From Metapseudomonas otitidis (lineage in GTDB: Bacteria > Pseudomonadota > Gammaproteobacteria > Pseudomonadales > Pseudomonadaceae), in NCBI RefSeq assembly GCF_900111835.1, contig NZ_FOJP01000008.1:213895-277894 (forward strand): 64,000 bases of DNA, given 5' to 3'. Positions 1 to 64,000 of this stretch are shown one piece after another. The position numbers and the translations under genes were made by a program. The notes beneath the pieces are model-generated. The model searched no databases. It saw only the letters and a list, made by a program, of their open reading frames with translations, and had not been told where the DNA came from. The first letter of the stretch is position 1; each line of letters opens with the position of its first letter.

Positions 1-2
1 TG

Positions 3-674
3 CGCGTGGGCCGCAACCTGCTGCGACTGGAGAACCAGGCCGAGCGCCGGGAAAAGCGCCTGCGCGTGGAACTGGACGACGGCACCCGCATCGATGCGCT
101 GTTCGCCGAGCAGGACTTCCAGCCCATGGGGTTGTGTACCCCGGCCGGGGCGGACGGCTGGGTCTACGCGCGCAAGGTGGCCGGTGTGCCCTGCCAGGGG
201 CGGATCGAGAGCGCACTGGGGCAGTTCGACCTCGGCACGCTGGGGGCCTACGCCCACCACGACTGGTCGGCCGGCTACATGCGCCCGGAAACGGTGTGGA
301 ACTGGGCTTGCCTGTCCGGCGAGGCGGCGGGGATTCGCCTCGGCCTGAACCTGTCCTGCGGGGTCAACGAGACCAGCTTCACCGAGAACTGCTTCTGGCT
401 GGACGGCGAGCTGGTCAAGGTCGACACCGTGCGCTTCGCCTTCGATCGCCAGCAGCCGCTTGAGCCCTGGCACATCACCTCCCATGACGGGCAGGTGGAC
501 CTGCGCTTCCGTGGCGAGGGGCTGCACAAGGAACGCCTCAACGCCGGCTTCCTGGCCAGCAACTTCAAGCAGGTCTTCGGCCGTTTCGACGGCGTTCTCC
601 GCCCCCACGGCCGTCCGGCGATCCCGGTGGAGGGGTTGTGGGGCTTTGTCGAAGATCAATATGTGAAGTGGTAG
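3..674 (+). CDS. DUF2804 family protein, C-terminal part (cut by window edge)
   Basis: The frame is open to the left edge, so this is the C-terminal 223 residues of a longer protein; a GTG at 6 is only an internal codon candidate. The sequence resembles the DUF2804 family (usually about 330-350 residues), with Trp/Gly-rich beta-type segments such as YAHHDWSAGYMRPE and LNLSCGVNETSFTEN and an ending in WGFVEDQYVKW. No catalytic function is established for the family that I can name; a lipocalin-like, hydroxyneurosporene-synthase-like beta fold is often suggested. It ends about 80 bases before the MarR gene and reads in the same direction, with no clear terminator between. Confidence 0.75.
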   Translation, partial: RVGRNLLRLENQAERREKRLRVELDDGTRIDALFAEQDFQPMGLCTPAGADGWVYARKVAGVPCQGRIESALGQFDLGTLGAYAHHDWSAGYMRPETVWNWACLSGEAAGIRLGLNLSCGVNETSFTENCFWLDGELVKVDTVRFAFDRQQPLEPWHITSHDGQVDLRFRGEGLHKERLNAGFLASNFKQVFGRFDGVLRPHGRPAIPVEGLWGFVEDQYVKW

Positions 675-711
675 TTACAGTCTGCGGCTTGCTCCGGATC
701 GCCGCCTATGG

Positions 712-730
712 TTAGCTCGCTAATTATTAG
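712..730 (+). promoter_or_regulatory. Overlapping inverted repeats, candidate MarR operator
   Basis: TTAGC-TC-GCTAA (712-723) overlaps CTAAT-T-ATTAG (720-730), both with perfect arms, 24 bases before the marR start at 754. MarR regulators usually bind short AT-rich palindromes in their own promoter, so autoregulation of the marR-MFS pair is likely. The binding itself is inference. Confidence 0.5.
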
Positions 731-753
731 TTTTGGCTGTCAGAGTCCGTTTC

Positions 754-1188
754 ATGTCCCACACCGATCAACACCGCTTCGCCATGCAGCTTGCGCAGAT
801 GTCGCGGGCCTGGCGAGCGGAGATGGACCGTCGTCTGGTCGACCTAGGCCTTTCCCAAGCTCGTTGGCTGGTGCTGCTGCACCTGGCCCGCTTCGAAGAA
901 CTTCCCACCCAGCGCGAGCTGGCCAAGAGCGTCGGCGTCGAAGGCCCGACGCTGGCGCGCCTGCTCGATAGCCTCGAAGCCCAGGAGCTGGTCCAGCGCC
1001 TGGCCGTGGCCGAGGACCGCCGGGCGAAGAAGATCACCCTCTGCCCCAAGGCCAGGCCGCTGATCGAGAAGATCGAGTCGATCTCCAGCCAGCTGCGCCG
1101 TGAGGTCTTCACCGGCATCGACGAGGACGAGCTGCGTCGTTGCCAGCAGGTGCACGCGAAGATCCTGGCCAACCTGGAACGGCGCTGA
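754..1188 (+). CDS. MarR-family transcriptional regulator
   Basis: A 144-residue winged-helix regulator. The wHTH core runs roughly from residue 30 to 95 (LSQARWLVLLHLAR, PTQRELAKSVGVEGPTLARL, then the wing with AEDRRAKKITL), with long N- and C-terminal helices for dimerisation, the normal MarR layout and length. ATG at 754 is preferred over an upstream TTG at 733 because MSHTDQHRFAMQ begins the family-like helix. Its stop overlaps the start of the MFS gene (TGATG), so the two are co-transcribed and translationally coupled. The usual role of such a pair is repression of an efflux pump until a ligand binds the regulator; the ligand is unknown. Confidence 0.88.
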   Translation: MSHTDQHRFAMQLAQMSRAWRAEMDRRLVDLGLSQARWLVLLHLARFEELPTQRELAKSVGVEGPTLARLLDSLEAQELVQRLAVAEDRRAKKITLCPKARPLIEKIESISSQLRREVFTGIDEDELRRCQQVHAKILANLERR

Positions 1189-2591
1189 TGTCGCAGGACC
1201 TCGAGGCCCTGCACACCCGCTACGGTTCCCGCTATCCCCACTGGCTGCTGGCGCTGCTGATGGTCGGCAGCATGGCGATGATCCTCGCCTCCACCAGCAT
1301 CAACGTGGCCTTGCCGACCCTGATGGCGGAGTTCGCCATCGGCCGGCCCATGGCCCAGTGGCTGGCCACGGGCTTTCTCGCAGCGATGACCGCCGGGCTC
1401 CTGCTCTCGGCCTGGGCCCAGGCCCGGCTGGGCGCGCGGCGTACCGTCCAGCTCGGCATCGGGCTGTTCATCCTCGCCTCGCTGCTCGCGTTGCTGGCCC
1501 AGGCGGCCTGGCAACTCATCGCACTGCGCATTGTCCAGGGCGCCTGTGCCGGGGTCATCCAGCCCCTGGCGATGGTGCTGATCTTCCGCGTGTTCGCTGA
1601 TGGCGGGCGCGGCATGGCCCTGGGCAGCTACGGCCTGGGGGTGATGGTGGCGCCGACCCTCGGCCCCACCATCGGTGGCTACCTGATCGACCAGTTCGGC
1701 TGGCAGGCCGTGTTCTGGCTGCCGCTGCCCATGTGCGTGGCGGCGCTGGTTGGCGCGCAATGGCTGATGCCCAGCGACCGCAACCGGCAGACGCCGGGCG
1801 TGGACCTGCCGGCCTTCGGCTTCCTTTGTGTGGCGCTGTTCGCCCTGCTCGGCGCCCTGGCCGAAGCCCAGCGCTTCGGCTGGCTGGCACCGTCGTGCTG
1901 GGTACCCGGGCTGCTGGGGATCGCGGCAGTCGGCGGATTTGCCTGGCGCAGCCGGGTGTCGACCCGGCCGCTGTTGCCGATGCGCCTGTGGCGTCATGTC
2001 GCGTTCCGCAAGGCCAGCTGGGTGGCCCTGGCATTGGGCCTCGGGCTGTACGGCTCCACCTACCTGATCCCGCTCTACCTGCAGACCGTCGATGGCTACA
2101 GCGCCGGGCGTGCCGGGCTGCTCCTGTTGCCCACCGGGGTGGTGCTGGGGCTGGCGTCGTTCGCCGGTGGCTGGCTGAGTGACCGGCTGTCGGCCGCCGC
2201 GTTGCTGGTGGGCGGCCTGCTGGTGTTCGCCCTGTCCTGCTTCGGCCTGGGGGTGGTGGGGGAGGGGGCGAGCTTCCTGGTGCTGTGCTTCTGGGCCTGC
2301 GTCGGCCGTCTCGGCCTGGGCCTGCTGCTGCCGGCCCTGAGCACCGGCTCGCTGGATGTGCTGAGCGCCGAGGAACTGGCCCAGGGCGCCGGCGCCATCA
2401 CCTTCGTGCGCCAGCTGGGCGGCGCATTCGGGGTCAACCTGGTGACCTTCTTCCTCGAGTGGCGGCACCTGGCAGGCGGCGGTGATCACGCGGCCAATGC
2501 CTGGGCCTTCCAGCAGACCTTTTGGCTGGTAACGCTGCTTTTCCTGCTGGCGATCTGGCCCGCCCTGGGCGTGCGCGCGACAAAAGCCTGA
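1188..2591 (+). CDS. MFS multidrug efflux transporter (DHA2/EmrB-QacA type)
   Basis: A 467-residue inner-membrane protein with a dozen or more hydrophobic segments and the cytoplasmic loop 2-3 signature of the major facilitator family (AQARLGARRTVQ, about residues 82-93). The motif-C-like region GSYGLGVMVAPTLGPTIGGY points to a drug/proton antiporter, and length and layout fit the 14-segment DHA2 group. The start at 1188 overlaps the marR stop; a longer frame from 1140 would run into the regulator and lacks support. Expected substrate: small toxic hydrophobic compounds or drugs, exported by the proton gradient. There is no membrane-fusion or outer-membrane partner beside it, so it probably works alone. 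Confidence 0.85.
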   Translation: MSQDLEALHTRYGSRYPHWLLALLMVGSMAMILASTSINVALPTLMAEFAIGRPMAQWLATGFLAAMTAGLLLSAWAQARLGARRTVQLGIGLFILASLLALLAQAAWQLIALRIVQGACAGVIQPLAMVLIFRVFADGGRGMALGSYGLGVMVAPTLGPTIGGYLIDQFGWQAVFWLPLPMCVAALVGAQWLMPSDRNRQTPGVDLPAFGFLCVALFALLGALAEAQRFGWLAPSCWVPGLLGIAAVGGFAWRSRVSTRPLLPMRLWRHVAFRKASWVALALGLGLYGSTYLIPLYLQTVDGYSAGRAGLLLLPTGVVLGLASFAGGWLSDRLSAAALLVGGLLVFALSCFGLGVVGEGASFLVLCFWACVGRLGLGLLLPALSTGSLDVLSAEELAQGAGAITFVRQLGGAFGVNLVTFFLEWRHLAGGGDHAANAWAFQQTFWLVTLLFLLAIWPALGVRATKA

Positions 2592-2843
2592 CGAAGCCGC
2601 TATAACCGCCCAGCGGTTGTGTGAATTCCGTCACTTTCATGACGAAAATCCAGTAAGATTCGTCCGTAATGGCCCGATGCCTTTACTTAGGGCGTTTCGG
2701 GAAATTGCATCCATACTAGTTTCAGCCGGGTTACACAGGGATCGGCCCGACATCACATCGTTCAATGCCAACGCCCGCTTTGGCCATTCCATGGATCGTG
2801 GAGTCGTCGTGGCGTTCGAGCCGGCATGACCGGGGGAGGGCTC

Positions 2844-5051
2844 ATGGCTCGAGTCAACAAGTTCCTGGTGGCGCTCGCCTCGGGACCGCTGCTTTATTCA
2901 GGCCTGGCGTCCGCGCTGGGCCTGGGCGACATCACCCTGCATTCCGCGCTCAACCAGCCGCTGGAGGCGGACATCGAGCTGCTGGACCTGGGCGACCTGG
3001 GGGAAAGCGACATCAAGGTCAGCCTGGCGCCGAACGAGGTGTTCGAGCGCTCGGGGGTCGAGCGGTTCATCTTCCTCAACGACCTGCGTTTCAGCCCGAT
3101 GATCCGTGGCAGCCGGGGCCACATTCGCGTGGCGTCGAGCAAGCCGGTGCGCGAGCCCTACCTGAATTTCATCGTCGAAGTGGCGCGTCCCAACGGCCGC
3201 CTGCTGCGCGAGTACACCCTGCTGCTGGACCCGCCGGAGTCCTCGGCCTACCGACCGGTGGCTGCGCCCCTGGCGGATGCCCGTACCGCCAGCGCCCGGC
3301 CGACCCCGGCAGTGCCGGCCGCGCCCCGCGAGGCGCCCCCGGCCACCCAGGGCAAGCGCTACACCGTGGCCCGTGGCGACAGCCTCTGGGGCATCGCCCA
3401 ACGCCTGAGCGCCGGCAGCGGCATGAGCACGGCGCAGATGATGAACGGCATCCACGCCCTCAACGCCGCAGCCTTCGCCAATGGTGATCCGAACCGCCTG
3501 AGCGTCGGCCAGAGCCTGCTGTTGCCGGATGCCGCGCGTGCCGAGCCGGCTGCGCCGGTGGCCCCGGTGTCCGCCCCCGACAGCCTGCGCCTGTCCGAGC
3601 CCGATGCCCCGGTCGCGCCCAATGCCCCGGCTCCCCACGAGCTGCCGCAGCAACTGGCCGAGGTGCAGCGTCGCGTCGACACCGAGCTGGCCAACAGCGA
3701 GAGCGAGCGCCTGCAGCTGCGCCAGGACATCGCCGACCTGCAGCTGAAGCTGGAATCGCTGCAGCAACTGATGGCGGAAAAGGATGCCCAGCTGGCGAGC
3801 CTGAAAGGGGCCCTCCAGCAGGGCGCCGTTGCGCAGCCTCCGGCCGAGCCCGTCGCACCCGCTGCCACCACCGATACGCCCCCCGCCGAGCAACCGGCTG
3901 CACAGCCCCAGGCCGAAGCGGCTCCGGCGCCGGCCCAGCCGAGCGCAGTGCCCGCCGTCGAGCCCGAGGACACCGGTCTGTTCACCTGGCCCAACAGCCT
4001 GCTGTTCCTCGGCGTGCCGGCCATCCTACTGGCGCTTCTGCTGCTGGTCGTGCGTCGGCGCAAGCCCGCGCCTGACGACACGCCGGCCGAGCCGGTGAAC
4101 GCCCCGGCAACGGAGCAGCAGCGTCCCCGCGCCACCGTCACTCCGCTGGTGCGCCCGGCCGCGCCTGCTGCCGTCGTCACCCCGGTTGAGGCCCCCGTCG
4201 CTCCGGCGGCCCGGGTCGAAGCCCCGCTGTCGGCACCCCGTCCGTCCAGCGATTCCCTGGACGGCGCGAACATCTACATCGCCTACGGGCGCTTCCGCGA
4301 TGCCGAGTCGGCGCTGCGCACCGCCATCGTCCAGGAGCCGCGTCGTACCGACCTGCGCCTGCGCCTGCTGGAGGTACTGGGTGAGCTGGGCGAGTCCGCC
4401 GCGTTCGCCAGCGAGGCGCACACCCTGGCCGAGATGGGCATGGAGCCGGCGCGCATCGATGCGATCAAGGCGCGCTACCCCGCTGTCGATGTGCCGTCCG
4501 AGGCGGCGCCGATGCTGGAGGAGACCACCTTCATCCTCAACGAGACGCCCCTGGTCGACGAAGCGCCCAGCGCCCCGCGCAACGGCCTGGACGACGAGTT
4601 CACCGACGAGTTCCAGCTCAACCTCGCCGACCTGCCCCTGGATGCCGATTGGGACAGCCTCAGCCCGTTCAAACCCGATGCGCCCAAGGGCCGTGCGGCG
4701 CGTGATGCCGAAAGCACGGTGAAGGCACCGGAGCCGGTGGTGGACCCGTCGTTCAAGAGCAACCTCCACGAGTTGCCCGAAGTGTTCGAGCTGGATCACC
4801 TGGGCGAACCGGAAGAAGCCGAGCCGCTGCCCCTGGCCGAGGCCGACGAGGACCTGGTGTTCGACCTGGGCGACGACGACCTGGATCACCTGGCCGCGCG
4901 CCAGGAGAACATCATGCGGCTCAACCTGGCCCTGGCCTACATCGACCAGGGCGATATGGAAAGCGCCTGCAACATCCTCAACGAGGTCATCGACCAGGGC
5001 GACGAGGAGCAGAAACAGGAAGCCCGCGAGCTGCTCGCGCGGATCGCCTGA
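2844..5051 (+). CDS. FimV/HubP-like peptidoglycan-binding polar protein
   Basis: A 735-residue bitopic inner-membrane protein with FimV architecture. An N-terminal signal segment (about 1-25) is followed by the conserved FimV N-terminal domain (about 26-135, starting LGLGDITLHSALNQPL), a LysM domain (about 170-230, YTVARGDSLWGIAQRL), a coiled coil (about 268-330), a Pro/Ala-rich linker, one membrane segment (about 380-400), a long acidic cytoplasmic part, and the C-terminal FimV motif (about 686-735, ending QEARELLARIA). It is not fimV itself: there is no asd/truA context; position beside plpD and a marR gene matches the PA3340-type paralog of P. aeruginosa. ATG at 2844 follows a GGGGGAGGG ribosome site. 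Likely role: polar scaffold or envelope landmark. Confidence 0.85.
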   Translation: MARVNKFLVALASGPLLYSGLASALGLGDITLHSALNQPLEADIELLDLGDLGESDIKVSLAPNEVFERSGVERFIFLNDLRFSPMIRGSRGHIRVASSKPVREPYLNFIVEVARPNGRLLREYTLLLDPPESSAYRPVAAPLADARTASARPTPAVPAAPREAPPATQGKRYTVARGDSLWGIAQRLSAGSGMSTAQMMNGIHALNAAAFANGDPNRLSVGQSLLLPDAARAEPAAPVAPVSAPDSLRLSEPDAPVAPNAPAPHELPQQLAEVQRRVDTELANSESERLQLRQDIADLQLKLESLQQLMAEKDAQLASLKGALQQGAVAQPPAEPVAPAATTDTPPAEQPAAQPQAEAAPAPAQPSAVPAVEPEDTGLFTWPNSLLFLGVPAILLALLLLVVRRRKPAPDDTPAEPVNAPATEQQRPRATVTPLVRPAAPAAVVTPVEAPVAPAARVEAPLSAPRPSSDSLDGANIYIAYGRFRDAESALRTAIVQEPRRTDLRLRLLEVLGELGESAAFASEAHTLAEMGMEPARIDAIKARYPAVDVPSEAAPMLEETTFILNETPLVDEAPSAPRNGLDDEFTDEFQLNLADLPLDADWDSLSPFKPDAPKGRAARDAESTVKAPEPVVDPSFKSNLHELPEVFELDHLGEPEEAEPLPLAEADEDLVFDLGDDDLDHLAARQENIMRLNLALAYIDQGDMESACNILNEVIDQGDEEQKQEARELLARIA

Positions 5052-5067
5052 TCACGCCCCCACCTCC

Positions 5068-5097
5068 AACCGGCGCCCTAGGGCGCCGGTTTTCTTT
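5068..5097. terminator. Bidirectional intrinsic terminator between fimV-like gene and plpD
   Basis: An 11-bp perfect stem (AACCGGCGCCC, loop TA, GGGCGCCGGTT) followed on the plus strand by TTTTCTTT. It sits 17 bases after the fimV-like stop and 20 bases before the stop of the convergent plpD gene. Confidence 0.85.
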
Positions 5098-5117
5098 GCG
5101 CTGTCGTCAGCCCTGGC

Positions 5118-7310
5118 TCAGAACGTTCGCCCCAGGTTGAGGTAGAGCGCCCGCTCGGCGGCATCGTTGAGGCCGTAGCTGAAGTCCAGTGGGCCTAGGG
5201 GCGTGTCGAAGCTGACGAACAGGCTGCCGGCGTTGATGTAGCCGCTGTCGAAGCTGTTGTCCCGGTTCCACGCGCGGCCGCGCTCCAGGCTGGCGCCCAC
5301 GTAGAAGGGGAAGTCCAGCGGCAGGAACGAGCGCTGGGTCATGCGCCGGTAGTAGATCGCCCGCGCCAGGCTGATGTTCTGCCCGGCCACCGAGTTCTCG
5401 CGGAAGCCCGACAGCTGGCGCGCACCGCCCAGCTGGAAGCTGGAGAGCACCACCTCGGTGCTGTCCAGGGTGCGCCCGTAGCGGCCGCCCAGCACCAGGG
5501 TGTCGGGGCCCCGGGTGAAGGCCTTGTCCAGGCTGAGTTCCCACTGTCGGTAGCGGTCGTCGGCGCCCAGGCTGGGGTCGAACTGGCGCACGGTGAGCTT
5601 GATGTCCTCCCCGCTGTGGGGGTAGTCGACGTTATCCAGGGTGTCGAAGGAGTACTTCGCCTCGTAGTAGCCGTTGCTGAAGCTGAAGCTGGGCAGGCGC
5701 CGGTCGCCGATGCGCACGTCGGCCTCGCCCCATTCCTGGCCGATGCCGAGGCGCAGTTCGCCGTTGTTGGCGATCTGCCGGCCCAGGTTGAAGCCGTAGC
5801 CGTAGCGCTGCAGGCGGTATTCGGCGATGGGGTCGTTGTCCAGCGCGGCTTCGATGTTCTGCGCCGAGGCCGCCAGGTAGGGCGCGACGAAGTAGCGCGA
5901 GCCGTAGTCCAGCGGCTGGTAGAACTCGCTGTAGAGCACCTGCTCGCTGCCGATCTGGGCCCGGGTCAGCCACTCGGCGCCCAGGTCATTGAGGCCGTTC
6001 ACCCGGTAGCTGGCGCCGAGGTTGTAGGTGCCGCCGCCGCGCATGTCGTCGGAGAGGTTCAGGCCCAGGCGCAGGTAGTCGGTGCCGTTGCGCTTGCCCC
6101 GGGCGCTGATCACCAGGGTGTTGCCGTCCTTGTGCTTGACCACGCGGTAATGCACCTGCTCGAAGTAGTCGAGGCCGTAGAGGGTGCCCATGTCGGCCTG
6201 CAGGCGCGCGAGGTCCAGAGGCTCGCCGAGCTCCTGGCGGATCTGCCGGCGGATCACCTCGTCGCCCACCTTGGAGTCGTTCTCCACCTGGATGCGGGTG
6301 ATCACCGGGCGCCGCTCTCCCGGTTGGCGCGCCTGCACCAGTTCCGCGTCCTGGCCGGGGCGGGTATCCCGGCGCAGCGTCGCCAGGCGGGCCTGGAGGA
6401 TGGTGGCGGCCCGGTAGCCGGCGTCGATCACTTCGCGGGCGTGGCTGAAGTCGGTGGCGCTGTAGCCGGCCAGGGGCGGCTGCACGAGGATGTCGTCGGG
6501 GCCGAGGGTGGCGAGCTGCGCCTCGGAGTTGCGCCGGGTCATCAGCGTCACCGACTGGTTGAGCACGTCCACCACGGTGGTCAGCTCCTTGCGGCTGCGC
6601 AGGGGCGTGCCGATGTCGACGGTGATCACCCGGTCCACGCCCATCTCCCGCGCCACGTCCACCGGGATGTTGTCCACCATGCCGCCGTCCACCAGCAGGC
6701 GCCCGTCCACTTCCACCGGGGCGAACACCGCCGGGATCGACATGCTGGCGCGGATGGCCTGGGGCAGGTGGCCCTTGCGGAACACCACCTTCTCGCCGGT
6801 GGAGATGTCGGTGGCCACGGCGCGGAAGGGGATCCCCAGGCGGTCGAAGTCCCGGGTGTCGCTGGTGTGCACCAGCAGGCTCTCCAGCAGGAGCGCGAGG
6901 TTCTGGCCCTGGATCACCCCGAGCGGCAGGCCCAGGCTGCCGTCGTCGCGGAAGCTGAGCTTCTGCTTCACCAGGAAGTCGCGGTCGTCCTGCTTGCGGC
7001 GGAAGGGCACGTCCTCCCGCGCGGGGGCGTCGGAGAGGGCCTGGCGCCAGTCCAGGGTCAGCGCCAGCTTCTCCAGCTCCTCCACGCTGTAGCCGGAGGC
7101 ATAGAGCCCGCCGATCACCGCGCCCATGCTGGTGCCGGCGATGGCATCGATGTGGATGCCCTGCTCCTCCAGTGCCTTGAGCACGCCGATGTGGGCCAGC
7201 CCGCGGGCGGCGCCGCCGGAGAGCACCAGGCCGACGCGGGGCCGTGCGGCATCGGCCACGGCGCAGCAGGTGGTGAGCAGGAGGGTGAGGGCGAGGAGCA
7301 CGCGGCGCAT
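5118..7310 (-). CDS. plpD: PlpD-type patatin autotransporter (type Vd secretion)
   Basis: A 730-residue protein, nearly the length of P. aeruginosa PlpD. It has a signal peptide (about 1-20), a patatin lipase domain (about 25-220) with the oxyanion-hole motif LSGGAARG, the nucleophile elbow GTSMGA and the dyad motif VDGGMVDN, then a POTRA-like segment (about 315-390) and an Omp85-like 16-strand beta barrel that ends in a terminal Phe (YLNLGRTF), typical of outer-membrane proteins. Established for the family: the patatin domain is a class A1 phospholipase moved to the surface by its own barrel. GGGAAG lies 7 bases before the ATG. The preceding fimV-like gene is convergent, so plpD is a single transcription unit. 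Confidence 0.92.
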   Translation of the reverse strand: MRRVLLALTLLLTTCCAVADAARPRVGLVLSGGAARGLAHIGVLKALEEQGIHIDAIAGTSMGAVIGGLYASGYSVEELEKLALTLDWRQALSDAPAREDVPFRRKQDDRDFLVKQKLSFRDDGSLGLPLGVIQGQNLALLLESLLVHTSDTRDFDRLGIPFRAVATDISTGEKVVFRKGHLPQAIRASMSIPAVFAPVEVDGRLLVDGGMVDNIPVDVAREMGVDRVITVDIGTPLRSRKELTTVVDVLNQSVTLMTRRNSEAQLATLGPDDILVQPPLAGYSATDFSHAREVIDAGYRAATILQARLATLRRDTRPGQDAELVQARQPGERRPVITRIQVENDSKVGDEVIRRQIRQELGEPLDLARLQADMGTLYGLDYFEQVHYRVVKHKDGNTLVISARGKRNGTDYLRLGLNLSDDMRGGGTYNLGASYRVNGLNDLGAEWLTRAQIGSEQVLYSEFYQPLDYGSRYFVAPYLAASAQNIEAALDNDPIAEYRLQRYGYGFNLGRQIANNGELRLGIGQEWGEADVRIGDRRLPSFSFSNGYYEAKYSFDTLDNVDYPHSGEDIKLTVRQFDPSLGADDRYRQWELSLDKAFTRGPDTLVLGGRYGRTLDSTEVVLSSFQLGGARQLSGFRENSVAGQNISLARAIYYRRMTQRSFLPLDFPFYVGASLERGRAWNRDNSFDSGYINAGSLFVSFDTPLGPLDFSYGLNDAAERALYLNLGRTF

Positions 7311-7346
7311 AACGCTTCCCTGGTCAGGCGGGGGAAAAAGGCCGCT

Positions 7347-7352
7347 ATTATA
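7347..7352 (-). promoter_or_regulatory. Candidate -10 element of the plpD promoter
   Basis: Perfect TATAAT on the minus strand, 37 bases before the plpD start. No good -35 is seen 16-18 bases upstream. The same bases read TATTAT on the plus strand and could also serve the SelW-like gene starting at 7382. Confidence 0.4.
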
Positions 7353-7381
7353 GGCGCCCGCCCGACTGCCCCGAGCCTGAA

Positions 7382-7666
7382 ATGAGCGCTGCCAAGCCCG
7401 AGATCGTCATCACCTATTGCACCCAGTGCCAGTGGCTGCTGCGTGCCGCCTGGCTGGCCCAGGAACTGCTCAGCACCTTCTCCGACGACCTCGGCCGGGT
7501 GGCGCTGGAGCCCGGCACCGGTGGCGTGTTCCGCATCACCTGCGATGGCGTGGAGATCTGGGAGCGCAAGGCCGACGGCGGCTTCCCCGAGGCCAAGGTG
7601 CTCAAGCAGCGGGTCCGCGACCGCATCGACCCGGCCCGTGACCTGGGCCACAACGACCGCCCCTGA
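7382..7666 (+). CDS. SelT/SelW/SelH-family selenoprotein-like (Rdx) protein
   Basis: A 94-residue thioredoxin-like fold protein with the Rdx signature: a short beta strand then YCTQCQW, giving a CxxC motif at residues 13-16, followed by an amphipathic helix and the GGVFRITCDGVEIWERK beta hairpin. In eukaryotic homologues the second Cys is selenocysteine; here both are ordinary TGC codons and there is no in-frame TGA. Bacterial members are uncharacterised but expected to act in thiol redox chemistry. It is divergent from plpD with a shared 71-base intergenic region. There is no operon partner apart from the DUF6515-like gene 118 bases downstream, which has its own regulatory site. Confidence 0.85.
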   Translation: MSAAKPEIVITYCTQCQWLLRAAWLAQELLSTFSDDLGRVALEPGTGGVFRITCDGVEIWERKADGGFPEAKVLKQRVRDRIDPARDLGHNDRP

Positions 7667-7684
7667 GCGGCGTGTATCAGAACG

Positions 7685-7700
7685 TTTACCGCCCCTTTAC
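7685..7700 (+). promoter_or_regulatory. CpxR-like box before the DUF6515-like gene
   Basis: TTTAC-CGCCCC-TTTAC, i.e. GTAAA-N6-GTAAA on the other strand, close to the CpxR consensus of two GTAAA units 5-6 bases apart. It lies 84 bases before the ATG at 7785. The same box, in the same orientation and at the same distance, precedes the cpxP-like gene (22660-22675). Beyond the box both promoters share CAG and CTGACCGC at matching offsets (here 7702-7704 and 7707-7714). A weak -10 (AATAAT, 7734-7739) sits 33 bases past the box. Confidence 0.65.
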
Positions 7701-7729
7701 ACAGCACTGACCGCGTATCGACCGGGCGC

Positions 7730-7764
7730 GGCGAATAATTCGCCCGTGGCCGCCGTATGCGGCC
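7730..7764 (+). other. Two adjacent small hairpins in the leader of the DUF6515-like gene
   Basis: GGCGAAT-A-ATTCGCC (7730-7744) and GGCCGC-CGTAT-GCGGCC (7748-7764), both with perfect arms, lie 20-55 bases before the start codon. The first overlaps the putative -10 region; the second would be in the mRNA leader. Confidence 0.4.
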
Positions 7765-7784
7765 GTCCTGCGATGAGGTGAGCG

Positions 7785-8291
7785 ATGTCGGTGAAACGAA
7801 CCCTGGTCCTGGCGCTCGTGGCGCTGGGTCTGTCCACCCAGGTGCTGGCCGGTCCGCCCGGCCCGGGCGGTCCCGGTGGGCCGGGGCCTGGCGGCCATGG
7901 CTGGGGCAACTGGGGCCCCGGGCCGGGAGATGGCCATGGCCACGGGCTGCCGGACGGAGCCCGCGAACTATGGATCGGCAGCATGCTGTACTTCGTTGCC
8001 GCCGGTTCCTACTACCTGTGGAACAGCACGGCACAACGCTACGAGGTGGTCGCCCCGCCGCCCACGGTGCAGGGCAACAGCGTGGCCAGCTACGAAGTGA
8101 TCGCCTACCCGGCCAACGGCCAGAGCGTCGACCAGCAGGGCCGTGATCGCTACGAGTGCCACGGTTGGGCCGTGGGCCAGAGTGGCTTCGACCCCGCCAC
8201 CGCGACGCGCCCGGTGGGCGCCGAGGCCACCGAGCGCTACCGCCGGGCCCTGGGCGCCTGCCTGGCCGGGCGCGGCTACAGCGTCAACTGA
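7785..8291 (+). CDS. Small exported DUF6515-like protein with Gly/Pro-rich N-terminus
   Basis: A 168-residue protein with a clear signal peptide (MSVKRTLVLALVALGLSTQVLA, cut probably after residue 22). A low-complexity Gly/Pro/His stretch (about 23-55) follows, then YFVAAGSYYLWNS, APPPTVQGNS and a C-terminal block with YECHGWAVGQSGFDPA and one further Cys near the end. The Tyr-x-Cys-x-x-Trp-Ala and Gly-Phe-Asp-Pro pattern is that of small periplasmic DUF6515/glycine-zipper-associated proteins; no function is known. A CpxR-like box stands upstream, suggesting an envelope-stress role. Its 3' end overlaps the convergent DMT transporter gene by 8 bases. Confidence 0.75.
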   Translation: MSVKRTLVLALVALGLSTQVLAGPPGPGGPGGPGPGGHGWGNWGPGPGDGHGHGLPDGARELWIGSMLYFVAAGSYYLWNSTAQRYEVVAPPPTVQGNSVASYEVIAYPANGQSVDQQGRDRYECHGWAVGQSGFDPATATRPVGAEATERYRRALGACLAGRGYSVN

Positions 8292-9171
8292 CCTGGCGTT
8301 GCCCGGCTGCGCCGTCCATCGGCGGCGCAGCCCGGGCAGGCAGGGCGATGGCGGCGATGATCAGCACGCCGCCCACCAGCATCCGCAGGGACGGCTCCTC
8401 GCTGAACAGCCACCAGGCGAAGGCGATGCCGTAGACCGGCTCCAGGGCGAAGATCACCGCCGTGGTCCGTGCCTTGAGCACCTTCAGGCTGGCCACGAAC
8501 AGGCTGTGGGCGAGGCCGGTGCAGAGCACGCCGAGCAGGGCGATCCACAGCCAGTCCAGCGCGCGGGGCTCGGCGAGGCTCGGCCACACCGGCAACACCA
8601 GCAGCCCGACGATGGTGAGGTTCTGCCAGAGCGCGGCGTGCACCGGGTCCAGCCCCCGCGTGGTGGCGCGGTTGAGCAGCGACAGCAGGGCGAACAGCAA
8701 GCCGGAGAACACGGCGGCGATCAGCCCCTGGGTGGCATCGCTGGCCAGGTCGAACTCCGGCGTCACCAGCACCAGGCCGACGCTCACCAGGGCCACCACC
8801 AGCACTTCGCGCAGGTGGATGCGTTCGCGGAACAGCAGCGCCTCCAGCAACAGGGTGAAGGCCGGGAAGCTGGCGAAGCCGAGAGTGGCGATGGCCACGC
8901 CGCCGACCTTCACCGCCTGGAAGAACAGCACCCAGTGCCCGCCCAGCAGTAGGCCGCCCAGCAGCAGCGCGGGCAACTGGCGCCGCCCCGGCCGTGCGCC
9001 GCGGTCACCGCCGACGAAGCGGGCGAACAGCGCCAGGGCGATGACGGCGAATGCCGCGCGACCCAAGGTGATCACCGTCGGCGAGGTTTCCGCCAGCTTG
9101 CCGAAGATGCCGGAGAGGCCGAACAGCAGGGCGCCCAGGTGGATGGCGAGCAGGGCGTTGCGCGGCGTCAT
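8284..9171 (-). CDS. DMT-superfamily (EamA) transporter
   Basis: A 295-residue inner-membrane protein with about ten hydrophobic segments arranged as two EamA repeats (about residues 5-140 and 155-285). The repeat ends GLALVTPEF-like and the second repeat opening LQNLTIVGLLVLPV are typical of the drug/metabolite transporter superfamily. Substrate cannot be told from sequence; family members export amino acids, metabolites or drugs. Its ATG overlaps the csaA stop (ATGA), so it is translated from the csaA transcript. Its stop overlaps the end of the convergent gene at 7785-8291. Confidence 0.85.
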   Translation of the reverse strand: MTPRNALLAIHLGALLFGLSGIFGKLAETSPTVITLGRAAFAVIALALFARFVGGDRGARPGRRQLPALLLGGLLLGGHWVLFFQAVKVGGVAIATLGFASFPAFTLLLEALLFRERIHLREVLVVALVSVGLVLVTPEFDLASDATQGLIAAVFSGLLFALLSLLNRATTRGLDPVHAALWQNLTIVGLLVLPVWPSLAEPRALDWLWIALLGVLCTGLAHSLFVASLKVLKARTTAVIFALEPVYGIAFAWWLFSEEPSLRMLVGGVLIIAAIALPARAAPPMDGAAGQRQVS

Positions 9172-9506
9172 GCCAGGCGTGCGCCGTTGGGCAGGGGCTT
9201 GTCGAAGCTGGCCAGCACCACCTTCCCCTCGGCGTCATAGACGCCGGTGACCAGCACCTCGGAGCGGACGCCGGCGACGCGCTTGGGGGCGAAGTTGCAG
9301 ACGCACAGCACCTGCCGGCCCACCAGGTCTTCGGCGGAATAGTGGGCGGTGAGCTGGGCGCTGGAGGTCTTCAGGCCCAGTTCGCCCAGGTCCACTTCCA
9401 GCACGTAGGCGGGCTTGATGGCCTTGGGATTGGGCTGGGCGGAGCGGATGGTGCCGACGCGCAGGTCGACGTTCAGGAAGTCTTCCCATTCGATGGTGGT
9501 GGTCAT
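9168..9506 (-). CDS. csaA: CsaA-type tRNA-binding/chaperone protein
   Basis: A 112-residue single OB-fold protein with the tRNA-binding domain also found in the C-terminus of some methionyl-tRNA synthetases (FLNVDLRVGTIRSAQPNP, YVLEVDLGELGLKTSSAQL, VCNFAPKRVAGVRSEVL). Stand-alone proteins of this size are CsaA, described as a homodimeric secretion-related chaperone with tRNA-binding ability. The start at 9506 gives the normal family length. It is first in a two-gene unit with the DMT transporter. It is separated by about 80 bases from the AraC gene on the same strand. Confidence 0.88.
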   Translation of the reverse strand: MTTTIEWEDFLNVDLRVGTIRSAQPNPKAIKPAYVLEVDLGELGLKTSSAQLTAHYSAEDLVGRQVLCVCNFAPKRVAGVRSEVLVTGVYDAEGKVVLASFDKPLPNGARLA

Positions 9507-9588
9507 GCTGATCCCCAGTGGAACGATGGCGGCAGTCTAGAGGCTCGTGCCGCCGATGTCTGTCGCGGGGCTCGCGGGCTTTGTCGCG

Positions 9589-10341
9589 CTACTCGCGCTG
9601 GCGGCGCAGGGCGCGGGGCGTGGTGCCCAGGCCACGGGAGAGGGCGGCGGTGAAAGCGCTCTGGGAGCTGTAGCCGACCCGCGCGGCGATCTCGCCCACC
9701 GGCAGGTTGCTCTCCAGCAGCAGGCGACGCCCCTGCAGCAGGCGGCGGGTGCGCAGGTAGTCCATGGGCGTCTGCCCGGTGGCATCGAGGAAGCGGCGGT
9801 GGAAGCGCGCCACCGAGAGCCCGCAGAGGCGCGCCAGGTCGGCGACCTGCAGCGGGCGGTCGAGGTGGCTGTCGAGGTGGGCATCCAGGGCCGCGAGGGG
9901 CAGTTCGCCGGGGGCTTCGCATGCGCCGTTGGGTGCCACCAGGCTGGCCAGCAGCAGGCCGACGCCCTGGTTGGCGATCACCGCGTCGTTGATCGGGCTT
10001 GCGGCCAGCCAGCCCACCAGCTGGCTCTGGTTCGGGTCCAGGCGCAGGGCGCCGGGGCGTTCCAGCAGGCGCCGGCCGGCGTCGTAGTGATGACCGAGGG
10101 TGTGCTTCAGCCAGGCATCGTCGGGCACGTCCAGCACCAGGCACAGGCTGCCGCGGGGGCTGCCGCAGGCGTGGTGCTCGCCAGGCGGGACCACCGCCAG
10201 CTGCTGGCGCTCGACGCGGGTGCCCAGGCTGCCCACTTCGAAATCCAGGCTGCCGCTGAGGCCGAACACCAGCTGGGCGTGGTCGTGGCTGTGGGCGAGC
10301 AGGTCGTGGGTGTAGCGGCGCAGGCTCAGCATGGGCTTCAT
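9589..10341 (-). CDS. AraC-family transcriptional regulator
   Basis: A 250-residue regulator: an N-terminal cupin sensing domain (about 1-130, with HSHDHAQLVFGLSG and VVPPGEHHACG) and a C-terminal pair of helix-turn-helix units (about 150-248), including VADLARLCGLSVARFHRRFL and VGEIAARVGYSSQSAFTAAL, ending TTPRALRRQRE. It resembles the PA3220-type regulator that lies near csaA in P. aeruginosa. It is divergent from the plcP-like gene, sharing 135 bases that hold the candidate Pho box. Its ligand and targets are unknown; csaA-eamA downstream or the divergent lipid genes are the natural candidates. Confidence 0.88.
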   Translation of the reverse strand: MKPMLSLRRYTHDLLAHSHDHAQLVFGLSGSLDFEVGSLGTRVERQQLAVVPPGEHHACGSPRGSLCLVLDVPDDAWLKHTLGHHYDAGRRLLERPGALRLDPNQSQLVGWLAASPINDAVIANQGVGLLLASLVAPNGACEAPGELPLAALDAHLDSHLDRPLQVADLARLCGLSVARFHRRFLDATGQTPMDYLRTRRLLQGRRLLLESNLPVGEIAARVGYSSQSAFTAALSRGLGTTPRALRRQRE

Positions 10342-10393
10342 GGGGCGGTCCTCGGCGAGGCGGCCAGTCTACCTGCTGGCGCTGGCGGCCGCA

Positions 10394-10433
10394 GTGTCAT
10401 CGTTTTGCAGCCTGCCGGTCACCTGCACTTCAC
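10394..10433 (+). promoter_or_regulatory. Candidate Pho box (PhoB site) with phased half-sites
   Basis: Four 7-base units start exactly 11 bases apart: GTGTCAT (10394), TTGCAGC (10405), CGGTCAC (10416) and ACTTCAC (10427). The first and third match the PhoB half-site CTGTCAT/C at 6 of 7 positions, the others are weak. A possible -10 (CAAGAT, 10444-10449) starts 10 bases after the last unit, as in PhoB-dependent promoters. It lies 43 bases before the plcP-like start. This fits induction by phosphate starvation. Confidence 0.55.
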
Positions 10434-10476
10434 CACCTCCGCGCAAGATCCGGGAAAAGCCGCTGGAGGCCACACG

Positions 10477-11307
10477 ATGAGCAGTGTCGAACGCCTGGAG
10501 CCGGTTGACCCGGCGCGCCCCCGCAAGCAGCGGGTGAGAACCCTGTGGATCTCCGACGTGCACCTGGGCACGCGGGACTGCCAGGCCGAGCACCTGGCGC
10601 GCTTCCTCAAGCGCCACCACGCCGACCGCATCTACCTGGTGGGCGACATCATCGATGGCTGGAAGCTGCGTGGCGGCATCTACTGGCCCCAGGCGCACAC
10701 CAACGTGATCCGCCGCCTGCTGACCATGAGCAAGCGTGGCACCGAGGTGATCTACGTCACCGGCAACCACGACGAGTTCCTGCGCCGCTACTCCAGCCTG
10801 ATGCTCGGCAACATCCAGCTGGTGGACGAGGCGATCCACGAGACCGCTGATGGCCGCCGCCTGCTGGTGATCCACGGTGACCAGTTCGACGTCATCACCC
10901 GCTACCACAAGTGGCTGGCCTTCCTCGGCGACTCGGCCTACGAATTCACCCTGACCCTCAACCGCTGGCTCAACCACTGGCGCGAGCGCTGGGGCTACGG
11001 CTACTGGTCGCTGTCGGCCTTCCTCAAGCACAAGGTGAAGAGCGCGGTGAATTTCATCAGCGACTTCGAGGAGTCCATCGCCCACGAGTGCACCAAGCGC
11101 GGGCTGGACGGTGCGGTGTGCGGCCACATCCATCACGCCGAGATCCGCCGGGTGGGGGAGGTGGAGTACATGAACTGCGGTGACTGGGTGGAGTCCTGCA
11201 CGGCGCTGATCGAGCACTGGGACGGCACCATCGAGCTCTACCGTCTGGCCGAGGACCAGGCGCGCCAGGCCGAGGCCCGGGCGCCGGCCCTCGAGTCCGC
11301 TGCATGA
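10477..11307 (+). CDS. plcP: Calcineurin-like phosphoesterase, LpxH-like / PlcP-type phospholipase C
   Basis: A 276-residue metallophosphoesterase. Metal-binding motifs appear in order: WISDVHLG (Asp27, His29), VGDIIDGW, TGNHDEF, HGDQFD and GHIHHAEI. It is annotated in relatives as UDP-2,3-diacylglucosamine diphosphatase, but the adjacency to a GT4 glycosyltransferase and the upstream Pho box match the PlcP-Agt pair (PA3219-PA3218 of P. aeruginosa). That pair removes phospholipid head groups to diacylglycerol and makes glycolipids under phosphate limitation. ATG at 10477 has CTGGAGG upstream. The downstream gene starts inside its stop codon (ATGA). Which substrate is used here, UDP-diacylglucosamine or phospholipid, is inferred from context. 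Confidence 0.8.
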   Translation: MSSVERLEPVDPARPRKQRVRTLWISDVHLGTRDCQAEHLARFLKRHHADRIYLVGDIIDGWKLRGGIYWPQAHTNVIRRLLTMSKRGTEVIYVTGNHDEFLRRYSSLMLGNIQLVDEAIHETADGRRLLVIHGDQFDVITRYHKWLAFLGDSAYEFTLTLNRWLNHWRERWGYGYWSLSAFLKHKVKSAVNFISDFEESIAHECTKRGLDGAVCGHIHHAEIRRVGEVEYMNCGDWVESCTALIEHWDGTIELYRLAEDQARQAEARAPALESAA

Positions 11308-12350
11308 GGATCCTCATCGTCAGTGATGCCTGGGCACCCCAGGTCAATGGCGTGGTCACCAGCCTGCAGGCATTGGTGGCCGAACTGCGCGGGCTCGGCC
11401 ATCTGGTCAAGCTGCTGTCGCCGCGTGACTTTCGCGCCGTGCCCTGTCCCACCTACCCGGAGATTCCGCTGGTGTGGGACCTGTGGCGGGTGGGGGCGGC
11501 AATCCGCGACTTCCGCCCGGACTGCGTGCACCTCGCCACCGAGGGGCCGCTGGGCTGGGCGGCACGGCGCTGGCTGGTGAAGCGCGGCCTGGCTTTTTCC
11601 AGCGCGGTGCATACGCGCTTTCCCGAATACGTCCACACGCGCTGGCGGCAGGTGCCGCTGGCCTGGGGCTACGCGGTGCTGCGGGCCTTCCACCGACCCA
11701 GCCAGACGGTACTGGTGACCACCGAGCGCTTGCGCGAGGAACTGGGCGGCCACGGGCTGACGCGGCTTTCGCTGTGGCGCAAGGGCGTGGACACGGCACG
11801 TTTCCATTCCCGGCCGGAGATGCCCAGGCCGCTGCGCCCGGTGTTCCTCTACGTCGGCCGCATCGCCCCGGAGAAGAACCTGCGGGCCTTCCTCGACCTG
11901 GACCTGCCCGGCGAGAAGTGGCTGGTGGGCGATGGCCCCCAGCGTGCCGAGCTGGAGGCGGCCTATCCCCAGGCGCGCTTCCTCGGCTACCGCCATGGCG
12001 AGGCGCTGGCCGAGGCCTATGCGTTGGCCAGCGTGTTGGTGTTCCCCTCGCGTACCGACACCTATGGGCTGGTGATGCTGGAGGCGCTGGCCTGCGGCAC
12101 GCCGGTGGCGGCCTTCCCCGTGCCGGGACCGCTGGACGTGCTGGAGGCGGGCGTCACCGGGGTGATGGACGAGGACCTGGAAGGCGCCTGCCTGCGGGCG
12201 CTGGAGCTGGACCGTGGTGTCTGCGCCGAGCGAGCGGCGCGGCTGTCCTGGCGGGCGTCGGCGCTGGAGTTCCTGGCCCGGCAGCCCCTGCTGGACGGTG
12301 AGCTGTGCGGCGAGGCCGTGGCGCAGCCCGGGGTTCAGGGCGCGTCGTAG
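11304..12350 (+). CDS. GT4-family glycosyltransferase, probable diacylglycerol glycosyltransferase
   Basis: A 348-residue GT-B enzyme. The N-terminal half has the Gly-rich NDP-loop (DAWAPQVNGVVTSLQ) and the acceptor-side HTRFPEYVHTR; the C-terminal half has FLYVGRIAPEKNLRAF, VGDGPQRAELE and the E-x7-E donor motif in FPSRTDTYGLVMLEALACG. It overlaps the plcP-like stop by 4 bases and is surely co-expressed with it. In the known PlcP-Agt system this enzyme adds a hexose or glucuronic acid to diacylglycerol to replace phospholipids. Donor sugar cannot be read from sequence. The 3' end is followed by repeat-like noncoding DNA. Confidence 0.82.
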   Translation: MRILIVSDAWAPQVNGVVTSLQALVAELRGLGHLVKLLSPRDFRAVPCPTYPEIPLVWDLWRVGAAIRDFRPDCVHLATEGPLGWAARRWLVKRGLAFSSAVHTRFPEYVHTRWRQVPLAWGYAVLRAFHRPSQTVLVTTERLREELGGHGLTRLSLWRKGVDTARFHSRPEMPRPLRPVFLYVGRIAPEKNLRAFLDLDLPGEKWLVGDGPQRAELEAAYPQARFLGYRHGEALAEAYALASVLVFPSRTDTYGLVMLEALACGTPVAAFPVPGPLDVLEAGVTGVMDEDLEGACLRALELDRGVCAERAARLSWRASALEFLARQPLLDGELCGEAVAQPGVQGAS

Positions 12351-12382
12351 CGGGGCGTGTACCGTGCTGGCGAGGGTTGATC

Positions 12383-12481
12383 GCGAATGAATCCGCTCCC
12401 ACCGGGTGTTGCCAGGTGGGTTGGGACAATCCCGGCCGTTATGTACGGGGCATCGATGCGGTTCGCTGAGCTCACCGCATC
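12383..12481. repeat. REP-like intergenic repeat remnants
   Basis: Between the glycosyltransferase and cyaB, GCGAATGAATCCGC (12383-12396) resembles the core of the common Pseudomonas REP (GCGAATGAATTCGC, one mismatch in the palindrome), and GATGCGGT-N11-ACCGCATC (12455-12481) is a second hairpin with perfect 8-base arms. Whether these recur in the genome cannot be checked from one window. Confidence 0.4.
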
Positions 12482-12584
12482 CTACGGGCCGGCCCTGTGT
12501 GCCTTGGCCATGGAATGTGGGGGGGTCTACCGCGAATCCCCGCGCGATGGCTGATTGCGAGCGAATTGACCGGGCGGCGTCATG

Positions 12585-12606
12585 AAAAAAGCCGCCCTGG
12601 GGCGGC
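12585..12606 (-). terminator. Intrinsic terminator of cyaB
   Basis: On the minus strand GCCGCCC-CA-GGGCGGC is followed by six T residues, 20 bases after the cyaB stop. The stem is perfect. Confidence 0.85.
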
Positions 12607-12625
12607 CTTCGGGTGACTGTTTCGG

Positions 12626-14014
12626 TCAGAGGATGACCTTGTCGCGCAACTTCTCGGCGGCGGCCTGCAGGGCCTGGATGACCTTTTCCTTGTCGTAGTT
12701 CTGGATGCCGTTGGTGTCCAGGTACATGGAGAAACCCGGCAGCTCGTGCTCGACGTAGCTGGAGGTGGCGCCCAGGTCGCGGCGGAAGTCGACCACCTGG
12801 TAGATCTGCACCGGGCGGGCGAAGCCCTTGACGCTGATCTGGCCCTTGTCGCGGCACATGATCACGTCCTTCACCAGCGAGTAGGTCTCGTGGGAGATGA
12901 GGATCTCGCCGGCTTCGGAGGCGCTTTCAAGGCGGCTGGCGAGGTTCACGTCGCGGCCGATGATGGTGTAGTCCATGCGCGTGTCGGCGCCGAAGTTGCC
13001 CACGGTGCAGTAGCCGGTGTTCAGGCCCATGCGGATTTCCAGGGGTTTGGTGATGCCCTGGGCCCGCCACTGCTGGCGCAGCACCTTCATGTGCTTGCGC
13101 ATGGCGATGGCCATGGACACGGCGGCCACGGCGTCCTTCTTGGCGCCTTGGGTGGTGGGGTCGCCGAAGAACACCATGACGCAGTCGCCGACGAACTTGT
13201 CGATGGTGCCGCCGTACTTGAGGGCGATCTTCGACATTTCGTTGAGGTAGTTGTTGAGCAGGTCGGTCAGGGCCTCGGCTTCCAGTTCCTCGGACAGCTC
13301 GGTGAAGCCCTTGATGTCGGAGAAGAACACGGTGAGCTTCTTGCGCTGGGTCTCCAGGCGCACGTGGCGCTTGCCGCTGAAGATCATTTCCCAGACCTGC
13401 GGTGACAGGTATTTGGCGAGGTTGCGGGCCAGGCGCGCGGCCTTTTCCTGCTCCTGCTTGATCTCGCTGCGCGCCAGCGCCAGGCGCAGGCCCTGCTGGT
13501 GCACAAAGAAGGCGGTGATGCAGACGTAGAGCGTGGTGAAGCAGATGCTGACGAAGGCCACCAGCGTGGGGGTGCCGGTCTTCAGGTCGGGGTGGGCGAC
13601 CACGGTGGTGAGCACCGTGCCGCTGGCGGCTACCAGCAGCGCCAGGCCGAGGTGGCGCAGGCCGCCGACGATCAGCGCGCTGAAGGCGAGCGTCAGCATG
13701 AGCATCAGGCTGGGCACGGTGGAGAACCCCAGCAAGGCAGCGCCGGAGCCGGCATGCAGGGCGTCGAGGAACAGCAGCACCAGGTGCGTCTTCTCCGGGT
13801 GCTCGCGCTTGAAGCGCAGGCTCAGGTGGTGGGCCAGGTGCGGGTAGAGCAGGGCGTAGGGGACCATCCACAGCACGTCGAAGCCGAAGTGCTGGGTGTA
13901 GCTGCCGGCGGCGATGGTGGCAGCGGTGGCGATGTACGCCAGGACCCGGGAGTAGTACTCGCGCAGGGGCAACGTCGGAAGACTGCTAGGCCGATCGGTG
14001 GAGGCTGACTTCAT
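12626..14014 (-). CDS. cyaB: Class III adenylate cyclase CyaB with MASE2 membrane domain
   Basis: A 462-residue membrane adenylate cyclase making cAMP. The N-terminal MASE2-type domain (about 20-190) has six hydrophobic segments; a short coiled linker (EIKQEQEKAARLARNLAKYL) joins it to the catalytic domain (about 245-430). The two metal-binding Asp motifs FFSDIKGFTE and FVGDCVMVFFGDP are present, as is the DYTIIGRDVNLASRLE dimer-interface segment with the transition-state Asn/Arg. ATG at 14014 (MKSASTDRP) gives the length of P. aeruginosa CyaB (463); a longer upstream frame is not supported. In P. aeruginosa CyaB supplies cAMP for the regulator Vfr. It is transcribed alone with a terminator. 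Confidence 0.92.
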   Translation of the reverse strand: MKSASTDRPSSLPTLPLREYYSRVLAYIATAATIAAGSYTQHFGFDVLWMVPYALLYPHLAHHLSLRFKREHPEKTHLVLLFLDALHAGSGAALLGFSTVPSLMLMLTLAFSALIVGGLRHLGLALLVAASGTVLTTVVAHPDLKTGTPTLVAFVSICFTTLYVCITAFFVHQQGLRLALARSEIKQEQEKAARLARNLAKYLSPQVWEMIFSGKRHVRLETQRKKLTVFFSDIKGFTELSEELEAEALTDLLNNYLNEMSKIALKYGGTIDKFVGDCVMVFFGDPTTQGAKKDAVAAVSMAIAMRKHMKVLRQQWRAQGITKPLEIRMGLNTGYCTVGNFGADTRMDYTIIGRDVNLASRLESASEAGEILISHETYSLVKDVIMCRDKGQISVKGFARPVQIYQVVDFRRDLGATSSYVEHELPGFSMYLDTNGIQNYDKEKVIQALQAAAEKLRDKVIL

Positions 14015-14170
14015 TGTTGCGACGATCCCTGATGGTTTTCTGGCACTCGCTGGAGTGCCCGCCAGCCTGCAAGACCTGAGCCAGCATGGCGGGTGCGGAT
14101 CATAACCAAGTGCCAGCATGGCGGCCAAGCGGGGCCGCCGAACGGCGGGGGGATCGGGGTGGTCGGCAGC

Positions 14171-14488
14171 CTAGAAGCGGATGCGGCCGGTGAAGGCGTC
14201 CTTGAGCATCACCCAGTCGCCCATCAGGCTGTACAGCGGGTACTTGAAGGTGGCCGGGCGGTTCTTTTCGAAGACGAAGTGGCCGACCCAGGCGAAGCCG
14301 TAGCCGGCCAGTGGCATGGCCAGCAGCCAAAGCCACTGCTGGGTGGCCAGGGCGTAACCGAGGATGGCCAGTACCAGCAGGCTGCCGACGTAGTGCAGGC
14401 GGCGGCAGACGTCGTTGCTGTGCTCTTGCAGGTAGTAGGGGTAGAACTCGGCGAAGCTGTTGAAACGCTCGGCGGGCAGGCTGCTCAT
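14171..14488 (-). CDS. Mpo1-like/DUF962 membrane protein
   Basis: A 105-residue protein of the DUF962/Mpo1-like family. It has the family opening FNSFAEFYPYYLQEHSNDVCRR (His near residue 22), HYVGSLLVLAILG, a second membrane segment, and GHFVFEKNRPATFKYP with a conserved His. Yeast Mpo1 is a heme- or iron-dependent dioxygenase of fatty-acid alpha-oxidation; bacterial small members are uncharacterised. Two to three membrane helices are expected. GGAGCC lies before the ATG at 14488. It lies alone between cyaB and a methyltransferase gene on the same strand. Confidence 0.8.
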   Translation of the reverse strand: MSSLPAERFNSFAEFYPYYLQEHSNDVCRRLHYVGSLLVLAILGYALATQQWLWLLAMPLAGYGFAWVGHFVFEKNRPATFKYPLYSLMGDWVMLKDAFTGRIRF

Positions 14489-14603
14489 GGCGGGCTCCTT
14501 CTTGTTGTGTGCCGGGGAGTGTAGGTGGGGCGGCTCCCCCGGCCAGTGACAATGAGTGCCAGTTTAGTATCCCGTTGCGCCCACCTGGCCGCGCCTCGCC
14601 GGC

Positions 14604-15266
14604 TCAGGCGCGGGCGGCGTCCCGGCTGTAGTGCAGGTAGGAGCCCCTGAACCGTTCGCCATTGGCCAGCAGGCAGTCCGCCTGGGAGATGACCATGTCG
14701 TAGCCGAGCTCGGCCATCTCGTCATGGAAGGGCTGGGTGTCCTGCCGGTTGGGGTCCACCAGCAGCACTTCGACCGAGCGTGCCGAATGCCGGTCGATGA
14801 AGTCGGCCAGGTCTTCCTGGTTGTCGTCGTCGTACAGCAGGTCGCTGCCGATGATCAGGTCGAACTGGCCGAAGCTGTCGGCGCCGGCCCAGTCGCAGGT
14901 TTCGTAGCGCATGGGGGGCAGGTCGTTGAGGCGCAGGTTCTCGGCGAGGAAGGTGGGGATCAGCGGGTGGATGTCGCTGGCGGTCATGTCGCCGCCACGC
15001 TGGTGGCCCACCAGGCTGGCCAGGCCCAGGCCGGCGCCCACTTCCAGTACCCGCAGCCCGGTGAGGTCGCGCCGCGCAACCATCTGCGCAAGGACTTCGC
15101 CCGCTGGCCACACCTGCCCGAACAACGCCCAGGTGCTCTCGGTGATGCCGAGGCTTGCGGCTTCGCCTGCGGGGTCATGAAACTGTTCGGCGTCCAGCAG
15201 CGACTGCATGTGGAAGTCGCGGCCGCCCACCCGGAAGGTGGTGGTCTTGATCAGATAGCCCGGCAT
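14604..15266 (-). CDS. Class I SAM-dependent methyltransferase (METTL21/Methyltransf_16-like)
   Basis: A 220-residue Rossmann-fold methyltransferase. Motif I is LRVLEVGAGLGLASLVG (about 70-86), then the acidic ASDIHPLIP loop, CDWAGADSFGQFDLIIGSD (motif IV, with the D-L-L-Y-D following), and a C-terminal beta hairpin. The pattern LEVGAGLGL with IGSDLLYDDD resembles protein-lysine methyltransferases of the METTL21 group, often annotated as nicotinamide N-methyltransferase-like in bacteria. The protein target is unknown. It stands between the DUF962 gene and the cold-shock gene, all on the minus strand but with the csp terminator in between. Confidence 0.78.
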   Translation of the reverse strand: MPGYLIKTTTFRVGGRDFHMQSLLDAEQFHDPAGEAASLGITESTWALFGQVWPAGEVLAQMVARRDLTGLRVLEVGAGLGLASLVGHQRGGDMTASDIHPLIPTFLAENLRLNDLPPMRYETCDWAGADSFGQFDLIIGSDLLYDDDNQEDLADFIDRHSARSVEVLLVDPNRQDTQPFHDEMAELGYDMVISQADCLLANGERFRGSYLHYSRDAARA

Positions 15267-15296
15267 GTCGGTGTGCTCGCTGGAAAATGGGGAGGC

Positions 15297-15325
15297 AAAA
15301 AAAAGCCCCGGAAAACCGGGGCTTT
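15297..15325 (-). terminator. Intrinsic terminator of the cold-shock gene
   Basis: Minus strand GCCCCGG-TTTT-CCGGGGC followed by eight T residues (plus-strand A run 15297-15304). It lies 16 bases past the stop of the cold-shock gene. Confidence 0.9.
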
Positions 15326-15340
15326 CTTCGAGAGGGGGTC

Positions 15341-15550
15341 TTAGACCACCTGGACCTGCTCGGCCTGCAGGCCTTTCGGGCCCTTGGCGACCAGGAAGCT
15401 CACCTTCTGACCTTCAGCGAGGGACTTGAAGCCGGTGCTTTCGATCGAACGGTAGTGAACGAAGACGTCCGGACCTTCCTGGGGGGTGATGAAGCCGAAG
15501 CCTTTTTCATCGTTGAACCATTTGACGGTGCCGAGTTGACGATTGGACAT
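15341..15550 (-). CDS. CspA-family cold-shock RNA chaperone
   Basis: A 69-residue single cold-shock domain. RNP1 (KGFGFITP) and RNP2 (VFVHYRSI) are intact, as is the opening [15 protein letters not shown]. Such proteins bind single-stranded RNA and DNA and melt mRNA structure; some are cold induced, others constitutive. ATG at 15550 ([10 protein letters not shown]) is chosen over an in-frame ATG at 15580 because it gives the canonical length; CTGGAGAT lies just upstream. It has its own terminator and a long upstream noncoding region, typical of csp genes regulated through their 5' leader. Confidence 0.93.
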
Positions 15551-15931
15551 GATGTATCTCCAGGGAAATAAAAAGGGCATCGACGCCGGATTGTCCGGGT
15601 CGAGACTGAGAACGAAAGCGAAGTAAGCCGAGGAGATGGAAAGATGGGAATCGTTACATCAGGTCAGAAATCGCAATGACACGTTGCATCCAGTGGCGAC
15701 ACCATACACCCATTGTGGAAATAACCCAGGTTTATTTTGTGGAATCACTCGCCAGGGTGTCGCTGGAATGCCTGGAGGCCCCGTCTGGCAAGGCTTTCAG
15801 GGCATCCTGCTTTTTGTCGATTGGTGGCCCGGAAAGCCGGGCGTGCCGAACCTGACAAACCCGGGCCGGGGTGAGTATCCTTCCCCGCCGGGCCCTGTCG
15901 GGCCTTTCTCCCACCCGAACAAGAAGGCGCC
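15551..15931. other. 381-base noncoding region: csp leader and divergent promoters
   Basis: No convincing gene is seen. The left part is the leader and promoter region of the minus-strand cold-shock gene; the AT-rich centre (about 15690-15745) probably carries promoters. The right part precedes the AraC gene and contains the GC-rich imperfect repeats CCCGGAAAGCCGGGCG and CCCCGCCGGGCCCTGTCGGG. I cannot assign exact promoter elements. Confidence 0.5.
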
Positions 15932-16936
15932 ATGAGCGAACGTACCACTTCCTCCAGCTGGGCCCTGGGGATCGTGCAAGCCCTGGAAATGGGCGGGGTC
16001 GATTGCCGCCGCCTGTTCCCCGAGCTGGGGCTCGACTACGACGCGCTCTCCGACCCGGACGCGCGCTTCCCCCAGGACGGCATGACGCGCCTGTGGCTGA
16101 GGGCGGTGGAGCTGTCGGGCAACCCGGCCATCGGGTTGAACATGGCCAAGGTGGTACGGCCGGCCTCTTTCCATGTGGTGGGTTACGCGCTGATGTCCAG
16201 CCGCACGCTGAACGAAGGCTTCGCCCGCCTGGTGCGTTACCAGCGGATCATCGCCGAGGGGGCGGACCTGAGCTTCCGGCCGACCCCGGAGGGCTACGAA
16301 TTGCGCCTGGCGATCCACGGCGATCGGCTGCCCCCGGCGCGACAGAGCGCGGAAGCGTCGATGGCCTACTGCCTGGCCTTCTGCCGCTGGATGACCGGGC
16401 GCGCCATCAACCCGCTGGAGATCCGCTTCCAGGGACCGGCCCCGGCGGACGTGGAGCCCTATCGGCAGGTGTTCCAGGCGCCCCTGCGCTTCGGCGCCGA
16501 GCACTATGCGCTGCGCTTCAGCCGGGCCGACATGGACACGCCGCTGCCCACCGCCAACGAATCCCTCGCGCAGCTGCATGACCGCTTTGCCGGGGAGTAC
16601 CTGGCGCGCTTCACCGGCAGCCGGGTGACCCACCTGGCCCGCCAGGTGCTCTGCCGCCTGCTGCCTCAGGGCGAACCCAAGCGCGAGGTTGTGGCCAGCG
16701 CCTTGCACCTGTCCCAGCGCACCCTGCAGCGGCGCTTGCAGGAGGAGGGCACCAGCTTCCAGCAATTGCTCGACGACACCCGCCGCGAGCTGGCCGAGCA
16801 GTACCTGGCGCAGCCGAACCTGACCCTGCTGGAGATCGCCTACCTGCTGGGGTTTGCCGATCCGAGTAATTTCTTCCGCGCCTTCCGCCGCTGGTTCGAC
16901 GCCACGCCAGGCGAATACCGCGCCCGTCTGCAATGA
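15932..16936 (+). CDS. AraC-family regulator with arabinose-binding-type N-terminal domain
   Basis: A 334-residue regulator of the OruR/ArgR-like AraC subgroup: a large N-terminal ligand-binding domain (about 20-205, with LWLRAVELSGNPAIGLNMAK and SFHVVGYALMSSRTLNEGF) and a C-terminal AraC DNA-binding domain (about 230-334). That domain has SALHLSQRTLQRRLQEEGTS as first HTH and LLEIAYLLGFADPSNFFRAF as second, ending TPGEYRARLQ. It is similar to the regulator near trkH in P. aeruginosa. Ligand unknown. It is convergent with the trkH gene, with a perfect palindrome between them. Confidence 0.87.
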   Translation: MSERTTSSSWALGIVQALEMGGVDCRRLFPELGLDYDALSDPDARFPQDGMTRLWLRAVELSGNPAIGLNMAKVVRPASFHVVGYALMSSRTLNEGFARLVRYQRIIAEGADLSFRPTPEGYELRLAIHGDRLPPARQSAEASMAYCLAFCRWMTGRAINPLEIRFQGPAPADVEPYRQVFQAPLRFGAEHYALRFSRADMDTPLPTANESLAQLHDRFAGEYLARFTGSRVTHLARQVLCRLLPQGEPKREVVASALHLSQRTLQRRLQEEGTSFQQLLDDTRRELAEQYLAQPNLTLLEIAYLLGFADPSNFFRAFRRWFDATPGEYRARLQ

Positions 16937-16962
16937 CGTTAAAAGGCTGCCGGGGCGCGTAG

Positions 16963-16980
16963 GGGCGACTGCAGTCGCCC
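16963..16980. other. Perfect 18-bp palindrome between convergent genes
   Basis: GGGCGACTGCAGTCGCCC, 26 bases after the AraC stop and 20 before the trkH stop. It has no loop and no T run, so it is either a weak bidirectional terminator or a short mobile/regulatory palindrome. Confidence 0.5.
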
Positions 16981-16999
16981 ATCAACCCCTCGTGCCGGC

Positions 17000-18454
17000 T
17001 CAATGCCTCCAGAAGTACGGCGTGCAGATCACCAGCACGGTGATGATCTCCAGCCGCCCCAGCAGCATGCCCAGCGACAGCAGCCACTTGGAGCCGTCGG
17101 GCAGGGTGGAGAAGTTGCCCGCCGGGCCGATCACCTCGCCCAGGCCCGGGCCGACACCGGAGACGGTGCTGGCCGCGCCGGTGAGGGCGGTGATCCAGTC
17201 CAGCCCCTGCAACGACAGGCCCAGGGCGATCACGCAGATGGTGATGGTGAAGAAAAACGAGAAGGTGAGGATCGAGCGCACGATCTCCTCGTCCAGGCGG
17301 TGGCCGTTGTACTTCTGCTTGATCACCGCGCGGGGGTGGATGAGTTGGTACAGGTTGGCCTTGAGCAGGATGTAGGCCACCTGGAAGCGGAAGATCTTCA
17401 CCCCGCCGGCGGTGGAGCCGGAGCAGCCGCCGATGAAGCCCAGGTAGAAGAACAGCATCAGCGAGAAGTTGCCCCACAGGCTGTAGTCGCCGAGGGCGAA
17501 GCCGGTGGTGGTGAGGATCGAGGTGGTGTTCACCGCCACGTGGCGCAGCGCGTCCAGCCAGTGCAGGTCGGTGGTGGCCCAGTACCAGGTGCCCAGTACC
17601 AGCCAGATCGCCAGCAGCAGGCCGATGAAACCGCGCACCTGGGCATCGCGGAACAGCGCCTTGCGGTTGCCCCGAAGGGTGGCGACGTAGAGGGCGAAGG
17701 GCAGGCTGCCGAGGATCATCACCACCACCGCCACCCAGTGCACCGCCGGCTGCTGCCACTTGGCCAGGGACTGGTCGGAGGTGGAGAAACCGCCGGTGGA
17801 GATGGCCGACATGGCGTGGTTGACCGCATCGAAGGCGCTCATCCCGGCCAGCCAGAACGCCAGGGTGCCCAGCAGGGTGAAGCCGACGTACACCGCGACG
17901 ATGTACTTGGCCACCATGTGCGAGCGCGGCATGACTTTCTCCGAGCGGTCGGAGGATTCGGTCTGGAACAGGCGCATGCCGCCGATGCGCAGCAGCGGCA
18001 GGATCGCCACCGCCATGCCGATGAAGCCGATGCCGCCGAGCCAGTGCAGCAGCGAACGCCAGATGAGGATGCCCTGGGACATGCTGTCCAGCCCGCTGAG
18101 CACCGTGGCGCCGGTGGCGGTGATGCCGGACATGCTCTCGAAGAAGGCATCGGTGTAGCTGATGTGCTGGGTGAGCAGGAAGGGCAGGGCGGCGAAGATG
18201 CCCACCACCACCCAGCTGGAAACCGTCAGCAGGTACATGTCCCGGGGACGCAGGTGCGCCTGCTCCGGGCGCCCGGGAATCACCAGGCCGAGGCCGGTGA
18301 TGAAGGTGGCCAGGCTCGACCAGACGAAGGCGTGGATGTCCTGCGGGCGGTCGTAGGCGATCACGGTCATGACCGGGATGACCATGCTGATCGCCAGGGT
18401 GATCAGGAAGATGCCGATGATGAAGCCGATCAGACGCAGGGTCGGCAAAGCCAT
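17000..18454 (-). CDS. trkH: Trk potassium uptake protein TrkH (downstream copy)
   Basis: A 484-residue potassium channel-like subunit of the TrkAH system. Four M1-P-M2 repeats are expected; selectivity-filter regions can be seen at SGITATGATVL, SAISTGGFSTSD, TTTGFALGDYSLWG and a fourth at TVSGVGPGLGEVIGPAG. The conserved WLGGIGFIGMAVAILPLLRIGGM segment and the SSDRSEKVMPR loop are family hallmarks. It needs the NAD-binding TrkA gating ring encoded elsewhere. It lies 94 bases downstream of a second trkH of identical length and shares most residues with it, so this is a tandem paralog pair. A promoter lies in that gap, so it can be expressed separately. Confidence 0.92.
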   Translation of the reverse strand: MALPTLRLIGFIIGIFLITLAISMVIPVMTVIAYDRPQDIHAFVWSSLATFITGLGLVIPGRPEQAHLRPRDMYLLTVSSWVVVGIFAALPFLLTQHISYTDAFFESMSGITATGATVLSGLDSMSQGILIWRSLLHWLGGIGFIGMAVAILPLLRIGGMRLFQTESSDRSEKVMPRSHMVAKYIVAVYVGFTLLGTLAFWLAGMSAFDAVNHAMSAISTGGFSTSDQSLAKWQQPAVHWVAVVVMILGSLPFALYVATLRGNRKALFRDAQVRGFIGLLLAIWLVLGTWYWATTDLHWLDALRHVAVNTTSILTTTGFALGDYSLWGNFSLMLFFYLGFIGGCSGSTAGGVKIFRFQVAYILLKANLYQLIHPRAVIKQKYNGHRLDEEIVRSILTFSFFFTITICVIALGLSLQGLDWITALTGAASTVSGVGPGLGEVIGPAGNFSTLPDGSKWLLSLGMLLGRLEIITVLVICTPYFWRH

Positions 18455-18487
18455 GGGGCGTGCTCGGTCCGGGTGAATGAGGGCGCC

Positions 18488-18515
18488 ATTCTAGCGACGT
18501 GCCGCAGCCTGTCCA
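18488..18515 (-). promoter_or_regulatory. Sigma-70 type promoter of the downstream trkH
   Basis: On the minus strand TGGACA, a 16-base spacer, then TAGAAT (5 of 6 matches in the -35). The -10 ends 33 bases before the trkH start at 18454. Confidence 0.6.
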
Positions 18516-18548
18516 CGGGCGCCTGATTCAGGTGTAGTCGATCCGTGC

Positions 18549-20003
18549 TCAGTGTTTCCAGAAACCCCGGGTGAACAGCACCAGCACGGTGAGGATCTCC
18601 AGGCGCCCCAGCAGCATGCCGATGGTCAGCAGCCACTTGGCTGCGTCCGGCAGGGTGGAGAAGTTGCCCACCGGGCCGATGATCGGCCCCAGGCCCGGCC
18701 CCACGTTGCACACGGCAGTGGCGGCGCCGGTGAGGGCGGTGGTCCAGTCGACGCCGATCAGGCACAGGCCGAGGGCGATCACGCCGATGGTGACGGTGAA
18801 GAAGAAGGAGAAGGTGATCAGCGAGCGGACGATTTCCTCGTCGATGTTGTGCCCGTTGTACTTCTGCCGGATCACCGCGCGGGGGTGTACCAGTTGCTTG
18901 AGGTTGGTGCGCAGCATCACCAGCGCCACCTGGAAGCGGAAGATCTTCAGCCCGCCGGCGGTGGAGCCGGAGCAGCCGCCGACGAAGGTCAGGTAGAAGA
19001 ACAGCATCACCGAGAAGCTGCCCCACAGCGTGTAGTCGCCCAGGGCGACGCCGGTGGTGGTGACCACCGAGGTGACGTTGACCGCGACGATGCGGAAGGC
19101 GTCCGGCCAGCTGTAGTCCGAATTCAGCCACAGCCAGGTGCCGAAGAACAGCCAGGTCGCCACCAGAAAGCCGACGAAGCCGCGCACCTGGTGGTCCTTC
19201 ACCAGCGCCTTGCGGTGGCCCCGCAGGGTGGCGACGTAGAGGGTGAAGGGCAGGCTGCCGGCCATCATCACCACTACCGCGACCCAGTGCACGGCCGGCT
19301 GCTTCCAGTTGGCGATGGAGTTGTCCGAGGTGGAGAAGCCGCCGGTGGAGATCAGCGACATGGCGTGGTTGACCGCCTCGAAGGGAGTCATGCCGGCGAG
19401 CCAGAAGGCCAGGGTGCCGAGCAGGGTGAGAGCGACGTACACCACCAGGATGTACTTGGCTACCATGTGCGAGCGCGGCATGACCTTCTCGCCCCAGTCC
19501 GAGGACTCCGTCTGGAACAGGCGCATGCCGCCGATGCGCAGCAGCGGCAGGATCGCCACCGCCATGCCGATGAAGCCGATGCCGCCCAGCCAGTGCAGCA
19601 TCGAACGCCACAGCAGCAGGCCCGGCGAGGCATGGTCGAGCCCGGTGATGACGGTGGAGCCGGTGGTGGTGATGCCCGACATGGTCTCGAAGAAGGCGTC
19701 GGTGTAGCTGATGTGCTGGATCAGCACCATCGGCAGCGCGGCGAAGATGCACACCACCACCCAGCTGGCGGTGGTGAGCATGTACATGTCCCGAGGGCGC
19801 ATGTGCAGGTGTTCCGGGCGCCCCGGTGCCACCAGGGCCAGGCCGACGATGAAGGTGATCAGGCTCGACCAGCTGAATGCGCCGATGTCATCGGTCCGGT
19901 CGAACGCCAGCACGGCCAGCATCGGCACCACCATGCTCACGGCCAGCGTGATGAGGAACAGGCCGATGATGAAGCCGATGGTGCGCAGCGTGGACAGGGC
20001 CAT
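18549..20003 (-). CDS. trkH: Trk potassium uptake protein TrkH (upstream copy)
   Basis: A second 484-residue TrkH. Filter regions are SGITTTGSTVI, SLISTGGFSTSD, TTTGVALGDYTLWG and AVCNVGPGLGPIIGPVG. It differs from the downstream copy mostly in the N-terminal 130 residues and around the third repeat (for example FLVATWLFFGTWLWLNSDYSW), while the WLGGIGFIGM and SSDWGEKVMPRSHMVAKY segments are near identical. The fourth filter reads CNVGPG rather than VSGVGPG before the Gly. Two TrkH proteins sharing one TrkA could give uptake systems of different affinity or ion preference. Its own promoter with a palindromic operator-like sequence lies upstream. Confidence 0.92.
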   Translation of the reverse strand: MALSTLRTIGFIIGLFLITLAVSMVVPMLAVLAFDRTDDIGAFSWSSLITFIVGLALVAPGRPEHLHMRPRDMYMLTTASWVVVCIFAALPMVLIQHISYTDAFFETMSGITTTGSTVITGLDHASPGLLLWRSMLHWLGGIGFIGMAVAILPLLRIGGMRLFQTESSDWGEKVMPRSHMVAKYILVVYVALTLLGTLAFWLAGMTPFEAVNHAMSLISTGGFSTSDNSIANWKQPAVHWVAVVVMMAGSLPFTLYVATLRGHRKALVKDHQVRGFVGFLVATWLFFGTWLWLNSDYSWPDAFRIVAVNVTSVVTTTGVALGDYTLWGSFSVMLFFYLTFVGGCSGSTAGGLKIFRFQVALVMLRTNLKQLVHPRAVIRQKYNGHNIDEEIVRSLITFSFFFTVTIGVIALGLCLIGVDWTTALTGAATAVCNVGPGLGPIIGPVGNFSTLPDAAKWLLTIGMLLGRLEILTVLVLFTRGFWKH

Positions 20004-20033
20004 GGGGGATCCGGGCGAGAACGGGAGCGCGGC

Positions 20034-20063
20034 ATTCTACTGGGCTGTTTCACCGCTGTGAAA
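20034..20063 (-). promoter_or_regulatory. Promoter of the upstream trkH with overlapping inverted repeat
   Basis: Minus strand TTCACA, 17-base spacer, TAGAAT (5 of 6 matches in each hexamer). The -35 is embedded in a perfect inverted repeat TTTCAC-CGCT-GTGAAA (20048-20063), a natural operator position for a repressor or activator. No candidate regulator is encoded next to it except the AraC gene beyond the trkH pair. Confidence 0.6.
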
Positions 20064-20114
20064 CGCTCCGCACCAGCGGCTTTCACAGGGCACCGCGGCG
20101 TTCACGCGCTGCCC

Positions 20115-20142
20115 TTGGGTGGCCGGGGTTATCGGCTAGAAT
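20115..20142 (+). promoter_or_regulatory. Promoter of the nitroreductase gene
   Basis: TTGGGT, 16-base spacer, TAGAAT, followed by GCCGG, on the plus strand 29 bases before the start at 20172. It is divergent from the trkH promoter. Confidence 0.45.
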
Positions 20143-20171
20143 GCCGGCTTCCCGAAATCAGGAGGTGGCCG

Positions 20172-20729
20172 ATGGAGGCTCTCGACGCTCTGCTCAACCG
20201 TGTATCCCTGGCCCGGCTGCAGGAGCCCGCACCGGATGCGGCCCAGCGTGACTACCTGTTCCGTGCTGCCCTGCGTTCGCCGGACCATGGCTACCTGCGC
20301 CCCTGGCGCTTCCTCACCATCGAGGGCGGCGCCCGCGAGAAGCTCGGCGAGCTGTTCGCCTCTGCCGTGCTGGCCAAGGACCCGGCCGCCCCCGAGGCGG
20401 CGCTGACCAAGGCCCGGGGCATGCCGCTGCGTGCGCCCTTGCTGGTGGTGGTGGTGGCGCGCCTGCAGGCCGGCCACAAGGTGCCCGAGTCGGAGCAGTT
20501 GCTGTCGGCCGGCTGTGCGGCCCACGGCATCCTGCTGGCGGCCCATGCGCAGGGCCTGGGCGCCATCTGGCGTACCGGCGACATGGCCTACGACCGCACC
20601 GTGGCCCAGGGGCTGGGCCTGGCGGACAACGAACAGGTGGTCGGCTTCCTCTACCTCGGCAGTGTCGAGGGTGAGCGCCGCGCTGCGCCGGAGCTGGCGC
20701 CGGCGGACTTCGTCAGCACCTGGGGCTGA
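20172..20729 (+). CDS. YdjA-like nitroreductase family protein
   Basis: A 185-residue flavoprotein of the small nitroreductase group. Typical elements: the FMN-binding N-terminal helix and RSPDHGYLRPWRFLTIEG (residues about 36-53), RAPLLVVVVARL, SAGCAAHGILLAAHAQGLGAIWRTG (about 115-140) and the C-terminal VVGFLYLGSVEGERR. These enzymes use FMN and NAD(P)H to reduce nitro groups or other small electrophiles; the natural substrate of YdjA proteins is not settled. The start follows CAGGAGG with good spacing. It faces the cpxA-like gene convergently with only 30 bases between. Confidence 0.87.
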   Translation: MEALDALLNRVSLARLQEPAPDAAQRDYLFRAALRSPDHGYLRPWRFLTIEGGAREKLGELFASAVLAKDPAAPEAALTKARGMPLRAPLLVVVVARLQAGHKVPESEQLLSAGCAAHGILLAAHAQGLGAIWRTGDMAYDRTVAQGLGLADNEQVVGFLYLGSVEGERRAAPELAPADFVSTWG

Positions 20730-20759
20730 TCAGCGGCCCGTTGAAAACGTGGCAGCCGA

Positions 20760-22073
20760 TCAGGTGGTCGGCAGCGACAGGGTGGCGATGAAGCCACCCT
20801 GCGGGTGATTGGCCAGGGTCAGGCTGCCGCCGTGGCGCTCCACGGCGCGACGGGCGATGGCCAGGCCCAGGCCATGCCCGGCACCACTCTGGTTCGGCGC
20901 ACGGAAGAAGGGCTCGCCCAGTTGGGCCAGGTGATCGGCGGCGACCCCGGGGCCGTGGTCGCGCACGCTGATCGTCACGTGCTGCGGTAATGCCTTCACC
21001 TCGATATCCACCGGTTGCCCGGCCGGGCTGAAGCGCAGCGCGTTGCGCAGCAGGTTGTCCAGCGCACGTTCCAGCATGTCCGGCCAGCCCTGCAGGTGCG
21101 GTTCGCCTTCGCAGTGGATGCGCACCTCCTGCTCGGGCGCCAGCAGCCGGGCGTCTTCCCTGAGCTTTTCCAGTATCGGCCGCAGGACGATGGGGTGGCG
21201 TGCGCCCGGCTCGGCGTCGAGGCGGGCGAGGGCGAGGATCTCGCTGATCAGCGCCTCCAGCCGGTCGCATTCCTGGGCCAGCCGTGGCCAGAGCCCTTCA
21301 CGCTCCGCCGCCGGCGCCCGCTCGGCCAGGGCCAGCGCCACCCGCAGGCGGGCCAGGGGTGAGCGCAGCTCGTGGGAAACATCGCGCAGTAGCTGCCGCT
21401 GGCTGCCGATGAGCCCCTGGAGGCGCTGGCCCATGCGGTTGAAGTCACCGGCCAGCACGCCCAGTTCGTCCCGCCGCCGTGCCAGCCGGGCCAGGCTGTC
21501 CTGCTGGTAGGCGGTCTGCCCCAGGTCGTGCACGGCGCTGCGCAGGCGGCCGAGAGGGCGGGTGATGGAGAGGGTCAGCATCAGGCTGAACAGCGTCAGC
21601 ACCACCAGGGCGATGCCCAGGGCGCTGAGGGGCCAGAGCAGGCTGCCACGGTGCCAGGCCTCCAGTTCCGGGAAGGGGATGCGGTAGATCAGCAGGAAGT
21701 TCTCGCCACTGCGGGGGCTGGTGTATTCCTCGGTGATGCGTCGCCACGGTAGGTGGCCGTCGTGCTGGCGTGCTTCGAAGGCGGCGGCGCGGGGCGGGAA
21801 GGTGCCGCGCACCACGGGCTGGCCGTTGTCGTTGAGGATCTGCACGTCGATGCGGGCGCGGCGCTTGAACTGTTCGAGGAAGCGCTGGGCCTCGCCACGG
21901 CCGTTGACCTCGTAGCGCTGCACCAGGCTTTCCGCCAGGCCCTGCAGGGCCGGGTGGCGGCTGAGGATCCAGGCATCCTGGTTCAGCGCGCGACCGAGCA
22001 GCAGGGAGAGGCCGGCGACCAGGGCCAGGGCCAGCCAGAAGGCGCCGAGGATGCGCCAGAACAGTGAACGCAC
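20760..22073 (-). CDS. cpxA: CpxA-type sensor histidine kinase
   Basis: A 437-residue inner-membrane kinase. Order: membrane segment (about 7-28), periplasmic sensor (about 29-145), second membrane segment (about 146-168), HAMP (about 170-225), phosphoacceptor helix with RDVSHELRSPLARLR (His about residue 231), and the HATPase with DNLLRNALRFSP (N box), DHGPGVA (G1) and GAGHGLGLAIARRA (G2). The start is GTG at 22073 with AAGGAG six bases upstream. It is last in the run yciB-yciI-orf-cpxR-cpxP-cpxA and senses envelope protein misfolding in the Cpx scheme; in P. aeruginosa the equivalent is CpxS. A hairpin separates it from cpxP. Confidence 0.88.
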   Translation of the reverse strand: MRSLFWRILGAFWLALALVAGLSLLLGRALNQDAWILSRHPALQGLAESLVQRYEVNGRGEAQRFLEQFKRRARIDVQILNDNGQPVVRGTFPPRAAAFEARQHDGHLPWRRITEEYTSPRSGENFLLIYRIPFPELEAWHRGSLLWPLSALGIALVVLTLFSLMLTLSITRPLGRLRSAVHDLGQTAYQQDSLARLARRRDELGVLAGDFNRMGQRLQGLIGSQRQLLRDVSHELRSPLARLRVALALAERAPAAEREGLWPRLAQECDRLEALISEILALARLDAEPGARHPIVLRPILEKLREDARLLAPEQEVRIHCEGEPHLQGWPDMLERALDNLLRNALRFSPAGQPVDIEVKALPQHVTISVRDHGPGVAADHLAQLGEPFFRAPNQSGAGHGLGLAIARRAVERHGGSLTLANHPQGGFIATLSLPTT

Positions 22074-22095
22074 GGGGAACTCCTTTCAACGACGA

Positions 22096-22123
22096 AACCC
22101 ACCCGGTGGAAGCCGGGTGGGTT
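22096..22123 (-). terminator. Strong hairpin between cpxP-like gene and cpxA
   Basis: Perfect 11-bp stem AACCCACCCGG / CCGGGTGGGTT with a 6-base loop, 20 bases past the cpxP stop. There is no T run after it on the minus strand, so it is more likely an mRNA 3'-end stabiliser or partial terminator that lowers cpxA expression than a full stop. Confidence 0.5.
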
Positions 22124-22143
22124 CGATGACCTTTTCAGATCGG

Positions 22144-22575
22144 TTACTGGGCCTTCTGGGCGCGCTGGGCTTTCCAGGCCTCGAATTCGACGCGCTCGGC
22201 GCGGCGTTCGTCCATCTTCTTCACTTCGGCGTCGAAGTCCTTCTGCTGCTCCGGGGTCAGCAGGGCGCGGATGTCGGCGCGGTTCTTGTCTTCGCTGGCC
22301 TTGATCTCGGCCTCCATGGCCTTGCGTTCCGCCTCGGGCAGCTTGTCCAGGTACTTGCGGGTGATGTCCTGGCGGGCCTTCATGCTTTCGCCCATCAGCT
22401 TGCCGACCTTCTGGCGCTGCTCGCGGGTCAGGTCCAGTTCCTTGAACAGGTGCGGGCCACCGTGGCCACCAGGGCCGCCGAAGCCCGGCTCGCCACGCGG
22501 GCCGCCTTCGGGCATGGCCATGGCGACGGTGGGCAGGGCGGCTGCGAACAGCAGGGCGGCGATAGTCTTGCGCAT
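22144..22575 (-). CDS. CpxP/Spy-like periplasmic chaperone
   Basis: A 143-residue exported helical protein. Signal peptide MRKTIAALLFAAALPTVAMA is followed by a Gly-rich linker and the two LTxxQ motifs of the Spy/CpxP family: LTREQRQKVGKLMGE (about 50-64) and LTPEQQKDFDAEVKK (about 106-120). Established for the family: Spy is an ATP-independent chaperone and CpxP inhibits the kinase CpxA. Unlike E. coli, where cpxP is divergent from cpxRA, here it sits between cpxR and cpxA. A CpxR-like box lies 84 bases before the ATG, which supports feedback control by CpxR. Confidence 0.88.
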   Translation of the reverse strand: MRKTIAALLFAAALPTVAMAMPEGGPRGEPGFGGPGGHGGPHLFKELDLTREQRQKVGKLMGESMKARQDITRKYLDKLPEAERKAMEAEIKASEDKNRADIRALLTPEQQKDFDAEVKKMDERRAERVEFEAWKAQRAQKAQ

Positions 22576-22659
22576 GGTCTGTCTCCTTGTCTCTTGAACC
22601 GGCCGGTTGCCGGATGAGCCCAGTCTAGGGAGCGCAAGGTCAAGGGCGGTCAGCCCTGG

Positions 22660-22675
22660 GTAAAGCTTCGGTAAA
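22660..22675 (-). promoter_or_regulatory. CpxR box before the cpxP-like gene
   Basis: GTAAA-GCTTCG-GTAAA on the plus strand (TTTAC-CGAAGC-TTTAC on the coding strand), the CpxR consensus with a 6-base spacer. It lies inside the 123-base cpxR-cpxP gap. Downstream on the coding strand come CAG (22658-22656), CTGACCGC (22653-22646) and a -10-like TAGACT (22627-22622), all at the same offsets as in the promoter at 7685-7739. Confidence 0.75.
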
Positions 22676-22698
22676 GGATCGTGCAGGCGGGGCGCAGG

Positions 22699-23376
22699 TC
22701 AGACGGCGTAGTAGTAGCCCCGGCTGCGCAGGGCGACGATGCGCGGGCGGCCGTCGGCGTGGGGGCCGAGCTTCTTGCGCAGGTTGCTGACGTGCATGTC
22801 CAGGCTGCGGTCGTACAGGGTCAGCTTGCGGCCCAGGGCCAATTGCGCCAGCTCCTGCTTGTCCAGCGGTTCGCCAGGCTGGCGCAGCAGGGCTTCCAGC
22901 AGACGGCCTTCGGAGAGGGTGAGGCTGACCTCGTGTCCGCCCACGCTGACCACGCCGCGAATCGGGCTGTAGCACAGGTCGCCCAGCTCCAGCTGGCTGG
23001 ACTGCGAGGGCCCCTGGCTGCGCCGCAGCACGGCGCGCAGGCGTGCGGTCAGCTCACGGGGGTCGCAGGGCTTGGCCAGGTAGTCGTCGGCGCCCAGTTC
23101 CAGGCCGAGGATGCGGTCCAGGGGTTCGCCCCGGGCCGACAGCATCACCACGGGCAGCTCGGGGTGGTCGCTGCGCAATTGCTTGAGCAGCTCCAGCCCG
23201 CTGCCGTCGGGCAGCATCACGTCCAGCACCACGGCGGCGGGGGGGTGGCCTGCCAGCGCGGCGCGTGCGGAGATGCCGTCGTGGCACGCCCGGGCGCTGA
23301 AGCCTTCCTGGGAGAGCCAGCTGATCAGCAGCTCGCAGAGCTCCTGGTCATCATCGATAAGCAGCAGTTCGCTCAT
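22699..23376 (-). CDS. cpxR: CpxR-type OmpR-family response regulator
   Basis: A 225-residue response regulator. The receiver domain (about 1-115) has the acidic pair in LLIDDDQELCE, phosphoacceptor Asp in VVLDVMLPDGSGLE (about residue 52), Ser in VVMLSARGE and Lys in DDYLAKPCDPRE. The OmpR-type winged helix (about 130-225) includes LTLSEGRLLEALL, RSLDMHVSNLRKKLGP and the terminal wing RSRGYYYAV. ATG at 23376 gives the normal length; a longer upstream frame overlaps the preceding gene. With cpxA and cpxP it makes an envelope-stress two-component system; P. aeruginosa CpxR also controls mexAB-oprM. Confidence 0.9.
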   Translation of the reverse strand: MSELLLIDDDQELCELLISWLSQEGFSARACHDGISARAALAGHPPAAVVLDVMLPDGSGLELLKQLRSDHPELPVVMLSARGEPLDRILGLELGADDYLAKPCDPRELTARLRAVLRRSQGPSQSSQLELGDLCYSPIRGVVSVGGHEVSLTLSEGRLLEALLRQPGEPLDKQELAQLALGRKLTLYDRSLDMHVSNLRKKLGPHADGRPRIVALRSRGYYYAV

Positions 23377-23392
23377 GTCGCGGGGGTCGTCT

Positions 23393-23830
23393 TCAGTTGA
23401 TCCATTGGCGCGGCTGGCGGCGGCCGCCACGCAGCAGTGCGCCGGCGAGCAAGGAGAACAGGCAGGCACCGCCGCCCACGGCGAACCACATCTGTTCCTC
23501 GCTGACGAGGGGCGGATTGCGGTTGGCCTGGGCTTCACGCAGCTGCAGCTTGAGGCGCTGGTTTTCCTGGCGCAGGCGGGTCAGTTGCGCGCCGTCCTGC
23601 TCGCTGGCGTTGCCACGGTCGGCCAACTGGGCGGCCAGGGCCTCCCGCTGCCGCTCGCTCTCGGCCAGTCGCTGGGTCAGTTGGGCAAGCTCCGCCGCCA
23701 GTGGGTTCACCACGGGCGCCGGCTCTACCGCCGGAGAAAGCGGTGGAGCGGAGGGCACAGGCTCTTCGGCATGGGCCAGGGCGGCGGACAGGGCGAAGGC
23801 GAACAGCAGGGACAGCGGAACCTGGCGCAT
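23393..23830 (-). CDS. Exported coiled-coil protein with C-terminal membrane anchor, unknown function
   Basis: A 145-residue protein I cannot name. It has a signal peptide (MRQVPLSLLFAFALSAALAHA), a Pro-rich linker (about 22-42), an alpha-helical coiled coil (about 45-112, LAELAQLTQRLAESERQRE and LRQENQRLKLQLREAQ) and a C-terminal membrane segment (MWFAVGGGACLFSLLAGALL) followed by basic residues. The layout resembles the SH3-domain plus coiled-coil plus membrane-anchor family (TIGR04211-like), but without an SH3 domain. It is 16 bases before cpxR and 35 bases after yciI, so part of the cpx transcript; a periplasmic stress role is possible but unproven. Confidence 0.7.
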   Translation of the reverse strand: MRQVPLSLLFAFALSAALAHAEEPVPSAPPLSPAVEPAPVVNPLAAELAQLTQRLAESERQREALAAQLADRGNASEQDGAQLTRLRQENQRLKLQLREAQANRNPPLVSEEQMWFAVGGGACLFSLLAGALLRGGRRQPRQWIN

Positions 23831-23865
23831 GAGCGGATTCCTTGGGGCTGGCGGCAACGCCGCGA

Positions 23866-24165
23866 TCAGGGGAATACCTGCTTGAACGGCTTGACCACCA
23901 CCTGGCCGTAGACGCCGGCGAGGCGGAAGGGATCGGCCTCGGCCCAGGTCTGGGCAGCGCTCAGGGATTCGAACTCGGCGACCACCAGGCTGCCGGTGAA
24001 GCCGGCGCTGCCCGGGTCGTTGCTGTCCACCGCCGGGTGGGGGCCGGCCAGCACCAGGCGGCCTTCCGCCTTGAGCTGCTCCAGGCGGGCGAGGTGGGCG
24101 GGGCGGGAAGCCATGCGCTTCTCCAGGGAGTCGGCAACGTCGGTGGAAATGATCGCGTAGAGCAT
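23866..24165 (-). CDS. YciI-family protein
   Basis: A 99-residue dimeric alpha-beta barrel (ferredoxin-like) protein. It has the YciI pattern [34 protein letters not shown] and [22 protein letters not shown], with the conserved His-Asp pair near residues 43-47. Structure-based suggestions include a small hydrolase or dehydrochlorinase-like activity, but the cellular role is unknown. It follows yciB by 8 bases, the yciB-yciI order seen in many gammaproteobacteria. Confidence 0.9.
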
Positions 24166-24173
24166 GGGAGTCC

Positions 24174-24764
24174 TTATTCTTGCGGTTTGTCCGGTTCGGA
24201 ATCATGCATATGACGAGCCAGGAAGATGCCCTGGCCCACCAGGAACAATAGCGTCATGCCCAGGCTGCCGAAGACCTTGAAGTCCACCCAGATGGACTGG
24301 AAGGTGAAGGCCACGAACAGGTTGGCGAAGCCACAGACCAGGAAGAACACGATCCAGGCCAGGTTCAGGCGCACCCAGATCGGCTGCGGCAGGCTCACGG
24401 CATGGCCCATGATCCGCTGGATCAGCGGGCGGTCGCCGATGAAGTGGCTGGCAGCGAAGCCCAGGGCGAACAGCCAGTTGACCACCGGCGCCTTCCACTT
24501 GAGGAAGGTCTCGCTGTGGAAGGCCAGGGTCAGGCCGCCGAACACCAGGCAGGCCACCAGGGTCAGCCACTGGCCTTTCTCCAGGCGGCGCTGGCTGATG
24601 AACAGCGCGCCGTAGACCACCACGGAGGTGGCGATGAGCACGGCGGTGGCACTGAAGATGCCCCCCAGCATGACGCTGTGGCCGGCGAGTTCGATGGCGC
24701 GGGGTTCGAGCTTGTAGACGATGAAGAAGAGAACGAGGGGGATGAAGTCGATGAATTGTTTCAC
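24174..24764 (-). CDS. yciB: Inner membrane septation protein A-like YciB
   Basis: A 196-residue inner-membrane protein with about five hydrophobic helices. It opens [18 protein letters not shown] and contains [24 protein letters not shown]-like [17 protein letters not shown] and [21 protein letters not shown], all typical of the YciB/IspZ family. Known relatives affect septation and envelope synthesis in cooperation with divisome and elongasome proteins. The start is GTG at 24764, directly before the conserved KQFIDF; no ATG fits. It is the first gene of the minus-strand run down to cpxA and is divergent from the PHP gene. Confidence 0.9.
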
Positions 24765-24830
24765 GGCGGCAGCCAGAAGCGGGATGTGGCGGCATAATAA
24801 CAAACCATTTCTCCAGCGAAAGCGCGCCTC

Positions 24831-25706
24831 ATGCACATCGATCTGCACTGTCACAGCACAGCCTCCGACGGCGCCCTGGCGCCCGCCGCGCTGGTGGCGC
24901 GCGCCCACGAACGGGGCGTCCGGGTGCTGGCGCTGACCGATCACGACACCCTTGAAGGGCTGCCGGAGGCTCGCGCGGCTGCCGCTCGTCTGGACATGCA
25001 GCTGATCAACGGCGTGGAGCTGTCCTGCACCTGGGGTGGGGCGACCATCCATGTGCTTGGCTACGGCTTCCGCGACGATGCGCCGGCGCTTGCCGCCGCC
25101 ATCGCGGACCTGCACCACGGGCGCTGGGCCCGCGCCGAGGAGATCGACCGACGGCTGGCAGCCAAGGGCATGCCGGGCGCCCTGGAGGGGGCTCGGGCCA
25201 TCCAGCGCGAGCTGGGCGACAGCGGCAATGCGCCGGCCCGTCCGCACTTCGCCGAGTTCCTGGTGCGCGCCGGGCATGTACGCGACCGTGCCGAGGCGTT
25301 TCGCAAGTGGCTGGGGGCCGGCAAACTCGGCGATGTGAAGCAGCACTGGCCGAGCCTGGCGGACGCGGTTTCGACCCTGCGGGCTGCCGGGGCGTGGATC
25401 AGCCTGGCGCATCCCTACCACTACGACTTCACTAGAACCAAGCGACGCAAGCTGGTTTCGGATTTCATCGGTGCCGGCGGCCACGCCATCGAAGTGGTCA
25501 ACGGCATGCAACCGGCGGATCAGGTGGGGACGCTGACCATCCTGGCTCGCGAGTTCGGGCTGCTGGTTTCCGCCGGCAGCGACTTCCACGCCCCAGGCGA
25601 CTGGTCGGAGCTGGGCATGTACCGACCGATTCCAGAGGACCTGCCGCCCCTCGCGGCACGTTTTGACCATGCACCCAGCCTCGGCAGCCTCAGCACGGCA
25701 CATTGA
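24831..25706 (+). CDS. rnm: PHP-domain phosphoesterase, RNase AM (TrpH/YciV-like)
   Basis: A 291-residue PHP-domain enzyme. Metal ligands appear in [16 protein letters not shown] (HxH near residues 6-8), [17 protein letters not shown], a His in [25 protein letters not shown] and [10 protein letters not shown]. coli YciV (RNase AM) is a 5'-to-3' exoribonuclease that trims the 5' end of ribosomal RNAs and degrades oligonucleotides. It overlaps no neighbour but is followed 13 bases later by yciO. A CATAAT element (24793-24798) may be the -10 of its promoter. The C-terminus carries a short nonconserved Ala/Ser-rich tail. Confidence 0.87.
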
Positions 25707-25719
25707 ACAGGGAGCCAAC

Positions 25720-26355
25720 GTGAGCCAGTTCTTCCAGGTCCACCCGGAAAATCCGCAGGTCCGCCTGATCAAGCAGGCGGTGGAGATCGTCCGGGGCGGC
25801 GGCGTGATCGTCTACCCGACCGACTCCTCCTACGCCATCGGCTGTGCGATCGGCGAGAAGTCGGCGGTGGAGCGCATCCGTCGCCTGCGCCGACTGGACG
25901 ACAAGCACAACTTCACCCTGGTCTGCCGCGACCTCTCCGAGCTCGGGCTGTTCGCCAAGGTCGACACGGCGGCGTTCCGCCTGCTCAAGGCCCATACACC
26001 CGGCCCCTACACCTTCATCCTCAACGCCACCCGCGAGGTGCCGAGGATGCTGATGCACCCGAAACGCCGCACCATCGGCCTGCGGGTGCCTGACCACCCC
26101 ATCGCCCTGGCATTGCTGGCCGAACTGGGTGCGCCGCTGATGAGCGCGTCGCTCATCCTCTCCGGTGAGGCCCAGCCAATGAGCGACCCCTACGAGATGC
26201 GCCAGATGCTGGAGCACCACGTGGACCTGATCATCGACGGCGGCTACGGCGGTGTCGAAGCGTCCACCGTGGTGGACCTGTCGGAAGGCGAACCGAGCAT
26301 CTTCCGCGTCGGCTGTGGCGACCCCACTCCGTTCCTGGCGGACGCCGGCGCGTGA
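25720..26355 (+). CDS. yciO: YciO/Sua5-TsaC-like L-threonylcarbamoyladenylate synthase family protein
   Basis: A 211-residue YrdC-fold protein. It has [23 protein letters not shown] (about 25-47), [36 protein letters not shown] and [16 protein letters not shown], the residues for ATP, threonine and bicarbonate handling. The GTG start (25720) follows CAGGGAGCC; no ATG fits near the conserved N-terminus. YciO proteins are paralogs of TsaC, which makes the N6-threonylcarbamoyl group for tRNA position 37; whether YciO itself serves tRNA is debated. Its stop overlaps the scpA start (GTGA). Confidence 0.87.
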
Positions 26356-27173
26356 GCGGTGAGCCGACGGGCGTCGACCCTCAGGCCGGCGCCCAGCAGG
26401 AGCTGCCGTTCGCGCTGGTGTATGGCCAGGCGGTCACTGAGCTTCCCGTCGACCTCTATATCCCGCCGGATGCCCTGGAAGTGTTCCTCGAAGCCTTCGA
26501 GGGCCCGCTGGACCTGCTGCTCTACCTCATCCGCAAGCAGAACATCGACATCCTCGACATTCCCGTGGCGGAGATCACCCGCCAGTACATGGGCTATGTC
26601 GAGCTGATGAAGTCGGTGCGCCTGGAGCTGGCGGCCGAGTACCTGGTGATGGCCGCGATGCTGGCCGAGATCAAGTCGCGCATGCTGTTGCCGCGTTCCG
26701 GCGAGAGCGAGGAGGAAGAGGAAGATCCCCGCGCCGAGCTGATCCGCCGCCTGCAGGAGTACGAGCGCTTCAAGCAGGCCGCCGAAGGCCTGGACACCCT
26801 GCCCCGGGTGGGGCGCGACCTCATCGTGCCGCGCGTGGATGCGCCCGAGGCGCGGGCCCGCAAGCTGCTGCCCGATGTGAGCCTGGAGGAAGTGCTGCTC
26901 TCCATGGCCGAGGTGCTGCGCCGGGCCGACATGTTCGAAAGCCACCAGGTCACCCGCGAGGCGCTGTCCACCCGCGAGCGCATGAGCGAGGTGCTGGAGC
27001 GCCTCAAGGGCGGCGGCTTCGTGCCCTTCGTCCAGCTGTTCGCCCCGGAAGAGGGGCGCCTGGGCGTGGTGGTCACCTTCATGGCCGTGCTCGAACTGAT
27101 CAAGGAACAACTGGTTGAACTGGTGCAGAATGAGTCCTTCGCGCCCATCCATGTCCGTGCCCGAGCCGAGTGA
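26352..27173 (+). CDS. scpA: Segregation and condensation protein ScpA
   Basis: A 273-residue kleisin of the bacterial Smc-ScpAB condensin. The N-terminal region binding the Smc neck is FEGPLDLLLYLIRKQNIDILDIPVAEITRQY (seen around residues 48-78); the C-terminal winged helix is near 215-265 (FVPFVQLFAPEEGRLGVVVTF). An acidic stretch with six Glu (about 118-125) links the helical part. The GTG start at 26352 overlaps the yciO stop; the first 35 residues are a nonconserved Pseudomonas-type extension. scpB follows three bases after the stop. Confidence 0.93.
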   Translation: MSGEPTGVDPQAGAQQELPFALVYGQAVTELPVDLYIPPDALEVFLEAFEGPLDLLLYLIRKQNIDILDIPVAEITRQYMGYVELMKSVRLELAAEYLVMAAMLAEIKSRMLLPRSGESEEEEEDPRAELIRRLQEYERFKQAAEGLDTLPRVGRDLIVPRVDAPEARARKLLPDVSLEEVLLSMAEVLRRADMFESHQVTREALSTRERMSEVLERLKGGGFVPFVQLFAPEEGRLGVVVTFMAVLELIKEQLVELVQNESFAPIHVRARAE

Positions 27174-27176
27174 CCG

Positions 27177-27980
27177 ATGAACCTCAACGACACCAAGGAG
27201 TTGGCTTCCCTGCTCGAAGCCTTTCTGCTGGCCGCGGGCAAGCCCCTGTCGCTGGAGCGGATCGCTGAGCTGTTCGAGGAAGCCGAGCGCCCGGAGCTGT
27301 CGAAGATCCGCGACGCCCTCGCCGTGCTGGCCAAGTCCTGCAATGGCCGTGCATTCGAACTGAAGGAGGTGGCCTCGGGCTACCGCCTCCAGGTGCGCGA
27401 GCGCTTCGCCCCCTGGGTCGGGCGCCTCTGGGAGGAGCGGCCGCAGCGCTATTCCCGCGCATTGCTGGAGACTCTTGCACTCATCGCCTACCGGCAACCC
27501 ATCACCCGGGGGGAGATCGAGGACATCCGTGGCGTCACGGTGAACAGCCAGATCGTCAAGACGCTGATGGAGCGGGAGTGGATCCGCGTCGTGGGCTACC
27601 GCGACGTGCCGGGCAAGCCGGCGATGTTCGCCACCACCAAGGCCTTCCTCGATCACTTCAACCTGCGCAACCTCGACGAACTGCCGCCCCTGGCTGCCTT
27701 GCGCGAACTGGAGCCGGAGCCCGAGCTGGCCCTGGATGACGACGCGCCGGTGCCGGCCGACCTGCAGGCCCGCGCGGACGCGGCACTGGGCGAGGAGCCT
27801 GCCGGCGAGCCCCGCGAGGAAGTCAGCTTCCGTAGCCTGCTGGCTGAGCTGGACACCATGGAGGAGGGGCTCAAGACCGACTTCGACGACCTCCTGCCGC
27901 CTGACGACGAGCCCGCCCCGGTCGATGAGGCGGAGGATGAGGACACCCCGCTCGCCGACGAAGGCGAGACCCTGCACTGA
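27177..27980 (+). CDS. scpB: Segregation and condensation protein ScpB
   Basis: A 267-residue ScpB with two winged-helix domains (about 5-80 and 90-165): KELASLLEAFLLAAGKPLSLERI, then YSRALLETLALIAYRQPITRGEIEDIRGV and GRKD-like GKPAMFATTKAFLDHF. The conserved core is followed by a long acidic, probably disordered tail (about 180-267, rich in Glu, Asp and Pro), as in other Pseudomonas ScpB proteins. It binds ScpA to form the Smc-ScpAB complex that helps compact and segregate the chromosome. It is 3 bases after scpA and 9 bases before a small DUF1289 gene. Confidence 0.93.
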   Translation: MNLNDTKELASLLEAFLLAAGKPLSLERIAELFEEAERPELSKIRDALAVLAKSCNGRAFELKEVASGYRLQVRERFAPWVGRLWEERPQRYSRALLETLALIAYRQPITRGEIEDIRGVTVNSQIVKTLMEREWIRVVGYRDVPGKPAMFATTKAFLDHFNLRNLDELPPLAALRELEPEPELALDDDAPVPADLQARADAALGEEPAGEPREEVSFRSLLAELDTMEEGLKTDFDDLLPPDDEPAPVDEAEDEDTPLADEGETLH

Positions 27981-27989
27981 GATGACCTG

Positions 27990-28169
27990 ATGAAGGACCC
28001 CTGCATCGGCGTCTGCCAGTTTTCCGACGATGTCTGCCGGGGCTGCGGCCGCACCCGCCGCGAGATCAAGGCCTGGAAGAAGCTGGGCAAGGGCGAGCGC
28101 TTGGTGGTGCTGGCCGAAGCCGACCTGCGTCTGCTGGCGCTGCAGGCGACCGGCCGGCGCAAAGGCTGA
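27990..28169 (+). CDS. DUF1289 family small cysteine-rich protein
   Basis: A 59-residue protein encoded from ATG at 27990. It reads MKDPCIGVCQFSDDVCRGCG, with Cys at 5, 9, 16 and 19 (CxxxC and CxxC), followed by RTRREIKAWKKLGKGERL and a leucine-rich helix. This is the DUF1289 (YdhL-like) pattern, a probable small zinc- or iron-sulfur-binding protein of unknown role. It begins 9 bases after scpB and reads in the same direction, so it is likely on the scpAB transcript. Homologues are often found beside rluB or scpB in Pseudomonas. Confidence 0.88.
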   Translation: MKDPCIGVCQFSDDVCRGCGRTRREIKAWKKLGKGERLVVLAEADLRLLALQATGRRKG

Positions 28170-28256
28170 CGGCCCGGCCAGGTCTGGCTAGCCTCAGTGA
28201 CTACCGCCGCGTATGATGCGCGACCTTTTTCGAGCGATACACCGGGAGGTGCCCAG

Positions 28257-29552
28257 ATGAACGAAGACGATTACAGCCCCGCAGGGGAAAAGCTGCAGAA
28301 GGTCCTGGCCCGCATGGGGCTGGCCTCGCGCCGCGACATCGAGGCCTGGATCACCGAAGGCCGCGTCAAGGTCAACGGCGCTGCTGCCACCCTCGGCCAG
28401 CGGGTCGACAGCCATGACGCCATCAGCGTCGACGGCCGCCTGCTCAAGCGCGAGGAAGAGGCCGAGAGCGTCCGCCGCGTGCTGATCTACAACAAGCCCG
28501 AAGGCGAAGTCTGCACCCGCGACGACCCGGAAGGCCGCCCCACCGTCTTCGAGCGCCTGCCCCGCCTGCGTTCCGGTCGCTGGATCAACGTCGGCCGCCT
28601 GGACATCAACACCACCGGCCTGCTGCTGTTCACCACCGACGGTGAGCTGGCGAACCGGCTGATGCACCCCTCCTACGAGATGGACCGCGAGTACGCCGTG
28701 CGTGTGCGCGGCGAGGTCACCGAGGAGATGCTGGAGAACCTGAAGAACGGCGTGATGCTGGAAGACGGCCCGGCCAAGTTCACCGACATCCAGGAAGCTC
28801 CGGGCGGTGAAGGCTTCAACCACTGGTACCACTGCGTGGTGATGGAAGGCCGCAACCGCGAAGTGCGTCGCCTGTGGGAGTCCCAGGGCCTGGTGGTGAG
28901 CCGTCTGAAGCGTGTGCGCTTCGGCCCGGTGTTCATCACCTCCGACCTGACCATGGGACGTTGGCGTGAGATGGGCCAGCAGGAAGTGGACATCCTCAGC
29001 GAGGAAGTCGGCCTGCGCCCGGTGGCCCTGCCGGCCATGAAGGCTAAGTCCCGCGAGAAGCTGGAGCGCATGCAGCGCAAGTCCGCCAAGCCGGTGGCAC
29101 CGCGCTCGCGCCCTGCCCGCAGCGAGGGGGACGAGCGCCCGGCTCGTGCGCCCCGTGGCGAGAAAGCCGAGCGTCCGAGTCGTCCCCGTGGCGAAGGTGC
29201 GGAGCGCCCGGTGCGTTCGCCGCGTCCGGCCCGTGGTGAGGGTGATGAGCGTCCGGTGCGCGCCCCGCGTGGCGAGAAGGCCGAGCGCCCGAGCCGTCCG
29301 CGTGGTGAAGGGGCTGAGCGTCCGGCCCGCGCGCCCCGTCCGGCTGGGCGTGGTGAGCCGCGTGGTACGCCGATCGCCGAGCGTCCGAAGGACTCCGGTC
29401 GCAAGCCGCAGCGCCCGGCCCGCCCCCAGGGTGATGCCGTGGAAGTGGCCGATCGCCCGCAGCGCAAGCCCAAGCCGCAGCGTCCGGTGAGCCGCCGCAG
29501 CAATCCGCCGGCCGGCGAAGGCCAGCGCCCGGGCTTCGGTCGCAAGCGCTGA
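28257..29552 (+). CDS. rluB: 23S rRNA pseudouridine synthase RluB with repeated basic tail
   Basis: A 431-residue RluB. The N-terminal S4 RNA-binding domain (about 10-70, [21 protein letters not shown]) precedes the catalytic RsuA-type domain (about 80-255), with the catalytic Asp in [15 protein letters not shown] and the later [20 protein letters not shown]. RluB makes pseudouridine 2605 (E. coli numbering) of 23S rRNA. The last 165 residues are a low-complexity Arg/Pro/Glu/Ala tail made of a 38-residue unit repeated twice, probably disordered RNA-binding; E. coli RluB (291 residues) has a much shorter one. GGGAGG precedes the ATG at 28257. A TATGAT (28212-28217) may be its -10. Confidence 0.93.
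29127..29354 (+). repeat. In-frame 114-bp tandem repeat in the rluB tail
   Basis: Two direct units of 114 bases (29127-29240 and 29241-29354) encode [20 protein letters not shown] followed by [15 protein letters not shown]. Differences are mostly synonymous or Val/Ala and Ser/Ala changes. The unit length is a multiple of three, so copy-number change keeps the frame. Confidence 0.85.
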
Positions 29553-29570
29553 GGCCGGGTTACAGGCAAT

Positions 29571-29599
29571 GAAAAAGGGGCTCGATGAGCCCCTTTTTC
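29571..29599. terminator. Bidirectional terminator between rluB and the GGDEF gene
   Basis: GAAAAAGGGGCTC (29571-29583), loop GAT, GAGCCCCTTTTTC (29587-29599). The stem is perfect and gives a T run on both strands, fitting the two convergent genes. Confidence 0.9.
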
Positions 29600-29615
29600 A
29601 TGTCCGTCGCCTGTG

Positions 29616-30545
29616 TCAGCCCGCCATGGACAGGCGGTTGCGTCCGTTGCGCTTGGCGACATAGAGGGCGTTGTCGGCACGGCGCAGCAAGCTTTGCACC
29701 GACTCGGCCGGCAGCAGCGTGGCGCAGCCCAGGCTGACGGACAGCTCGATCGGCCGGCCGGCCACCAGGTGCTGGATCTCCATCACGCTCAGGCGCAGGC
29801 GCTCGCCCACCATGGCAGCGGCCTCGCGGCAGGTGTTGGAGAGGAGGATGAGGAATTCTTCGCCGCCGTAGCGGAACACCATGTCGACGTTGCGCAGGCG
29901 GCCTTTCAGGGTGGTGGCCACGGCCTTGAGCACTTCGTCGCCGGTGCCGTGGCCGTACTGGTCGTTGATGCGCTTGAAGTGGTCGATGTCCAGCATCAGC
30001 ACCGACAGCGGCTGCTGGTTGCGGCGCGACAGGTCGACCTCGCGCTGCAGGGCCTGGTCCATGGCGATGCGGTTGCCGGTCTCGGTCAGCGGGTCGCGCA
30101 GGGCGGACTGCACGGCGGTGCGGTACAGCAGCGCGTTGCGCAGCGGGAACAGCAGGCAGGCCAGCAGGGATTCGAGCTGCGCCAGTTCGGTCTCTTCGAA
30201 GCGCTGGCGACGGCGGAACACCAGCTCGCCCAGGTACTCGCCCTCATGGGTCAGGCGATAGCCGGCGGAGTGGGCGGCACGCTCGCCGAACTCCAGGCGC
30301 AGGTCGCTGCCCTGGTGCGCGTAGGCCAGCGCGTCCAGCGGTACCAGGCGCTGTACCTCGCGGAAGAAGCTGCCGAGGATGCGGTCCACTTCCAGGCTGG
30401 TCTGCAGTTGCAGGGTCAGCTGGCGGCGCAGCTCCAGCAATGTGACCTGGCGCGGCGGCTGCAGCGGGGTGGGCGTGTTGTAGCCCAGGCGCTGGAGCTT
30501 GGCGGCATCGAAATCAATGGTGTTGGTGGGCGTGTGGGGAGCCAT
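29616..30545 (-). CDS. GGDEF diguanylate cyclase
   Basis: A 309-residue cytoplasmic protein. A GAF-like N-terminal sensor region (about 40-145) precedes the GGDEF domain (about 150-308), with DPLTETGNR, MLDIDHFKRINDQYGH and the signature RYGGEEFLILL. The inhibitory site RNVD lies five residues before GGEEF, so product feedback inhibition is expected. It should make cyclic di-GMP. There is no EAL domain and no membrane segment. It matches the PA3177-type protein near rluB in P. aeruginosa. It stands alone with its promoter in the 240-base gap to the yciK gene, where no other gene is seen. Confidence 0.9.
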   Translation of the reverse strand: MAPHTPTNTIDFDAAKLQRLGYNTPTPLQPPRQVTLLELRRQLTLQLQTSLEVDRILGSFFREVQRLVPLDALAYAHQGSDLRLEFGERAAHSAGYRLTHEGEYLGELVFRRRQRFEETELAQLESLLACLLFPLRNALLYRTAVQSALRDPLTETGNRIAMDQALQREVDLSRRNQQPLSVLMLDIDHFKRINDQYGHGTGDEVLKAVATTLKGRLRNVDMVFRYGGEEFLILLSNTCREAAAMVGERLRLSVMEIQHLVAGRPIELSVSLGCATLLPAESVQSLLRRADNALYVAKRNGRNRLSMAG

Positions 30546-30787
30546 TTGGCGAAACCTCTGACGCTTCGAGCGACGACATCCGACCTAAGGCTATTTCCGT
30601 GCCAGGTTTCACATTACCCGGTAAACCCCTTTTCTATCAGTCGCTTATGCGTTTATGGGGCGGCGGGGTGGCAAGGCGTTGCCGGTTGTCTGACGGGCGA
30701 GATGGCAATTTGATGCCTGTTGCGGAGGGGCGCGCCGGTTTAATGGCAGGGCGATGGCGGCGGCCGGGCGGCCGCCGCCGGAAGGTC

Positions 30788-31528
30788 TTACTGTGCGTCG
30801 AATGCCTGGCCGTTGATGCCGGTGCTGTCCGCCCCCATGAGGTAGAGGTAGACCGGCATGATGGCCTCGGGTTCCGGGTTCTTGGCGGGGTTCTCGCCGG
30901 GGTAGGCGAGGGCGCGCATGCTGGTGCGGGTGGCGCCCGGGTTGACGCTGTTGGCGCGAACGTTGGCGATGCCGTCGAGCTCGTCGGCCAGGACCTGCAT
31001 CAGGCCCTCGGTAGCGAACTTGGAGACGGCGTAGGCGCCCCAGTAGGCGCGCCCCTTGCGTCCCACGCTGCTGGAGGTGAACACCACCGAGGCGTCGCTG
31101 GAGAGCTTGAGCACGGGCAGAAGGGTGCTGGTGAGCATGAACATGGCGTTGACGTTCACCTGCATGACGCGCATGAAGTTCTCGCCGGACAACTGCTCGA
31201 TGGGTGTACGCGGGCCGAGGATGGAGGCGTTGTGCAGCAGCCCGTCGAGGCGGCCGAATTCACGCTCCACCAGGGCGGCCAGTTCGTCGAACTGGTGCGG
31301 CTGGGCGGTCTCCAGGTTGAAGGGGATCACGCCCGGCTGCGGGTGGCCGGCGGCTTCGATGGCGTCATACACCTCGTTGAGGTGGGATTCGGTCTTGCCC
31401 AGCAGCAGGACGGTGGCGCCATGGGCAGCGAAGGTCTTGGCGGCGGCGGCTCCGATGCCGCGTCCGGCGCCGGTCACGAGGATGACGCGGTCCTTCAGCA
31501 GGTCGGGGCGGGCGGAATACTGGAACAT
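30788..31528 (-). CDS. yciK: YciK-like short-chain dehydrogenase
   Basis: A 246-residue classical SDR. The NAD(P) motif is LVTGAGRGIGAAAAKTFAAHG, the NNAG-like motif is LLHNASILGP, and the active-site set is FTSSSVGRKGRAYWGAYAVSK (Ser, Tyr and Lys), then VNPGATRTSMRALAYPGEN. ATG at 31528 follows GGAGTTCC; an upstream in-frame ATG at 31570 is less likely. The YciK substrate is unknown. It is the last of the run ubiG-mupP-yciK on the minus strand, the same order as in P. aeruginosa (PA3171-PA3173). Confidence 0.88.
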   Translation of the reverse strand: MFQYSARPDLLKDRVILVTGAGRGIGAAAAKTFAAHGATVLLLGKTESHLNEVYDAIEAAGHPQPGVIPFNLETAQPHQFDELAALVEREFGRLDGLLHNASILGPRTPIEQLSGENFMRVMQVNVNAMFMLTSTLLPVLKLSSDASVVFTSSSVGRKGRAYWGAYAVSKFATEGLMQVLADELDGIANVRANSVNPGATRTSMRALAYPGENPAKNPEPEAIMPVYLYLMGADSTGINGQAFDAQ

Positions 31529-31615
31529 CGGGAACTCCTTCGAAGCGCTGTGGAGGCTCGCTTCAGGCAATGGGTAGGCGGTACATGGGGGCGCTGCGTG
31601 GCAGGCCCCCGCCGG

Positions 31616-32287
31616 TCAGCAGCTGCAGAGCGCGCGGTCGAGAACGGCGCGCAGCTCGAGCGGATGGTCGACCACCACGTCGGCTCCCCAGTGATGGGGG
31701 TTGTCGTCGGGGTGGATGTAGCCGTAGGTCACGGCGGCGGTGCGCGTCCCGGCGGCGCGACCGGATTCGATGTCACGCAGGTCGTCGCCGATGAACAGCA
31801 CGCTGGCCGGCTCCAGCCCCAGCTGGCTGCAGGCGAGGTGGAGCATCTCCGGGTCGGGCTTGCTGTTGGTGACGTGGTCCGGGCAGATGAGCACGGCCGA
31901 GCGCTGGGCCAGGCCAAGCTGCTGCATGATCGGTTCGGCGAAGCGCACCGGCTTGTTGGTCACCACGCCCCAGATGAGCTTGGCGGCCTCGATGTCGGCC
32001 AGCAGGGGCTCGATGCCGTCGAACGGGCGGGTGAGTACGGCGCAGTGTTGCTGGTAGCGCTCGAGGAACTCCAGGCGCAGGGCTTCGAAGCCGGGGGCTT
32101 CGGGGTCCATTTCGAAGGTGGCGGCAACCATGGCGCGGGCGCCACCGGAGACCACGTCACGGATCGATTTCTCGTCCTGTGGCGGCAGGCCGCGCTCGGT
32201 GCGCATGGCCTGGCAGATGGCGATGAAGTCCGGCGCCGAGTCGAGGAGGGTGCCGTCCATGTCGAAGAGAACCGCTCGCAGTCGCAT
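31616..32287 (-). CDS. mupP: N-acetylmuramic acid 6-phosphate phosphatase MupP (Gph-like HAD)
   Basis: A 223-residue HAD phosphatase. Motif [16 protein letters not shown] carries both catalytic Asp residues; then [14 protein letters not shown] (motif II Thr), SKPDPEML (motif III Lys) and [17 protein letters not shown] (motif IV). It is often annotated phosphoglycolate phosphatase Gph, but the copy next to ubiG in Pseudomonas (PA3172) was shown to be MupP, which dephosphorylates MurNAc-6-phosphate in the cell-wall recycling route that bypasses de novo UDP-MurNAc synthesis and gives intrinsic fosfomycin tolerance. ATG at 32287 has GAGGAG at good spacing; a GTG at 32296 does not. Confidence 0.88.
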
Positions 32288-32292
32288 GGTCG

Positions 32293-32991
32293 TCACTCCT
32301 CGCGCAGGGTCTGGACCATGTAGTTGACATCGACGTCGTTGGCCAGCTTGTAGTGCTTGGTGAGCGGGTTGTAGGTCAGGCCGATGATGTCCTTCACGGC
32401 CAGGCCGGCGGCACGGCTCCAGGCGCCCAGCTCGGACGGGCGAATGAACTTCTTGAAATCATGGGTGCCGCGCGGCAGCAGCTTCATGATGTATTCCGCG
32501 CCGACGATGGCGAACAGGTACGCCTTGGGGTTGCGGTTGATGGTGGAGAAGAACACCTGGCCGCCAGGCTTGACCAGGGTGTGGCAGGCGCGGATCACCG
32601 AAGCGGGGTCCGGCACATGCTCGAGCATCTCCAGGCAGGTGACGACGTCGAACTGGCCGGGCATCTCGGCTGCCAGCTCCTCGGCGGTGATACGGCGGTA
32701 TTCCACCGGGACGCCGGATTCCAGCTGGTGCAGCTGGGCCACCGCCAGAGGCGCTTCGCCCATGTCGATGCCGGTGACGGTGGCGCCGCGCTGGGCCATG
32801 GCTTCGCTGAGGATGCCACCGCCGCAGCCGACGTCCAGCACGCGCTTGCCGGCGAGGTGGACGCGCTCGTCGATCCAGTTGACCCGCAGGGGGTTGATGT
32901 CGTGCAGGGGCTTGAACTCGCTTTCGCGGTCCCACCAGCGGTGGGCGAGGGCCTCGAACTTGGCGATTTCGGCGTGATCGACGTTGCTCAT
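32293..32991 (-). CDS. ubiG: Ubiquinone biosynthesis O-methyltransferase UbiG
   Basis: A 232-residue SAM methyltransferase performing both O-methylations of ubiquinone synthesis. It has [21 protein letters not shown], motif [43 protein letters not shown] and the UbiG-specific [21 protein letters not shown] and [14 protein letters not shown] at 32991 ([13 protein letters not shown]) is the family start; an in-frame ATG at 33009 is not needed. It is followed at once by mupP, whose start region overlaps its stop, and preceded by mtaD on the same strand with 25 bases between. Confidence 0.95.
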
Positions 32992-33016
32992 GGTGAACAC
33001 CTTTATCAAACGTAAT

Positions 33017-34342
33017 TCAGTGACCGGCGATGCGCTGGCCCCATTGGCGGGCGGTGGCGATCAGGCGGTCTTCGTCCTGGCGGGTGAGGCGGCCGTCTTC
33101 CAGCAGCGGCTTGCCGTCCACCCACAGGTACCGGACGCGATCGCGCCCGGTGGCATAGATAAGTTGCGATACCGGGTCGTAGACCGGCTGCTGGGCCAGC
33201 CCGCTGAGGTCGACGGCGATCATATCGGCGGCCTTGCCCAGTTCCAGGGAGCCTGTGTCCGCTTCCATGCCCAGCGCGCGGGCGCCGTTGAGGGTGGCCA
33301 TGCGCAGGGCGCGGTGGGCGTCCAGGGCGGTGGCGGAGCCGGCGACGGCCTTGGCGAGCAGGGCGGCGGTACGGGTTTCCCCCAGGAGGTCGAGGTCATT
33401 GTTGCTGGCGGCGCCGTCGGTGCCGATGGCGACGTTGACGCCCGCGAGCCAGAGCCGCTCCACCGGGCAGAAACCGCTGGCCAGCTTGAGGTTGGATTCG
33501 GGGCAGTGGATGACGCTGGTGTTGCTTTCTACCAGCAGGGCCAGGTCGTCATCGCTGATCTGGGTCATGTGCACGGCCTGGAAGCGCGGGCCGAGCAGGC
33601 CGAGGCGAGCCAGGCGGGCCATGGGGCGTTCGCCGCGCTGCTCAAGGCTCTGCTGCACCTCGAAGGCGGTTTCCTGCACGTGCATGTGGATGCCTGCATC
33701 CAGTTCCTCGGCCAGCACCCGGATGTTCTCCAGCTTGTCGTCGCTGACGGTGTAGGGGGCGTGGGGACCGAAGGCGACCTTCAGGCGGGGGTGGTGCTTG
33801 AGGTCGCTGAACAGCTCCAGGCCACGGCGCACGGCTTCGCTGGCGTCGTGGGCGCCGGGGATGGGGAAGTCCAGCACCGGGATGGTGATCTGCGCCTTGA
33901 TGCCGGCGCCGTGCATGGCTTCGCTGGCCACCGAGGGGAAGAAGTACATGTCGGAGAAGCAGGTGATGCCGCCCTTGATCTGCTCGGCGATGGCCAGCTC
34001 GGTGCCGTCGCGGACGAAGTCCTCGTCGACCCAGCGGGCCTCGGCCGGCCAGATGTGCTTCTCCAGCCAGGTCATCAGCGGCAGGTCGTCGGCGATGCCG
34101 CGGAACAGCGACATGGCGGCGTGGCCGTGGGTATTCACCAGGCCGGGTGCCAGCAGCATGCCGGGCAGCTCGATGACCTCGCGGGCCGGATGGGCCAGGG
34201 CTTCCTCGCGCTTGGCGATCAGGGCGATACGGCCGTCGCGTACCCCGAGGGCGTGGTGGGAAAGCACGACGCCGGCGGGCTCCACCGGGACGATCCAGGT
34301 GGGCAGCAGGAGCAGGTCGAGGGGGAGGCGGGCGTGGGGCAT
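33017..34342 (-). CDS. mtaD: 5-methylthioadenosine / S-adenosylhomocysteine deaminase MtaD
   Basis: A 441-residue amidohydrolase of the TrzN/AtzB-like group. The metal motif [21 protein letters not shown] supplies the HxH near residue 70; later ligands appear in [18 protein letters not shown] and [17 protein letters not shown]. In P. aeruginosa the equivalent enzyme (PA3170) deaminates methylthioadenosine to methylthioinosine in a methionine-salvage variant. It is divergent from mtnA, whose product acts further along the same salvage route, so the shared region may coordinate the two. A TATACT element lies upstream on the minus strand. Confidence 0.92.
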
Positions 34343-34416
34343 GGTGGCGCGTCCTGGGCGCGGAAAATATCGCGGGAGTATACCCGAATAGCCAAGCCAG
34401 ACCGCCCCTGCATCGC

Positions 34417-34422
34417 TATAAT
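34417..34422 (+). promoter_or_regulatory. -10 element of the mtnA promoter
   Basis: Perfect TATAAT, 39 bases before mtnA; the region 17 bases upstream is a poor -35 (AAGCCA). The following CCGCGG-TTTTT-CGCG bases form a weak leader hairpin. Confidence 0.5.
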
Positions 34423-34461
34423 CCGCGGTTTTTCGCGAAGTTGACTGGGGTGAGGTGTGGC

Positions 34462-35538
34462 ATGCGTGAGCGACTGTTGGCGGCCGAGAAGGTCACGGCC
34501 ATCGAGTGGCGGGACGGCGTCCTGCGGCTGATCGATCAACGGCTCCTGCCGCGCGAGGAAACCTGGCTGTCCTACGACTCCGCTGCGGGTGTGGCCCAGG
34601 CCATTCGTGACATGGTGGTGCGCGGTGCGCCGGCCATTGGCATCAGTGCGGCCTACGGCGTGGTGCTGGGTGCGCGTCAGCGGTTGGCGGCCGGTGGTGA
34701 CTGGCGCCAGTCGCTGGAGGAGGACTTTGCGCTTCTGGCGGGCTCCCGCCCTACGGCGGTCAATCTGTTCTGGGCGTTGAACCGCATGCGTGATCGCCTC
34801 GAGCGCCTGAAGGATGCGGAGGATCCGCTGGTGGTGCTGGAGGCCGAGGCAGTGGCGATCCATGAGAGTGATCGCGAGGCCAACCTGACCATGGCGCAAT
34901 TGGGCATGGAGGTGATCCGGCGTCACCAGGGTGCGCCCCAGGCCCTTCTCACTCACTGCAATGCCGGTGCCCTGGCGACCGGTGGTTTCGGTACGGCCCT
35001 GGGGGTTATTCGAGCGGCTCACCTGGAAGGGCTGGTGGAGCGGGTCTACGCCGATGAGACCCGTCCCTGGTTGCAGGGCGCCCGCCTGACGGCCTGGGAG
35101 CTGGTGAACGAGGGCGTGCCGGTGCGCCTGAACGCCGATTCGGCGGCCGCGCACCTGATGAAGGTGGGTGGCATCACCTGGGTGATCGTCGGGGCGGATC
35201 GCATCACGGCCAATGGTGATGTGGCCAACAAGATCGGCACCTACCAGCTGGCTGTGTGTGCAATGCACCACGGCGTGCGTTTCATGGTGGTGGCGCCCAG
35301 TTCCACCATCGACATGGGGCTGGAAAGCGGCGAGGACATCCCGATCGAGGAGCGTGCCGGCAGTGAGCTGCTGGAAGTGGGTGGGGTGCGCATTGCGGCG
35401 GATGTCGAGGCCGTCAATCCGGTATTCGACGTGACGCCGGCCGATCTGATCGATGTCATCGTGACCGAGCGCGGCATCGTCGAGCGCCCCGATGCCGAGA
35501 AAATGGCCCAGCTGATGTGCCGCAAGCGCCTGCACTGA
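34462..35538 (+). CDS. mtnA: Methylthioribose-1-phosphate isomerase MtnA
   Basis: A 358-residue isomerase of the eIF2B-alpha-like fold, converting 5-methylthioribose-1-phosphate to 5-methylthioribulose-1-phosphate in methionine salvage. Conserved elements are [38 protein letters not shown] (Cys about residue 170), [20 protein letters not shown] and [20 protein letters not shown] (catalytic Asp), then [12 protein letters not shown] at 34462 gives exactly the P. aeruginosa length. It is transcribed towards gyrA, which begins 218 bases later behind a hairpin. Confidence 0.95.
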
Positions 35539-35547
35539 GGCGTTTTG

Positions 35548-35579
35548 CCCACGCCCGGCGGGGCTGCCTGCCGGGTGGG
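35548..35579 (+). other. Hairpin after mtnA without T run
   Basis: CCCA-CG-CCCGGC paired with GCCGGG-TGGG around a 10-base loop, nine bases after the mtnA stop. No U-tract follows. It may end mtnA transcripts with Rho or stabilise the 3' end. A GGTAATCT element just after (about 35586-35593) could be the gyrA -10. Confidence 0.4.
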
Positions 35580-35756
35580 GATTGTGGTAATCTCCGCCAG
35601 TTCTAGCGCTTCCCTTCGCCGGGGCGGCTGCATCCACGCGACCCCGGCGTAACTCTTTGATTTTTCGTGTCGTCCTGGTGCTGGCCGGGCGGCGGATCCC
35701 GCCTCGTCCAGGATGGATGGCGCGGGGTTTCATCAGAAAAAGGAATCAGGCTTCTC

Positions 35757-38519
35757 ATGGGTGAACTGGCCAAAGAAATCCTCCCGGTCAATATCGAAGA
35801 CGAGCTGAAACAGTCCTACCTCGATTACGCGATGAGCGTGATCGTCGGTCGCGCCCTGCCGGACGCGCGTGACGGGTTGAAGCCGGTCCACCGTCGCGTC
35901 CTCTTTGCCATGAGCGAGCTGGGCAACGACTGGAACAAGCCCTACAAGAAGTCGGCCCGTGTGGTCGGCGACGTGATCGGTAAGTACCACCCCCACGGTG
36001 ATACCGCCGTGTACGACACCATCGTGCGCATGGCCCAGCCTTTCTCCCTGCGCTACATGCTGGTGGACGGCCAGGGCAACTTCGGTTCGGTGGACGGCGA
36101 TAACGCGGCCGCCATGCGTTACACCGAAGTGCGCATGGCCAAGCTGGCCCACGAGCTGCTGGCCGACCTGGACAAGGAAACCGTGGACTGGGTGCCCAAC
36201 TACGACGGCACCGAGCAGATCCCGGCGGTCATGCCCACCAAGATCCCGAACCTGCTGGTCAACGGTTCCAGCGGTATTGCCGTGGGCATGGCGACCAACA
36301 TCCCGCCCCACAACCTGGGCGAGGTCATCGACGGCTGCCTGGCACTGATGGAGAACCCGGAGCTCTCCGTCGATGACCTGATGAAGTACATCCCGGGTCC
36401 CGACTTCCCCACCGCCGGCATCATCAACGGTCGTGCCGGGATCATCGAGGCCTACCGCACCGGTCGTGGCCGTATCTACATCCGTGCCCGCGCCGAGATC
36501 GAGGACATGGAGAAGGGTGGCGGTCGCCAGCAGATCGTCGTCACCGAGCTGCCTTACCAGTTGAACAAGGCGCGTCTGATCGAGAAGATCGCCGAGCTGG
36601 TCAAGGAGAAGAAGATCGAGGGCATCACCGAGCTGCGTGACGAGTCCGACAAGGACGGCATGCGCGTGGTGATCGAGCTGCGTCGTGGAGAAGTGGGCGA
36701 GGTGGTGCTGAACAACCTCTACGCCCAGACCCAGATGCAGAGCGTCTTCGGCATCAACGCCGTGGCGCTGGTGGATGGCCAGCCGCGCACGATGAACCTC
36801 AAGGACATGCTCGAGGTCTTCATCCGTCACCGCCGTGAAGTGGTGACCCGCCGTACCGTCTACGAGCTGCGCAAGGCGCGTGAACGTGGGCACATCCTCG
36901 AAGGCCAGGCTGTTGCGCTGTCCAACATCGACCCGGTGATCGAGCTGATCAAGGCCTCGCCGACCCCGGCCGAAGCCAAGGAGCGCCTGATCGCCACCGC
37001 CTGGGAATCCAGCGCCGTGGAAGCCATGGTCGAGCGTGCCGGTGCCGATGCCTGCCGCCCCGAAGACCTGGAGCCGCAATACGGCCTGCTCGATGGCAAG
37101 TACTACCTGTCCCCCGAGCAGGCCCAGGCCATTCTCGAACTGCGCCTGCACCGCCTGACCGGCCTGGAGCACGAGAAGCTCCTGTCCGAGTACCAGGAAA
37201 TCCTCAACCTGATCGGCGAGCTGATCCGTATCCTCACCAACCCCGAGCGCCTGATGGAAGTCATCCGCGAAGAGCTGGAAAAGGTGAAGGCCGAGTTCGG
37301 CGATGCCCGTCGCACCCAGATCGTCGCGTCCCAGGTCGACTTGACCATCGCTGACCTGATCACCGAGGAAGAGCGCGTCGTCACCATTTCCCATGGCGGC
37401 TACGCCAAGTCCCAGCCGCTGGCCGTCTACCAGGCCCAGCGCCGTGGCGGCAAGGGCAAGTCCGCCACGGGTGTGAAGGACGAGGACTACATCGAGCACC
37501 TGCTGGTCGCCAACAGCCATGCGACCCTGCTGCTGTTCTCCAGCAAGGGCAAGGTCTACTGGCTGCGTACCTTCGAGATTCCCGAGGCGTCCCGTACCGC
37601 GCGTGGTCGCCCGCTGGTGAACCTGCTGCCGCTGGACGAAGGCGAGCGCATCACCGCGATGCTCCAGATCGACCTGGAAGCGCTGCAGCAGAGCGGCCGC
37701 GACGAGGATCTGGACGAAGCCGATGGTGTGGTGATCGAGGGCGAAGTGGTCGAGCCGGAAGCCGCCAGTGAAGGCGCTGACGATGGCGAGACCGAGCTGG
37801 CCAACGACGAGCCCACCGGCGCCTACATCTTCATGGCCACCGCCTTCGGCACCGTGAAGAAGACCCCGCTGGTGCAATTCAGCCGTCCGCGCAGTGCCGG
37901 TCTGATCGCGCTGAAGCTGGAAGAGGGTGACACCCTGATCGCGGCGGCCATTACCGACGGCGCCAAGGAAGTCATGCTGTTCTCCGATGGTGGCAAGGTC
38001 ATCCGCTTCAAGGAAAAACTCGTGCGCATCATGGGCCGCAATGCCCGTGGCGTGCGCGGCATGCGCCTGCCGGAAGGCCAGCGCCTGATCTCCATGCTGA
38101 TCCCGGAAGCCAATGCGCAGATCCTGACCGCCTCCGAGCGCGGGTACGGCAAGCGCACTCGCCTGGGTGAGTTCCCCCGCCGTGGGCGCGGTGGCCAGGG
38201 CGTCATTGCCATGGTTTCCAACGAGCGCAACGGCAAGCTGGTCGGCGCCATCCAGGTGCAGGACGGCGAGGAAATCATGCTGATCTCCGACCAGGGCACC
38301 CTGGTACGTACCCGCGTCGACGAAGTCTCCAGCTCCGGGCGTAACACCCAGGGCGTGACCCTGATCAAGCTCGCCAAGGATGAGACGCTGGTCGGGCTCG
38401 AGCGCGTCCAGGAGCTTTCCGACGATGGCGAGGACGACGTGATCGAAGGCCACGATGACGAGGCTGTGGCCGCGGTTGAGGGCGTCGAGGGCGACGCCGA
38501 GCAGGTCGCTGACGAGTAA
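35757..38519 (+). CDS. gyrA: DNA gyrase subunit A
   Basis: A 920-residue GyrA. The breakage-reunion domain has the catalytic Tyr in [11 protein letters not shown] (Tyr122) and the quinolone-resistance region with Thr83 and Asp87 ([11 protein letters not shown]), i.e. the susceptible residues. The C-terminal beta-pinwheel shows the GyrA box QRRGGKGK (about residue 562) and repeats such as [12 protein letters not shown] and [15 protein letters not shown]. An acidic tail (about 880-920, [18 protein letters not shown]) and an acidic insertion near 645-690 are typical of Pseudomonas. ATG at 35757 has AAAGGAATC upstream. It starts the well-known gyrA-serC-pheA-hisC-tyrA/aroA-cmk-rpsA gene series. 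Confidence 0.98.
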
Positions 38520-38572
38520 CTGTGGCAAGGGCGGGCCTTCGCCGGCCCGTCCGTTCGGTAGAAGAAAAACCT

Positions 38573-38594
38573 GCGAGGGCGCCAGTGCCCTCGC
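38573..38594 (+). other. GC-rich hairpin between gyrA and serC
   Basis: GCGAGGGC-GCCAGT-GCCCTCGC, perfect 8-base arms, without a T run, 21 bases before the serC start. A second weaker stem (GGGCGGGCC/GGCCCG) precedes it. It probably modulates read-through or protects the mRNA rather than ending it. Confidence 0.45.
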
Positions 38595-38614
38595 GCTACC
38601 CAGTGAGAATGGAT

Positions 38615-39700
38615 GTGAGCAAGCGAGCCTATAACTTCTGCGCCGGCCCCGCCGCGCTTCCGGACGCTGTACTGCAACGTGCCCAGGCCGAACTCCTCGA
38701 TTGGCAGGGCAAGGGCCTGTCCGTGATGGAGATGAGCCATCGCAGCGATGACTACGTGGCCATTGCCGAGAAGGCCGAGCAGGATCTTCGCGACCTCCTG
38801 TCCATTCCCTCCAATTACAAGGTGCTGTTCCTCCAGGGCGGCGCCAGCCAGCAGTTCGCCGAGATCCCGCTGAACCTGCTGCCCGAGAACGGCGTGGCCG
38901 ACTACGTCGAGACCGGCATCTGGTCGAAGAAGAGCATTGAAGAGGCCAGCCGCTTCGGTCGCGTCAACGTCGCCGCCAGCGCCAAGGGCTACGACTATTT
39001 CGCCATCCCTGGCCAGAACGAGTGGCAGCTGTCCAAGGATGCGGCCTACCTGCACTACGCCTCCAACGAAACCATCGGCGGCCTGCAGTTCGACTGGATC
39101 CCGGAGGTTGGCGACGTACCGCTGGTAGTGGACATGTCGTCCGACATTCTTTCCCGCCCGCTGGACGTTTCCCGTTTCGGCCTGATCTATGCCGGCGCGC
39201 AGAAGAACATCGGTCCCAGCGGCCTGGTGGTGGTGATCGTGCGCGAGGACCTGCTGGGCCGTGCCCGTTCGTCCTGCCCGACCATGCTCAACTACAAGAT
39301 CGCGGCCGATAACGGCTCCATGTACAACACGCCGGCGACCTTCTCCTGGTACCTCTCGGGCCTGGTGTTCGAGTGGCTGAAGGAGCAGGGCGGCGTCAAG
39401 GCCATGGAGGCACGCAACAAGGCCAAGAAGGACCTGCTCTACGGTTACATCGATAAGAGCGACTTCTACACCAACCCCATCGCGCACAATGCCCGCTCCT
39501 GGATGAACGTACCGTTCCGCCTGGCTGACGAGCGCCTGGACAAGGACTTCCTCGCCGGCGCCGATGCTCGTGGCCTGCTCAACCTCAAGGGCCATCGCTC
39601 CGTAGGCGGCATGCGTGCCTCCATCTACAACGCCGTGGGCCTGGATGCGGTCGAGGCCCTGGTGGCCTACATGGCGGAGTTCGAGAAGGAGCGCGCGTGA
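38615..39700 (+). CDS. serC: Phosphoserine aminotransferase SerC
   Basis: A 361-residue PLP aminotransferase converting 3-phosphohydroxypyruvate to phosphoserine, also used in PLP synthesis. It has NFCAGPAALPDAVLQRAQ, the phosphate-binding FLQGGASQQFAEIPLNLL, SSDILSRPLDVSRFGLIYAGAQKNIGPSG with the PLP Lys in AGAQKN (about residue 196) and RPLVNLKG-like GLLNLKGHRSVGGMRASIYNA. The GTG at 38615 gives the family length and start (SKRAYNF) with GAGA upstream; an ATG at 38609 two codons earlier is possible. Its stop overlaps the pheA start. Confidence 0.95.
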   Translation: MSKRAYNFCAGPAALPDAVLQRAQAELLDWQGKGLSVMEMSHRSDDYVAIAEKAEQDLRDLLSIPSNYKVLFLQGGASQQFAEIPLNLLPENGVADYVETGIWSKKSIEEASRFGRVNVAASAKGYDYFAIPGQNEWQLSKDAAYLHYASNETIGGLQFDWIPEVGDVPLVVDMSSDILSRPLDVSRFGLIYAGAQKNIGPSGLVVVIVREDLLGRARSSCPTMLNYKIAADNGSMYNTPATFSWYLSGLVFEWLKEQGGVKAMEARNKAKKDLLYGYIDKSDFYTNPIAHNARSWMNVPFRLADERLDKDFLAGADARGLLNLKGHRSVGGMRASIYNAVGLDAVEALVAYMAEFEKERA

Positions 39701-40794
39701 TGTCCGACCAGGAACTGAAGGCCCTGCGTCTGCGCATCGACAGCCTTGACGAGAAGATCCTCGAGCTGATCAGCGAGCGTGCCCGCTGCGCCCAGGATGT
39801 GGCGCGGGTGAAGATGGCGTCCCTGCCGGAGGGCGAGAAGCCGGTCTTCTACCGCCCCGAGCGCGAGGCCTGGGTGCTCAAGCACATCATGGAGCGCAAC
39901 CAGGGTCCGCTGGACAACGAGGAAATGGCGCGGCTGTTCCGCGAGATCATGTCCTCCTGCCTAGCCCTGGAGCAGCCCCTCAAGGTGGCGTACCTGGGGC
40001 CGGAAGGCACCTTCACCCAGGCGGCTGCTCTCAAGCATTTCGGCCATGCGGTGATCAGCTCGCCGATGGCCGCCATCGACGAGGTGTTCCGCGAGGTGGC
40101 TGCAGGTGCAGTCAACTTCGGTGTCGTGCCGGTGGAGAACTCCACCGAGGGTGCGGTCAACCACACCCTGGACAGCTTCCTCGAGCACGACATGGTGATC
40201 TGCGGTGAAGTTGAGCTGCGCATCCACCATCACCTGCTGGTGGGGGAGAACACCAAGACCGACAACATCACCCGCATCTACTCCCACGCCCAGTCCCTGG
40301 CGCAGTGCCGCAAGTGGTTGGATGCTCACTACCCCAACGTCGAGCGCGTGGCGGTTTCGAGCAATGCCGATGCGGCCAAGCGGGTGAAGAGCGAGTGGAA
40401 CTCCGCCGCCATTGCCGGCGACATGGCGGCCAGCCTCTACGGCCTGACCAAGCTGTGCGAGAAGATCGAGGACCGCCCGGACAACTCCACGCGTTTCCTC
40501 ATCATCGGTAACCAGGAAGTGCCGCCCACCGGCGACGACAAGACCTCGGTCATCGTATCCATGCGCAACAAGCCGGGGGCGCTCCACGAGCTCCTGGTGC
40601 CGTTCCACAACAACGGCATCGACCTGACCCGCATCGAGACCCGCCCGTCCCGCAGTGGCAAGTGGACCTACGTTTTCTTCATCGACTTCGTGGGCCACCA
40701 CCGCGATCCGCTGATCAAGGACGTGCTGGAGAAGATCAACCAGGAGGCCGTGGCGCTGAAGGTGCTCGGTTCCTATCCCAAAGCGGTTCTCTGA
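39700..40794 (+). CDS. pheA: P-protein: chorismate mutase / prephenate dehydratase
   Basis: A 364-residue bifunctional enzyme for phenylalanine. The AroQ chorismate mutase domain (about 5-90) has LRLRIDSLDEKILELISERARCAQDVARVK; the prephenate dehydratase (about 97-275) has YLGPEGTFTQAAALKHFG, VPVENSTEGAVNHTLD and DNSTRFLIIG (Thr-Arg-Phe); the ACT domain (about 285-360) has KPGALHELLVPFHNNGIDLTRIE with GALH and ESRP-like ETRPS for phenylalanine feedback. ATG at 39700 shares its A with the serC stop (TGATG), so the two are coupled. hisC follows 87 bases later. Confidence 0.96.
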   Translation: MSDQELKALRLRIDSLDEKILELISERARCAQDVARVKMASLPEGEKPVFYRPEREAWVLKHIMERNQGPLDNEEMARLFREIMSSCLALEQPLKVAYLGPEGTFTQAAALKHFGHAVISSPMAAIDEVFREVAAGAVNFGVVPVENSTEGAVNHTLDSFLEHDMVICGEVELRIHHHLLVGENTKTDNITRIYSHAQSLAQCRKWLDAHYPNVERVAVSSNADAAKRVKSEWNSAAIAGDMAASLYGLTKLCEKIEDRPDNSTRFLIIGNQEVPPTGDDKTSVIVSMRNKPGALHELLVPFHNNGIDLTRIETRPSRSGKWTYVFFIDFVGHHRDPLIKDVLEKINQEAVALKVLGSYPKAVL

Positions 40795-40881
40795 ATCGAC
40801 GGTCACAGGCCGCTAGCCTCTTGCTGAACAGATCCGGCGCGTGGCTTCCGGCTTGTGGTCCAAAGCTTGAGGCGTGCAGCT

Positions 40882-41994
40882 ATGTCCTGTGATTTCCTTG
40901 CCCTTGCCCAGCCGGGCGTGCAGAAACTTTCACCCTATGTGCCCGGCAAGCCGGTGGATGAGTTGGCCCGCGAGCTCGACCTCGACCCGTCCGGCATCGT
41001 CAAGCTGGCCAGTAACGAGAATCCGCTCGGCCCGAGCCCCAAGGCTCTCGAGGCCATTCGTGCCGAGCTGGCCGAGCTGACCCGCTACCCCGATGGCAAC
41101 GGCTTCGAGCTGAAGCGCCGCCTGGCCGAACGCTGCGGCGTCACGCCGGCCCAGGTGACCCTCGGCAATGGCTCCAACGACATTCTCGATCTGGTGGCCC
41201 GGGCCTACCTGGCGCCTGGCTTGAATGCGGTTTTCAGCGAGTACGCCTTTGCCGTCTATCCCATCGCCACCCAGGCCGTGGGGGCTGTCGGCAAGGTGGT
41301 TCCGGCCCGGGATTTTGGCCATGACCTGCCGGCCATGCTGGCGGCCATCGACGCCAACACCCGCGTCGTCTTCATAGCCAACCCCAACAACCCCACCGGT
41401 ACCTGGTTCGGTCCGGCTGCCCTGGAGAGCTTCCTCGCCCAGGTGCCGGAAAACGTTCTGGTGGTGTTGGACGAGGCCTACATCGAGTATGCCGAGGGTG
41501 ACGAGTTGCCCGATGGTCTCGATTACCTGGCGCGATACCCGAACCTGCTGGTCTCGCGGACGTTCTCCAAGGCCTATGGCCTGGCGTCCCTGCGGGTCGG
41601 CTACGGTCTTTCCAGCGCCCAGGTGGCCGATGTGCTGAACCGCGTGCGCCAGCCCTTCAACGTCAACAGCCTGGCCCTGGCAGCGGCCTGTGCAGCGCTG
41701 GACGATGCTGATTACCTTGCTGAAAGCCGCCGCATCAACGATGCCGGCATGTTTCAGTTGGAAGAGGGGTTCCGTGCCTTGGGTCTGACGTGGATTCCTT
41801 CCAAAGGCAACTTCATCGCTGTCGACTTCGGTCGTGACGCTGCCCCTATCAATGCCGCCTTGCTGCGCGAGGGTGTGATCCTTCGCCCGGTGGGGAGCTA
41901 TGGCATGCCCACCTTCTTGCGTGTCTCCATCGGTCTGCCGGCGGAAAACGCCCGTTGCCTGGAGGCGCTGGCCAAGGTGCTCGCCCGTGCCTGA
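40882..41994 (+). CDS. hisC: Histidinol-phosphate / aromatic aminotransferase HisC (HisHb type)
   Basis: A 370-residue class I/II PLP aminotransferase. It has LASNENPLGPSPKALEAIR, GNGSNDILDLVARAYL, FIANPNNPTGT, LDEAYIEYAEG (PLP-contact Asp/Tyr) and SRTFSKAYGLASLRVGYG with the PLP Lys (about residue 224). In Pseudomonas this second hisC copy, outside the his operon, is set between pheA and tyrA and probably serves as broad aromatic aminotransferase making phenylalanine and tyrosine as well as histidinol phosphate. ATG at 40882 is chosen for family length. Its stop lies 4 bases before the tyrA-aroA start. Confidence 0.93.
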   Translation: MSCDFLALAQPGVQKLSPYVPGKPVDELARELDLDPSGIVKLASNENPLGPSPKALEAIRAELAELTRYPDGNGFELKRRLAERCGVTPAQVTLGNGSNDILDLVARAYLAPGLNAVFSEYAFAVYPIATQAVGAVGKVVPARDFGHDLPAMLAAIDANTRVVFIANPNNPTGTWFGPAALESFLAQVPENVLVVLDEAYIEYAEGDELPDGLDYLARYPNLLVSRTFSKAYGLASLRVGYGLSSAQVADVLNRVRQPFNVNSLALAAACAALDDADYLAESRRINDAGMFQLEEGFRALGLTWIPSKGNFIAVDFGRDAAPINAALLREGVILRPVGSYGMPTFLRVSIGLPAENARCLEALAKVLARA

Positions 41995-41998
41995 TGTC

Positions 41999-44227
41999 AT
42001 GACCCTGCAACGGGGTGGTCCTATCTTCGGGCGCCTGGTGGTGATTGGGCTCGGTCTCATTGGTGGGTCTTTCGCCAAGGGTTTGCGCGAGAAGGGTGTG
42101 TTCGCCGAGGTAGTGGGTGTGGACAAGGACCCGGAGTCCTGCCGCATCGCCGTCGAGACGGGGGTGGTGGATCGCTGCGAGAGCGATCTGGATGCCGCCT
42201 GTCGCGGGGCTGAAGTGATCCAGTTGGCGGTGCCGATACTGGCCATGGAGAAGCTGCTGGGGCAGTTGGCCGCGCTCGACCTTGGAAAGGCCGTGCTGAC
42301 CGATGTGGGAAGCGCCAAGGGCAATGTGGTGCGCGCTGCACGTGTGGCGTTCGGCCAGATGCCGGCGCGTTTCGTCCCCGGTCACCCCATCGCGGGGTCG
42401 GAGAAGAGCGGGGTGGAGGCGGCCAACGCGGGTCTGTTCCGTCGTCACAAGGTGATTCTCACGCCGGCAGAGAATACCGACCCGGCAGCCCTGGAGCAGG
42501 TCGACCAGCTTTGGCGGGCCTTGGGCGCCGATGTCGAGCACATGGATGTCGAGCACCACGACGAGGTGCTCGCTGCGACCAGTCATTTGCCGCACCTGCT
42601 GGCGTTTGGCCTGGTCGATTCGCTCGGCAAGCGCAGCGAGAACCTGGAGATTTTCCGTTACGCCGCCGGCGGCTTCCGTGATTTCACGCGGATCGCCGGC
42701 AGTGATCCGGTGATGTGGCACGACATCTTCCTCGCCAATCGCGAGGCCGTGCTGCGGATCCTGGACGTATTTCGCGCCGACCTCGACGCGCTGCGCGCTG
42801 CGGTCGACGCTGGGGATGGGCATGAGTTGCTGGGCGTGTTCACCCGCGCCCGCTTCGCCCGCGAGCATTTCAGCAAAATCCTGGCCCGCAGGGCCTATGT
42901 GGACGCCATGCACAATAACGATCTGATCTACCTTGCCCAGCCCGGTGGCCAAATTTCCGGCCGTATTCGCGTTCCTGGCGACAAATCCATCTCCCATCGG
43001 TCGATCATGCTCGGCTCCCTGGCCGAAGGAACCACCGAGGTGGAAGGCTTCCTCGAAGGTGAGGACGCCCTGGCGACGCTGCAGACCTTCCGTGACATGG
43101 GCGTTGTCATTGAAGGCCCTCATCATGGTCGTGTGACCATCCATGGTGTTGGCCTACATGGCCTCAAGCCGCCGCCTGGTCCCCTCTACCTGGGCAACTC
43201 CGGCACTTCCATGCGTCTGCTCAGCGGTCTGCTGGCGGCCCAGCCGTTCGACACCACCCTGACCGGTGACGCTTCTCTCTCCAAGCGCCCGATGAATCGC
43301 GTGGCCAAGCCGCTCCGCGAAATGGGGGCGGTGATCGAAACCGGCCCCGAGGGGCGTCCGCCGCTGACCATCCGCGGTGGCCAGCGCCTGACCGGGATGA
43401 GCTACGACATGCCCATGGCCAGCGCCCAGGTGAAGTCCTGTCTGCTGCTTGCCGGTCTGTATGCCGCCGGGGAGACCGCCGTTACCGAGCCGGCTCCTAC
43501 CCGTGATCACACCGAACGCATGCTCCAGGGCTTTGGCTACCCGGTGAAGGTGGAGGGCAATACCGCGAGCGTCGAGAGCGGGCACAAGCTCACGGCTTGC
43601 AAGATCGAGGTGCCTGCCGATATCTCCTCGGCTGCCTTCTTCCTGGTGGCGGCGAGCATCGCCGAAGGTTCCGAGCTGCTGCTCGAGCATGTCGGCATCA
43701 ACCCGACCCGTACCGGGGTGATCGATATCCTCAAGCTGATGGGCGGCGACATCACCCTGGAAAACCAGCGCGTGGTGGGTGGCGAACCGGTTGCCGATAT
43801 CCGCGTTCGGGCAGCCAAGCTCAAGGGCATTGATATTCCCGAAGACCTGGTGCCCCTGGCCATCGATGAGTTCCCGGTGCTCTTCGTCGCGGCTGCCTGC
43901 GCCGAGGGACGTACCGTGCTACGTGGTGCGGAAGAGTTGCGGGTCAAGGAGTCCGACCGTATCCAGGTCATGGCCGATGGCCTGCAGACCCTGGGCGTGA
44001 AGGCGGAGCCGACTCCGGACGGCATCGTCATCGAGGGTGGCCCGATGGGTGGTGGTGAAGTCTGGGCGCATGGCGACCACCGGATCGCCATGTCCTTCAC
44101 GGTGGCGTCGCTCCGCGCTGGTGCTCCGATCCGAATCCATGACTGTGCGAACGTGGCGACCTCCTTCCCGAACTTCCTGGGGTTGGCTTCGCAGGTCGGA
44201 ATCCGCGTAGCGGAAGAGGGCAAGTGA
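41999..44227 (+). CDS. Fused cyclohexadienyl dehydrogenase (TyrA) - EPSP synthase (AroA)
   Basis: A 742-residue fusion. The N-terminal third (about 1-295) is a prephenate/arogenate dehydrogenase: [20 protein letters not shown] motif, [14 protein letters not shown] with the catalytic His, and [16 protein letters not shown]. The C-terminal part (about 305-742) is 5-enolpyruvylshikimate-3-phosphate synthase: [71 protein letters not shown] and GDHRIAMSF. The fusion is known from Pseudomonas. One polypeptide thus does a late shikimate step and a tyrosine-branch step. An ATG (41999) or a GTG four codons earlier may start it. It overlaps cmk (TGATG). Confidence 0.95.
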
Positions 44228-44910
44228 TGAGTGGCGTACCTGTCATAACCGTCGACGGACCAGGAGGATCCGGCAAAGGCACTCTGTGTGGCTTGCTTGC
44301 CAGGCGCCTGGGCTGGAATCTGCTCGATTCGGGCGCGCTCTACCGCCTCTTGGCATTTGCCGCGCGCAACCACGGTGTCGACCTCACCAACGAGGAAGCG
44401 CTGACGGTTCTGGCGGCTCATCTGGACGTACAGTTCCTTTCCGCAGCGGATGGCAGTGAGCGCATCGTGCTCGAAGGCGAGGATGTGTCCAATGTGATCC
44501 GAACCGAGGTGGTAGGGGCGGGCGCTTCTCAGGTGGCTGCCCTGCCGGCAGTTCGCGATGCGTTGCTGGAGCGCCAGCGTGCGTTCCGTGAGTCCCCCGG
44601 CCTTGTTGCGGACGGGCGTGATATGGGAACCGTCGTATTTCCCGATGCGCCACTCAAGATATTCCTGACTGCAAGCGCCGAGGAGCGGGCGCGACGCCGT
44701 TATCTCCAGTTGAAGGGCAAAGGCGAGGATGTTAATCTGCCGAGTCTACTTGACGAGATAATCGCACGTGACGAGCGTGATACGCAGCGTGCGGTGGCTC
44801 CGCTTAAGCCGGCGCCCGATGCGATCCTGCTGGATTCCACCGATCTCTCGATCGAGCAGGTGCTGGAACGTATTCTCAGTGAGGTCGCAGCTCGCGATCT
44901 CGCCGGGTAA
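44227..44910 (+). CDS. cmk: Cytidylate kinase
   Basis: A 227-residue nucleoside monophosphate kinase, converting CMP and dCMP to diphosphates. The P-loop is [10 protein letters not shown] (about 9-18); the NMP site is [18 protein letters not shown]; then [24 protein letters not shown] and the lid [14 protein letters not shown]. The start overlaps the aroA stop by one base, continuing the coupled operon. It is followed by a 122-base leader before rpsA; the cmk-rpsA linkage is conserved in most gammaproteobacteria. Confidence 0.96.
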
Positions 44911-44973
44911 CCCAGAGAGGCATGCGGGAAGACCAGTCTAAAGCCCCGCAAGACTCTTTTTATATGAACAAAC

Positions 44974-45013
44974 CCACATTGTCTGGAGTGTGGCTTTGGG
45001 CGAATTCTCGCCC
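44974..45013 (+). promoter_or_regulatory. Structured leader of rpsA (two hairpins)
   Basis: CCACA (44974-44978) pairs with TGTGG (44989-44993), and GGGCGA-ATTC-TCGCCC (44998-45013) forms a perfect second stem ending just before the CAGGAATC ribosome site. S1 in E. coli represses its own translation through leader hairpins without a strong Shine-Dalgarno, so this may play the same part. Confidence 0.5.
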
Positions 45014-45032
45014 TTGATCAACAGGAATCAAC

Positions 45033-46712
45033 ATGAGCGAAAGCTTTGCAGAACTTTTTGAAGAAAGCCTGAAATCCCTCGACATGCAGCCCGGTGCGAT
45101 CATCACCGGCATCGTGGTCGACATCGATGGTGACTGGGTCACCGTCCATGCTGGCCTGAAGTCCGAGGGTGTCATCCCGGTCGAGCAGTTCTACAACGAG
45201 CAGGGCGAGCTGACCATCAAGGTCGGTGACGAAGTGCACGTTGCGCTCGATGCTGTGGAAGACGGCTTCGGCGAAACCAAGCTGTCCCGCGAGAAAGCCA
45301 AGCGCGCCGAGTCTTGGATTGTTCTGGAAGCGGCTTTCGCTGCCGAAGAAGTGGTCAAGGGCGTTATCAACGGCAAGGTCAAAGGTGGCTTCACTGTCGA
45401 CGTCAATGGCATCCGTGCGTTCCTGCCGGGTTCCCTGGTTGATGTGCGTCCGGTGCGTGATACCACTCACCTGGAAGGCAAAGAGCTCGAGTTCAAGGTC
45501 ATCAAGCTGGACCAGAAGCGCAACAACGTTGTCGTTTCCCGTCGTAGCGTCCTCGAAGCCGAGAACAGCGCCGAGCGCGAAGCGCTGCTGGAATCCCTGC
45601 AGGAAGGTCAGCAAGTCAAGGGTATCGTCAAGAACCTCACCGACTACGGTGCGTTCGTTGACCTGGGCGGCGTAGATGGCTTGCTGCACATCACCGACAT
45701 GGCGTGGAAGCGCATCAAGCATCCGTCCGAGATCGTCAACGTTGGTGACGAGATCGACGTCAAGGTCCTGAAGTTCGACCGCGAGCGCAACCGCGTCTCC
45801 CTGGGTCTGAAGCAACTGGGCGAAGATCCGTGGGTTGCCATCAAGGCCCGTTACCCGGAAGGCACCCGCGTCATGGCTCGCGTTACCAACCTGACCGACT
45901 ACGGCTGCTTCGCCGAGCTGGAAGAAGGTGTAGAAGGCCTGGTGCACGTGTCCGAGATGGATTGGACCAACAAGAACATCCACCCGTCCAAGGTCGTTCA
46001 GGTCGGCGACGAAGTGGAAGTTCAGGTCCTGGATATCGACGAAGAGCGTCGTCGTATCTCCCTGGGTATCAAGCAGTGCAAATCCAACCCGTGGGAAGAT
46101 TTCTCCAGCCGCTTCAACAAGGGCGACAAGATCTCCGGCACCATCAAGTCGATCACCGATTTCGGTATCTTCATCGGCCTGGAAGGTGGTATCGACGGTC
46201 TGGTTCATCTCTCCGACATCTCTTGGAACGAAGTTGGCGAAGAAGCCGTACGCCGCTTCAAGAAGGGCGACGAGCTGGAAACCGTTATCCTCTCCGTTGA
46301 TCCGGAGCGCGAGCGCATCTCCCTGGGCATCAAACAGCTGGAAGACGATCCGTTCTCCAACTACGCATCCCTGAACGAGAAGGGCAGCATCGTCCGTGGT
46401 ACCGTCAAGGAAGTTGATGCCAAAGGCGCTGTAATCTCCCTTGGCAACGATATCGAAGGCATCCTGAAAGCCTCCGAAATCAGCCGCGATCGCGTTGAAG
46501 ATGCCCGCAACGTGCTGAAGGAAGGCGAAGAAGTCGAAGCCAAGATCATCAGCATCGACCGTAAGAGCCGCGTTATCAGCCTGTCCATCAAGTCGAAGGA
46601 CGTGGACGACGAGAAAGACGCAATGAAGGAACTGCGCAAGCAGGAATCCGAGAGCACTGGTCCGACCACCATTGGTGATCTGATTCGTGCGCAGATGGAG
46701 AGCCAGGGCTAA
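45033..46712 (+). CDS. rpsA: 30S ribosomal protein S1
   Basis: A 559-residue S1 with six S1/OB repeats; repeat openings can be followed at [18 protein letters not shown] (about 20), [18 protein letters not shown] (about 106), [20 protein letters not shown] (about 192), [20 protein letters not shown] (about 277), [20 protein letters not shown] (about 364) and [20 protein letters not shown] (about 451). It binds mRNA and brings it to the 30S subunit. Length equals that of P. aeruginosa S1. Codon use shifts to that of highly expressed genes. An intrinsic terminator follows directly. Confidence 0.98.
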
Positions 46713-46732
46713 GTCCTGATTTCCCCAGCAAG

Positions 46733-46759
46733 AAGGGCGGCCTAGGCCGCCCTTTTTGT
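46733..46759 (+). terminator. Intrinsic terminator of the cmk-rpsA operon
   Basis: AAGGGCGGCC-TA-GGCCGCCCTT (46733-46754) followed by a T run (TTTTTG). The perfect 10-bp stem lies 20 bases after the rpsA stop and ends the supraoperon. Confidence 0.92.
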
Positions 46760-46859
46760 TGTTCGAGTTTTACTCTTGGTTCTTGGGACTGTTCAAGGCT
46801 TCATGGTCATGCTAAAAACGTTAGAGCTGATCTAGCCGCTTGATATAGAAGGGAAAACC

Positions 46860-47144
46860 ATGACCAAGTCGGAGTTGATCGAACGAATCGTTACCCATCA
46901 AGGCCAGCTTTCCTCGAAAGACGTGGAGCTTGCCATCAAGACTATGCTCGAGCAGATGTCCCAGGCACTGGCCACGGGGGATCGTATCGAGATACGTGGC
47001 TTCGGTAGTTTCTCTCTGCACTTTCGTGCGCCTCGCACAGGGCGCAACCCTAAGACTGGTGAGTCGGTTCGCCTGGATGGGAAGTTCGTGCCCCACTTCA
47101 AGCCGGGCAAGGAGTTGCGGGATCGGGTGAACGAGGAAGAATAA
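46860..47144 (+). CDS. ihfB: Integration host factor subunit beta
   Basis: A 94-residue HU/IHF-family DNA-bending protein. It has [31 protein letters not shown] and the beta-arm segment [25 protein letters not shown] with the intercalating Pro, ending [15 protein letters not shown], which is typical of IHF beta rather than HU. With IHF alpha it bends DNA at specific sites. GAAGGG lies before the ATG. The gene marks the usual left border of the O-antigen locus in Pseudomonas (also called himD). Confidence 0.96.
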
Positions 47145-47256
47145 CTCTCCTGCGTGCCCTCTTTGTCTCTTCTTGCTTTTTACATATCTGGGTGTGTACC
47201 GATTCTAGCCAGTGGCTTGCTAGTTCTGGTGGCTATCGGTATTTCTGAATAATTAC

Positions 47257-47262
47257 TAAAAT
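47257..47262 (+). promoter_or_regulatory. -10 element of the O-antigen locus promoter
   Basis: TAAAAT followed by GCCGC, the same -10 context (TAnAATGCCGS) seen at other promoters in this window (20137, 20034 minus strand, 51812). The -35 is poor. Transcription would start near 47269, before the two leader hairpins. Confidence 0.4.
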
Positions 47263-47276
47263 GCCGCTTTCCCCTC

Positions 47277-47331
47277 ACGGGCTTCGCCTATAGGCGAAGC
47301 CCGTAGCTTGGCTTCTATCGTGCGATCACGA
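47277..47331 (+). promoter_or_regulatory. O-antigen leader: 12-bp hairpin, ops-like element, second hairpin
   Basis: ACGGGCTTCGCC-TATA-GGCGAAGCCCGT (47277-47304) is a perfect 12-bp stem. GCCCGTAGCTTG (47299-47310) matches the ops consensus GGCGGTAGCGTG at 9 of 12 positions, including GTAGC. TCGTG-CGAT-CACGA (47318-47331) is a second stem. The ribosome site of wbpA follows. The stem lacks a T run and could also be the ihfB terminator. Confidence 0.45.
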
Positions 47332-47355
47332 GATAAAATTTTTGGAGTTGATTTG

Positions 47356-48672
47356 ATGTCAAATCAGATTCGTCTGGCTAGTGTCGCCAAGTTCAAGGAG
47401 AAAGGGGCCATTATCGGCATAGTCGGTCTTGGGTACGTAGGCCTGCCGCTGATGCTTCGCTACAGCGCGATCGGTTATCGTGTGCTAGGTATCGACATCG
47501 ACAATACAAAGGTTGCGAAGCTCAATATTGGGCAGAGCTATATTGAGCACATCCCTGCGGGAAAGATCGCCCAAGCGCGTGATTCAGGTTTTGAGGCGAC
47601 GACAGATTTTTCCCGTGCTGCCGAATGTGATGCGTTGATTCTCTGCGTGCCGACCCCCCTGAACAAATATCGCGAGCCGGACATGAGCTTCGTGATCAAC
47701 ACCACCGATGCGCTCAAGCAATATCTGCGTGCGGGCCAGGTCGTGTCGCTGGAGAGTACGACCTATCCAGGCACTACTGAAGAAGAGCTGCTCCCGCGTG
47801 TGGAAGAAGGTGGGCTCAAGGTCGGTGAAGACATCTTCCTTGTCTATTCGCCGGAGCGCGAGGATCCAGGTAACCCTGATTTCGAGACGAACACCATCCC
47901 CAAGGTGATCGGTGGCCAAACTCCCGCCTGCCTTGAGGTCGGTGTGGCGCTGTACGAACAGGCGATCGATCGCGTTGTGCCGGTGAGCTCCACCAAAGCG
48001 GCGGAGATGACCAAGCTACTGGAAAACATTCATCGGGCGGTGAACATAGGCCTGGTTAATGAAATGAAGATCGTGGCCGATCGCATGGGCATCGACATCT
48101 TCGAGGTAGTGGATGCGGCAGCGACCAAACCGTTCGGCTTCACCGCCTACTATCCGGGCCCGGGGCTGGGCGGCCATTGCATCCCGATAGACCCTTTCTA
48201 CCTGACTTGGAAGGCCCGCGAGTATGGTCTGCACACCCGCTTCATCGAACTGTCGGGTGAAGTGAACCGGGCGATGCCGGAATACGTGGTAGGTAAGCTG
48301 ATGGATGGCCTTAACGATCGCGGCAAGGCCCTGAAAGGCAGTCGTGTCCTGGTGTTGGGCATTGCATACAAGAAGAACGTCGACGACATGCGCGAATCTC
48401 CGTCGGTGGAGATTATGGAACTTATCGAGGCTAAGGGCGGTATCGTGGCCTATAGCGACCCGCATGTCCCGGTCTTTCCGAAGATGCGCGAACACCATTT
48501 CGAATTGAGCAGCGAGGTGCTGACAGCGGAGAATCTGGCGTCCTTCGATGCGGTGGTGTTGGCGACTGACCACGCGCGTTTCGATTACGAACTGATTCGT
48601 GAGCACGCCCGCCTGCTGGTCGATAGCCGCGGCAAGTACCGCGCGCCGGAAACCCACATCGTCAAAGCCTGA
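47356..48672 (+). CDS. wbpA: UDP-N-acetyl-D-glucosamine 6-dehydrogenase WbpA
   Basis: A 438-residue UDP-sugar dehydrogenase that oxidises UDP-GlcNAc to UDP-GlcNAcA with NAD. It shows [21 protein letters not shown] (dinucleotide site), [59 protein letters not shown] with the catalytic Cys (about residue 274) and [19 protein letters not shown] at 47356 with TTGGAG upstream is chosen; a longer frame from 47308 is not conserved. First gene of the wbpA-B-D-E set, which in P. aeruginosa O5 leads to UDP-2,3-diacetamido-mannuronic acid. Confidence 0.95.
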
Positions 48673-49677
<1,005 letters not shown>

Positions 49678-49681
49678 ATCC

Positions 49682-50266
49682 ATGAGCCACTATCAGCATC
49701 CCAGCGCCATCGTCGATGAGGGTGCTCAGATCGGCGAAGGTTCTCGCGTCTGGCATTTCGTTCACGTATGCCCGGGCGCTCGGATTGGCAAAGGTGTGTC
49801 CCTGGGGCAGAACGTATTCGTCGGTAACAAAGTGCTGATCGGCGATCACTGCAAGATCCAGAACAACGTCTCGGTGTATGACAACGTCACACTTGAGGAA
49901 GGCGTCTTCTGCGGGCCGAGCATGGTATTCACCAACGTCTACAACCCGCGCTCTCTGATCGAACGTAAGAGCGAATACCGCGATACCTTGGTGAGGAAGG
50001 GCGCCACGCTGGGAGCAAACTGCACCATCGTCTGCGGCGTCACCATTGGCGAGTTCGCCTTCATAGGTGCAGGCGCAGTAGTCAACAAGGATGTGCCGGC
50101 TTATGCACTGATGGTTGGGGTTCCTGCCCGACATATAGGCTGGATGAGCGAGTATGGCGAGCAACTGGATTTGCCGCTCACCGGGGTGGGGAGTGCACCA
50201 TGCATCCACTCTGGGGAGCGCTATGTGCTTGAGGGCGGCATTGTGAGAAAGGAGCAAGCGCAGTGA
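49682..50266 (+). CDS. wbpD: UDP-2-acetamido-3-amino-glucuronate N-acetyltransferase WbpD
   Basis: A 194-residue left-handed beta-helix acetyltransferase. Hexapeptide repeats run from about residue 8 to 145 ([54 protein letters not shown]) with [28 protein letters not shown] closing the acetyl-CoA site. It acetylates the 3-amino group formed by WbpE using acetyl-CoA. ATG at 49682 is used; an upstream frame overlaps wbpB. Its stop overlaps the wbpE GTG start. Confidence 0.94.
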
Positions 50267-51363
50267 TCGAATTCATCGATCTCAAGGCTCAGCAAGCGCT
50301 GATCAAAGAAAAGATCAATGCCAATATCCAGCGCGTATTGGCGCATGGCCAGTATATTCTTGGTCCGGAAGTGGCGGAGTTGGAAGAGAAACTGGCGGCT
50401 TTTGTGGGCGCCAAGTACTGCATCAGCGTAGCCAATGGTACCGACGCGCTGCAGATTGCGCAGATGGCACTGGGTATTGGCCCGGGCGATGAGGTCATAA
50501 CCCCCGGCTTCACCTATATCGCCACAGCCGAGACAGTCGCTCTGCTAGGGGCAAAACCGGTGTACGTGGATGTCGATCCGCGCACCTATAACCTCGATCC
50601 GGCGCTGCTTGAAGCTGCCATTACCCCGCGCACCAAGGCGATCATTCCTGTTTCGCTGTATGGCCAGTGTGCTGACTTCGATACGATCAACGTTATCTCT
50701 GCCCGGCATGGCATTCCCGTGATCGAGGACGCCGCGCAGAGCTTCGGTGCCACCTACAAGGGCAAGCGCTCCTGCAACCTGACCACCATTGCCTGTACCA
50801 GCTTCTTCCCAAGTAAGCCCTTGGGTTGCTATGGCGATGGTGGAGCAATATTCACCAACGATGACGAATTGGCCAAGGTAGTGCGCCAGATCGCTCGTCA
50901 TGGCCAGGATCGGCGTTATCACCATGTGCGCGTCGGGGTGAACAGCCGTCTCGATACCCTGCAGGCCGCCATTCTGCTGCCAAAGCTTGACCTCTTTCCA
51001 GGTGAGCTGGAACGGCGCGGGCTGGTTGCCCGGCAGTATGCTCGTCTGCTGGGCGAGGCTGGTGTCACCGCGCCCTTCGTCGAGGATTACAATCGCAGCG
51101 CTTGGGCTCAGTACACGGTGCAGGTGGAAAACCGCGAACAGGTTCAGGAAAGGCTCAAGGCTGCCGGAATTCCTACCGCGGTGCATTATCCCATTCCACT
51201 GAACCGCCAGCCTGCCGTCAGCGACGTCGATGCCTGTCTTCCGGTAGGTGACGCCATTGCTCAGCGAGTCATGAGCCTGCCCATGCATCCTTATCTCGAC
51301 GACGTTTCACTGCGCTCGATCATCAATTCCTTACTGGGATGTCTTGGCGGGTGTGATTCGTAA
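50263..51363 (+). CDS. wbpE: UDP-2-acetamido-3-oxo-glucuronate aminotransferase WbpE
   Basis: A 366-residue DegT/DnrJ/EryC1-type PLP aminotransferase. It has [49 protein letters not shown] and the PLP Lys in [18 protein letters not shown] (Lys185, the same position as in P. aeruginosa WbpE). It transfers an amino group from glutamate to C3. The C-terminal end ([14 protein letters not shown]) differs from relatives and runs a little longer. The start is GTG overlapping the wbpD stop. It is followed by 571 bases without a gene. Confidence 0.94.
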
Positions 51364-51934
51364 AATCCTCACTGCCGTCGGTCGTATGTTCCAGGGGCAC
51401 ATGGATTCTGTTCAAGGAAAACCGGGCTGGGCACTCATTTGCGGCGGTATCTGCTCGACCGGTGCCTTGGCAGTTTCCAGGTTGAAAGTCCCTGTCGCGT
51501 ACGTCGGGGCAGGGGCTTGCGGGGTAACAAATCATATCCGGTGAGAGGGGGGAGGCATGTGCGCACGTGTTTCAGCGCGCCGGGCAATCGGGCACTCATG
51601 AACATGGTGATCTGCCAAGGTCGCGAATAGGGGGCGGTTCCCCGGTTGCCTTTGCTGTTGAGGGGCTCCGTCTCTATGAGCGCCAATTTGCTTGCTCTGT
51701 GCGCGTTCGGCCTGTTGCGTCAGCCCCTTTGTCTGTCTCCAGGCCATGCCTGTGTTCTCGTTGGAGCATTCCCGGTGTTCGATGGGTGATGTGAAATCTG
51801 TAAAAAAACTTCATAATGCCGCCTTTCAGAAATACGTCTTCTTCGTCTGTTCAGCGATCTGCCTCGATCAGTGACTAGCGCGTAGATTTCATCATCTTCT
51901 TTGCCCTCAACGTTCCAAGACAAGGCCCTATCGA
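51364..51934 (+). other. 571-base noncoding gap inside the O-antigen locus
   Basis: No gene is convincing. Small open frames (for example 51344-51544) have no recognisable family and poor codon use. A near-palindrome CATGTGCGCACGTG lies around 51556-51569, and GGGCACTCAT occurs twice (about 51428 and 51589). The right end carries an AT-rich promoter-like CATAATGCCGCC (51812-51823), so the genes from 51935 on probably have their own transcription start. The rest could be the worn remnant of a deleted gene. Confidence 0.5.
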
Positions 51935-52924
51935 ATGATCACAGGCAAAAAAATCTTCATTACTGGCGGCGCCGGTTTCATCGCCAGCATGCTCATCTCT
52001 CGACTGGCTGACCAGAACGAGATCGTGGTATTCGATAACTACACACGCAACACGCTCAAGGATTCCCCGTACGCGAACCACCCCAATGTTCGCCAGATTC
52101 AGGGCGATGTGCTGGATTACCCGGCGCTCAAGAGTGCCATGGTCGGGGCTCAACTGGTCGTGCATGCCGCGGCTATCGCAGGCATCGAGTCAACGGTGCG
52201 CAATCCTGTCACTACCATGCGGGTCAACATGATTGGCGCTGCCAACGCGATGGAAGCGGCTCAGGAGCTTGGTGGCGTAGAGCGTTTCGTCGATTTCTCG
52301 ACTTCGGAAGTATTCGGCTCGCATGCCTTCAAGGTGGATGAAGGTCAGCAGACTGTCACGGGAGCCGTTGGCGAGGCTCGTTGGACTTATGCCGTGAGCA
52401 AGCTGGCAGGCGAGCACCTGGCACATGCCTATTTCAAGCAGTATGGTCTGCCGACTGTGACGGTTCGTCCGTTCAACGTCTATGGGCCGGGGCAGACTGG
52501 CGAGGGAGCACTGTCGATCTTCGTGCGCAAGGCGCTGAAGAACGAAGATATCCTGATCTTTGGCGATGGTAGCCAAATTCGCGCGTGGTGCTACGTGGAC
52601 GATATGGTCGAGGGCGTGCTCTGCGCTCTGGAACACCCTGACGCAGTGGGTGAGTCGTTCAATATCGGTAACTCTCGCGCAGTAACGACCGTATACGGTC
52701 TGGCCCAGGCCGTTTGCCGCATCGTTGGCAGCTCATCGAAGATCATCTTCCGTGATGCATTGTCGGCCGACATCGAGTTGCGCATTCCGAAGGTCGGCAA
52801 GGCCCGTGAACTCATTGGGTTCGAAGCCAAGGTAGATCTGGAAGAGGGGTTGGCGCGTACTGCCGCCTGGATTGCCGAGAACGAAGCGTCCTTGCCCCAA
52901 CTCTCCAATCTGTTCAAGAGCTGA
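51935..52924 (+). CDS. Extended SDR NDP-sugar epimerase/dehydratase/decarboxylase
   Basis: A 329-residue extended SDR. NAD motif GGAGFIAS at 11-18, DVLD near 58, HAAA at 77-80, catalytic YAVSK at 152-156 and RPFNVYGPG near 176. The third active-site motif is STSEVFG (122-128): this Ser-Glu pattern occurs in UDP-glucuronate decarboxylases (UXS, ArnA) and GDP-mannose dehydratases, while 4-epimerases and RmlB-type dehydratases differ. [10 protein letters not shown] near 210 also fits the decarboxylase type. It is followed by an aminotransferase and an acyltransferase, so it probably makes a 4-keto NDP-sugar. The exact reaction cannot be fixed from sequence. Confidence 0.8.
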
Positions 52925-52926
52925 TC

Positions 52927-54045
52927 ATGTTCAAGTTGTCCCAGCCCAATATCAGTGAGGCGGCCATCGCTGCCGTTGCCGGCGTCCTGCGTTCCGGGCA
53001 ACTGGTGCATGGCCAGGAGTGCGAAGCGTTCGAGCGAGAGCTGGCAGCCTATCTGGGTTGCAGTGATGTCGTTCTTGTATCCTCTGGTACTGCGGCATTG
53101 CACGTAGCCCTGCAGGCCCTCGATATCGGTGCTGGAGATGCTGTCATCGTTCCAGATTTCACCTTCCCGGCCACTGCCAACGTTGTGGCTCTGACAGGCG
53201 CCAGGCCGGTCATCGTCGATGTCGTTCCGGGGACCTATACTCTGGATACGGTGCAGCTAGAGTGTGTCGTCCAGGGCTGGGAAGGCCCTGAGCGGCTACG
53301 AGCGGTAATGCCGGTGCACGAGTTCGGTTGCGTCGCCGATATGGGCGAAATCAACCGTATTGCCAGGGAGCATGGGCTGACCGTGGTTGAGGATGCGGCA
53401 TGTGCACTGGGTGCTCGACAAGGTGAGCACAAGGCCGGCACCCTGGGAGACGTCGGTTGCTTCTCGTTCCACCCGCGCAAGACGCTGACAACGGGTGAAG
53501 GGGGGGCGATCGCGACAAGCAACGCGGCTTTGGCAGGTCGCATGCGCCGTCTGCGCAACCATGGCATGGAGCGAACAGCATCCGGCATGGAGTTCTTCGA
53601 ACCTGCTACCAACTATCGGATGACCAACTTCCAGGCTGCTCTCGGGCGAGCTCAGTTGCCGCTGCTGGATGAGTGGATTGGCCGGCGAGCACAGCTTGCC
53701 CGCGCCTACCTAGAGCTTCTGGCCCCTCTGGAAAAGGCCGGAATCCTTGCGTTGCCGGACATGCTCAGTGGCCATAGCTGGCAAACCTTCATGGTGGTTC
53801 TGGGGGCGACCAGCAACCGCGATGAGGTCATAGTGAAGCTGCGTGAGCGAGGCGTCGAGGCGAACCTTGGTGCGCAGAGCCTGGCCTGTATTGGCATATA
53901 TGGCGAGCCGCAAGTCCCTTCGGTGTCTGGTTCGGCTCTATATGCCAAGGGTCTGGCGTTACCCTTGTACGAGCGAATGAGTCAGGAGGACGTTCAGCAG
54001 ATAGTGATGGTGTTATCGCACGTGCTGAGCGGTGAGAGGGTATAG
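52927..54045 (+). CDS. DegT/DnrJ/EryC1/StrS sugar aminotransferase
   Basis: A 372-residue PLP-dependent nucleotide-sugar aminotransferase. It shows SSGTAALHVALQALDIGAGD (about 52-71), PDFTFPATANVVALTGA, VVEDAACALGARQGEHKAGTLG (PLP Asp156) and the PLP Lys in FSFHPRKTLTTGEGG (Lys185). It starts 2 bases after the SDR gene and ends 3 bases before the acyltransferase gene, so the three form a tight unit: keto-sugar formation, amination, N-acylation. It is only distantly like WbpE and PglE-like proteins of the same locus. Confidence 0.88.
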   Translation: MFKLSQPNISEAAIAAVAGVLRSGQLVHGQECEAFERELAAYLGCSDVVLVSSGTAALHVALQALDIGAGDAVIVPDFTFPATANVVALTGARPVIVDVVPGTYTLDTVQLECVVQGWEGPERLRAVMPVHEFGCVADMGEINRIAREHGLTVVEDAACALGARQGEHKAGTLGDVGCFSFHPRKTLTTGEGGAIATSNAALAGRMRRLRNHGMERTASGMEFFEPATNYRMTNFQAALGRAQLPLLDEWIGRRAQLARAYLELLAPLEKAGILALPDMLSGHSWQTFMVVLGATSNRDEVIVKLRERGVEANLGAQSLACIGIYGEPQVPSVSGSALYAKGLALPLYERMSQEDVQQIVMVLSHVLSGERV

Positions 54046-54048
54046 ACG

Positions 54049-54567
54049 ATGCTTGCCTTGTTGAGCGAGCTCAGGGCCTTTTGGCTGTCACGTCGCCGTG
54101 AGGTGAACGAGAAGTTCGCTCGTACCCTGCCGCTTGGTGACTATGTGGTGGATCGCTGGGAAAAGGCCAGGGAGCTCGGTTTCGGCGAGGGGACGTCGAT
54201 CTACGACAGCAGCATCGTTTTTGGAAGCGTGAGGGTAGGTGAGCATACCTGGATTGGCCCTTTCACTATTCTCGATGGCTCTGGTGGCGGGCTTGAGATT
54301 GGTAGTCATTGCTCGATCTCGGCTGGTGTGCAGATATATACACACGATACGGTGGAGCGCTCACTGAGCGGGGGTAAGGCACCTATCGTCACTGCGCCGA
54401 CAAGAATCGGATCCAACTGCTACATCGGTCCAAATACCGTCATCGCCAAAGGCGTTACCATCGGAGATGGAAGCGTCATCGGGGCAAACAGCCTGGTACT
54501 CAAGGATATCCCTGCTGGTAGCAAGGCTTTCGGAACGCCTTGCCGCGTCATCGGCGTCAGTCAGTGA
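54049..54567 (+). CDS. Hexapeptide-repeat sugar acyltransferase
   Basis: A 172-residue left-handed beta-helix acyltransferase. The N-terminal 45 residues are helical and basic ([20 protein letters not shown]); the hexapeptide repeats run from about 55 to 160, with [33 protein letters not shown] (catalytic-type His), [22 protein letters not shown] and [13 protein letters not shown]. It probably acetylates (or otherwise acylates) the amino sugar made by the two preceding genes using acyl-CoA; O-acetylation of the glycan is the alternative. It is 28 bases before the flippase gene. Confidence 0.82.
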
Positions 54568-54595
54568 GCGCCTTCCCTAGGCGTTAAGGGAGGCT

Positions 54596-56125
54596 ATGTC
54601 TGCGTCGGCGGATGCATTGGGGAGCTTGATGGTCAACAGGAGGGCTGGTCTGGGCGTTTTGAACCTGCTCGTGGGTAAGATGCTTCGCGCGCCACTATGG
54701 TTGTTGATCTCAGCCTTGTTGGCGCGAGTGCTTGGGCCTGAGGGCTTGGGTAGCTGGTCGATGATCCTGGCTGCCGGGATGTTGATGAACCAGCTCTTGC
54801 TGCATTGGACGCAGTCTATCACTCAGCGTTTCGGGCGGATGGAGTGGCTGGACTCCGGCTCGTTGAACTCGATCCTAAGTGCCCGTCTACCCTTGCTCGC
54901 CGCTGGAGCCCTGCTCGCGGTAATCCTGTTGTTCGTAAATCCCTTCGATTGGCAACAGCGTTTCTTTGGCATCGATAGTGGTGGAACCCATGTGCTGCCT
55001 GCGATGCTGGTATTCTGGTGCATGGCCGAAACTCAAAGCCTGCAGCAGGTTTGCGAACGTTTTGCGCATCTGGCTTGGGCTCCCATCGCTGCCGACCTCG
55101 TGCTCATCGGCGCGATCGCAGTGCTGGCGTTGACGCCCATATTGCGAGGGGCAACGTTCTCGGAGCAGCTTCAACTCCTGTTGGGCGCCATGGCAGGCGG
55201 TTGGCTCTTGTGGTTGGTTTGGGAGCTGCGTTGTGCCGGGTTTCGCCCGCGTCTGCGCTCACTCGACTGGTCAAGGCTGCCATCGCTGATGGCTTTCGCC
55301 ATTCCCTTGGTTCCGGGCTTCCTGGTCGGTTATCTGGCTGAGTGGTGCGACTACTTTCTCATCCGCCATTTTCATGGCGAGTATGAGGTCGGTCTTTTTC
55401 ATCCAGCTTATCAGTACCTCCTTATCCTGATCGGTTTGCCAACTGCATTGGTTTCCGTCTTGCTGCCGCGTGCCGTCCAGCATTTCGAAAAGCAGGGGGC
55501 GGTTGCCGTTGATCTTTTGGTGGCGCGTGATGCGCCTCGTTTCGCATTGGCGTGGGGGATGTTGATCCTGATTCCCCTGGCGGTGTTGCCCGGCATCTTT
55601 CTGCTATTGGTGGGCGATGAGTTCATTGCATCAGCCTCTTTGCTCGGCATCATGCTTGCCGTGGTTCCCGGGGCGATCGCTCAGCACCTCTTCGGCATCG
55701 TCTACTTTTTGCAGGGGCGACTGCTGATTTCTACCTTCGTTTTCTTTCTGGTGAAACTGCTGGTGAATGCCGCTATTTCGGCATCCCTGCTGCCGCTGAT
55801 CGGTGTGAGCGGGTCAGCTTTTGGGGTGGTGTCTTCTTACATGATCCTGCAATGGCTGTTCGTGATCTTTGCCGTTCCGGGTCATCGTCCCTCTGCTCGT
55901 TTCATGGGGGTTCTACTCTGGTGTCAAGCGAGTGGGCTGCTGTTATGCCTATTCGATGGCATGATTCTGCGTTTGCTGATGGGGAGCCTGGTTTTGATGC
56001 TGTCGCTCCTTTTTCTCCGGTTTACACCCATATTCGATGCGCGAGAAATTGCAGCGGTTCTGCCTGTTTGGCTCAAGCCTCATGAGCGTCTGCTGTTGAG
56101 TTGGCTCGCGCGACCGTCAAACTAG
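54596..56125 (+). CDS. wzx: Polysaccharide flippase (Wzx, MOP superfamily)
   Basis: A 509-residue inner-membrane protein with about 12-14 hydrophobic helices, of the MATE/MOP polysaccharide exporter type. The opening VLNLLVGKMLRAPLWLLISALLARVLGPEGLGSW is characteristic, as is the second-half FLVGYLAEWCDYFLIRHFHGEYEVGLFHPAYQY. It should flip the undecaprenyl-PP-linked O-unit to the periplasmic face. ATG at 54596 has GGAGGCT upstream. It ends 8 bases before the GT-C-like gene, so the two are coupled. It lacks any ABC-transporter feature, which points to a Wzx-dependent pathway. Confidence 0.88.
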   Translation: MSASADALGSLMVNRRAGLGVLNLLVGKMLRAPLWLLISALLARVLGPEGLGSWSMILAAGMLMNQLLLHWTQSITQRFGRMEWLDSGSLNSILSARLPLLAAGALLAVILLFVNPFDWQQRFFGIDSGGTHVLPAMLVFWCMAETQSLQQVCERFAHLAWAPIAADLVLIGAIAVLALTPILRGATFSEQLQLLLGAMAGGWLLWLVWELRCAGFRPRLRSLDWSRLPSLMAFAIPLVPGFLVGYLAEWCDYFLIRHFHGEYEVGLFHPAYQYLLILIGLPTALVSVLLPRAVQHFEKQGAVAVDLLVARDAPRFALAWGMLILIPLAVLPGIFLLLVGDEFIASASLLGIMLAVVPGAIAQHLFGIVYFLQGRLLISTFVFFLVKLLVNAAISASLLPLIGVSGSAFGVVSSYMILQWLFVIFAVPGHRPSARFMGVLLWCQASGLLLCLFDGMILRLLMGSLVLMLSLLFLRFTPIFDAREIAAVLPVWLKPHERLLLSWLARPSN

Positions 56126-56133
56126 GAACAATT

Positions 56134-57645
56134 ATGTTGTTGCTGTCAACGCTGCTTGTACTTGTCTTCGCTCTGGCACTGAGGCTGCTGCCCATGCGTC
56201 TTTCTCCGCATGGGGGCGGTGTGGATCAGTGGTTCTGGAGGGCCTATATCGATAGAGCGCGGCGGCAGCGGGAGTTTCCGCCGCAACTGAAGCAGTTCCA
56301 GCTCGACGAGGCGCAGTGGTATCCGCCCCTGTTTCCATGGCTTCTGGCAAAGCTGCCGCGAGCAGTCTTCGAGCGCTATGCGGGATGGATGGCGATTCTG
56401 CTGGACTTGTTGCGCTTGTTGCTGGTGATGCTGGCGGGCTATGTATTGGGTGGGGACTGGACGGTGGCGGTGGTTGCAGGCCTCGTTTATGCCCTGACGC
56501 CTGTCCTGATCACATACAACATCCAGTTGAACCCCAGAGGCCTGGGGGCATTGTTTCTCGATGCGGCTCTGCTGTTCACGGTGGCGACGCTGCTGCGGGA
56601 AGACATTCCATGGTGGCCGGCAGCCGTCTTCGGTGGGTTGGTTCTTCTGACCCACAAGATGACGACTCAGTTGTTTGTATTCGTCGCACTCGTGGCTGGG
56701 ATCGTGCTGCTTGAGGCGAGATTCCCGTTCCTGCTGGTTCTGAGTGTCGTGGCTGCGTTGATTCTGAGTGCTGGTTTTTATCGCTTCGTGTTCCGTGCCC
56801 ACGTGGATATCCTGCGTTTCTGGTTCATCAACTGGCGCTGGATTGGAGCCAACCCGATACTTGAGTCGCCCGTATATGGCGATCCCGCGTTCGAGTCCCC
56901 CTCCAAGTTCTATCGCAAAGGCTGGCGTGCCGCTTTCCGTCGCCTCACCTTCGTTGTCGGCTTCAACCCGTGGATGCCTTCCATTCTGTTGGTTGGACTT
57001 ATCCTCTGCTGGGAGGGGCAATCCATTGAAAAGGCTCAACTGCTGGTTTTCGGGTGGTTGGCCTGTACTTTCGCCTTCGCGCTGATGACAACCCTGATTC
57101 CATCCTTGCGCTGCCTGGGGCAGGGCTATCTCTATGGCTATAACGGTAGCTTTCCTGCGGCTCTGGCGCTGGGGCTGAGTTGGCAAGCCGTCGCGAGTAG
57201 CTGGATTTCGCTGCTGATCTGTGCGGCGACGGTTATTGCGTCCGGGGTTGCATTGTTCGCGTACTTTCGCGCTTTGCGCACTAGCCGGACTCTCAAGGTC
57301 GACGAGGATCTGGATCGAGCCATACGACGGCTGGCGGAGTTGCCCGATGGCACGGTCATGTGCCTACCGCAGCATTGGCATGATGTGGTGGCCTTTCGCA
57401 CCGGCAAGGCCGTCGCGTTTGGTGGACATGGCTATGGTTTTCGCCTGTTGCAGCCGGTTTTTCCGAGGTTGCTGATTCCGGTCGGTCAGTTCATACAGGA
57501 GCAGAATGTGGCATATCTCCTCGTTTGGCCCGCCTATGTGAATCAGCGCTTTCTGGACGATCTGCCCGCATCGGAGGTAGAGGTGTGTGGCGAGTATCGT
57601 ATCTACCGTTTTCAAGCTGTTCAGGAGCGCGACAGTGGGGCGTAA
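56134..57645 (+). CDS. GT-C-like polytopic membrane protein (possible polymerase or lipid-linked glycosyltransferase)
   Basis: A 503-residue protein with about 10-11 hydrophobic helices and a soluble C-terminal part (about 400-503). After the first helix an external loop has GGGVDQWFWRAYIDRAR with an exposed Asp, then QWYPPLFPWLLAKLP; this Asp-in-first-loop layout is the GT-C pattern (PMT, Alg, oligosaccharyltransferases). I do not recognise a close named relative. It sits next to wzx and between wzx and a GT4 enzyme, where wzy commonly lies. It lacks the usual central periplasmic loop pattern of Wzy. The 3' end overlaps the next gene by 11 bases. Start ATG 56134 has AGGAAC upstream. Confidence 0.65.
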   Translation: MLLLSTLLVLVFALALRLLPMRLSPHGGGVDQWFWRAYIDRARRQREFPPQLKQFQLDEAQWYPPLFPWLLAKLPRAVFERYAGWMAILLDLLRLLLVMLAGYVLGGDWTVAVVAGLVYALTPVLITYNIQLNPRGLGALFLDAALLFTVATLLREDIPWWPAAVFGGLVLLTHKMTTQLFVFVALVAGIVLLEARFPFLLVLSVVAALILSAGFYRFVFRAHVDILRFWFINWRWIGANPILESPVYGDPAFESPSKFYRKGWRAAFRRLTFVVGFNPWMPSILLVGLILCWEGQSIEKAQLLVFGWLACTFAFALMTTLIPSLRCLGQGYLYGYNGSFPAALALGLSWQAVASSWISLLICAATVIASGVALFAYFRALRTSRTLKVDEDLDRAIRRLAELPDGTVMCLPQHWHDVVAFRTGKAVAFGGHGYGFRLLQPVFPRLLIPVGQFIQEQNVAYLLVWPAYVNQRFLDDLPASEVEVCGEYRIYRFQAVQERDSGA

Positions 57646-58783
57646 ACGACTCTGCTTCATTACCGCGGTTCCCATGACGGTCTCTGCCTTCCTGAGCTTG
57701 CATATTGAGCATCTTGTCGAGGATCACGACATCTTCGTCATCTCCAACTTTGGCGTCGAGCCGCTTCCGCAGGATGGAAGGATCACCTATCTGAATGTGC
57801 CACTGGCGAGAGACATCGCCCCGTTTGCTGATTTGAACGTGCTGTTCTTGCTGGTGCGTCTGTTCCGTCGCTACCGTTTCGATGTAGTCCACTCCGTTAC
57901 CCCGAAGGCCGGCCTGCTGGGCATGCTGGCGGCTCTGTTGGCTGGAGTACCTGTCCGAGTGCACTGGTTCACTGGTCAGGTCTGGGTGACCCGGACGGGA
58001 GTCGGACGTTTTGTGCTCAAGAGTGCGGATCGAATGATTGCCGCTGCAGCGTCACACCTGCTCGCCGACAGCCCGTCACAGCGTGACTTTCTGGTTGCCG
58101 AGAAGGTCTGTCGCTCGGGAGGGATCGAGGTCATCGGGGATGGTTCCATCTGCGGCGTGGATGGTGAGCGTTTCCGTCCCTGTCTACAGGCTAGAACGCG
58201 AGTTCGCGATGAACACGGGATTCCTGATGATGCCTACGTAGTGCTGTTTCTCGGGCGATTGAACGTGGACAAGGGGCTGCGCGAAATGGCCCAGGCGATG
58301 CTGCGACTGGATGAACGGTTTCCCGAACTTCACTGGCTGATAGTGGGGCCTGATGAGGGGGGGATGACCGAGCATATTCGTTCGGTAGCCGGTTGCCTGG
58401 GCGAGCGCCTGCATTTTCAGGGGTTTACCCGGGAGCCCGAATCCTACATGGCCGCAGCGGACATTTTCTGCTTGCCCAGTTATCGCGAGGGATTTGGCAG
58501 CTCGGTGCTCGAAGCCGCGGCAGCCGGCGTGCCATCGGTGGCTACACGGATCTACGGGCTTACCGATGCTGTGGCGGAAGGGGAGTCCGGCTTGCTGGTT
58601 CTCCCGGCAAATGTGACGGAGCTGGTGGCTGCCTTGCAGACGCTGCTGGACAACCATGAAATGCGCTCGGCAATGGGGCATGCAGCGCGTGCGCGCGCAT
58701 TGCAGCGTTTCTCTCGTGAACGGATCGTGACTGGCCTGAGCGATTTTTACGTTCGAGTGCTCACGAAGGAAGGTAAGGCATGA
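57635..58783 (+). CDS. GT4-family glycosyltransferase
   Basis: A 382-residue GT-B enzyme. The N-terminal half has SVTPKAGLLGMLAALLAGVPVRVHWFTGQ, typical of O-antigen transferases such as WbpH/WbjE and of PglA; the C-terminal half has VLFLGRLNVDKGLREMAQAML, VGPDEGG and CLPSYREGFGSSVLEAAAAGVPSVA with the EGFGxxxxE donor motif. GTG at 57635 with AGGAG upstream is preferred over an ATG at 57587 that would overlap by 59 bases. It is directly followed by the priming transferase (ATGA overlap) and probably adds the second sugar onto the first. Donor unknown. Confidence 0.87.
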   Translation: MGRKRLCFITAVPMTVSAFLSLHIEHLVEDHDIFVISNFGVEPLPQDGRITYLNVPLARDIAPFADLNVLFLLVRLFRRYRFDVVHSVTPKAGLLGMLAALLAGVPVRVHWFTGQVWVTRTGVGRFVLKSADRMIAAAASHLLADSPSQRDFLVAEKVCRSGGIEVIGDGSICGVDGERFRPCLQARTRVRDEHGIPDDAYVVLFLGRLNVDKGLREMAQAMLRLDERFPELHWLIVGPDEGGMTEHIRSVAGCLGERLHFQGFTREPESYMAAADIFCLPSYREGFGSSVLEAAAAGVPSVATRIYGLTDAVAEGESGLLVLPANVTELVAALQTLLDNHEMRSAMGHAARARALQRFSRERIVTGLSDFYVRVLTKEGKA

Positions 58784-59379
58784 GCCTTAAGCGAACCTTC
58801 GATATTGCGTGCAGTACAGCGGCTCTTCTATTGCTCTGGCCTGTTCTGCTGATCGTTTATGTGCTGGTACGTGTGAACCTGGGTTCCCCCGCGCTATTCC
58901 GTCAGCAGCGTCCTGGTTTGTACGGCCAACCGTTCATGATGATCAAGTTCCGCACCATGCGCGATGCGCTGGACGCAGATGGGAATCCCTTACCAGACGA
59001 TGTTCGTCTTACCCGGTTCGGCCGATTGCTGCGCGCCACCAGTCTGGATGAACTCCCTGAGCTGTGGAACGTGTTGAAGGGCGACATGAGTCTGGTCGGA
59101 CCGCGCCCGCTGTTGATGGAGTATGTGCCCTTGTATAGCGCCGAGCAGGCACGACGGCATGAGGTGCGTCCAGGCATTACCGGCTGGGCGCAGGTGAATG
59201 GGCGCAATGCACTGAGCTGGCCGCAGAAATTCGCTCTGGATGTCTGGTACGTGGACAATCGCTCGCTCCTGCTGGATATCCGCATTCTGCTGTTGACTGT
59301 GAAGAAGGTGTTCGTGCGCGAAGGTATCAGCGCCGAAGGGCAGGCCACCGCTTCGCGCTTCACGGGGGAGGAAGAATGA
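58780..59379 (+). CDS. PglC-like phosphoglycosyl transferase (priming enzyme)
   Basis: A 199-residue monotopic phosphoglycosyl transferase. One N-terminal re-entrant hydrophobic helix (about 12-35, CSTAALLLLWPVLLIVYVLV), then FRQQRPGLYGQPFMMIKFRTM, the catalytic Asp-Glu pair in RATSLDELPELWNVLKGDMSLVGPRPL, and RHEVRPGITGWAQVNGRN. The small size and lack of the extra four-helix N-terminal domain match PglC (transfer of phospho-diNAcBac to undecaprenyl phosphate) rather than the large WcaJ/WbaP forms; P. aeruginosa usually uses polytopic WbpL here. It lies between the GT4 gene and the PglD-like gene, each overlapping by 4 bases. Confidence 0.88.
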   Translation: MSLKRTFDIACSTAALLLLWPVLLIVYVLVRVNLGSPALFRQQRPGLYGQPFMMIKFRTMRDALDADGNPLPDDVRLTRFGRLLRATSLDELPELWNVLKGDMSLVGPRPLLMEYVPLYSAEQARRHEVRPGITGWAQVNGRNALSWPQKFALDVWYVDNRSLLLDIRILLLTVKKVFVREGISAEGQATASRFTGEEE

Positions 59380-59993
59380 AGCGCCTGGCGATTCTTGGAG
59401 CCAGCGGTCACGGCAAGGTGGTCGCGGATGTCGCCGAGCTGTGCGGATGGGATGTGGCGTTCTTCGACGATGCGTTCCCGAATGTGCTGCGCAACGGTGC
59501 ATGGGCGATTGAGGGCCGTACCGACGAGCTGTTGCAGCAGGCTGAGCGCTTTGCCGGGGTGATCGTGGCTATCGGACACAATCGTACGCGTTTGGCCAAG
59601 TTGAGCCTGTTACGGGGCCACGGCTTTTCTATCGAGACGCTCGTGCATCCACAGGCCTGCGTCAGCCGCCACGCCGTGGTCGAACCTGGCTGCGTGGTTT
59701 TTGCCGGCGCGGTGGTGAATGCGTTCGCGCGTATCGGCGAGGGCTGTATCCTCAACACCCTCTGCGGCGTGGATCACGATTCGGTACTCGGTGCTGGTGT
59801 GCATGTCAGCCCGGGAGCGTGTCTTGCCGGTGGGGTGCAGGTAGGTGAGGCAACTTGGATCGGCATAGGCGCGAGTGTGCGCCAGCTAGTCTGTATCGGC
59901 ACCGATGTAGTCGTCGGGGCCGGGGCTGCAGTGGTTGGCGAAGTGCCGGATAATGTCACGGTCGTGGGTGTTCCTGCCCGGATCGTTAGCTAG
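59376..59993 (+). CDS. PglD/NeuD-like sugar N-acetyltransferase
   Basis: A 205-residue two-domain protein: an N-terminal Rossmann-like UDP-sugar domain (MKRLAILGASGHGKVVADVAE) and a C-terminal left-handed beta helix (about 95-205), with the catalytic His in LCGVDHDSVLG, then VSPGACLAGGVQVGEATWIG and VVGVPARIV. Size and motifs fit PglD, which acetylates the 4-amino group of UDP-2-acetamido-4-amino-trideoxyglucose. It stands between the PglC- and PglE-like genes, supporting the bacillosamine interpretation. The start overlaps the previous stop (ATGA). Confidence 0.87.
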   Translation: MKRLAILGASGHGKVVADVAELCGWDVAFFDDAFPNVLRNGAWAIEGRTDELLQQAERFAGVIVAIGHNRTRLAKLSLLRGHGFSIETLVHPQACVSRHAVVEPGCVVFAGAVVNAFARIGEGCILNTLCGVDHDSVLGAGVHVSPGACLAGGVQVGEATWIGIGASVRQLVCIGTDVVVGAGAAVVGEVPDNVTVVGVPARIVS

Positions 59994-60046
59994 TCAAATC
60001 CGTGTCGGCCGCTGGCTGCCACGCTCAACGTGATAGAGATCTGCTT

Positions 60047-61228
60047 GTGTTGAATACGCCTTTTTCGCCTTGGCCTTCCTTCTCTGTCGAAGAGGCTGAT
60101 GCCGCGCGCGATGTCATTCTTTCCAATCGAGTGAACTACTGGACAGGTGAGGAGTGCAGGCACTTCGAGCGTGAGTTTGCCGCCTGGGTAGGAACCCGTC
60201 ACGCCATTGCGCTGGCTAACGGCACGGTTGCGCTGGATCTGGCCCTCAAGGCGTTGGGAGTAGGTGCGGGGGACGAGGTGGTGGTGACGCCGCGTACTTT
60301 CCTGGCCTCGGTTTCGAGCATCGTCAACGCGGGTGCCGTTCCTGTCTTCGCCGAGATCGACCGCGACTCGCAGAACATTACGGCAGAGACGATTCGTGCG
60401 GTGCTAACACCGCGTACCCGGGCGGTGATATGCGTGCATCTGGCCGGTTGGCCGTGTGACATGGATCCGATCATGGCGCTGGCCAAGGAGCATGATCTCA
60501 AGGTCATCGAGGATTGTGCCCAGGCCCACGGGGCATTCTACAAGGGGCGTGCGGTGGGTTCGATTGGCCATATCGGCGCCTGGTCGTTCTGTCAGGACAA
60601 GATCATGACGACCGGGGGTGAGGGGGGGATGGTGACAACCGACTGCCCTGAGCTGTGGTCGCGCATGTGGGCGTTCAAGGATCATGGCAAGAGCTGGGAA
60701 GCGGTCTATGAGCGTGAACATACTCCCGGCTTTCGCTGGCTGCATGAGAGTTTCGGTACCAACTGGAGGATGATTGAAGTCCAGGCGGTCATCGGTCGTA
60801 TTCAGCTAAACAGGATGCCTTTCTGGCACTCTCGGCGATTGGCCAATGCCCAGCGTATATGGACTGCGGCAGCATCCCTGCCGGGATTGCGGGTGCCTGT
60901 CCTGCCAAGTGACATCGAGCATGCAGCCTATAAGTGCTATGTGTTCGTCAGGCCTGAAGCGCTTCTGGAAGGATGGTCGAGAGATAGAATTCTAGAGGCG
61001 ATCAATTCTCGCGGCGTTCCCACATTCTCTGGGTCTTGCTCGGAGGTCTACCTAGAGCGAGCATTCGACGGTACTGACTGGCGTCCGGAGCCACATCTGG
61101 CAGTCGCTCGCGAACTGGGTGAGACCAGTCTCATGTTCATGGTGCACCCAACCTTGACGGATTCGGAGCTGGAGAAAACCGTTCAGGTGCTGGGGGATGT
61201 CATGTCCGAAGCGGCGAGCTGCAAGTGA
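60047..61228 (+). CDS. PglE-like DegT sugar aminotransferase
   Basis: A 393-residue PLP aminotransferase. It has ALANGTVALDLALKALGVGAGDEV, TPRTFLASVSSIVNAGAVPVF, VIEDCAQAHGAFYKG and the PLP Lys in AWSFCQDKIMTTGGEGG (Lys185 from this start). It belongs to the group of 4-amino-sugar transaminases that act after a PglF/WbpM dehydratase. The start is taken at GTG 60047 with AGAGA upstream; a GTG at 60002 is open too but has no ribosome site. It lies 53 bases after the PglD-like gene and 22 before wbpM. Confidence 0.85.
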   Translation: MLNTPFSPWPSFSVEEADAARDVILSNRVNYWTGEECRHFEREFAAWVGTRHAIALANGTVALDLALKALGVGAGDEVVVTPRTFLASVSSIVNAGAVPVFAEIDRDSQNITAETIRAVLTPRTRAVICVHLAGWPCDMDPIMALAKEHDLKVIEDCAQAHGAFYKGRAVGSIGHIGAWSFCQDKIMTTGGEGGMVTTDCPELWSRMWAFKDHGKSWEAVYEREHTPGFRWLHESFGTNWRMIEVQAVIGRIQLNRMPFWHSRRLANAQRIWTAAASLPGLRVPVLPSDIEHAAYKCYVFVRPEALLEGWSRDRILEAINSRGVPTFSGSCSEVYLERAFDGTDWRPEPHLAVARELGETSLMFMVHPTLTDSELEKTVQVLGDVMSEAASCK

Positions 61229-61250
61229 ATGCAATCCGAAGGGCGGAAGG

Positions 61251-63251
61251 ATGAGTAACTCAATAGATCGAGTGCGTCACGTATTGCTGGAGCTTCCTCG
61301 GGGCAGGAAACGCCTTCTTCAGGTAATGGTCGATGTGCTTCTCCTCTGGCTCGCACTCTGGCTGGCATTTTTTGTGCGTTTGGGAACATCGGTACTGATT
61401 GATCCTTCTGGCGAGTACCTGTGGCTGTTCCTTGCCGCTCCGGCGACAGCAATTCCCCTGTTCGTGCGTTTTGGCCTCTATCGCGCTGTTCTGCGTTATT
61501 TCAGCAGCGCGGCGCTCATGACGATATTCAATGCGATCAGTTTATCGGCGCTATTATTGGCCGTTGTGATCTATCTGATGCAGCCCGAAGAACTGATGCC
61601 GCGCTCGGTGGTATTCATCTATTGGGCAATCTCCATGCTGTTCGTTGGCGGGCTGCGTCTGCTCATGCGCCAGTACTTCAGTGGTGAGCTTTTTCCGCCC
61701 GGTCGTCAGTCGGCTCAAGCAGTCAAGGTAGCAATATACGGCGCGGGGGCAGCGGGAAATCAACTGCTCTCTGCGTTGCGCATGAGCCATGGCATGAAAC
61801 CGGTGGCCTTCATTGACGATGATGTCAGTTTGGTCGGAAGGGTCATCGCTGGAGTCAAGGTTTATGCCCCGAAGCATGTCGGGCGGATGATCGAAGAGAC
61901 AGGTGCACGTGAGCTGCTTCTGGCTATTCCGTCTGCATCTAGAGCCCGCCGTCGGGAGATTCTCGCTGCCCTTGAATGTCATCCCCTGCATGTGCGCAGT
62001 ATCCCGGGGTTCATGGATCTCGCCAGCGGGCGAGTGAAGGTCGAAGACCTCCAGGAAGTGGATATCGCCGACCTCCTGGGCCGTGATGCAGTACCTCCGC
62101 GCCAGGATTTGTTCCAGCGCTGCATCAAGGATCAGGTCGTTCTGGTAACCGGTGCTGGCGGTTCCATTGGTTCGGAGCTGTGTCGGCAGATTCTTGCCAG
62201 TGGTGCACGCACCTTGCTGCTTTTCGAGCACAGCGAATTCAACCTCTACAGCATCCATGGCGAGCTACAGCAGCGTATCGATCGGGAGTCGCTGCCGATC
62301 AAGCTGGTGCCGATCCTGGGGTCTATCCGTAATGCCGAGCGGTTGTTCGACATTCTTCAAACTTGGCGCGTCAATACCGTTTATCACGCTGCTGCCTACA
62401 AGCATGTGCCGATGGTCGAGCATAATATTGCTGAGGGCGTACATAATAATTTGATCGGTACGCTTAATGTTGCGCAGGCTGCAGTTAGAGTTGGTGTGGA
62501 TAATTTTGTTCTGATTTCGACCGATAAAGCAGTGCGGCCTACAAATGTTATGGGTAGCACTAAACGTCTGGCTGAGATGGTATTGCAAGCGCTGAGTCAC
62601 GAGTCGGCGCCGGTTTTATTTGGTGAGGCAGGCGATTTATGTCTAGTTAACAAAACTCGCTTTACAATGGTTCGTTTTGGTAATGTGCTTGGTTCTTCAG
62701 GTTCAGTTATTCCGCTTTTTCGTGAGCAGATTAGGCGAGGTGGTCCGGTCACGGTCACGCATCCTAATATAACTCGTTATTTTATGACGATCCCTGAAGC
62801 GGCGCAGCTTGTCATACAGGCGGGATCAATGGGGCAGGGGGGGGATGTCTTCGTTTTGGATATGGGGCAGCCAGTAAAGATATTTGAGTTGGCGGAGAAG
62901 ATGATTCGTCTTTCCGGATTATCTGTTAGAAGTACTGATGACCCCGGTGGAGACATAGCGATTGAGTTCACTGGCCTGCGCCCGGGTGAAAAGCTCTACG
63001 AAGAGTTGTTGATCGGAGAAAACGTCGCTCTTACTGATCATCCTATGATCATGCGAGCCAATGAGGTGCATTTGCCTTGGGATGCTCTAAAGGGTGTTAT
63101 CGGGCGGCTATTAGAGGCTGTCGAACAGGGCGATTACAAAGCGGTTCGAAAAATCCTACGCGAGACCGTAAATGGTTACTCTCCGCAGGAGGCAATTGTT
63201 GACTGGATCCATCAGCAGCGAGAAGTTGAGTCTACGCTCCCGAATGACTAG
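61251..63251 (+). CDS. wbpM: UDP-GlcNAc C6 dehydratase WbpM (PglF-like)
   Basis: A 666-residue membrane protein, length of P. aeruginosa WbpM. Four N-terminal hydrophobic helices (about 20-140), a first Rossmann domain (about 150-275, VAIYGAGAAGNQLLSALRMS), and the cytoplasmic SDR dehydratase (about 290-610) with LVTGAGGSIGSELCRQI, HAAAYKHVPMVEHN, LISTDKAVRPTNVMGSTKRLAE (Met replaces the usual Tyr of YxxxK, as in this family) and TVRFGNVLGSSGSVIPLF-like TMVRFGNVLGSSGSV. It makes UDP-4-keto-6-deoxy-GlcNAc. The part after about 62,400 is clearly AT-richer with different codon use. AAGGG precedes the ATG. Confidence 0.95.
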   Translation: MSNSIDRVRHVLLELPRGRKRLLQVMVDVLLLWLALWLAFFVRLGTSVLIDPSGEYLWLFLAAPATAIPLFVRFGLYRAVLRYFSSAALMTIFNAISLSALLLAVVIYLMQPEELMPRSVVFIYWAISMLFVGGLRLLMRQYFSGELFPPGRQSAQAVKVAIYGAGAAGNQLLSALRMSHGMKPVAFIDDDVSLVGRVIAGVKVYAPKHVGRMIEETGARELLLAIPSASRARRREILAALECHPLHVRSIPGFMDLASGRVKVEDLQEVDIADLLGRDAVPPRQDLFQRCIKDQVVLVTGAGGSIGSELCRQILASGARTLLLFEHSEFNLYSIHGELQQRIDRESLPIKLVPILGSIRNAERLFDILQTWRVNTVYHAAAYKHVPMVEHNIAEGVHNNLIGTLNVAQAAVRVGVDNFVLISTDKAVRPTNVMGSTKRLAEMVLQALSHESAPVLFGEAGDLCLVNKTRFTMVRFGNVLGSSGSVIPLFREQIRRGGPVTVTHPNITRYFMTIPEAAQLVIQAGSMGQGGDVFVLDMGQPVKIFELAEKMIRLSGLSVRSTDDPGGDIAIEFTGLRPGEKLYEELLIGENVALTDHPMIMRANEVHLPWDALKGVIGRLLEAVEQGDYKAVRKILRETVNGYSPQEAIVDWIHQQREVESTLPND

Positions 63252-63309
63252 CTTGGCTCGGCGGATTAAGGAATACCGCCCACACGTTAGCCACATGGAG
63301 ATTCAAGTG

Positions 63310-63627
63310 ATGATGCTCGTACGGGTTCTTTCCCTGCTGTTCGTACTTCTCGGCTTCGCTGGTTCTGCTATCGCTGTTGAAGCGCCAGCCAAGGATGAGC
63401 CATTAAAAGTGGCGGCCCAGCAGGTGACAAAGAAAGTAGACATCAACAAAGCCGATGCCGCTACCTTGCAGGATGCAATGGTTGGAGTCGGTGAGATGAA
63501 GGCCAAAGCCATAGTGGCTTACCGGGAGGCCAACGGTGCTTTTTCTTCCGTGGACGATCTCCTGCAGGTAAAGGGGATCGGTGCAAAGACTCTGGAGGCT
63601 AACCGCGACAGACTCGTTGTTGAGTGA
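63310..63627 (+). CDS. ComEA-like helix-hairpin-helix DNA-binding protein
   Basis: A 105-residue exported protein: signal peptide LVRVLSLLFVLLGFAGSAIA, a short linker, and a C-terminal pair of helix-hairpin-helix motifs (about 48-103) reading VDINKADAATLQDAMVGVGEM and FSSVDDLLQVKGIGAKTLEANRD. ComEA-type proteins bind DNA in the periplasm during natural uptake; small Pseudomonas versions next to wbpM are conserved. The start at 63310 has GGAG nine bases upstream; an in-frame ATG at 63295 is less likely. It ends the O-antigen locus on the right, as in P. aeruginosa, and has its own terminator. Confidence 0.88.
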   Translation: MMLVRVLSLLFVLLGFAGSAIAVEAPAKDEPLKVAAQQVTKKVDINKADAATLQDAMVGVGEMKAKAIVAYREANGAFSSVDDLLQVKGIGAKTLEANRDRLVVE

Positions 63628-63645
63628 GCGTCGTGGTCAAAAAGG

Positions 63646-63669
63646 AGCCGGCTTATAGCCGGCTTTTTT
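63646..63669 (+). terminator. Intrinsic terminator of comEA
   Basis: AGCCGGC-TTATA-GCCGGCT followed by a run of T, 19 bases past the comEA stop. It ends 9 bases before the insertion element. Confidence 0.9.
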
Positions 63670-63677
63670 GCGCTCGC

Positions 63678-64000
63678 TGTCCCGTCCTGAATAAGGTTTA
63701 CACCTTCGCCCTTATTTCAGGAGAGTCCCGATGGCAGAAGGTATCCGTCGCAGTCAGCGTGATTACACGCAGGCTTTTAAACTGGCAGTGGTCGATCAAG
63801 TCGAAAAAGGCGAAATGAGCTACAAGGAGGCTCAGGCTCGCTACGGCATCCAGGGCCGTTCGACGGTGCTGGTGTGGTTACGCAAGCATGGTCGGCAGGA
63901 CTGGAGTCAAGGAGCCTCCATTCGATCCGCCAGGAGCAAGTCGATGTCCGAACCCAACCTGCCACTGACGCCGGAGCAGCGCATCAAGGAGCTGGAGCAG
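63678..64000 (+). mobile_element. Left end of an IS3-family insertion sequence (cut by window edge)
   Basis: The element appears to begin at TGTCCCGTCCTGAATAAGG (63678), starting with TG as IS3 ends do. CCTGAATAAG and CTTATTTCAGG near it form an imperfect inverted repeat (63685-63720). A transposase reading frame starts at 63731. The right end lies outside the window, so length, terminal repeats and target duplication cannot be read. Confidence 0.65.
63731..64000 (+). CDS. IS3-family transposase OrfA, partial
   Basis: The frame is open for 90 codons to the window edge. It has a helix-turn-helix of the transposase-8/IS3 OrfA type: DYTQAFKLAVVDQVEKGEMS, YKEAQARYGIQGRSTVLVWL and RKHGRQDW. PLTPEQRIKELEQ starts the expected leucine-zipper region. 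CAGGAGAG precedes the ATG. OrfB, normally fused by -1 frameshifting, must lie beyond the window. OrfA supplies DNA recognition for IS transposition. Confidence 0.85.
   Translation, partial: MAEGIRRSQRDYTQAFKLAVVDQVEKGEMSYKEAQARYGIQGRSTVLVWLRKHGRQDWSQGASIRSARSKSMSEPNLPLTPEQRIKELEQ

Follow-up and report, generated by a model that had tools for sequence, protein, structure and literature searches.

A triple CpxR-type site before a short DUF6515-like gene of Metapseudomonas otitidis, shared with cpxP and muxA, suggests a new member of the Pseudomonas Cpx regulon

Introduction

In the pho box, PhoB, a response regulator of the OmpR family, uses direct repeats with an 11-base period that stand in for the -35 element. 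Closer to the locus described here are the targets of CpxR in Pseudomonas. In P. aeruginosa PA14 without cpxR, the supply of CpxR raised the activity of a cpxP::lacZ fusion from 42 to 5245 Miller units and that of a muxA::lacZ fusion from 34 to 1613; CpxR with the D52A substitution gave no such rise, so that Asp52 is needed, and the cpxP and muxA orthologues of P. putida were CpxR-activated as well (passages of PMC5063474). In the passages of PMC12802237 that deal with the PAO1 regulon, GTCAA is given as a SELEX variant of the CpxR site, its reverse being TTGAC, and many canonical E. coli targets in envelope homeostasis are reported to be missing from the P. aeruginosa Cpx regulon. The same passages list a CpxR site for PA3965 at -315/-326, with both motif and DAP-Seq marked as positive.

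Beyond the rows of PMC12802237, the open-access texts consulted, PMC6954232 and PMC4981712 among them, gave no statement naming a DUF6515 gene as a target of CpxR. The main text of the eLife atlas has no passage on CpxR, the excerpts of PMC10433974 concern cpxP and MerR only, and our literature search found no paper joining CpxR, a direct repeat, 11 bp and the OmpR family.

Results

A box of three half-sites shared by two promoters

We analysed 64,000 nucleotides of Metapseudomonas otitidis DNA; this whole stretch is called the window. Its relevant features are as follows.

7382..7666, + strand: SelT/SelW/SelH (Rdx) gene, upstream of the box (PF10262)
7685..7689, + strand: CpxR-type half-site 1, TTTAC (exact triple match)
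7696..7700, + strand: half-site 2, TTTAC, 11 bases on (exact triple match)
7707..7711, + strand: half-site 3, CTGAC, 11 bases on, which would overlap the -35 region (exact triple match)
7734..7739, + strand: predicted -10 AATAAT of the short DUF6515-like gene, offset 49 from the box start
7785..8291, + strand: short DUF6515-like gene, with a predicted signal peptide, a Gly/Pro/His-rich stretch, a beta segment and a C-terminal part of two helices in which Cys125 and Cys159 are conserved
8284..9171, - strand: EamA transporter gene, convergent to the short DUF6515-like gene (PF00892)
20760..22073, - strand: cpxS/cpxA-like histidine kinase (the top two NCBIfam models are CpxA, 196.6 and 166 bits, both under cut-off)
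22144..22575, - strand: cpxP/Spy-like gene of the LTXXQ type (PF07813, 28.6 bits, cut-off 24.3)
22622..22627, - strand: predicted -10 TAGACT of cpxP, offset 48
22649..22675, - strand: triple CpxR-type box of the cpxP-like gene, with TTTAC at 22675 and 22664 and CTGAC at 22653
22699..23376, - strand: cpxR-like response regulator (top NCBIfam model CpxR, 183 bits, cut-off 341)

An earlier note on this DNA had claimed that the short DUF6515-like gene and the cpxP-like gene have the same promoter layout, and this was borne out. The 30-base pattern TTTACCG-N4-TTTAC-N-CAG-N2-CTGACCGC occurs at 7685-7714 (+), starting 19 bases past the end of the SelT/SelW/SelH (Rdx) gene, and at 22675-22646 (-), all fixed positions matching at both sites, and 100 dinucleotide shuffles of the window gave no match with up to three mismatches. 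The 16-base boxes are identical at 13 positions, as the note had said. Two further parts of the layout hold only locally. The distance from the box start to the ATG is 100 bases (84 from the box end) before both genes, so the claim of equal spacing stands for the window; elsewhere the distance varies from about 95 to 200 bases (rough values from alignments), and the equality is not conserved. Similarly, the CAG and CCGC tail is present in both window promoters and is not general in other genomes: CCGC is conserved before cpxP, not before orthologues of the short DUF6515-like gene. For want of conservation, CAG and CCGC were rejected as functional parts. The two promoters agree at 24 of their first 30 bases and at 17 of the next 70, which is about chance; since the likeness is limited to the first 30 bases, a copied promoter was rejected too.

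The unit that remains is three half-sites, TTTAC/TTTAC/CTGAC, with an exact 11-base period (starts 7685, 7696 and 7707). In orthologues the third reads CTGAC, CTTAC, TTGAC or TTTAC; its pattern was derived from the first loci examined. Allowing two mismatches, TTTAC-N6-TTTAC-N6-YTKAC is found at only two places of the window, before the DUF6515-like and cpxP-like genes (shuffle mean 0.02). The note had read the TTTAC repeat as the reverse of the CpxR repeat, and TTTAC is indeed the reverse of the tested GTAAA (PMC12802237, in part); TTTAC-N6-TTTAC at 7685-7700, 100 bases before the ATG, fits GTAAA-N4-8-GTAAA sought in either orientation.

Position of the -10 element

The claim that the -10 lies at a nearly equal offset in the two window promoters held as well (49 for AATAAT and 48 for TAGACT, counted from the box start). 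We selected 35 DUF6515-like and 23 cpxP loci from the box-bearing ones, which gave 30 and 21 distinct promoters, respectively. The best -10 was at offset 49 in 27 of the 30 DUF6515-like promoters (48 in two, 50 in one), a constancy that is conservation among related promoters and not 30 independent cases, and at offset 48 in all 21 cpxP promoters. With shuffled spacers (300 rounds), at most 7 of 30 and 6 of 21, respectively, fell at any one offset. Half-site 3 would span about -39 to -35 relative to the inferred start.

The cpxP promoters also have a conserved extra TTGAC at offset 32, ten bases past half-site 3 (22643-22639 (-) in the window), which is perhaps a fourth half-site.

The cpx locus of the window

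The gene at 22144-22575 belongs to the LTXXQ family (28.6 bits against 24.3) and scores under the cut-offs of the NCBIfam Spy and CpxP equivalogs. For the response regulator, whose start was inferred from an HMM match beginning at residue 55 of ORF 22699-23538, CpxR scored highest among the 87 NCBIfam models with a match, though under its curated cut-off. The gene order cpxR-cpxP-cpxS agrees with the one described in the text of PMC12802237. In the measured cases with the DUF6515-like and cpxP boxes on one contig, they are 14.3-15.2 kb apart (10 records from 9 distinct genomes, one genome, G007 and G026, being present twice). Single-contig genomes of genus group 9 carry similar boxes far from the cpxP-type box, and the 15-kb linkage is not general.

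Occurrence of the triple in genomes

In the 6.34-Mb genome we counted 7 occurrences of TTTAC-N6-TTTAC, compared with 2 in the backward control. The exact triple (third part CTKAC) was found at only three places, before the short DUF6515-like gene, cpxP and muxA. The third of these triples, on the opposite strand, precedes a MuxA/MdtA-type adaptor gene (455 bits, cut-off 391). Each of the other 33 triple-like places listed departs from the pattern at 2 or 3 positions; the control gave 37 places with up to 3 mismatches.

Among 45 loci found by protein, the pair was present with at most one mismatch in 38, the second half-site being CTTAC in some; the loci without it were L020 (5-base spacing), L048 and L050-L054. 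The 29 genomes scanned in full were those chosen for having a homologue, with 29 of the 45 loci as handles. They contained 68 exact triples, compared with none in the backward control: 29 before cpxP (one per genome, counting that of L156), 16 before the DUF6515-like gene, 15 before muxA and 8 unassigned. The unassigned ones include L125, although its box is identical to the muxA boxes of L129, L134 and L137. That only 16 of the 29 genomes have the exact triple at the DUF6515-like gene counts against the CpxR reading. Exact triples were also seen before frames partly resembling small exported proteins or lipoproteins (L098, L110, L142, L157, L158 and L162), which are candidates for further CpxR targets.

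In a family sample of 148 genomes, the triple (not split by gene) was found in 114, with 2 hits in the backward control. It was found in 0 of 18 and 0 of 13 genomes of genus groups 5 and 6, which also counts against CpxR. A protein search found relatives in 65 of the 148 genomes. Short-type genes carried the triple with 0-1 mismatch in 25 of 31 cases from eight genus groups, and none of 73 backward-read regions had it even at two mismatches; the note would have given up its reading had the box not been conserved before orthologues. The count of 31 comes from 33 after leaving out L288 (long-type with a gap) and L289 (a remnant). Three of the six exceptions have a 5-base spacing plus the third half-site (one CTAAC), one has an exact pair with a poor third, one a weak pair and one nothing.

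As for the long DUF6515 genes, an exact pair was found in 14 of 15 of genus group 9 (one of these has, further upstream, a third half-site with a single mismatch) and a pair in 1 of 2 of group 5; there was no pair in the 13 of group 6 or the 10 of group 14. The link with the box is therefore not general to the family.

Gain and loss of gene and box

In the window's genus, selW is kept in all 18 genomes and the short DUF6515-like gene is present in 4; only these 4 have more than two triples. In 13 of the 14 gene-less genomes, selW is followed by eamA with neither gene nor box between them (the best places had 5-7 mismatches, as in the background); an hldD-type gene lies between selW and eamA in some and is absent in others. 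The 14th, L291, has no box, and no eamA in range. From this pattern, box and gene go together in this genus.

Two loci from elsewhere were also recorded. L145 (G045:C137:11008-11034) carries a triple box that is followed, at the same offset, by a -10-like GACAAT and resembles the short-type promoters of relatives; no DUF6515-like gene was found after it, which counts against the CpxR reading, and the box is perhaps a promoter left by gene loss. At L289 (G159, on a contig of 6,588,339 bases), a long DUF6515 gene has lost, in one deletion, its box and all but a C-terminal remnant.

The short DUF6515-like gene and its protein

Since the EamA gene is convergent, the short DUF6515-like gene is probably monocistronic. 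Its protein has 168 residues, and a signal-peptide-like N-terminus followed by the Gly/Pro/His-rich stretch, recognised by reading the sequence, makes export probable. Aligned with 39 relatives, it showed 25 invariant columns, including Cys125 and Cys159. The AlphaFold2 model (mean pLDDT 74.5, pTM 0.42) has four strands (60-89) and two helices (115-133 and 146-162), with very low confidence at 19-50. Foldseek against the PDB gave 111 matches at E 10 and none at 0.001, and a function from the fold was dropped; a PDB sequence search gave no match at E 1.

The name 'DUF6515-like' used in the note needs a qualification. A Pfam search found no family at E 10, so the protein is not a member of DUF6515 (PF20125), which five long relatives match at 43-55 bits (cut-off 24.9). 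A long relative, from residue 123 to its end, aligns with the short protein (E 2.2e-40), which lacks the first half of the DUF6515 stretch. The alignment with the later half of the long protein thus stands and the Pfam match does not; by sequence comparison, we regard the protein as a shorter relative of DUF6515, not as Pfam DUF6515 itself.

Several variants of the locus were seen. At G008:C1:4031313-4031735 the exact box is kept before an open frame of 142 residues, from which roughly residues 111-136, with conserved Cys125, are missing. In L122 an ADP-heptose epimerase (hldD-type) gene (4435-5433) lies between selW and the DUF6515-like gene, as in several lineages. In a plasmid search, among the best 20 of 25 records only H1 (P. 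aeruginosa) matched the gene, and the rest matched the selW part of the query.

A related site in P. aeruginosa

A P. aeruginosa plasmid record, L055, carries two 16-mers at 315 and 326 bases from the start of an Lrp/AsnC gene. These 16-mers and distances match the Cpx regulon list of PAO1 (rows of PMC12802237); the list differs in that, in printed order, the 16-mers are paired with the distances the other way round. On the side of the box away from the Lrp gene, L055 has a DUF6515 gene beside fieF; it can be read from an in-frame ATG that lies 111 bases past the box start and precedes the annotated start by 21 bases. The gene of the P24 sRNA (RF00629) lies directly upstream of the Cpx box of this long DUF6515 gene, at 3235-3489 between the box and the Lrp gene (also at L043 629-884), and PMC6954232 tabulates P24 among biofilm-induced genes with a log2 value of 3.6. 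The gene order of L055 fits PA3965, P24, PA3964, PA3963.

Because P24 stands between the box and the Lrp gene and the in-frame ATG follows 111 bases on, we assign the site to the DUF6515 gene: from the gene arrangement we infer that the real target of the site published for PA3965 is the divergent long DUF6515 gene, probably PA3964. In an activated cpxS mutant of PAO1, PA3963 was up by 2.54 (log2) and PA3963a by 5.41, the latter entry being described as covering part of PA3964, and the Table 2 rows of PMC12802237, as available, include PA3963 and PA3963a and none for PA3964 itself. With up to two mismatches, the P. aeruginosa box was absent from 25 genomes of that genus group; the PAO1 link therefore rests on L055 and PMC12802237.

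Discussion

The box at 7685-7711 is, very probably, an activating CpxR~P site that would turn on the short DUF6515-like gene along with cpxP and muxABC-opmB under envelope stress. The note's idea of common control gains from the fact that cpxP and muxA, whose lacZ fusions are activated by CpxR (PMC5063474), carry this box too. Since the site is kept by related genes in several Pseudomonas lineages, CpxR likely activates the gene on envelope damage, and the gene is likely a new member of the known CpxR regulon. CpxR~P would bind the half-sites head to tail, with half-site 3 at the place of the -35 element, and would thereby recruit sigma-70 RNA polymerase to a promoter without a good -35. The product would leave the cytoplasm by the Sec route and have its role in the periplasm or at the outer membrane; tentatively, it could be a small envelope-stabilising protein with a Cys125-Cys159 disulfide.

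The half-sites of OmpR-family regulators resemble one another, and genomes of this kind encode many such regulators, which leaves room for one other than CpxR to read the box before the DUF6515-like gene. We consider such a reader improbable, given that this exact triple also stands before cpxP in all 29 genomes and before muxA in 15, that the P. aeruginosa cpxP and muxA promoters need CpxR with Asp52 (PMC5063474, passages), and that TTTAC and TTGAC are the reverses of the tested GTAAA and the SELEX GTCAA (PMC12802237, passages). A little less probable still is that CpxR binds and represses, or merely fine-tunes, the DUF6515-like gene. There is a precedent in E. coli mdtABCD, which has CpxR sites and is negatively regulated by CpxR (as stated in PMC5063474); against it, the geometry of the box is that of cpxP, an activated promoter, and RNA around the related PAO1 locus rises in the activated cpxS mutant (PA3963a, log2FC 5.41, in the rows of PMC12802237).

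That the two promoters are alike in layout by chance can practically be dismissed. In favour of chance, CAG, CCGC and the equal distance to the ATG do not extend to other genomes. For the triple box, however, chance is already refuted by the shuffles without a match, the conservation, the backward controls and the joint presence and absence in the genus.

Activation by CpxR being the preferred reading, a broader picture can be drawn, to which we give slightly better than even chances. The Pseudomonas Cpx response would have, besides CpxP and MuxABC-OpmB, a third core output in short DUF6515-like envelope proteins, reached through a triple rather than double CpxR site with 11-base phasing and a fixed -10 geometry, and in the P. 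aeruginosa group the longer DUF6515 paralogue would have been drawn in separately through a differently built box. If true, envelope stress has recruited the DUF6515-like family twice. A target of this kind, strongly conserved, uncharacterised and probably periplasmic, would give direct access to the role of Cpx in the Pseudomonas envelope. For searches, the triple site discriminates better than GTAAA-N4-8-GTAAA, giving next to no background in these genomes; it also points to a probable misassignment in the published list (PA3965 instead of PA3964).

Compared with the known cpxP and muxABC-opmB promoters (PMC5063474, in part), the locus has the same half-sites with the same 11-base spacing. 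Its box has the direction of that of cpxP and nearly the same -10 distance (49 versus 48), and cpxP differs by the further TTGAC at offset 32; at muxA the box is in the opposite orientation in 15 of 15 cases. Unlike those targets, the DUF6515-like one is an uncharacterised, patchily distributed and probably exported protein. The arrangement is like the pho box of PhoB in that direct repeats of an OmpR-family regulator replace the -35 every 11 bases; it differs in its half-site, and the CpxR-type array stops roughly one turn farther away from the -10.
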